Virus record (IMG/VR): IMGVR_UViG_3300030117_008021
Location: 10,772 to 35,044 of that record
Strand: one strand, 5' to 3'
Source: a virus
DNA: 24,273 nt
A program made the position numbers and the translations under genes. Under the pieces are notes generated by a model. It had not been told where the DNA came from and did not search any database. It worked only from the letters and a program-made list of their open reading frames with translations. Of the stretch, positions 1 to 24,273 are shown piece after piece (the first letter of the stretch is position 1; every line of letters begins with the position of its first letter).

Positions 1-127
1 TATTTTGTTCAGCGTCTGAAGCTATTTGGTTGGCTATTTCGTTTAAAAATTCTCTTGCAATTTTTCTATCGTTTCGAATATTATCAAGCGCCTCACTAAT
101 AAGTGAATCTAAATCTCTTTTGCTCAT
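1..127 (-). CDS. Partial small phage protein, N-terminus only (function unknown)
   Basis: An open frame runs from an ATG at 125-127 off the left edge, giving about 42 residues that begin MSKRDLDSLISEALDNI and are rich in charged residues and predicted helix. The ATG overlaps the TGA stop of the late sigma factor gene as ATGA, a tight coupling seen at many joints in this window, which supports it as a real gene although only the start is visible. I do not recognise the family. The missing C-terminal part could change the call. Confidence 0.6.
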   Translation of the reverse strand, partial: MSKRDLDSLISEALDNIRNDRKIAREFLNEIANQIASDAEQN

Positions 128-828
128 AGTTCTCCATTTTCCCATCCTTGTTTAAAATTAATATATTTTTTACGAAATTTTTTTAATGAATTGACAATTT
201 GTTTCGTATTTAATCCTGTTATCTCTCGCAAGTACAAGTAAATAGCTTTTTTATTAAAAATATCGATATCCTCTTTCGACTCAAAGAGAATCATAATTGC
301 TTTGTATACTTTTAAATCGTTATCTTTCATGGTGTTAACGTCCCATGATTTAATTTCTTTATAGAATGAACTCCAAAATTCTTGCTCTTCTCTATTGGTA
401 AGATATGATTCATCAGTTGAAAGAAACTCTTCTTCAAATCTTTTTGATACATTTTCAAAATGTACTTCTCGTTTGTTTTGTTTTTGCTGCTTTTTTACTT
501 TATGAATAAACCAGTTTTTAGTAATAACTGAAAAATAAGAAAAAGCTTTGGATCCTTTAGACGGATCATATTTATCTAATATTGTCATTAACCAAATTTT
601 ACACTCGTCACGAAGCGAATCGCAATTTGATAAATTTGTAAATTTGTAAGTAAACACAATTTTATCAACCATTTCATTAAATGCTGGTTGAATCCAGTTC
701 ACATATAATTCTGTTCTTTCTCGTATACATTGTGTTTTTGTATAACTAATAATTGCATCTTCATGCACTTGTGTAAAATAATAATTTTTACGCTTCTTCT
801 TCTGCTTCGGCTTTTTTGTCTGTGTCAT
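124..828 (-). CDS. 55: T4 gp55-like late-transcription sigma factor
   Basis: A 234-residue protein with the layout of T4-like gp55, the small sigma factor that directs host RNA polymerase to late promoters together with the sliding clamp. A basic leader (residues 5-14, mostly K and R) is followed by YYFTQVHEDAIISY, typical of marine gp55 N-termini. Residues 71-115 hold a sigma region 2-like core, including LRDECKIWL, a DPSKGSKAFSYF segment and TKNWFIHKVKK. It is longer than T4 gp55 (185 residues), mainly through the basic leader and an acidic stretch around 130-150. Its 5' end overlaps the upstream gene by 41 bases, longer than usual, but the next in-frame methionine is past residue 50, so this start is kept. 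This is the main evidence that the window is phage. The call rests on recalled family pattern, not on a search. Confidence 0.78.
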   Translation of the reverse strand: MTQTKKPKQKKKRKNYYFTQVHEDAIISYTKTQCIRERTELYVNWIQPAFNEMVDKIVFTYKFTNLSNCDSLRDECKIWLMTILDKYDPSKGSKAFSYFSVITKNWFIHKVKKQQKQNKREVHFENVSKRFEEEFLSTDESYLTNREEQEFWSSFYKEIKSWDVNTMKDNDLKVYKAIMILFESKEDIDIFNKKAIYLYLREITGLNTKQIVNSLKKFRKKYINFKQGWENGEL

Positions 829-1129
829 CGATCGGGTTATTTCCTTCTTCTGTTAATGAAAAAATATACTCAAATGTTTCAAGATTTTCGTTGAACGCAA
901 TTGCATGTTCTCTGAGAGCTTCAATTGTCTGATCACCATAAAACATTTCAAGCTTATAAACAGAATCTAAATGATTAGCTAGAGATTGAGCCATTTGCTG
1001 TAAGTCACCTAATTCTTCTGATACGGTTAGAAGTTGTACTATTGCATGTCTAGCATATGCAAATAATCCAATATTGAATAATATTGATAATGTCATAATA
1101 GCAGACAGTATTATCTCAAGACGCGTCAT
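788..1129 (-). CDS. Small single-pass membrane protein of T4-like phages, unknown function
   Basis: 113 residues. One hydrophobic helix at about 5-27 (IILSAIMTLSILFNIGLFAY) is followed by a soluble helical region (about 30-95) containing SEELGDLQ and YKLEMFYGDQTIEALREH, and a very acidic C-terminus (KKAEAEEEA). This suggests an N-terminally anchored protein facing the cytoplasm. Small proteins of this build sit near gp55 in marine T4-like phages as I recall them; no function is known to me. The 3' end overlaps the start of gp55 by 41 bases, and the start overlaps the zinc-ribbon gene by 14 bases, so all three are probably translated from one message. Confidence 0.65.
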   Translation of the reverse strand: MTRLEIILSAIMTLSILFNIGLFAYARHAIVQLLTVSEELGDLQQMAQSLANHLDSVYKLEMFYGDQTIEALREHAIAFNENLETFEYIFSLTEEGNNPIDDTDKKAEAEEEA

Positions 1130-1373
1130 CTAATTCTCTTTTTTGTTTTTCTTCTTCTAAAATCTTACGGTTTGTTTCAATATATTCTTTTGTTAAATCG
1201 CCAACCTTCTTAGTATTTTTTGTAGTTTGTTTTTTGATAGTTGGGATTGATAAAATTTTTTCCATACACTGTATGCTACTGCAAGCATCACAGTTTAGAT
1301 AAACTTCATTAATTCCATGAAAAACTGTGGTAATCTTATTGCATTTAGTGCATTGGTATGAATATCTTGGCAT
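1116..1373 (-). CDS. FmdB-type zinc-ribbon protein
   Basis: 85 residues opening with MPRYSYQCTKC, the hallmark of FmdB-like (CxxC_CXXC_SSSS) zinc ribbons. Two CxxC pairs are visible (C8/C11 and C28/C31) about 17 residues apart, enough to hold one zinc ion, with an extra C36. The C-terminal half is lysine-rich and likely helical. FmdB proteins were named as putative regulators; their role in phages is unknown. The start ATG at 1371-1373 lies one base beyond the stop of the 68-residue gene upstream. Confidence 0.75.
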   Translation of the reverse strand: MPRYSYQCTKCNKITTVFHGINEVYLNCDACSSIQCMEKILSIPTIKKQTTKNTKKVGDLTKEYIETNRKILEEEKQKRELDDAS

Positions 1374-1374
1374 G

Positions 1375-1581
1375 CTATGATTTAACTAAGTTTAGCAAAT
1401 CTTGCTCATTAATTTCGCTTTCGTCAGTAAACCTAACTGTTGGAGGGTTGGTAACCATTAATCCGTCCTCAGTTTCTTCTAGTTCAAATCCTTTTAAAAT
1501 AGGAACGATATCAAGTTGATTTAATAATGACTCTTGTAAAGCCATCATAATAGCCCCGAGGGCTTGATTAGATAATTGCAT
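1375..1581 (-). CDS. Short conserved phage protein, unknown function
   Basis: A 68-residue acidic protein with no membrane segment or recognisable motif. It begins MQLSNQALGAIMMALQESL (predicted helix) and ends in a strand-rich acidic half with EETEDGLMVTN. An AGGAGAAAAAA leader precedes the ATG at 1579-1581. I believe similar short proteins lie next to FmdB-like genes in marine T4-like phages, but I cannot assign a role. It is the last phage-type gene before the sugar cassette, 9 bases from the RmlB-like gene. Confidence 0.6.
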   Translation of the reverse strand: MQLSNQALGAIMMALQESLLNQLDIVPILKGFELEETEDGLMVTNPPTVRFTDESEINEQDLLNLVKS

Positions 1582-1590
1582 TTTTTCTCC

Positions 1591-2550
1591 TTACCATTTA
1601 AAATTGCTTTTATAATATTCAACAATTGATTTAATTTCTTTGTCAAAATTTCTTTTTGGCTGCCAGCCTAAATCTCTTAATTTTTTATCATTTAAGGCAT
1701 AACGAACATCCTGGCCTTCTCTAACATATGAAAGGTCTAAAAACTCATTCCAATTTCGATCCTCTCTAATTTCGTTATGATAACATTCTAAAACTTTTAT
1801 AACGGTGTCAAGATTTTTTTGCTCAAATCCGCCTGCGACATTAAAAATATCGTTTTGAACTCCTGATTCTATTAGTGTGACAACAGCAGAAGCTGTATCT
1901 CCTGAGTGTAACCAATTTCTAACGGGTTCTCCTTTATCGTGAAGCTTAATTTTTTTGTTGCGCATAAGATTTTTAACCGCTAAGGGTATTAATTTTTCAG
2001 GATATTGTCCAATACCGTAATTATTTGTCGGTCGCAAGATAATATAATTTATGCCGTATGTTCTTGCCCACGCAAGAACTAACATGTCTGCTGCAGCTTT
2101 AGATGCAGAATAAGGATTGCTTGGTTTTAAAATATCAGTTTCGACATGCTCACCATCAGTAATATCGCCGTATACTTCATCTGTGCTAAAATGAAAAAAT
2201 ATAGGCCGATCGCTGACATTATTTTGTTTATTGCGAATGAGATCTAATAAATTTTTAACTCCTACAATATTTGATTGTATAAAATCCGCACTATCAACAA
2301 TACTATTGCCTACGTGGGACTCAGCAGCGACATTTATAACATAATCACAATCAGGAAGATATTTTAAATTAGCAATATCTTCTTTTACAAAGTAAAAATT
2401 ATCATAAATTGAAAATGCTCCTAATAGGTTTTTATTTGCCGCATAGGTGCAATTATCAATTCCATAAACCATCCAGCCTTTATCTAAGCATTCTTTTGTA
2501 ACATGTGAGCCTATAAGACCAAGACAGCCAGTAATTACAACTAATTTCAT
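1591..2550 (-). CDS. rmlB: RmlB-like dTDP-glucose 4,6-dehydratase (extended SDR)
   Basis: 319 residues, slightly shorter than typical RmlB (about 340-360). It converts an NDP-hexose (dTDP-glucose in the family) to the 4-keto-6-deoxy sugar using bound NAD. Visible motifs: Rossmann GCLGLIG at 8-14; NVAAESHV at 73-80; the dehydratase STDEVYG with T123, D124 and E125; YSASK with Y147 and K151; and RPTNNYG followed by QYPEKLIP, the RmlB substrate-loop signature. The catalytic set looks complete. RmlA, RmlC and RmlD are not visible, so the 4-keto sugar may be used by other enzymes in the cassette or the substrate may come from the host. A different NDP or hexose is possible. It follows directly on the cupin gene. 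Confidence 0.8.
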   Translation of the reverse strand: MKLVVITGCLGLIGSHVTKECLDKGWMVYGIDNCTYAANKNLLGAFSIYDNFYFVKEDIANLKYLPDCDYVINVAAESHVGNSIVDSADFIQSNIVGVKNLLDLIRNKQNNVSDRPIFFHFSTDEVYGDITDGEHVETDILKPSNPYSASKAAADMLVLAWARTYGINYIILRPTNNYGIGQYPEKLIPLAVKNLMRNKKIKLHDKGEPVRNWLHSGDTASAVVTLIESGVQNDIFNVAGGFEQKNLDTVIKVLECYHNEIREDRNWNEFLDLSYVREGQDVRYALNDKKLRDLGWQPKRNFDKEIKSIVEYYKSNFKW

Positions 2551-2919
2551 TTAATCGCCCTTGATAATCCTATGGCTGTCGCTATCAAAATGTTCAGTTG
2601 AAAACTCAAATAATTCACTATCTTCTAGCGCGACCATTTGATGTCGCAGCCCAGTCGGTACATGAAATTTTTCACCAGGGTTAAGAACAATTTGATTTGC
2701 TTCTTTTATATCATCGTTCATGGAATAATACACCATCATTTTTCCTGACTGTAAATAAAATACTTCGTCTTTAATTTTGTGAAAATGCCAAGAACATCGC
2801 TTGCCTTTGTTAAAAAACAAAAGCTTTCCACAATACTCAGGACAATTTACAATCCAACGTTCCCAGCCCCAGCCTTTTGGAACGTGCTTCATCGGTAATG
2901 GTTGTTTCTTTCTACTCAT
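2551..2919 (-). CDS. Single-domain cupin (sugar-phosphate isomerase or epimerase-like)
   Basis: 122 residues forming one cupin barrel. Motif 1 is HFHKIKDEVFY with metal-ligand candidates H45, H47 and E52; motif 2 is PGEKFHVPTGLRHQ with H93. A front segment VPKGWGWERWIVN resembles the PWG-type entry of mannose-6-phosphate isomerase-type cupins. Such small cupins are common in polysaccharide clusters as isomerases or epimerases of sugar phosphates or NDP-sugars, but this one does not match RmlC closely, so the substrate is open. The ATG overlaps the HAD gene's stop as TAATG. Confidence 0.65.
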   Translation of the reverse strand: MSRKKQPLPMKHVPKGWGWERWIVNCPEYCGKLLFFNKGKRCSWHFHKIKDEVFYLQSGKMMVYYSMNDDIKEANQIVLNPGEKFHVPTGLRHQMVALEDSELFEFSTEHFDSDSHRIIKGD

Positions 2920-3254
2920 TACAAAGACTCCTTGTGGGTTTCAAAAAAATCAATATCTAGTATTCCTTTATCGTCTATATAAATGTCGCCGGCTGGCTTT
3001 CCTAAAAATAGTTGATGATATTTGACTCCCCATTTTTCCAGCTGTCGTATGGTTCCTTTTTCAAACATCTCGTATGCAAAAGCGATAGAGTTGCCGCTTC
3101 TACCCATACCTCTAGCTGTTTGAAAAATTATTGTGTGACCTTCATCATATAATTTATTTACAAAGTTTATGCGCTCTTGTAGCGGCTGCGATAGTGCATA
3201 ATCGCCATCTGTCGTAGTACAAATTGTACCATCAATGTCAAAAACGTAAGTCAC
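2919..3254 (-). CDS. Small HAD-superfamily phosphatase
   Basis: 111 residues with a compact HAD core and no obvious cap. Motif I is FDIDGT (nucleophile D6, acid/base D8), motif II TARG near 46-49, the motif III lysine is in GKPAGD (K86), and motif IV is YIDDKG (D94, D95). All catalytic residues are present, so it is probably an active phosphatase of a small sugar phosphate. It starts with GTG at 3252-3254, overlapping the nucleotidyltransferase stop as GTGA, with GGAG nine bases upstream. Next to an HxGH nucleotidyltransferase and near a PfkB kinase, it could serve the GmhB step (sugar 1,7-bisphosphate to 1-phosphate), but it is shorter than GmhB. Confidence 0.7.
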   Translation of the reverse strand: MTYVFDIDGTICTTTDGDYALSQPLQERINFVNKLYDEGHTIIFQTARGMGRSGNSIAFAYEMFEKGTIRQLEKWGVKYHQLFLGKPAGDIYIDDKGILDIDFFETHKESL

Positions 3255-3643
3255 TTGTCTTTCTCCAGTATATTAGTAGTCGAATACCCACCTATTCTAT
3301 CAAAAAACTTTAATTCTGTGCAATATTCCTCACCTACAACTGTTTTACCTTTCCAATCTGAGCCTATTACCATTATATCAGGCTGTAGTTGTCGTATTTC
3401 TTGCTCTAATCCTTCGCGTGAATTAAAAATAACAACTTCATCAATATATTTTATACATTCTAAAGCAAACTTTCTGTCCTCAGCACAATTATACGGACGT
3501 GAAGGCCCTTTGTCTTTACGTACTTTTTCATCTGAATCTATACCGACAATTAGCTGATCGCCAAAAGATCTAGCATATTTAAACATTTCAAAGTGGCCAC
3601 GATGTAATATATCAAAGCAGCCATTAGTCCAAACAATTTTCAT
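3251..3643 (-). CDS. HxGH nucleotidyltransferase (HldE C-domain/TagD-like)
   Basis: 130 residues from the start I prefer. It resembles the adenylyl/cytidylyltransferase half of HldE (RfaE) and glycerol-3-phosphate cytidylyltransferase. Visible: TNGCFDILHRGH at 6-17 with the HxGH pair H14/H17, IGSDWKG at 93-99, and GYSTTNIL at 119-126, the family's closing nucleotide-binding motif. It would join a sugar or polyol phosphate to ATP or CTP to give an NDP-sugar. An upstream in-frame ATG at 3688 would add 15 residues inside the sulfotransferase-like gene, but ATG 3641-3643 has GGAG six bases upstream and lies just after that gene's TAG, so it is preferred. Confidence 0.75.
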   Translation of the reverse strand: MKIVWTNGCFDILHRGHFEMFKYARSFGDQLIVGIDSDEKVRKDKGPSRPYNCAEDRKFALECIKYIDEVVIFNSREGLEQEIRQLQPDIMVIGSDWKGKTVVGEEYCTELKFFDRIGGYSTTNILEKDK

Positions 3644-3644
3644 G

Positions 3645-4409
3645 CTATCTCCATATTTTGACATCGGGCAGGGCATTGTATTTTTCATATAAAGAGCCGT
3701 ATACGCTCTCTATTTCATTTTTAAACACACTATTTCGCCAATCAGTTTTTCTTAATTTAAAATCATCAAAGTTTAATTCATCAAATCCAAATCCTAAAAA
3801 CTTTCTAAGTTTATCAATATTTTCAGGCTTCGACATAGTTTCATATTTTAATGTAATCATCTTAATGTCTAAATTATTGTTTATGATTCTATCAAAATGG
3901 TGCTCATATTGTAAAAAATCACACCTCAACATTAATTCTTGATAATTGTTTCTTTTAAAATCATTAGGGTCATTTATTATAATACCAGGTCTTGGCGCCG
4001 GTGAGAAAAAAGTATCTGGACCTCTCATATCGATTGCAAAACTGTTGTGACACTTTTCTATAATATTAATTGAAAGAGGTCTTATCAGCTTATCAGCAAT
4101 CTTATAGCCGGGATTTTTGTTTTTTTCATACCCCATTTGTGGCCATCGATTAAAAAACGAAGCGATACTATTGAAAGGATTTGCAATAAGATGAATAAAA
4201 ATATCTGTGTTCTTTAGTTCGTTGTGTTTATACAAAAATTCAACATTTCTATCGTGTGTTGATAAGACATGCATACCTTGTTTCAAAAGTTGTTTTTGAT
4301 ATTCTTTATTGTAATGCGGATCCGAAGGGTGTGGATTAAAACACTCTCTAATTTTCTCATTAAGATATCTGTTGCCTACCCTTGGGTAGCATAGGATCAT
4401 AATCTTCAC
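3645..4409 (-). CDS. Sulfotransferase-like protein
   Basis: 254 residues. The N-terminus (ILCYPRVGNRYLNEKI, 5-20) resembles the PAPS 5'-phosphosulfate loop of sulfotransferases, though the usual PKSGTT-type lysine is absent. HLIANPFNSIASFFNRW near 73-89 resembles the 3'-phosphate-binding strand and helix, and a YETMSKP segment then DKLRKFLGF matches the usual ending (a short YE motif, then a helix and FLG). It may sulfate a glycan using PAPS, but the weak P-loop leaves room for an inactive or related P-loop transferase. The GTG start (4407-4409) overlaps the DUF962 stop as GTGA; an ATG three codons later is an alternative. It sits between the two heptose-like pathway genes. Confidence 0.5.
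   Translation of the reverse strand: MKIMILCYPRVGNRYLNEKIRECFNPHPSDPHYNKEYQKQLLKQGMHVLSTHDRNVEFLYKHNELKNTDIFIHLIANPFNSIASFFNRWPQMGYEKNKNPGYKIADKLIRPLSINIIEKCHNSFAIDMRGPDTFFSPAPRPGIIINDPNDFKRNNYQELMLRCDFLQYEHHFDRIINNNLDIKMITLKYETMSKPENIDKLRKFLGFGFDELNFDDFKLRKTDWRNSVFKNEIESVYGSLYEKYNALPDVKIWR
3649..3652 (-). promoter_or_regulatory. Ribosome binding site fixing the nucleotidyltransferase start
   Basis: On the minus strand this reads GGAG, five bases before the ATG at 3641-3643 (GGAGATAGCATG). It decides for the inner start over the in-frame ATG at 3688, which lies within the neighbouring gene. Confidence 0.6.
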
Positions 4410-4693
4410 TTAAGTTTTCCAGTCAATATATCTTTAAGCATAACCCAATCACATGCCTTTGCCCAAATAGGATTTGTAAATGCAGCAGGCTCATTCTTTT
4501 CAAAAAAATAGTGACCACTCCAAGCAAACGGATATACTACAAATGGTGCCGCTAATAGCGCCCACCAATAGCCAGATATAATTGCAGTTGCAACATAAGC
4601 AATCGTTGCAAATTGTCCAAGCACATGCAGGTATCTGTTTGTCTTGTTTTGATGTAATGTCAAATAGTATTCATAGTATTCTTTAAATGTCAT
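4406..4693 (-). CDS. DUF962 (Mpo1-like) membrane protein
   Basis: 95 residues from the preferred start. It matches the DUF962/Mpo1 pattern closely: an N-terminal YYEYYLTLHQNKTNR, RYLHVLGQ, two membrane segments (about 26-41 and 43-57), then PFAWSGHYFFEKNEPAAF and a DWVMLKDIL end. Conserved histidines H14, H23 and H61 are present. Yeast Mpo1 of this family is an Fe(II) dioxygenase that shortens 2-hydroxy fatty acids by alpha-oxidation; the bacterial and phage members are uncharacterised. Its presence suggests a lipid-linked step, which is inference. A longer frame from 4747 would lie inside the kinase gene; the ATG at 4691-4693 follows AAGGAG at 4706-4711 with a rather long 12-base spacer. Confidence 0.75.
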   Translation of the reverse strand: MTFKEYYEYYLTLHQNKTNRYLHVLGQFATIAYVATAIISGYWWALLAAPFVVYPFAWSGHYFFEKNEPAAFTNPIWAKACDWVMLKDILTGKLK

Positions 4694-5426
4694 TAATCGT
4701 ATTAACTCCTTTTTGTTGTACAACTTTTGTTGCACAATCATTTGCATATTTTATAGCTATAAAAATATCTCTATCGTTTAGATAACTATAGACTAAAGCT
4801 GATAGAAAAGAATCGCCGGCGCCTGTTAAATCTTTGATCTCAACTTTTTCAACAGGAAATATTAAGTTTTTGTAAAGACAACCTTTTTCGCCAGCTGTAA
4901 CTATCAACTTATCTGAAATCCAATCAAAATCTTTGATAGATGTGCGTGTTTTATTATGTTCAACTTCATTAATCTTAATAAAATCGACATCCATAGCCCA
5001 ATCATCAATAATTTTTTTGGTATCTAAAAAAACAAGCGGGTGGCTGGCTGCGATTGTTTCTATATCATGCTCTAGTAGAAATCCTTTGTTATAGTCAGAA
5101 ATGATGACTGCGTTGTAATCTTCAAAATTAATATCGGATATATTTTCAATTCTGTCTACTTTTTGCTCTCCGGTGTCAACACGAACAATCATATGGTTTG
5201 TTTTCTTTTCCACGTATCTTGTTTTTACAATCTCAGCAGAATTAGTAATCAAGTCACATTCAACACCAAAAGACAATACGTTCTCATAAACATTACCCGC
5301 CATGCCTCTGTTAGACTTTCGATGTGTCTCAACAAAAACAGGCACGGGGGCTGCAGGAGCTAGACGATCACAATTTCCATAAATAAATACGTCTTCGCAA
5401 CTATCGCCTATAACAAGGACTTTCAT
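4683..5426 (-). CDS. PfkB-family sugar kinase (HldE N-domain-like)
   Basis: 247 residues, shorter than the about 310-residue HldE kinase domain. The N-terminus has GDSCEDVFIYG then DRLAPAAPVPVF, which is the HldE/RfaE pattern (RxxPEAPVPV), and RGMAGNVYENVLSFG replaces the usual GGAANVA. VKTRYVEKK and IVRVDTGE fit the HldE substrate strand, and LTGAGDSF at 200-207 holds the catalytic base D205. It likely phosphorylates the anomeric position of a sugar phosphate (heptose 7-phosphate in HldE). Together with the separate HxGH nucleotidyltransferase it forms a split HldE. The ATG at 5424-5426 overlaps the PLP-enzyme stop as TGATG with AAGGTG upstream; a GTG one codon earlier is an alternative. Confidence 0.75.
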   Translation of the reverse strand: MKVLVIGDSCEDVFIYGNCDRLAPAAPVPVFVETHRKSNRGMAGNVYENVLSFGVECDLITNSAEIVKTRYVEKKTNHMIVRVDTGEQKVDRIENISDINFEDYNAVIISDYNKGFLLEHDIETIAASHPLVFLDTKKIIDDWAMDVDFIKINEVEHNKTRTSIKDFDWISDKLIVTAGEKGCLYKNLIFPVEKVEIKDLTGAGDSFLSALVYSYLNDRDIFIAIKYANDCATKVVQQKGVNTINDI

Positions 5427-6613
5427 CACTCACCTTTAATTACGCTACAAATATAATCAATATCTTCGTTTGTAAGCTCAGGATAGTTTGGTACAAAAAA
5501 TCCTCGCGAGTGAATAATGTTGCTCATTTCATCGTCAAATTTGCCGTATCTACGCACCCAAAAAGGATGAAGACCTAAGTTACCAGCGCTAAAAATTCTT
5601 GTCTCAATTTTGTTCTCAACCAATCTATTGACAATTTCTGTGCGGTGTTCTTTGCTGGTCGCTAATGCTCCAAAAGAAATAGACACAGGCTTATGATCTC
5701 TCCAATCTTGAAACTGAACATATCCCTCAAGGTTCTGTGCATATCGAACGTGGTTTTCATATCTTCTTTGCGCGACCCACTTAGCCTTTTCCATTTGCCT
5801 AATTCCGATAAATGCCTGTAAGTCTGTAGAACGTAAATTAAATCCAGCAACGAAAAAAGTAAACGGCTTGTGAAAATCATCAATACCGTGTTCCTCAATC
5901 ATACTATTATATGTTTCTTGATCTAGATCCTTTCCCCAACCATGACTGCGGAGCATTAGCATCAAATCGTATAATTCCTTACTATCGGTGTTTACCATGC
6001 CGCCTTCAATTGATGAAAGCTGGTGACCAAAATAAAAAGAAAAACTAGACATGTCACCAAGTGTGCCGACCATAGATCCGTCAGAATACTCGGCGCCAAG
6101 TGCAGCACACGAATCTTCAAGCAAAATAAAACCGTACTTTTCTTTTAAAGCAAGCATCCTTTCTTTATAATGAGGAACTCCTAATACTTGCACAAAAATA
6201 ACTGCGTCTGGACAATCTTCTTCACAAAGTTTTTCAAGCTGATCTAAATCTATACCAAATGTATTTGGATCGGCACCTACCATTACCGGCTCTAAACCAA
6301 ACTGAATTGCTGGAGATAAGGTTGTAACCCACCCTACAGATGGAACAGCAATCTTTTTATTCTCAATATGTCCATTATGCAACGCGGCATAAATCATCAA
6401 AAGATTAGCTGATGAGCCTGAGTTGCAGAATACAGCATACTTGGTACCGATATAATCAGCCCAAAGTTTTTCAAATTGTAGTGTTAGATCGCCCTTAGTT
6501 AGCTTAGGATATGATTTTAACCATTCACTAAGGGCATCAATATCATCATCGCTAATTGTTTCCATAGCAAGCGGATAATTAATATCGTTTGCTCTAAATT
6601 TTTTATATGTCAA
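5426..6613 (-). CDS. DegT/DnrJ-fold PLP enzyme with His for Lys: ColD/RfbH-type sugar 3-dehydratase
   Basis: 395 residues with full DegT/DnrJ/EryC1 architecture: FCNSGSSANLL (PLP phosphate site), LLEDSCAALGAEY (D167 pairing with the PLP ring) and SFSFYFGHQLSSIEGGM. In ordinary sugar aminotransferases the latter motif is SFHxxKxxTxGEGG with the Schiff-base lysine; here that place is H197. This swap defines the 3-dehydratases ColD (GDP-4-keto-6-deoxymannose) and RfbH (CDP-4-keto-6-deoxyglucose), which remove the 3-hydroxyl. The likely product is therefore an NDP-4-keto-3,6-dideoxy sugar. The nucleotide is not determined. Start: TTG at 6611-6613 with GGAG six bases upstream, preferred over a TTG four codons earlier. 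It overlaps the kinase gene as TGATG. Confidence 0.78.
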   Translation of the reverse strand: MTYKKFRANDINYPLAMETISDDDIDALSEWLKSYPKLTKGDLTLQFEKLWADYIGTKYAVFCNSGSSANLLMIYAALHNGHIENKKIAVPSVGWVTTLSPAIQFGLEPVMVGADPNTFGIDLDQLEKLCEEDCPDAVIFVQVLGVPHYKERMLALKEKYGFILLEDSCAALGAEYSDGSMVGTLGDMSSFSFYFGHQLSSIEGGMVNTDSKELYDLMLMLRSHGWGKDLDQETYNSMIEEHGIDDFHKPFTFFVAGFNLRSTDLQAFIGIRQMEKAKWVAQRRYENHVRYAQNLEGYVQFQDWRDHKPVSISFGALATSKEHRTEIVNRLVENKIETRIFSAGNLGLHPFWVRRYGKFDDEMSNIIHSRGFFVPNYPELTNEDIDYICSVIKGE

Positions 6614-6614
6614 T

Positions 6615-8135
6615 TTAATCTCCAAGTAGTTTTCTTTTAAGTTTAATCTTAGTAGAATTTTCTACATTTTCTCTAGCTTTAACGCCAAACTTATCTTCAA
6701 GCAATTTTAAATAAGAAGGGTCAGTATGATATGTCATCCAAGCTTTGTCTCTGAATTCAAGAATTTGTTTTGCTGAAAGATTATCATTTGATAAGTTTAA
6801 TGTTTCATATGAGTGCTGACTATAGCCTACATATGTGTCTGGAAGTTTCCAACCTTTTTTCTTTGCGGTTAGGTGAAGTGGGCTTCCCGGATATGCCATG
6901 GCGCAGTACATATTTGTCATCTCTGTTTTATTTTCTAGTGCAAAATCTAGAGTTGCTTGAAGTGATTCCTCAGTATCCATTGGCAAGCCAAAGATGTAAT
7001 TACCACCAATATTAATGCCAGCGTTTCGCACTTCGTTTATTATATCAAGAATACGAACTTCTTTAAATCCATCTTTATGAATTTCTTTTCTAAGAACTTG
7101 ATCTGGATTTTCAATACCAAGCCCAAGCCAGTTTACACCAGCTTTCTTTAGCGTTTCTAAATACTTTGGCTTGCAAGTATCAATTCTAGAATATGCCCAG
7201 ATATTAAAACCATAATCTCTTTGAATGAGCAACTCGCATATTTTTAAAAAATGCCTTGGATTGAGAACAAAAAGTTCATCAGCAATTTTAATATTCTTAA
7301 CTCCCATATTGGCAATTTCGTCAAATTGTCTAATAATAAACTCAGGCTCCCACCATCTGAAAACATTGCTATCAGCGCTTGCAATATGTGGTGCAGGATT
7401 CACTCTATTGATAATATTAATCATACAAAAAGAACACCTGTATGGACAGCCCAAACTTGTATATAATGCCGCAAAGGGTGTATTTTCGGTGTTGTTCGAC
7501 CAAGAGTGCCAACCAGCAGTTCTATATTTACTAATGTCTGGTAGTAAATCCCAAGCCATCCCTGGCAAGTCTCTTGCCAGGTCTTTCTTTAAAACAATTC
7601 CCGAAGGCTCGTTTAGGACTGGATTACCGTCGACCTTGTAACCTAAACCTTTGACTTTGCTTATTTGTGTTTCGTCGTCTAAATTGTTAATCGATAAAAG
7701 ACTACTGATTGTATAAACACCTTCATTTTGACAAATCATATCAACACTTTTTTCTTGCAAAGTTTCTTTAGGTAACGCTGCTATATGCCCACCAACAAAC
7801 AAAGTTCGGATACTAGGGGAGATGTTTTTTAATTCGTCCGCTAGGCCAATTGCGCCTTCCATGTTTTGAGTAGATGCAGATGGCTGCTGGCCATAAACCA
7901 CAAAGCACGCAACTCTCGGGTTTATATCTTTAATAACTTGTGCTGCTTCAATATAATTTAATCTTTCGGCTTCGCAATCAAGTATTTGAGTGCCGTATCC
8001 ATTAGAACGACAATGCTGTGCTAGCATCGCAGCCCAAATTGGAGGCTCGATGGCAGAATATTCATTACTTAAATCTTGATAAATCTTCTTTGATGCGTTT
8101 GGATGTATAAATAAAACGTCTAATTGTCTATTCAT
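6615..8135 (-). CDS. B12-binding radical SAM enzyme
   Basis: 506 residues. The N-terminal part (about 5-150) looks like a cobalamin-binding domain, with FVGGHIAALPKETL near 113-126. The radical SAM domain carries the 4Fe-4S motif SLGCPYRCSFC with C230, C234 and C237. Downstream are IKIADELF, WAYSRID, GLGIENPD, IGGNYIFGLP and AYPGSP, the usual strand landmarks of the TIM barrel in this class (B12-rSAM/Elp3-like). Members catalyse C- or P-methylations, ring rearrangements and other radical reactions. Placed between a sugar 3-dehydratase and an oxygenase, a sugar C-methylation or radical tailoring step is plausible, but the substrate cannot be read. ATG at 8133-8135 follows AGGAG. Confidence 0.8.
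   Translation of the reverse strand: MNRQLDVLFIHPNASKKIYQDLSNEYSAIEPPIWAAMLAQHCRSNGYGTQILDCEAERLNYIEAAQVIKDINPRVACFVVYGQQPSASTQNMEGAIGLADELKNISPSIRTLFVGGHIAALPKETLQEKSVDMICQNEGVYTISSLLSINNLDDETQISKVKGLGYKVDGNPVLNEPSGIVLKKDLARDLPGMAWDLLPDISKYRTAGWHSWSNNTENTPFAALYTSLGCPYRCSFCMINIINRVNPAPHIASADSNVFRWWEPEFIIRQFDEIANMGVKNIKIADELFVLNPRHFLKICELLIQRDYGFNIWAYSRIDTCKPKYLETLKKAGVNWLGLGIENPDQVLRKEIHKDGFKEVRILDIINEVRNAGINIGGNYIFGLPMDTEESLQATLDFALENKTEMTNMYCAMAYPGSPLHLTAKKKGWKLPDTYVGYSQHSYETLNLSNDNLSAKQILEFRDKAWMTYHTDPSYLKLLEDKFGVKARENVENSTKIKLKRKLLGD
6620..6623 (-). promoter_or_regulatory. Ribosome binding site for a TTG start
   Basis: GGAG on the minus strand, six bases before TTG 6611-6613. No in-frame ATG exists before residue 17 of the PLP enzyme, so this site decides the start of the 3-dehydratase-like gene. 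Confidence 0.5.
7561..7581. repeat. Perfect 9-bp inverted repeat with 3-base loop inside the radical SAM gene
   Basis: CCTGGCAAG, loop TCT, then CTTGCCAGG. Stem arms are 7561-7569 and 7573-7581. It is rich in G and C within an AT-rich gene and encodes the repeated peptide DLARDLPG. On the plus strand it is followed by TCTTTCTTT, but no plus-strand gene needs a terminator there. Confidence 0.75.
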
Positions 8136-9057
8136 TTAAAACTCCTAAGTCTAAAATATGCAAGTTGGTAGGGTGCTTAAAGCCACCTTCGCTGTCAACA
8201 AACTCACCATCTCCGTCTGGAAAGTAAAATAACTTGTTGCTTCCTAAAGTAGATAAAGTTTCTTGGCTTGCTCTTTCATTTTCTCTCCAGTGGTGAATCT
8301 TTTCGGGATCTCTATTGTCGCCAGGACGGCGTAATACAAAAGTAGTATCAATAGAAATTCGACTTTGAGCGCCGGCAAGTCTTGTGCTGGAGTGCAAGCC
8401 TGCAAAGTCTGCTAAAAGTATTGTCCCCTTAGAAGGAACGTAGTCTAACTTGGTGTACTTATCGGCAATATGTTCGCCATCTTTGTATGATGGTAATGCG
8501 CCAAGCCAGCTTTCTTCAAAAGCATCAGGAGGATCATAAAACGCTACATGATTTCTTTCAATATCTCCAAAAATTGGAATATGAACAGTAACACTTTCAC
8601 TAGATTCCCCAGCCCAACTATCAGAATGTATATGTTCCGTAGGGTGATGTCTCAGCATGTTTGCTTGATTTACTGCTCCTTGTTTGTAACGCAGATTTAA
8701 GGGAATGTGCCAAGAGGATATTAAATCATTAATACCAAGTGAATCGATAATCGATGAAAATGCACGCACTAATAAATTATATTCCAAAACGTTATATTTT
8801 TTTGGAACAATCATACCATTAGGGGTGATATTTGAAATATTTTCATATTGCTCATCAAGAGTTTTTAATAAATCGAACTCGTTTTGTATATAACAATCTC
8901 CATTAAAGCCTCTAGAAATATAAAGTGCAGCTGCAGTTTGTAGTTTCTCAAACAAATCAGGCCTGATCTTGTGTGCTACTAAAAGAGATCCCACTCTATG
9001 ATGTTCAAATCTTGACTTAAAAATGTCAAATGCTTCTATTCTGTTTTGTAAACTCAA
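8128..9057 (-). CDS. 2-oxoglutarate/Fe(II) oxygenase-like protein (PhyH-type)
   Basis: 309 residues. The centre shows an HxD facial-triad candidate in EHIHSDSW (H144, D146), then ESVTVHIPIFGD, AFYDPPDA, a GTILLADFAGLHSSTRL segment with the distal H222, and R226 or R233 as possible 2-oxoglutarate ligand. Order and spacing fit the double-stranded beta-helix oxygenases of the phytanoyl-CoA hydroxylase type. It may hydroxylate a sugar or an attached side chain. The start is TTG at 9055-9057, overlapping the E1-beta stop as TTGA, with GGGGA seven bases upstream. No membrane segment. The fold call rests on the triad pattern, so another cupin-like function is possible. Confidence 0.55.
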   Translation of the reverse strand: MSLQNRIEAFDIFKSRFEHHRVGSLLVAHKIRPDLFEKLQTAAALYISRGFNGDCYIQNEFDLLKTLDEQYENISNITPNGMIVPKKYNVLEYNLLVRAFSSIIDSLGINDLISSWHIPLNLRYKQGAVNQANMLRHHPTEHIHSDSWAGESSESVTVHIPIFGDIERNHVAFYDPPDAFEESWLGALPSYKDGEHIADKYTKLDYVPSKGTILLADFAGLHSSTRLAGAQSRISIDTTFVLRRPGDNRDPEKIHHWRENERASQETLSTLGSNKLFYFPDGDGEFVDSEGGFKHPTNLHILDLGVLNE

Positions 9058-9968
9058 TTGTAAATCCCCATAATATGTAAAACTCTTTGTGTAATTTCGG
9101 CTGCCGATGGTGGCAAGTTATCCACTTCCTTGGCAAAGCCGGCCGATTTGTTTTCTAGTCCCATAGTCCATACTGGCTTATGAGTTCCAAGCATGATATC
9201 GTGCGCAATACTTTTTGCTACGCCGTTAACATAATCATCATCCAATACTATCGCACCTTTCTTAGAATTTAAAACTTCTTGGCGCCATTTATCTCTAAGA
9301 TTAAAAGGCTTTATCCACCTCAAATGGATAATACTTGCTTTAACTCCTCTTTCGGCCAGCATTTTTTGTGCTTTGACAGCCTCAAATCTTGTTATAGAAA
9401 TAGGAAACAAAACTACGTCTGGATTTTGATGCAGAATATCCGGCATCTCATCGGTATTTAAATAGCTTCCTCTGTGTTCTGAAACATATAAAACATCATC
9501 ATTATTCATAAAATGATCGTATGCGTGTTGGTATTCTGCAGGGGTCATAGGTGAAACAATTTTAAGGCCTGGCATCCTGTAGTAAAGAGAATGGTGTGAC
9601 GAACCTGCGACTGGTCCTATTGAGCCTTCCATGCCAATTCCTCGCACCATTAAGGGGCACGGTATCTTCCATATTTCTTTTGATTTAGCAGCATAATTTA
9701 CTACGCTAGGACAATTATACCAGTTAAACCCTTGATACCGTATAACATACATCGGTCTTCTTCCGGCTAACGCAGAACCAACAACAATACCGCCACCTGC
9801 CACATCAGCCATAGAAAGCTCAACCATTCCGTCTTCTTCATATAACTCTGGTAATGTTCCACCTACCCAGCCAACTGCAGTTAAGCACTGACCAAAAGCA
9901 AGGCCATTATGCTCTGTTAAATGCTTGTGGGTAATATCTTTTATTGTATCTCTAACTGTTTTTGCCAT
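9054..9968 (-). CDS. Thiamine-diphosphate enzyme, E1-beta-like subunit (transketolase Pyr and C-terminal domains)
   Basis: 304 residues, close to the usual size of E1 beta subunits of 2-oxoacid dehydrogenases. MVELSMADVAGGG near 48-60 corresponds to the PISEAG segment of the family; the essential glutamate that activates thiamine appears to be D55. SALAGRRPMYVIR, VRGIGMEGSIGPVAGSSHHS and MPGLKIVSPMTPAEY are standard E1-beta landmarks, and the C-terminal domain (about 180-304) has HLRWIKPFN and a VLDDDYVNGV strand. It overlaps the E1-alpha gene by 28 bases, so the two are surely co-translated. No E2, E3 or lipoyl domain lies in the window, so it is unlikely to be part of a classic dehydrogenase complex. 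Acyl transfer to a keto sugar is inferred. Confidence 0.8.
   Translation of the reverse strand: MAKTVRDTIKDITHKHLTEHNGLAFGQCLTAVGWVGGTLPELYEEDGMVELSMADVAGGGIVVGSALAGRRPMYVIRYQGFNWYNCPSVVNYAAKSKEIWKIPCPLMVRGIGMEGSIGPVAGSSHHSLYYRMPGLKIVSPMTPAEYQHAYDHFMNNDDVLYVSEHRGSYLNTDEMPDILHQNPDVVLFPISITRFEAVKAQKMLAERGVKASIIHLRWIKPFNLRDKWRQEVLNSKKGAIVLDDDYVNGVAKSIAHDIMLGTHKPVWTMGLENKSAGFAKEVDNLPPSAAEITQRVLHIMGIYN
9065..9069 (-). promoter_or_regulatory. Ribosome binding site for the oxygenase TTG start
   Basis: GGGGA on the minus strand, seven bases before TTG 9055-9057. The next in-frame methionine is about 80 residues in, past conserved-looking sequence, so the TTG is taken as the start. Confidence 0.5.
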
Positions 9969-10789
9969 GTTCCTTCAACTTCTTTTCTTATCTTTTCGTT
10001 AATTTCTATTGCCTCGTCACCCAGAGTTTCCATTTCATATTTGAATCTATCGAAAATATCTGGATTATCACAGCCGGCGCCTGCGTGCCAATAAAGTCTG
10101 TGTGTCTTAATATTCAATAATCTTGGTGCTTCAATTAGACCATCACAGTGATTAGCGATTTCCATCGGATCATCGTCAATACTATATGCTTCCATTTGAA
10201 ATGCTCTTGCAACATCATCCATTTCCCAATTTCTTCTAACTTTTTTTTCTGTAAGAATAGACAGGTTGTTGTCTTCCACAACAAAAAGAATAGGTAAATT
10301 TTTAGTCGATGCCCAGCCCATGGCGCCTAGAACGTAGTCTTCTTCGGCAGATGCATCGCCCATAACTGTTATAGTGGGCTTTCTATTAGAATAACAAGAA
10401 CCTACTGCGATAGGTACTTGGCTTCCCATTAAACCATCGTGGCCAAACATGTTGATTTCAGGACAATGAATACTAGCAGAACCGCCCATGCCGTATGCAC
10501 AACCAGTTTTTCTTCCAAGCAGTTCGTCGATAAGTTTAGCCATATCTCCACCAAAACATAAGTACCAAGAGTGCGCCCTATGTTGTGCGAACAGATACGG
10601 ATCTATATTAGACACAACTTCTGATATGGTGGCCGGCGTATATTCTTGACCTGCAGACATATAGGTTGGAAACTTAATTGTTTTATCTTTAATATTTTGA
10701 TAAACACAATTTTCAAAATTTCTACACAAGGAAGCTTTTTTAAAAACGTCAAGTCTAAATTGTCTCTCGTCTAAAATAACTGCCTCCAA
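9941..10789 (-). CDS. Thiamine-diphosphate enzyme, E1-alpha-like subunit
   Basis: 282 residues, a little shorter than usual E1 alpha (320-360). HRAHSWYLCFGGDMAKLIDELLGRKTG near 70-96 and YGMGGSASIH match the family, and the ThDP/Mg motif runs from GDAS at 144-147 to EDNN at 172-175. It should bind the diphosphate of thiamine and partner the E1-beta-like protein. AviB1/AviB2 of avilamycin and the aldgamycin pair, which attach two-carbon branches to keto sugars, are the closest functional precedent I know for an E1 pair in sugar biosynthesis. The start is uncertain: TTG 10787-10789 lacks a clear ribosome site, while GGAGG at 10783-10787 lies five bases before an ATT codon at 10775-10777. The first ATG, at residue 44, is too late. 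Confidence 0.8.
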   Translation of the reverse strand: MEAVILDERQFRLDVFKKASLCRNFENCVYQNIKDKTIKFPTYMSAGQEYTPATISEVVSNIDPYLFAQHRAHSWYLCFGGDMAKLIDELLGRKTGCAYGMGGSASIHCPEINMFGHDGLMGSQVPIAVGSCYSNRKPTITVMGDASAEEDYVLGAMGWASTKNLPILFVVEDNNLSILTEKKVRRNWEMDDVARAFQMEAYSIDDDPMEIANHCDGLIEAPRLLNIKTHRLYWHAGAGCDNPDIFDRFKYEMETLGDEAIEINEKIRKEVEGTWQKQLEIQ

Positions 10790-11259
10790 TCTGCAAAGCT
10801 TTTTCTATCAACTACAACAACATTATCAAGTTTAAGCGCCGGTACTATGTGATGTTCTGCATCATCGAAGAATACACACTCTCCAAACTTTTCTAAATGT
10901 TCTTCTTTTTTAACTGTTTTGTATTCTAAAAGCTTGTGAGAATTAAAATGATCGTAAATGCCAAGCATTTTCATAAGAATAATAGAGGGTTGCTTTTCAT
11001 AATCAACATCTAATAAAGCACCTGCGGATAAAAATCCAATTTGCTTTTGTTGACTTGATAGGTGTTCAAGCATCTCTCTTACACCTAAGTGCAAATATGC
11101 AGTTGCACCATTACGATCTCTAATCGTATCATCATCAACATTTATAAATGGCGGCTCCATGTTTTTCAACCAAATTAAATCACCATATTCAGTTTCGCTA
11201 GTAATCAAAGTGCGATCAATATCAAAAATATATAAGTCTTTATTTTCAAGGACACCCAT
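10771..11259 (-). CDS. HAD-superfamily phosphatase-like protein
   Basis: 162 residues from the preferred start. Motif I is FDIDRTL (D13, D15), motif II FLSAG near 76-80, the lysine is in YKTVKK (K114 or neighbour), and motif IV is FFDDAEHH (D132, D133). The small size and motif spacing recall the magnesium-dependent phosphatase-1/FkbH-N group of HAD proteins. Substrate unknown; a sugar phosphate is likely from context. ATG 11257-11259 has AAGGGA upstream and is preferred over an in-frame start 10 codons earlier (11289), which would lie deeper in the cupin gene. It overlaps the double-cupin gene by 14 bases and E1 alpha by 19. Confidence 0.65.
   Translation of the reverse strand: MGVLENKDLYIFDIDRTLITSETEYGDLIWLKNMEPPFINVDDDTIRDRNGATAYLHLGVREMLEHLSSQQKQIGFLSAGALLDVDYEKQPSIILMKMLGIYDHFNSHKLLEYKTVKKEEHLEKFGECVFFDDAEHHIVPALKLDNVVVVDRKSFADWRQLF
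10783..10787 (-). promoter_or_regulatory. Strong GGAGG ribosome site just inside the E1-alpha frame
   Basis: GGAGG on the minus strand, lying within the first codons if TTG 10787-10789 is used and five bases before an in-frame ATT at 10775-10777. It suggests initiation at the rare codon ATT, giving 278 residues; otherwise it is a chance match in the end of the HAD gene (codons for DWRQLF). Confidence 0.35.
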
Positions 11260-11938
11260 ATCCCGTTCCCTTTGTGTTTTCTGCTGCAATAGAAAGCAGC
11301 ACTATTTCATCTGTAATTTCAAAAACCCTTGCTAGTCTATTAAGGGTCGAGCCATCTAATACATCTCCCGGCTGAGCAATATAACTGTCGCCGCTAATAA
11401 GACCTCCGCGAAGAAACACAAATATATCATTTGCGGGCCTGTTGTATAGCTTCTGCTTGTCTAAAATACTTTCCGCATGCATCGTACAATCACAAAAATT
11501 ATATATATTACAGCCTCCTTTTTCAGGGTCTGTAACCCATAAACAGTCTTTAGATTTTATTTGTTCTTTGTTTTTGCCTTCATACGGTGATAGTTTTCTT
11601 CCATAGGAATCTTCAAGCCTCACTAGATCTTTTTTATCTTTAGGAGTTTCAATTTCAAATATGTGGGCGCCCTCGTCAGAAAGACCCATAGTGGAATGAA
11701 ACAGCCCTCGCCTAATCATGACTTTTTTAAGCGAAGACATTTTAATACTGTTGTTTAAAAAAGATGTTTCGGCGCTGCCCTTTAAGAGAACTAATCCGGT
11801 GTTCTTTTTTGGATGACAGTGCATCGAGGTTTTTTGACCCTTGTCAATATGCAAATACCATAAGCCAACATGCTCGTTTTCATAAACAAGATATTCATGA
11901 CCCCAAGGCTTGTTAACCACAACATCTGCATAGGACAT
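11246..11938 (-). CDS. Double-cupin protein (mannose-6-phosphate isomerase type II-like)
   Basis: 230 residues. The first domain starts VNKPWGHEYLVYENEHVG, the PWGxE entry of type II mannose-6-phosphate isomerase and related cupins, with TSMHCHPKK (H40, H42) as metal ligands, and GLVLLKGSAE; the usual motif-1 glutamate is not evident. The second domain (about 150-225) has NDIFVFLRGG and QPGDVLDGS, which is weaker. The pairing with a HAD phosphatase suggests sugar-phosphate handling, but it may be a binding or regulatory protein. Two bases separate it from the DJ-1-like gene. Confidence 0.6.
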   Translation of the reverse strand: MSYADVVVNKPWGHEYLVYENEHVGLWYLHIDKGQKTSMHCHPKKNTGLVLLKGSAETSFLNNSIKMSSLKKVMIRRGLFHSTMGLSDEGAHIFEIETPKDKKDLVRLEDSYGRKLSPYEGKNKEQIKSKDCLWVTDPEKGGCNIYNFCDCTMHAESILDKQKLYNRPANDIFVFLRGGLISGDSYIAQPGDVLDGSTLNRLARVFEITDEIVLLSIAAENTKGTGYGCP

Positions 11939-11940
11939 GT

Positions 11941-12477
11941 TTACTTTCTCTGATTGTATACGTCAATAGCAGACTTCATCCATTCGCCCATCCACTTATA
12001 ATGAGGAGATGAGACCAAATTGTCATCAACAACAGCGGGCTCATCAACATAAATGGCGCCGGCATTATTAATATCATCCTTAATGCTATAATATCCAGAA
12101 ACCTTACGACCATTTACAACTTTAGATGAAATTAATAGTTGTGCGCCGTGGCATGTGCTGGCGATAACTTTTCTTTTATTGTTCCAATCATTAATAAAAT
12201 GTAAAACTTTTTCTTCTTGACGAAGCTTTTCAAGTGCTTTTACGCCACCAGGAACAACCATAATATCATAATCACTAATAAGTTGATTATATCTATCGTG
12301 ATTATTCAACTCAGATACCAATAGGGTGCTTTCCATATTTGTTCCCATAATACCGTGGATTCTACCGAGAGCGTTAGACATAATATCAACTTCAAATCCC
12401 TCTTCTAGAAGCCTGTAATACGGATAAATTACTTCGTGGTCTTGGAACTTCTCCCAAGTTACAATTAATGCCTTCAT
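11941..12477 (-). CDS. DJ-1/PfpI-family protein
   Basis: 178 residues, typical for single-domain DJ-1/PfpI proteins. MKALIVTWEKFQDHEV holds the conserved glutamate near position 15, VVPGGVKALEKL is the second landmark, and VIASTCHGAQLL carries the nucleophile-elbow cysteine C109 with H110 after it. HYKWMGEW near the C-terminus gives another candidate histidine. The family includes chaperones, glyoxalase III-type and deglycase-like enzymes and amidases, so the reaction is open; a role in handling reactive keto-sugars is speculative. AAGGAG lies five bases before the ATG at 12475-12477. Confidence 0.75.
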   Translation of the reverse strand: MKALIVTWEKFQDHEVIYPYYRLLEEGFEVDIMSNALGRIHGIMGTNMESTLLVSELNNHDRYNQLISDYDIMVVPGGVKALEKLRQEEKVLHFINDWNNKRKVIASTCHGAQLLISSKVVNGRKVSGYYSIKDDINNAGAIYVDEPAVVDDNLVSSPHYKWMGEWMKSAIDVYNQRK

Positions 12478-12479
12478 TT

Positions 12480-12905
12480 TTACTCCTTATTCCAGCTAAT
12501 TTCCCAATCTTCAAATTCTGCCGCAAGGCAGTCAATCTTATAATCTTTTCTACCGCCAGCTAATTCTTGAATTTTATTCTTAGCTGTGTTGCGGATACCA
12601 TTTAAACCATGTGTAAGTTCTAAATTGTTACCATCTTTAATGCCTTTACGATAATTTGACTCATTATGCCAAATATGCAAATTCATTTGCGATAATACTA
12701 CAATTGCTCTGACAGTATCAGCATCTAATATAACTTGTTTTTCATTTAAAGTCAAGTTAATATCGTGAACGATGTCAGAAATTTCTTCTGCATATTCTTC
12801 TTTGTGTCCTGTGATAAACACTTCTTTGAGCTGAACTATTGATAGTCTATCTATTAATTCTGATAGAGTTGGTAGATATTTTCTAGTGTTTGAATTTGAA
12901 CTCAC
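12480..12905 (-). CDS. Uncharacterised helical protein, distantly DUF4254-like
   Basis: 141 residues, predicted almost all helical and soluble. The N-terminal LPTLSELIDRLSIVQLKEVF is followed later by NLHIWHNESNYRKG and LNGIRNTAKNKI, which resemble the LWxxEDxAR and NxxRN elements of DUF4254, a family found beside glycosyltransferases in LPS clusters. I regard this as a weak hint. The start is GTG at 12903-12905 with AAGGAC upstream, overlapping the glycosyltransferase gene by 23 bases. It probably works with that enzyme, but no reaction can be proposed. Confidence 0.6.
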   Translation of the reverse strand: MSSNSNTRKYLPTLSELIDRLSIVQLKEVFITGHKEEYAEEISDIVHDINLTLNEKQVILDADTVRAIVVLSQMNLHIWHNESNYRKGIKDGNNLELTHGLNGIRNTAKNKIQELAGGRKDYKIDCLAAEFEDWEISWNKE

Positions 12906-13860
12906 TTTGTCCTTTCTCCATGTTTTTATAAAGTTTTTCTGCCGTATACAGATTCATCGCTTTGTTGTATGCGTTATCTGTAATGTGTTTATATTTGTCC
13001 CAGTTTGTCGTTATTTCTCTAAGAACTTCTTCTAAATCATCATTATTGTCATAATAAAGAAAATCTTTGTCTGGCTCAAACCAATAATCAAATATACGCC
13101 AAGGATCTTTTTTGAGCAAGACAAGAGTTTTGTTAAAAATAGCTTCAATTGGTCTTGTTTTAATTTGAGGCATAAGATATTGGTCTATATGCGAAAAAGC
13201 TTCATTTTCATTCCACCTGGGTAGGGTTTTTGTAATATCTACCTCTGCCTGTGTAAGATATAGCTGATTTGATGTTATCATTACCTTGCTGTGTCTTAAG
13301 TTTTGCCACATTTTTACACGAGGCACACCAAATGCCGTAACGTTTTGTTTCATTTCGCGGGTCAGTCCATAACCAAGGGAAAAGAAACTATATTTAAACT
13401 TTGGTATTGTTTCAATAATGTGTTTAACGTCTGCCGCACCATTAGGGAGGTTTCCCCAATAAATAACGTCTAAAGATTTTTCTGGGTTTTCATCTGGTGG
13501 GCATGCCCACATTTTATTGTGCGGAAAAATTGCTGGTCTATACTTATCAAATTTATGAATTGCGTTCATCCACTTTGCGCTGTATGGGCACGTAGAATAA
13601 AACTCATCAAAATCATGCGCAATATTAACGCTTCCAACTCTTTCTGCTTCGTTAAGAGAATAAAATCCACAAGGCTGCTCTCCTTGATAAAAAACTTTTC
13701 TTCTGTAGCCATCATATTGGCTGATTAAATTTTTGTTTCTTCCAGAGGCATATCCATAAAAAAATACCGTATCTGACTCCTCATTATTGAATCTTTCAAA
13801 ATCCAAGTATCTATATCCACAATCTGGATATTCTCCACTTTTATCTCTTACTACTTTCAT
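12883..13860 (-). CDS. Glycosyltransferase-like protein (GT-B, GT4-like C-terminal half)
   Basis: 325 residues. The middle has LDVIYWGNLPNG, the usual opening strand of a GT-B C-terminal domain, and IKTRPIEAIFNKTLVLL near 230-250 holds the acidic residue that contacts the donor ribose in GT4-type enzymes, followed by YYDNNDDLEEVLREI and a closing helix. The N-terminal half (FFYGYASGRNKNLI, VFYQGEQPCGF) resembles acceptor domains of phage glycosyltransferases. The second glutamate of the EX7E motif is not clear, so donor and activity are uncertain. The ATG at 13858-13860 directly precedes the Fcl-like stop. Confidence 0.6.
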   Translation of the reverse strand: MKVVRDKSGEYPDCGYRYLDFERFNNEESDTVFFYGYASGRNKNLISQYDGYRRKVFYQGEQPCGFYSLNEAERVGSVNIAHDFDEFYSTCPYSAKWMNAIHKFDKYRPAIFPHNKMWACPPDENPEKSLDVIYWGNLPNGAADVKHIIETIPKFKYSFFSLGYGLTREMKQNVTAFGVPRVKMWQNLRHSKVMITSNQLYLTQAEVDITKTLPRWNENEAFSHIDQYLMPQIKTRPIEAIFNKTLVLLKKDPWRIFDYWFEPDKDFLYYDNNDDLEEVLREITTNWDKYKHITDNAYNKAMNLYTAEKLYKNMEKGQSEFKFKH

Positions 13861-14808
13861 CTATAACCTCTTTTTATCACTTGAATTCAAATACCAATCA
13901 ATAGTTTTCTTAAGGCCTTCTCTTAAAGATGTGCTTGGCACATAGCCCATATGCTTTTTAAATCTTTCCATACAATAAAATCTTCTAGCTTGACCATCAG
14001 GCCGGTCTGTGTTCCAGATAATCTCTCCTTTATAGTCAATTAACTCAACAATAGTTTCAACTAATTCTTTTATAGAAGTTTCAACACCTGTTCCAAGGTT
14101 CAAAGGACCAGATGCTTCAAACTTTTCAGCTACATCAAGAATAGCCTGAGCTGTGTCTTCTACATATAAAAACTCTCTGGTAGCTTTTCCTGTTCCCCAA
14201 ACTTCTACGGCTGGAATTTTTTCTTGTTTAGCGTGCAAAAACTTTCTAATAAGGGCCGGCACAACATGGCTTTTTTCTAAATCAAAATTATCATTAGGGC
14301 CATAAAGATTTGCTGGCAGTAAAATGGATGAGTCAAAGCCGTATTGTGCTCTATATGTCCACGATTGAATTATTAACATTTTTTTGCCCATAGAATAGCC
14401 CATAGACTCTTCTTGAGGTAACCCATTCCAAAAATCATTTTCAGTATATGGCACACTTAAATCAAGAGGATATCCGCACCCGGCTGCAAGAGCTACAACT
14501 TTTTTAACTTTATAGCGGCGAGCATAATCCATAACAAGAGTGCCCATCATTATGTTATCATAAAAAAATGTACCGGGTTCTGACTTGTTGGCGGCAATTC
14601 CTCCAACTTTACCTGCTAGGTGAATAACCACTTCAGGTCGCAAATGTTTGAACATTAAATCAACCTGATGTTCTACGGTAAGATTATAATCATACTTTGA
14701 GGGTGCATGCACTACCGCATCTAATTCTTTAAGCATTTTTACAACATGCGTACCAACAAAACCGTGGCCACCTGTAACTAAAACAATTTTATCTTTCCAA
14801 AATGTCAT
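13861..14808 (-). CDS. fcl: GDP-L-fucose synthase-like SDR (Fcl/WcaG family)
   Basis: 315 residues, the usual size for GDP-4-keto-6-deoxymannose 3,5-epimerase/4-reductase. GGHGFVG at 13-19, HLAGKVGGIAANKSEPGTFFYDN at 63-85, ENDFWNG at 123-129 and YSMGKK (Y138, K142) are family signatures, with SILLPANLYGPNDNFD. Where the Fcl of E. coli has SSC (Ser107, Cys109), this protein has AGC: C111 is kept and the serine is not. ColC, the colitose enzyme, is a close homologue, so the product could be GDP-L-fucose or GDP-L-colitose; the ColD-like gene makes the latter worth testing. Gmd, which would supply the substrate, is not in the window. Confidence 0.75.
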   Translation of the reverse strand: MTFWKDKIVLVTGGHGFVGTHVVKMLKELDAVVHAPSKYDYNLTVEHQVDLMFKHLRPEVVIHLAGKVGGIAANKSEPGTFFYDNIMMGTLVMDYARRYKVKKVVALAAGCGYPLDLSVPYTENDFWNGLPQEESMGYSMGKKMLIIQSWTYRAQYGFDSSILLPANLYGPNDNFDLEKSHVVPALIRKFLHAKQEKIPAVEVWGTGKATREFLYVEDTAQAILDVAEKFEASGPLNLGTGVETSIKELVETIVELIDYKGEIIWNTDRPDGQARRFYCMERFKKHMGYVPSTSLREGLKKTIDWYLNSSDKKRL

Positions 14809-14817
14809 ATCTTAATC

Positions 14818-15747
14818 CTAATAGTTTGCATACCAAGGCGATTCAATAATGCTATATGCTTTTATGAGTTGACGAATTCCATCGTCTAAATCATACTTGC
14901 ACTTAAATCCTTTGTCGTAGAACTTTTGGCTACTTACAATATAATCGCGCGTGTCGGGATCTGTGGTAAATTCTGCCTTGATAATCTCAAGCGGAAGGTG
15001 TTCTTTAATTTTTTGTGCTAATTGTAACTTATTCATGTTAATCGCATCGTTTCCAACATTATAAGTTTCGTTCTTGCACTCTTCCCAGTTGTCGATTACG
15101 AACATAAATGCGCGACAAACATCTTGTAAATGCACATAGTTGCGCATAAACTCACATTCATAAAGAACAAGAACCTTTTCACGAAGCGCCTTAAGAACAA
15201 AATTATTAACTAATAAATCTGTTCGCATACGAGAGCCAGGACCAAATACCGTAGCCAATCTAAATGTTACATGATTTTCAACATTCTTGTACTCGTCTTC
15301 TGCGGCAACTTTTGTTTGTCCGTAGAGTGACACAGGATTTAAAGGAGAATCTTCTGTGCAGACCGAGCCGTCTACACTCACACCGTATCCAGAGTTAGTG
15401 CACGGATAAATTACTTTTTGCTCTGGTGTTTTATTTTTTGCAATCCAAGCATTTACTCCATGGTTTATTTCAACAGCACCTCTCTTGTCTTTTTCACACA
15501 AAGGAAAACCAACAAGCGCAGCCAAAGGAATAATAATATCAGCCTTTGGTACTTCTTTTTGTAAAATTTCTAAATTGACAATATCCCCTTTAATAAAATT
15601 AAAATTTTCATCAATTGTATATCTCAATAAAGATGTTTCATCATACATTAAATTATCTATTACTGTGACGCTATGGCCAGCGCGCAGCAAATGATCGGTA
15701 AGTTCGCTGCCAATATAGCCAGCGCCTCCTGTTATTAAAATATTCAT
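14818..15747 (-). CDS. NAD(P)-dependent NDP-sugar epimerase/dehydratase/reductase (extended SDR)
   Basis: 309 residues. GGAGYIG at 7-13 binds the dinucleotide; LAALVGFPLCEKD at 75-87, the CTNSGYG strand at 116-122 (T117/S119 as hydroxyl candidates) and YGQTK (Y142, K146) form the active site. TFRLATVFGPGSRMRTDLL and FMRNYVHLQDV are typical of a common group of extended SDRs in LPS clusters that act on 4-keto or 4-hydroxy NDP-sugars. The exact reaction cannot be set. Its ATG overlaps the stop of the GME-like gene as ATGA, and the Fcl-like gene begins 9 bases after its stop. Confidence 0.75.
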   Translation of the reverse strand: MNILITGGAGYIGSELTDHLLRAGHSVTVIDNLMYDETSLLRYTIDENFNFIKGDIVNLEILQKEVPKADIIIPLAALVGFPLCEKDKRGAVEINHGVNAWIAKNKTPEQKVIYPCTNSGYGVSVDGSVCTEDSPLNPVSLYGQTKVAAEDEYKNVENHVTFRLATVFGPGSRMRTDLLVNNFVLKALREKVLVLYECEFMRNYVHLQDVCRAFMFVIDNWEECKNETYNVGNDAINMNKLQLAQKIKEHLPLEIIKAEFTTDPDTRDYIVSSQKFYDKGFKCKYDLDDGIRQLIKAYSIIESPWYANY

Positions 15748-16736
15748 TTCATCCTTCCTTGTATATCATTATAAACTCTTTTTAAGCCTTCTTGTAGGCT
15801 TGTCTTTGCTTCAAATCCAATTTCTGTTTTTGCTTTTGAGCAATCACACCATTGGCCCCAAATCAAAGTGTCTTTTGTTAGATCATATTCAACTTCTATA
15901 TTCTTGCCAGAAACTTCTACAACTGCTTTAGCTAAATCGCCAATTGATATTCTTTCTTGCTTGCCTACGTTATATGGCCCTACAGCATGCAGTTGATCCA
16001 TTTTCTCAATCATAAGTTTAGTGCATTCAATAGCATCATCAATAAAGCAATAAGAACGAGTCTCTTTACCGGTGCCCCAAATTCTAAATGGTATGTTTGG
16101 ATAATTGATTGCGCGATTAGTAAACACAGGAATACAAGAACCAGTTGCTAAGTCATAGTCTTGATTTTCTCCATAAATTCCAATATATCTGGCGATGGCA
16201 ACTCGTAAATTAGAATTTTCAACCTGCGCATATTCAATTTCTTTTTCGGAAATAAGCTTAGCCCAACCATATGCAAGTTCAGATTCTGCTGGATAGGCTT
16301 GCTGTTCAACAATAGCAGGAGAATCTGGCGTGCCTTGTAATTCTTTTGGGTAAACATGTGCGCTGCTGGCATAGAAATACCTATTAATTTTGTTGTTGAT
16401 GATTGCTTTTAAAACATTAGAATCCATAAGCATATTTTCACTCATAACGGTATACGGCTTTGAAGTATAGAGACCGATACCGCCAACTTTTGATGCCATA
16501 TGAATAACAATATCAAAGTTTTTTATGGTTTTAATACAAAAATCTAAATTTTTTAGATCACCTTCAATCAATTCTATTGAGTCTATGATATCTAATATGT
16601 ATTCTTTTTTTCCTCTTTCAAAATTATCGATAATTGTAACATGCGCGCCATCATAAACTAAATCTTTACAAAGATTTGAACCAATAAAACCAGCGCCACC
16701 GGTCACAAGCACACTTTTATCTTGCCAATAACTCAT
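15744..16736 (-). CDS. GDP-mannose 3,5-epimerase-like SDR with His for the catalytic Cys
   Basis: 330 residues from ATG 16734-16736, which overlaps the fucosyltransferase stop as ATGA; a TTG four codons upstream is less likely. GGAGFIG at 13-19, ASKVGGIGLYTSKPYTVMSE at 81-100, RYFYASSAHVYP at 119-130, AYPAESELAYGWAK (Y156, K160) and GTGKETRSYCFIDD follow the plant GDP-mannose 3,5-epimerase order closely. In GME the third motif reads SSACIYP and its cysteine does acid/base chemistry; here it is H127, 29 residues before the tyrosine as in GME. So the scaffold is GME-like but the reaction may differ (4-epimerase or reductase). Confidence 0.72.
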   Translation of the reverse strand: MSYWQDKSVLVTGGAGFIGSNLCKDLVYDGAHVTIIDNFERGKKEYILDIIDSIELIEGDLKNLDFCIKTIKNFDIVIHMASKVGGIGLYTSKPYTVMSENMLMDSNVLKAIINNKINRYFYASSAHVYPKELQGTPDSPAIVEQQAYPAESELAYGWAKLISEKEIEYAQVENSNLRVAIARYIGIYGENQDYDLATGSCIPVFTNRAINYPNIPFRIWGTGKETRSYCFIDDAIECTKLMIEKMDQLHAVGPYNVGKQERISIGDLAKAVVEVSGKNIEVEYDLTKDTLIWGQWCDCSKAKTEIGFEAKTSLQEGLKRVYNDIQGRMK

Positions 16737-17629
16737 ACTAAAGTCCAACTCTCAGGGTAAAAACCATTTCTGTGCGTATATTCTGGTATGTCTGGGTGAT
16801 AATGATTAGGCGCTACAACAATCTTGTCAGGATTTTGATTAAGATAAGCGGCCCACCATCCAAATGAGCTAATATGGCTTATGATATTATGATCACAACA
16901 CATGATTAGTGAGAAATCATTCATCGTAGTGTTGTTTTTTGAAAAAATAAAGTCTTTACCCTTTAAATTTTCTTTGCACCAATCAATATCAGACGTATTA
17001 TTGTCACCAGAAAACCTTGAGCCGCCAGAAAAAACTAAATATTTTACTTTTTTTTCTTCAAATTTATGTATTGCAGAGTTCAAGTATCTTCCGTAAAAGC
17101 TATTATTGTCTAATTTGTTTGTTTTTCCATACATTTCATTTAACTCTTTACTGGGATTTGAGCCATTTGTATTGTCACCGCGCCTCAGATGAAGCGAAAC
17201 CACTTCGTGTCCAGGAAATTTCTCTTTTATAGAAGCAATTGTCTTGCTTGCTTTTTCAATATATTGTTTTTTAGGTGTTAATTCTTTTTTAATTTGTTCT
17301 TTATAGTCATTAAAATAATGAGTGCTTTGAAAAAAACCATGCAAATTTGTACCATCTTGTAAATTAAAAAAATTTTCGTCAAATTCCATGTGATTTGGCT
17401 CTTTATATTGTTTTAAATGTTTTAAAACTGATTCAGTTCTAATGTCGATATAATCACATTCAATATTAAATTCGCCTAATAAGCAATTTTGGCCATGCCA
17501 ATTTCTATTGTCTGGATTAGGAATAGCAACATTATAACCATTATGTAAAGCTAACGATTTCAAAGCGCTATATTGAAAAAGTTGATTACCTAGGCGGCCA
17601 AGTTTTCCTAATTCTAAAAAAGTAATCAT
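16733..17629 (-). CDS. GT11 alpha-1,2-fucosyltransferase-like protein
   Basis: 298 residues, typical for bacterial GT11 (WbsJ/FutC-like). LGRLGNQLFQYSALKSLA at 10-27 is the family's first motif and SLHLRRGD at 145-152 is the HxRRGD donor-binding motif. GFFQSTHYFND and a late FSLIMCCDHNIISHISSFGWW segment are also characteristic. It would move L-fucose, or a fucose-like sugar such as colitose, from the GDP donor to the 2-position of galactose or a similar residue. The Fcl-like gene two places downstream may make the donor. ATG 17627-17629 overlaps the previous stop as TAATG. Confidence 0.85.
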   Translation of the reverse strand: MITFLELGKLGRLGNQLFQYSALKSLALHNGYNVAIPNPDNRNWHGQNCLLGEFNIECDYIDIRTESVLKHLKQYKEPNHMEFDENFFNLQDGTNLHGFFQSTHYFNDYKEQIKKELTPKKQYIEKASKTIASIKEKFPGHEVVSLHLRRGDNTNGSNPSKELNEMYGKTNKLDNNSFYGRYLNSAIHKFEEKKVKYLVFSGGSRFSGDNNTSDIDWCKENLKGKDFIFSKNNTTMNDFSLIMCCDHNIISHISSFGWWAAYLNQNPDKIVVAPNHYHPDIPEYTHRNGFYPESWTLV

Positions 17630-18357
17630 TATTTATTCCTTAAAACAATTACTGGCTGATAAGGAGATTCTCTGGTTGTATTGTAGTTGTTGGTAAATGA
17701 CTCTTTAGCGAAACCATATTTAGCAACAGGTTCCCACCCCTCTATTAACAAAGGAAATCTTTTTTCTCCGTATACTCTGTGGACATTAAAGCAAACTTTG
17801 TCGCGACCTACAGGAACAGCCAAATACATTAATCCATCTTTTTTTAATAAATTTTTCATGTTCTGCATTGCCTCAAGATCTCCATTTGGATTAAGAGGAT
17901 CACCATATCTACCTAATCCATCATGTTCATAAGAAGAAATTGATAAACAAGCGTCAAACAAAATATCTTTTTCATTTCCAGGCTTTATATATTCAATATT
18001 AGGATGAAAGCTTTCTCTATCGGAATATTCGATAACGGTGCATTTTTCAGCACCAAATACAATTGCCATGGCTTCATACCATGGATAAGCAGAACCAGCA
18101 ATACAAATATGCTTTCCTTTAATAGGATGAGTGCTTAACGCATCGTATAGCCATAAGTCTGTATGATGATAATAATTTACCTCTCTTTTGTTAATTCTTT
18201 CTACACATTTGTCAAACTCTTCTTGCGTAAAATTTGCATTTATCATATCTTGAATTTCATCACTACAATCATTACGATAGTGGTACAGTACTGAAACCTT
18301 ACCATTCATTGAGTATGCGTCATAAAGTTCTCCTGGAATTCCTTCGGGCGCTTTCAT
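17629..18357 (-). CDS. DUF268 protein (methyltransferase-like fold)
   Basis: 242 residues. KGKHICIAGSAYPWYEAMAI (80-99) then VIEYSD is the DUF268 signature and resembles the SAM-binding strands of Rossmann methyltransferases. ISSYEHDGLGRYGDPLNPNGDLEAM (140-164), LAVPVGRD and FNVHRVYG are the rest of the family pattern. The family is uncharacterised as far as I know; the fold suggests a sugar O-methyltransferase, which is inference. It overlaps the short DegT gene as ATGA and the GT11 gene as TAATG. Confidence 0.72.
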   Translation of the reverse strand: MKAPEGIPGELYDAYSMNGKVSVLYHYRNDCSDEIQDMINANFTQEEFDKCVERINKREVNYYHHTDLWLYDALSTHPIKGKHICIAGSAYPWYEAMAIVFGAEKCTVIEYSDRESFHPNIEYIKPGNEKDILFDACLSISSYEHDGLGRYGDPLNPNGDLEAMQNMKNLLKKDGLMYLAVPVGRDKVCFNVHRVYGEKRFPLLIEGWEPVAKYGFAKESFTNNYNTTRESPYQPVIVLRNK

Positions 18358-18968
18358 TTTATTATCTCCACATCTTTAAACAAATCAAATTCTCTTAAAT
18401 CTCTATAAAAAGGTTCTTCTGGTAAGTCTTCCATGTGTTCTGGATAGTTTTGCATAAGCATCAAGCCTCTGGCTGCTTGTTCAGGGCTCATATAAGCATT
18501 CCAACCATTAATTTCAATATTATCTTCGTGATACATTACCTCACCTCGACCTTCGTAGCGACCTTTTCTAAACCACTTAGCAGCCTTTTCATCGTCAGTT
18601 AAAATCATACCCCCCTTACCTATCTTCAAATGTTTTTTGATGTGAAAGGAAAGGCACATAAAGCTTCCTGGGATATACATATTGCTTGTTAGACGCTTGG
18701 CTGCGTCATAAATTGGGTAGGGCTCAAGTTGATAGATGCCTTTCCATCTATAATCGCGAAACTTAAGTGTGCCGCCAGCATGCAAAATTGATTGTGGAAC
18801 TGATAGATATGTTCTCGCTGGAATGATCACCTCTTGAACGTTAAGATATTCGCAACATAATAGCAAAGCATCTGTACAATTATCTGTTGAAACTGCGTAC
18901 TTTGAGCCGCAATAATCAGCTACGGTTTCTTCAAACATCTTTACAATTTTATATGGGTTATGTCTCAT
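18354..18968 (-). CDS. Shortened DegT/DnrJ-type PLP protein
   Basis: 204 residues, about half of a normal DegT/DnrJ sugar aminotransferase (370-400). The PLP core is there: AVSTDNCTDALLL near 25-37, YPIYDAAKRLTS with D88 for the pyridine nitrogen, and SFHIKKHLKIGKGGM with the Schiff-base lysine at K112. The C-terminal small domain is almost gone. It ends cleanly at an ATGA overlap with the DUF268 gene, so it looks like a compact gene and not a frameshift. Unlike the PLP enzyme at 5426-6613 it keeps the lysine, so aminotransfer is possible, but activity without the small domain is doubtful. Confidence 0.65.
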   Translation of the reverse strand: MRHNPYKIVKMFEETVADYCGSKYAVSTDNCTDALLLCCEYLNVQEVIIPARTYLSVPQSILHAGGTLKFRDYRWKGIYQLEPYPIYDAAKRLTSNMYIPGSFMCLSFHIKKHLKIGKGGMILTDDEKAAKWFRKGRYEGRGEVMYHEDNIEINGWNAYMSPEQAARGLMLMQNYPEHMEDLPEEPFYRDLREFDLFKDVEIIK

Positions 18969-19654
18969 TTGTTTATAAAACCTAAAACTTGATTGAAGTG
19001 CGATATTCTATTTGTAACAGATGGATGAATGTTGTTTTTGTCGTATAAACAACAATTAAAGCCTACTTTTTGCCCAGGAATATAATCTAGCACATAACTA
19101 TCGCCGATATATAGTGTCTTTTTAGGATCCAACTTATTGTTTTTTATTACATATTCGTAAAATTTAATGTCCGGTTTTTCTAATCCGATGCATTGTGAAA
19201 CTTCTAGAAAATCAAGATTGTTTACAAGATTTAATTTGGCAGCTAGCTTTTCTTTTAGAGTTGTATCGAAATTAGATGCTACTCCCACAGTATAACCTAA
19301 TTTTCTTAGTTGTTTAATTGTATCCATAGCACCATCATGCAAAATCCATTCTTTATATATTTTATCAAAATAATCATATAGTGCAACACAATTTCTGTTT
19401 GTGTAATCAATTTCTAAAGCAGCTAAAAGAGCTTTATTATATTTTGTTTGAAAAAAATTCTTTTTTGATTCTTTATCTACAATTTCAAAACAGCTATAAT
19501 GACATTGATCGTCTGCTATTTTTAGTGCGTCGACAATTTTATTTTTGCTAATATTAATATCTTTTTCTGTTAAAAAATTATAAATAACATCTTCTCTTTT
19601 TGGATTCAAATAAGCTAACGTATTTACAAAATCAAATACAACAGTATTAATCAT
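18965..19654 (-). CDS. HAD-superfamily hydrolase-like protein with altered motif I
   Basis: 229 residues with a helical cap (about 15-95), as in the beta-phosphoglucomutase/dehalogenase subfamily. Motif I is FDFVNTL: nucleophile D8 is kept, but the second aspartate of DxD is V10. Motif II is VASNF, motif III GLEKPD, and motif IV IGDSYVLD. Loss of the acid/base aspartate occurs in dehalogenases and other HAD groups, so it need not be a phosphatase. AAGGAG lies six bases before the ATG at 19652-19654. It is coupled by ATGA overlaps to the ATP-grasp gene upstream and the short DegT gene downstream. Confidence 0.72.
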   Translation of the reverse strand: MINTVVFDFVNTLAYLNPKREDVIYNFLTEKDINISKNKIVDALKIADDQCHYSCFEIVDKESKKNFFQTKYNKALLAALEIDYTNRNCVALYDYFDKIYKEWILHDGAMDTIKQLRKLGYTVGVASNFDTTLKEKLAAKLNLVNNLDFLEVSQCIGLEKPDIKFYEYVIKNNKLDPKKTLYIGDSYVLDYIPGQKVGFNCCLYDKNNIHPSVTNRISHFNQVLGFINK

Positions 19655-20616
19655 TTTTTACTCCTTGCTAAAAGATTGCCTCTTTGTTCTTCAGTTGCAT
19701 AAATTTCTTCAAAGTATCTCATAACATAAAATTTATTACTATGCAAGTAAGGAGTAATATTTTCTTTCAATACAAGCTCTCTTACAGCCATTTCCGGGGC
19801 ATTAAAAACATTACTAATAATTCCAGTTGTGCCTGAGAATCTACCATTTAACTCAAAGGGGCAAACTTTGCCGTTTTTTAATCTAAACTGAATATTCAAA
19901 TATTTCATTCGAACGTGCTTGGCGATTGTTGCAATTTCTTCTTCTAATTGTAAGTTTAAAATTCTTTCAGCTGTGTATGTAGAGCCGTCTTTAAGTGTTC
20001 TTTTTAAAACACAAACCCCTTTGATTTTATTATCGTCTCCAAGATATACGCCGGCAGTATATTCATCTCCCTCAAGGTATTCTTGAATAATGTAATCTTT
20101 ATTGTTTAAAAAAGGTTTTATCTGCTCTTTGTTGTGGATTAGGTGAATGTCTTTTGAGCCGCACCCCTCTCTTGATTTAATAATAACAGGAAATTTATTG
20201 TGCTCAATAGTAGCCACTAAATCTGTCTCAGGATATGGCAAAGAAAAATCTTCTAGATATCTTGCAGTCATGTACTTGTCGTTGCAAATTTCAATTTTAT
20301 AATATTCATCAACAAAAACCACACAATTAGTTTCAGATTGTATTTTGTTTTTGTTTTGTGAAATAATTGATGTTTCTGAATCAATACAGGGAAAAAATAT
20401 ATCAATCTTGTGCTTGTTGATAAATTTAATTAAATAATCTACATAGTCTTGATGAATTGTCGGACTGATGTATGAATCATTATCAAGGTAAAGCCATGAG
20501 TCATCAACATTAGAACTAATCTTAAAAATTCTTAATTCTAGTGGCGACTTATTAAGACACCTGATTACTCCCTGTCCTACGTCACCCCCAACTCCACTAA
20601 CTAAAACATTAATCAC
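19651..20616 (-). CDS. ATP-grasp ligase
   Basis: 321 residues with a pre-ATP-grasp Rossmann half (VLVSGVGGDVGQGVIRCL at 4-21) and an ATP-grasp half. FPVIIKSREGCGSKD at 142-156 holds the ATP lysine K147 and glycine loop, IQEYLEGDEYTAG binds the adenine, and FELNGRFSGTTG at 254-265 carries the metal ligands E255 and N257. It resembles carbamoyl-phosphate synthase-like ATP-grasp proteins of polysaccharide clusters, which join a carboxylate to an amine or similar via an acyl phosphate. Substrates unknown. Start is GTG at 20614-20616; the nearby ATG is out of frame. The HAD gene follows directly. Confidence 0.8.
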   Translation of the reverse strand: MINVLVSGVGGDVGQGVIRCLNKSPLELRIFKISSNVDDSWLYLDNDSYISPTIHQDYVDYLIKFINKHKIDIFFPCIDSETSIISQNKNKIQSETNCVVFVDEYYKIEICNDKYMTARYLEDFSLPYPETDLVATIEHNKFPVIIKSREGCGSKDIHLIHNKEQIKPFLNNKDYIIQEYLEGDEYTAGVYLGDDNKIKGVCVLKRTLKDGSTYTAERILNLQLEEEIATIAKHVRMKYLNIQFRLKNGKVCPFELNGRFSGTTGIISNVFNAPEMAVRELVLKENITPYLHSNKFYVMRYFEEIYATEEQRGNLLARSKK

Positions 20617-21262
20617 TAACTATCTCTTTTGATAAATTGTATAAATCATTTGCAACAATTGTGGGATCATTTGGTATTGCTTTTTCAAAGCTATTATTTT
20701 GAAATTTATCACTTTTAGAAAGCGTCTCATACATATTTGTTTTAGTAATTCCAGGATTAAAGTTTGCAACTTTAACACAATTATTGTTTTCTATTTCAAT
20801 AAATTTTAAATAATTTTCAATAAACAATTTGCTAGAGCTATAAATACCAAGATGCTTATTAACACTATGTGCTGCACCAGATGTGATATTAATAATATAC
20901 AACGGATTGGGTGCTTCTGTCAATAGTTTTATTAGTGTTAGTGGTGAATATATATTTGTATTTAAAGAGCTGGCAATTTGGTAGTTTCTATACTCTGATA
21001 ACTTACCGATTGGATTTAGTGAGAATGCGTTGTTTACAAACACAATTTTATGATTAACATAATCTCTCTTAATTTTCTCTCTTAAATGATATGACATGGC
21101 GCCAACCTCATCAATATGAGATAAGTCCATTTTATAATCATATTTGTCTGCTTTGTTTCTGTTTATAGAAATAAGTTTAGAACTATTATCGAGTAGTATT
21201 TTTTTAAATTCGTGGCCTATGCCGCGTGTAGTTCCTGTTACAATATATAAAACATCTTGCAT
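20609..21262 (-). CDS. Classical short-chain dehydrogenase/reductase
   Basis: 217 residues from ATG 21260-21262, one base after the GT-D-like gene's TAG; a GTG four codons earlier has no better ribosome site. TGTTRGIG at 9-16 binds the dinucleotide, VNNAF at 76-80 is the NNAG-type motif, and S128, Y141 and K145 (YSSSK) complete the catalytic set. NFNPGITKTNMY follows as in classical SDRs (sepiapterin reductase-like). It is about 20 residues shorter than average. It could reduce a keto group on a sugar or side chain; the ATP-grasp and HAD genes next to it suggest a shared modification. Confidence 0.78.
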   Translation of the reverse strand: MQDVLYIVTGTTRGIGHEFKKILLDNSSKLISINRNKADKYDYKMDLSHIDEVGAMSYHLREKIKRDYVNHKIVFVNNAFSLNPIGKLSEYRNYQIASSLNTNIYSPLTLIKLLTEAPNPLYIINITSGAAHSVNKHLGIYSSSKLFIENYLKFIEIENNNCVKVANFNPGITKTNMYETLSKSDKFQNNSFEKAIPNDPTIVANDLYNLSKEIVSD

Positions 21263-21263
21263 A

Positions 21264-22046
21264 CTACCACACACATTTCATATTGATATATTGATTGTTT
21301 TCTTTTAGCCAATATGCACGAAGATATCCGCGAGAGGCTACCCAGCCTGTCATTCCCATAAGAGGGTTAAGCGTGCTACCAATATCCATATACGTATTTT
21401 TATCAAAAATATTATAAAGCTCATAGATTAAAAAATTTGAAAGAGAACCAGCTGAAAAAAGAAATAAGTGATTTTCAATATCATTTTTGCCAATCCAGTT
21501 TTTCATTTCTTGAATAAGATCAAAATTATTTACATGACAATTATTTCCAATTCTAAAAGTTTTTTTAACTTCAAAAGGAAGATTGTCTACATTTGCCATT
21601 TCATTACAAACATAAACTACTGGGTAATTTTGAAATTCAGGTACCATATGTTCGATAAAATTAGAATAGTTGCCGTTAATTAATAAATTAGCCCAAGTTA
21701 GTATGTGTTCTGATGATAAATGGTTATTTTGCCACATAAAATCTTCTTCGCCAACACAACACCTGCAGCTAATTCCTTTGATATAATTTTCTTTTGTAAA
21801 TTCAAAAGCTTCAATTAGTTTTTCTCTGTGCATTTGTTGTTCTTCGGGAATAAATTCTTTCAGCTCTTCCTCTCCCCACTGGCCAGAGTGTGTTTGTTCT
21901 CTTAAAAATACTTTGTCTTTTTCAATTTTGTATTTTCTATTCTGCATCATATACAGCTCACCATCAGAAAATCTTGTAAATGCAAATGGTATCTTTCGTT
22001 CAAGAAGATCTAAGACGCCTTCAAAATCTTCATGAAAATCTTTCAT
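21264..22046 (-). CDS. GT-D-like glycosyltransferase (DUF1792-type)
   Basis: 260 residues. The N-terminal FAFTRFSDGEL at 21-31 corresponds to the RFGDGE motif of the GT-D fold, with D28 and E30 as likely metal or donor ligands. Later landmarks are SCRCCVGEED, VYVCNEM, a FLFSAGSLSNFLIYEL segment and YMDIGSTLNPLMG, where the family has a GAxGxxL helix and a DIGS end. GT-D enzymes move glucose from a UDP donor in Streptococcus protein glycosylation; the donor here is unknown. The closing W-rich, cysteine-containing end is unusual. The ATG overlaps the GT-fusion stop as ATGA. Confidence 0.62.
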   Translation of the reverse strand: MKDFHEDFEGVLDLLERKIPFAFTRFSDGELYMMQNRKYKIEKDKVFLREQTHSGQWGEEELKEFIPEEQQMHREKLIEAFEFTKENYIKGISCRCCVGEEDFMWQNNHLSSEHILTWANLLINGNYSNFIEHMVPEFQNYPVVYVCNEMANVDNLPFEVKKTFRIGNNCHVNNFDLIQEMKNWIGKNDIENHLFLFSAGSLSNFLIYELYNIFDKNTYMDIGSTLNPLMGMTGWVASRGYLRAYWLKENNQYINMKCVW

Positions 22047-23662
22047 AATTTTATACTCCTAACTGTTTGCCAACCTTTTCGCAAGCCAGCTTGCACACAC
22101 ATATCACGCTCGGAAAAAAACTGCTGATGTGAAACGCTGCTATTTGTTGAAGTTGCTTTATTATCAATACCTAATTCGTTACCTAATATAGAGCCGTGCA
22201 TTTCTTTATCATCTGGTGGGTGTGGCGGGCAATAAGTTGGAATACCGCCGTGAATTTTTGCCATAAACGCAAATTGAATATCTTCACCATTATCCCAAGT
22301 TGTTGGCTTTTCTTGCCATAGATATCTTAACCACTCTCTTTTAAAAAACCATGCATGGCCAACTAAGTCGACTTCTGTGACCTCTGGATTGTGTGTTGGC
22401 CAGCCGCACCGATCATGCTTTACATAATATATATCATTTAATATAACGCCGGCAGATCCTAAAATACCTTCATGTGTCTGCATCGTATTCATACAATTTT
22501 CAAGCCACTTAGATCCAGGAATAGTATCATCGTCAAACAATGCTAAATACTCAGTATCTGCTAACAAAGATCCAGCAAATCTTCCATAAAACTTCCAATT
22601 AAAGTCGTTATGAAAGACTCTATCAACATCGAGAGATTTAAAATCAAAACCCTCGTTATCTTCGTGTGCGTTTACCCACAGCCAAATTTGTTTTGGCTTG
22701 ATAGTTTGATTGCGAATAGCAGCAATCTGCATTTCTAAATTATAAGGGCGACGATAAGCATTTAAAATAACAGTAATGTCTGAATCACCAGTTACAGAAA
22801 GCCTTTCATTATATATTGCCTGTTTAACATCATCAAAAACTCTTTGTCTTTGTTCTCTAACAAATTCAATAAGTTCTTTACCTTTATATTTTTTAAACCA
22901 GTCCTCAGATAAGCATCCATTATTAGCAGTTGTGTTTACTTTACAATTAAGCATACGTGCTTCTATAATGACACGATTAAAAGTTTCTAAAACTTTTGGA
23001 AAATACAAATACTTTTGATGCTCTGACAATTGTTTGATAAAACTAGCATAGTCAGGAGATTTAATTAATGTATATGATAAGCCTTTCTCTTCGCAATACT
23101 GCACACAAGCTTGTGTATTTTTAGTGGGGTTGTCACTATTAACAATAGAATAGTCATCAACCTTTTCATTTTCTAAATTAGATTCAATTATTGCAAGCTG
23201 CTCATCTGTCCACAAATTCATCCCAAGATTAACAACGTTAGAGATGCTTAAGTTTTTTTCAATTACTTCTTTGTGAAGTTTTGATTGTGCAAAAACAGCT
23301 TTTGCATTTGCATAAAATATGCGATTAATGATTTGAGATGCTGGTGCAGTAAAATCTTTAAATACAGACGGATCGCGAGTTTTCAAATACTTGTGATCGT
23401 GTTCCATAATGCTATAAGAACCAGGATATTTTACAAGCTCTTGTTTTGTTTGTTCATGTAAATTACAAAAATTAGATATAATAAACTTATATCCACATTT
23501 GCGATAAAGCTTAATGTGATTATCACTTGTAAGATGAGAATTAAATTTTGCTATCCTATAGCCATCATCACGAAAAAGAGACATGAGAACATTATCACAT
23601 ATCTCTCCTCCTCCAGCTATTTGGTTAACAAAAAAATCAGATATAAAAACTATTTTTTTCAT
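22043..23662 (-). CDS. Two-domain glycosyltransferase: GT-B-like N-half fused to GT2 C-half
   Basis: 539 residues. The N-half (about 1-285) looks like a GT4-type GT-B protein: FISDFFVNQIAGGGEICDN at the start, AKAVFAQSKLHKEVI, and YFPKVLETFNRVIIEARML (220-238) as the EX7E-like stretch. The C-half (about 295-520) is a GT2 GT-A domain: ITVILNAYRRP, AIRNQTIKPKQIWLWV, LALFDDDTIPGSKWLE with D377-D379 as the metal-binding acid cluster, and a GEDIQFAF motif as catalytic base region. The protein could add two sugars in succession. Both halves are open and joined without a stop. Acceptor unknown. ATG 23660-23662 overlaps the previous stop as TAATG. Confidence 0.75.
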   Translation of the reverse strand: MKKIVFISDFFVNQIAGGGEICDNVLMSLFRDDGYRIAKFNSHLTSDNHIKLYRKCGYKFIISNFCNLHEQTKQELVKYPGSYSIMEHDHKYLKTRDPSVFKDFTAPASQIINRIFYANAKAVFAQSKLHKEVIEKNLSISNVVNLGMNLWTDEQLAIIESNLENEKVDDYSIVNSDNPTKNTQACVQYCEEKGLSYTLIKSPDYASFIKQLSEHQKYLYFPKVLETFNRVIIEARMLNCKVNTTANNGCLSEDWFKKYKGKELIEFVREQRQRVFDDVKQAIYNERLSVTGDSDITVILNAYRRPYNLEMQIAAIRNQTIKPKQIWLWVNAHEDNEGFDFKSLDVDRVFHNDFNWKFYGRFAGSLLADTEYLALFDDDTIPGSKWLENCMNTMQTHEGILGSAGVILNDIYYVKHDRCGWPTHNPEVTEVDLVGHAWFFKREWLRYLWQEKPTTWDNGEDIQFAFMAKIHGGIPTYCPPHPPDDKEMHGSILGNELGIDNKATSTNSSVSHQQFFSERDMCVQAGLRKGWQTVRSIKL

Positions 23663-24273
23663 TAGTCAAATTCTAGTACGATATCCTCTGATGCCTTTTT
23701 GTCTGGGTCAATACCCAGCGCAGTACAAACAGTTTCAACCATCGTTGCGTATTGTTTTTCTTCAGAAAATGTTTCATGAAGATAATCTGCGTGTCTTTTA
23801 AATCTATCTATCACTTGTTCGCTATTATCAGAAATTAAATCTGCATAACATTCTCGCATTCTTTGTTTTGCAGAATGTTCGCGAGGATTTGCCCACATAG
23901 ATTCTTTAATGATAACACCTTCCCAAACTACATGTTTTGGAATAGGGTGTAAATCATACTCAACGTTATAAAACTCCGACTTTCCTGTTTTTTTATTGAT
24001 TAAAAAATCTAATTGGCCGGACCACCCAGGTGAAACTACTGGTATGCCAGTATATGCTGCTTCAAAAACAGGAAGCCCAAAGCCTTCTCCGTGAGTAAGA
24101 GTAAGAAAAGCTTTTACTTTTGGATTTTCAAAAAGCGAATGAACTTCCTTATCGTCTAAATCGCCGTGAAGCAAATAAACTTTACATTTTCTATCTGGAT
24201 AAGTATTAATAAAACCTTTTAAATCGTATTTTTGTAATGGTATCGAAGGTGGCGTGCCGTTAGGATCAAAAGC
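23662..24273 (-). CDS. Partial GT4-family glycosyltransferase (C-terminal part, N-terminus beyond the window)
   Basis: The frame is open to the right edge: upstream of the TTG at 24172-24174 it continues with codons for IPLQKYDLKGFINTYPD and further back, so the start lies outside. The visible 203 residues are the GT-B C-terminal domain: KCKVYLLHGD, then ALTLTHGEGFGLPVFEAAYTG-type sequence with the EX7E glutamates (in GEGFGLPVFE), PVVSPGWSGQLDFL, and a closing helix. It transfers a sugar from an NDP donor; specificity cannot be read. This is the first gene of the cassette in transcription order within the window. Confidence 0.8.
   Translation of the reverse strand, partial: AFDPNGTPPSIPLQKYDLKGFINTYPDRKCKVYLLHGDLDDKEVHSLFENPKVKAFLTLTHGEGFGLPVFEAAYTGIPVVSPGWSGQLDFLINKKTGKSEFYNVEYDLHPIPKHVVWEGVIIKESMWANPREHSAKQRMRECYADLISDNSEQVIDRFKRHADYLHETFSEEKQYATMVETVCTALGIDPDKKASEDIVLEFD

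Follow-up and report, generated by a model that had tools for sequence, protein, structure and literature searches.

The window, that is, the whole stretch of 24,273 nucleotides analysed here, is part of a 69-kb tailed-phage record; a chance bacterial contig was rejected on the basis of baseplate wedge, PhoH, thymidine kinase and late sigma matches, which point to a tailed phage. Within it, five genes run along the minus strand from position 5426 to 10789, exactly where the original prediction had placed them, with reading frames that overlap by 4–28 nt, and encode a ColD-like sugar 3-dehydratase, a B12-binding radical SAM enzyme, a predicted oxygenase and the beta and alpha subunits of an E1-like thiamin diphosphate (ThDP) enzyme. 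The gene order of this cassette is kept across sister phages and, thus, the arrangement is not due to chance. Moreover, a search of 50,697 phage records returned only weak E1 matches, with less than 28% identity, which is consistent with the earlier claim that no phage had been described with this set.

The ColD-like protein (399 aa; 5426..6625, minus strand) belongs to the Pfam family DegT_DnrJ_EryC1 (230 bits), and its best PDB match is ColD itself (2gms), from which it is nevertheless distant in sequence (177 bits over 383 residues). At the position of the Schiff-base Lys of aminotransferases it has a His, encoded by a CAC codon (6023..6025, minus strand), which aligns with the active-site His of ColD; the original prediction had thus recognized the proper residue but misnumbered it as H197, since it is residue 201 in the 399-residue frame. 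No Cys lies between residues 174 and 392 and, therefore, the RfbH-type [2Fe-2S] motif is absent; this cysteine motif is a feature of E1/RfbH and SpnQ, unlike the ColD type (PMC8987622), and the window protein lacks the four Cys expected of RfbH, or CDP-6-deoxyglucose-3-dehydrase (E1). In the DegT tree, His-type and Lys-type proteins are split with a support of 91/89, and the window protein falls in a 13-row His clade together with the PDB ColD (support 97/96) and not among Lys-type aminotransferases, as anticipated for a sugar 3-dehydratase. Its sequence identifies this protein as a PLP/PMP sugar 3-dehydratase of the ColD type, which shares with ColD (GDP-4-keto-6-deoxymannose 3-dehydratase) the replacement of Lys by His, the lack of an Fe–S motif and the same clade.

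The E1-like pair consists of a beta subunit (304 aa; 9054..9968, minus strand), with Pfam Transket_pyr and Transketolase_C domains, and an alpha subunit (282 aa; 9941..10789, minus strand), with an E1_dh domain (61 bits), all three matches being above the Pfam cut-offs. The ThDP/Mg motif of the alpha chain, G144-D145-A146 (10352..10360, minus strand), has a Gly and an Asp that are invariant in 129/129 family members, as are Asn174, the loop His73 and His235. In the beta chain, the Glu that activates ThDP is replaced by Asp55 (codon GAT; 9804..9806, minus strand), and this position is Asp in 127/127 family beta chains and Glu in 15/15 other E1-beta or transketolase chains. To our knowledge, no characterised E1 has Asp for the activating Glu, a substitution that could change or weaken the chemistry.

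The pair had been described as an orphan, and no lipoyl domain was found in any of the 27 virus records that carry it (the window's record and 26 others), some of which may be fragments. Neither of the two outcomes that had been set to refute the original prediction occurred: the PLP protein does not group with aminotransferases, and the beta chains of the family cluster by themselves, separate from the true dehydrogenases with E2 neighbors. This clade comprises 75 viral and 41 bacterial contigs, counts in which some contigs overlap or are nearly identical (of 74 viral E1-beta sequences, 54 are distinct); its relatives were found with an E1-beta alignment, whereas single-sequence E1-alpha peptides gave no matches against genome contigs. 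A second, separate E1 clade from glycan clusters, which served as a stand-in for AviB1/AviB2 in the tree, lies apart from the window clade and adjoins His-type DegT genes in Azospirillum and Solidesulfovibrio.

The DegT-family neighbors of the E1-beta gene are almost all of the His type (92 His and 2 Lys). A count over 12 bacterial genomes gave 8 His and 0 Lys for DegT proteins near E1, against 3 His and 13 Lys for those far from it (Fisher p = 0.0002). Thus, both in phages and in bacteria, the pair sits in a deoxy-sugar cluster able to make a keto sugar and, with its alpha and beta chains, its ThDP motif and no E2/E3 or lipoyl partner, it has these features of E1-type sugar-branching enzymes. 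A DegT neighbor within 8 kb is present in just 24/41 bacterial E1 loci, some of whose flanks end early, and in some Pelagibacter loci the E1 genes are accompanied by DJ1, cupin and SDR genes alone; the pair may therefore act on other 4-keto sugars as well. Further genes on the minus strand go with the pair: a HAD-family phosphatase, part of the E1 module (10771..11289; Pfam Acid_PPase, 30 bits), whose gene precedes E1-alpha in many relatives, and two constant partners of the pair, namely a cupin protein (11246..11938), found within 8 kb of E1-beta in 70/75 viral and 32/41 bacterial loci, and a DJ-1/PfpI protein (11941..12477; Pfam DJ-1_PfpI, 128 bits), found near it in 72/75 viral and 28/41 bacterial loci. 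A simple pyruvate donor does not account for the constant presence of the DJ-1 and cupin proteins.

Seven phage contigs with the same radical SAM enzyme carry PanB and a YerE-like enzyme in place of the E1 pair, and none of them has an intact E1-beta gene. In five of the seven, ColD is 70–82% identical to that of the window. The best PDB match of the YerE-like enzyme is 8rph (292 bits), identified as JanthE (PMC12188165). In one of these sister phages, contig L169, a scar located directly after the YerE-like gene (L169:9910-10125) consists of an N-terminal piece of ColD and a C-terminal (3′ end) piece of E1-beta, and in the ColD tree the type of ThDP partner switches three times, at least two of these switches being forced by supported branches. 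Three E1-alpha matches in PanB loci were discarded, as they are mini proteins of 208–226 residues outside the E1 family. Because a YerE-like enzyme replaces the pair beside the same ColD gene, this comparison strongly supports a carboligase role for the E1 pair, and the natural swap is the strongest evidence for the pathway. The reaction would be the same as that of YerE, ErwE and JanthE in the yersiniose and erwiniose pathways, that is, on a 4-keto-3,6-dideoxy sugar; however, YerE-like enzymes are single-chain proteins of the acetolactate-synthase type, whereas the window encodes a two-chain enzyme of the E1 alpha/beta type.

The remaining two genes of the cassette would also act in this pathway. 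The radical SAM enzyme (506 aa; 6615..8135, minus strand) has Pfam Radical_SAM and B12-binding domains and a CxxxCxxC motif at residues 230–237, as expected for a B12-dependent member; its nearest NCBIfam model is HpnJ (130 bits, under its cut-off) and its best PDB match is AprD4 (62 bits). The putative Fe(II)/2-oxoglutarate oxygenase (309 aa; 8128..9057, minus strand) has a facial triad (H144-x-D146, H222) and a 2-oxoglutarate-binding Arg (R233), all invariant in 29 homologues, and its AlphaFold model (pLDDT 89) matched PtlH, EvdO1, AviO1 and KanJ in Foldseek, with low TM-scores of about 0.4 that speak at the superfamily level only.

The window has several other sugar genes, all on the minus strand. 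A candidate source of the 4-keto-6-deoxy substrate is an NDP-glucose 4,6-dehydratase (1591..2550) with a TDEVYG motif, which reaches 289 bits against the NCBIfam dTDP-glucose 4,6-dehydratase, under the cut-off of 365; all 4,6-dehydratase profiles remain below their cut-offs, the dTDP type being the best for the window gene and gmd the best in several relatives, and the record yielded no Gmd gene. Further genes encode an HldE-like nucleotidyltransferase (3251..3688; NCBIfam rfaE_dom_II, 120 bits), a PfkB/HldE-kinase-like sugar kinase that adjoins the ColD gene (4683..5429; Pfam PfkB, NCBIfam rfaE_dom_I, 113 bits), a GDP-L-fucose-synthase-like protein (13861..14808; NCBIfam Fcl, 261 bits, under the cut-off of 500) and an NAD-dependent epimerase/reductase-like protein, sdr2 (14818..15747; Pfam Epimerase, 109 bits), a candidate late-step reductase that is near E1 in 39/75 viral loci and present in all seven YerE-type contigs with a window-like ColD and radical SAM enzyme.

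Taken from these sequences, the cassette probably directs the synthesis of a nucleotide-linked, 4-C-branched 3,6-dideoxyhexose for a surface glycan, through the ColD-type enzyme and then the E1 pair. The branched-sugar pathway of the original prediction is well supported in this regard by the linkage, the homology and the swap with a YerE-like enzyme. All enzyme activities, as well as the donor, the chemistry and position of the branch, the nucleotide, the order of the late steps and the use in a surface glycan, are as we infer them. An NDP-4-keto-6-deoxyhexose would come from a 4,6-dehydratase of phage or host origin, and the ColD-type enzyme would take off its 3-hydroxyl and leave the C4 ketone free. 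With ThDP bound and no lipoyl group to receive the acyl unit, the E1 pair would then transfer this unit from a 2-oxo acid (by analogy, pyruvate) to the C4 ketone and so yield a tertiary alcohol, as YerE does, and the sdr2 reductase, the radical SAM enzyme and the oxygenase could complete the branch or the ring. In contrast to the ColD pathway, the product would apparently be branched and not reduced to colitose.

The donor is where a different reading fares best. It is unlikely, yet conceivable, that the pair is a transketolase-type or other-donor enzyme acting on the same keto sugar with a ketose, or with a special 2-oxo acid that the DJ-1, cupin and HAD partners provide, and that the branch is not acetyl. 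The DJ-1 and cupin genes that travel with the pair are absent from the seven YerE-type contigs, which have PanB instead, and PanB could produce a 2-oxo acid bearing a hydroxyl group, of the sort that ErwE prefers (PMC12247030); moreover, transketolases have been proposed as sugar-branching enzymes in amipurimycin and miharamycin (PMC12247030). The fold search with a fused E1 model also ranked transketolases best, but it does not separate E1 from transketolase, a ranking to be expected because E1 enzymes in the PDB are split chains and only transketolases are single-chain, and sequence profiles favor E1. It is quite improbable that two separate sugars are made, the ColD-type enzyme leading to a plain 3,6-dideoxy sugar (e.g., colitose) and the E1 pair belonging to a different pathway within this glycan island: the bacterial loci that have the pair but no nearby DegT, and the several other sugar genes of the window, would fit this arrangement, but His-type DegT is specifically enriched near E1, the exchange of E1 for YerE keeps the same ColD and radical SAM genes, and His-type DegT likewise accompanies both the YerE/PanB pairs and the second clade of E1. 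That the pair is an auxiliary 2-oxo acid dehydrogenase copy feeding the central metabolism of the host is very improbable, since, despite the fold family and ThDP motif shared with pyruvate dehydrogenase E1 and weak matches to its models (104 bits for E1-alpha against PDH_E1_alph_y, under the cut-off of 394), it forms a separate clade, has no E2/E3 and, across the 27 virus records, no lipoyl domain, lacks the catalytic Glu, replaced by Asp, is always beside sugar genes, and occurs in several bacteria that own ordinary E1 genes elsewhere.

The branched-sugar carboligase favored here has relatives in antibiotic biosynthesis. E1-type pairs are known in aldgamycin and kibdelomycin, as YerE is in yersiniose (PMC12247030); the proposed role of such pairs is the transfer of a C2 unit onto a keto sugar (PMC12247030, PMC4753412). 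Pairs of the AviB1/AviB2 and KbDH kind have in common with the window pair a two-chain E1 without E2/E3 in a deoxy-sugar cluster; however, they are actinobacterial, whereas the window clade occurs in phages and in Gram-negative or candidate-phyla bacteria, has Asp for the catalytic Glu and is linked to a ColD-type 3-dehydratase, DJ-1 and cupin. More tentatively, the pair could represent a hitherto undescribed clade of two-chain ThDP carboligases, with Asp for the activating Glu, which phages and uncultured bacteria use to form branched 3,6-dideoxy sugars from a donor that its DJ-1, cupin and HAD partners prepare, and whose module is exchanged with YerE/PanB cassettes in phages, so that the branch changes while the sugar core is kept.

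Branched-chain sugars are known from a few O-antigens and antibiotics, and putative pathways for them are found here on many phage contigs, in two exchangeable forms. Because of the swap, the function lends itself to a direct test: both ThDP enzymes should share one acceptor. If the proposed role is true, the clade would add a new ThDP enzyme with an unusual active site for chiral tertiary alcohols, and phages could use rare branched sugars to make or remodel surface glycans, plausibly altering receptors or decorating the virion.

The record that holds the window (69,109 bases of virus DNA, with the window at 10772-35044) encodes baseplate wedge, PhoH-like and thymidine kinase proteins, together with a weak match to a late sigma factor, and by these markers it is a tailed phage. 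The window carries a long run of sugar and glycosyltransferase genes, all on the minus strand, in which the five genes of the original prediction occupy exactly the coordinates proposed: a ColD-like DegT (5426-6625), a B12 radical SAM protein (6615-8135), an oxygenase (8128-9057), E1-beta (9054-9968), and E1-alpha (9941-10789). The reading frames of these genes and of the next gene on either side overlap by 4-28 nt. Moreover, a small Mpo1-like protein (4406-4747; PF06127, 107 bits), kept in sister phages, lies within the sugar cluster, and a split HldE-like nucleotidyltransferase and kinase (3251-3688 and 4683-5429), conserved beside the cassette, may form an independent route for activating a sugar. 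A second, short DegT protein (18354-18968, 204 aa), with the aminotransferase Lys present, adjoins a DUF268 protein and is apparently a reduced member.

The PLP protein of the cassette belongs to the DegT family, with ColD as its closest solved relative. It had been assigned to the sugar 3-dehydratases, not the aminotransferases, by a His in place of the Schiff-base Lys; this His is present, although at residue 201 and not 197, and the assignment is borne out by a tree of 37 DegT proteins, where a branch (support 91/89) sets the His types apart and the window protein shares a 13-row clade with PDB ColD (97/96). The region that holds the iron-sulfur cluster in RfbH/E1 and SpnQ has no cysteine in the window protein, and the corresponding Cys motif, as defined in PMC8987622, is absent in 91 of the 93 His-type DegT proteins aligned (the window protein, one reference, and those of the E1 loci). 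On account of His201, the missing iron-sulfur Cys and the ColD clade, the protein is best called a putative ColD-type sugar 3-dehydratase.

Both E1 chains match E1 and transketolase-type Pfam models and fall far under the NCBIfam cut-offs for pyruvate dehydrogenase. Scans with the pair yielded 75 viral contigs, overlapping or repeated (54 distinct E1-beta among 74), and 41 bacterial ones, including Pelagibacteraceae, SAR116, Thiothrix, Betaproteobacteria, Magnetospirillum, and candidate-phyla bacteria. In the tree, the E1-beta family is a single long-branched clade (98/95), separate from the true dehydrogenases, and the clustering with them that would speak against a sugar role was not seen; a second E1 clade of glycan clusters likewise lies outside. 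At the position of the ThDP-activating Glu, all 127 family E1-beta chains have Asp, against Glu in each of the 15 E1 or transketolase chains from outside the family; in E1-alpha, the ThDP/Mg residues and the loop histidines are invariant (n = 129 sequences). The 27 virus records that carry the pair, which may be fragments, showed no lipoyl domain. A number of the bacterial carriers also possess ordinary E1 genes apart from the pair, in some cases followed closely by an E2 gene. In three candidate-phyla loci (L049:9020-10903, L050:9014-10909, and L055:6689-8584) both chains are fused into one of 627-631 aa, which fits alpha and beta acting as a single functional unit. A second, more classical E1 pair, with Glu present, shares glycan clusters with the Asp-type pair (contigs L141, L038:13944-16242, and L052:3817-5825). 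Miniature E1-like pairs of about 200 + 180 aa also stand beside the full pair (L092:11981-13122, L045:10926-12069, L086:3363-4582, and L126:4182-5356); the beta chains read, those of L092 and L086, retain Glu, and such pairs may constitute a further type of small, split ThDP enzyme.

Among the DegT proteins with 250 residues or more in the E1 loci analysed, 92 are of the His type and 2 of the Lys type. In a control set of 12 bacterial genomes that carry the pair, DegT genes at most 15 kb from E1 comprise 8 His and 0 Lys types, whereas those farther away comprise 3 His and 13 Lys types (Fisher p = 0.0002). This linkage covers several His-type DegT clades, and the second E1 clade adjoins His-type DegT too, on plasmids of Azospirillum ramasamyi and Solidesulfovibrio magneticus. 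One group of phages has E1-alpha and E1-beta, then a His-type DegT, a pair of SDR genes, and finally a gmd-like gene.

In the sister phage contig L014, ColD (82% identical), the radical SAM protein (75%) and the flanks are as in the window, but DJ-1 (11941-12477 in the window), cupin (11246-11938), HAD (10771-11289), E1-alpha, E1-beta, and the oxygenase are replaced by a PanB-like protein (282 bits to TIGR00222, over the cut-off) and a ThDP protein of 610 residues. The best PDB match of the latter type is 8rph, the YerE-like enzyme JanthE, which couples 2-oxo acids to ketones (PMC12188165). Six further contigs have the same set, and none of the seven contains an intact E1-beta; conversely, only 2 of 36 E1 contigs hold a relative of the YerE-like protein, at 33-35%. 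The ColD tree shows three changes of ThDP partner type, at least two being forced by supported branches. Directly after the YerE-like gene of another contig (L169:9910-10125), an N-terminal fragment of ColD and a C-terminal fragment of E1-beta are found, which we read as a probable recombination scar left by the exchange. A broader scan for PanB gave 80 viral contigs (L213-L292; overlapping and repeated, 45 distinct PanB among 79 viral), with a YerE-like gene adjoining PanB in 79, His-type DegT in 72, and Lys-type DegT or the window-family E1 pair in none.

The ColD reaction ends in a C4 ketone (PMC8987622), and the two best-known routes for adding an acyl branch to such a ketone are YerE-type and E1-type ThDP enzymes (PMC12247030; PMC4753412). 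Because this E1 lacks a lipoyl partner and alternates with a YerE-like enzyme beside the same ColD gene, the pair would most simply be a carboligase working on the same acceptor; like all functions proposed for the cassette, this is predicted from sequence, linkage, and displacement. PanB could supply the YerE type with a hydroxylated 2-oxo acid, as preferred by ErwE, and by the same logic DJ-1, cupin, and HAD may prepare a different donor for E1.

The radical SAM protein contains a B12 domain and a CxxxCxxC motif, its nearest solved relative being the sugar-acting enzyme AprD4. The oxygenase has the Fe/2OG residues and its model is nearest to PhyH-type enzymes, EvdO1 and AviO1 among them, with weak TM-scores. 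Both proteins could tailor the sugar. As to the carrier nucleotide, the indications are mixed: the window encodes a dehydratase of the dTDP type as well as a GDP-fucose-synthase-like protein, and no gmd was identified in its record, while gmd-like neighbours are present in several relatives.

E1-type sugar branching is known from actinobacterial antibiotics and YerE-type branching from O-antigens. No description of either in phages was found in the papers searched, nor any close E1 relative among 50,697 phage records, in agreement with the earlier view that no phage had been described with such a gene set. The widespread viral YerE/PanB cassettes, with RfbH- or ColD-like His-type dehydratases and in some a 4,6-dehydratase, follow a logic like that of the classical yersiniose and erwiniose pathways, here in phages. 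For example, contig L217 (8132-15042) joins a ThDP enzyme clearly nearest to JanthE (428 bits, versus 268 for the best acetolactate synthase) to an adjoining PanB and a true RfbH-type DegT (334 bits, versus 183 for ColD). From this RfbH-type DegT and JanthE-like enzyme it follows that both predicted pairings, the classical RfbH/YerE and the ColD/E1, occur in phages. As far as could be checked, the Asp-bearing E1 clade and its coupling to ColD are new, as is the E1/YerE swap.
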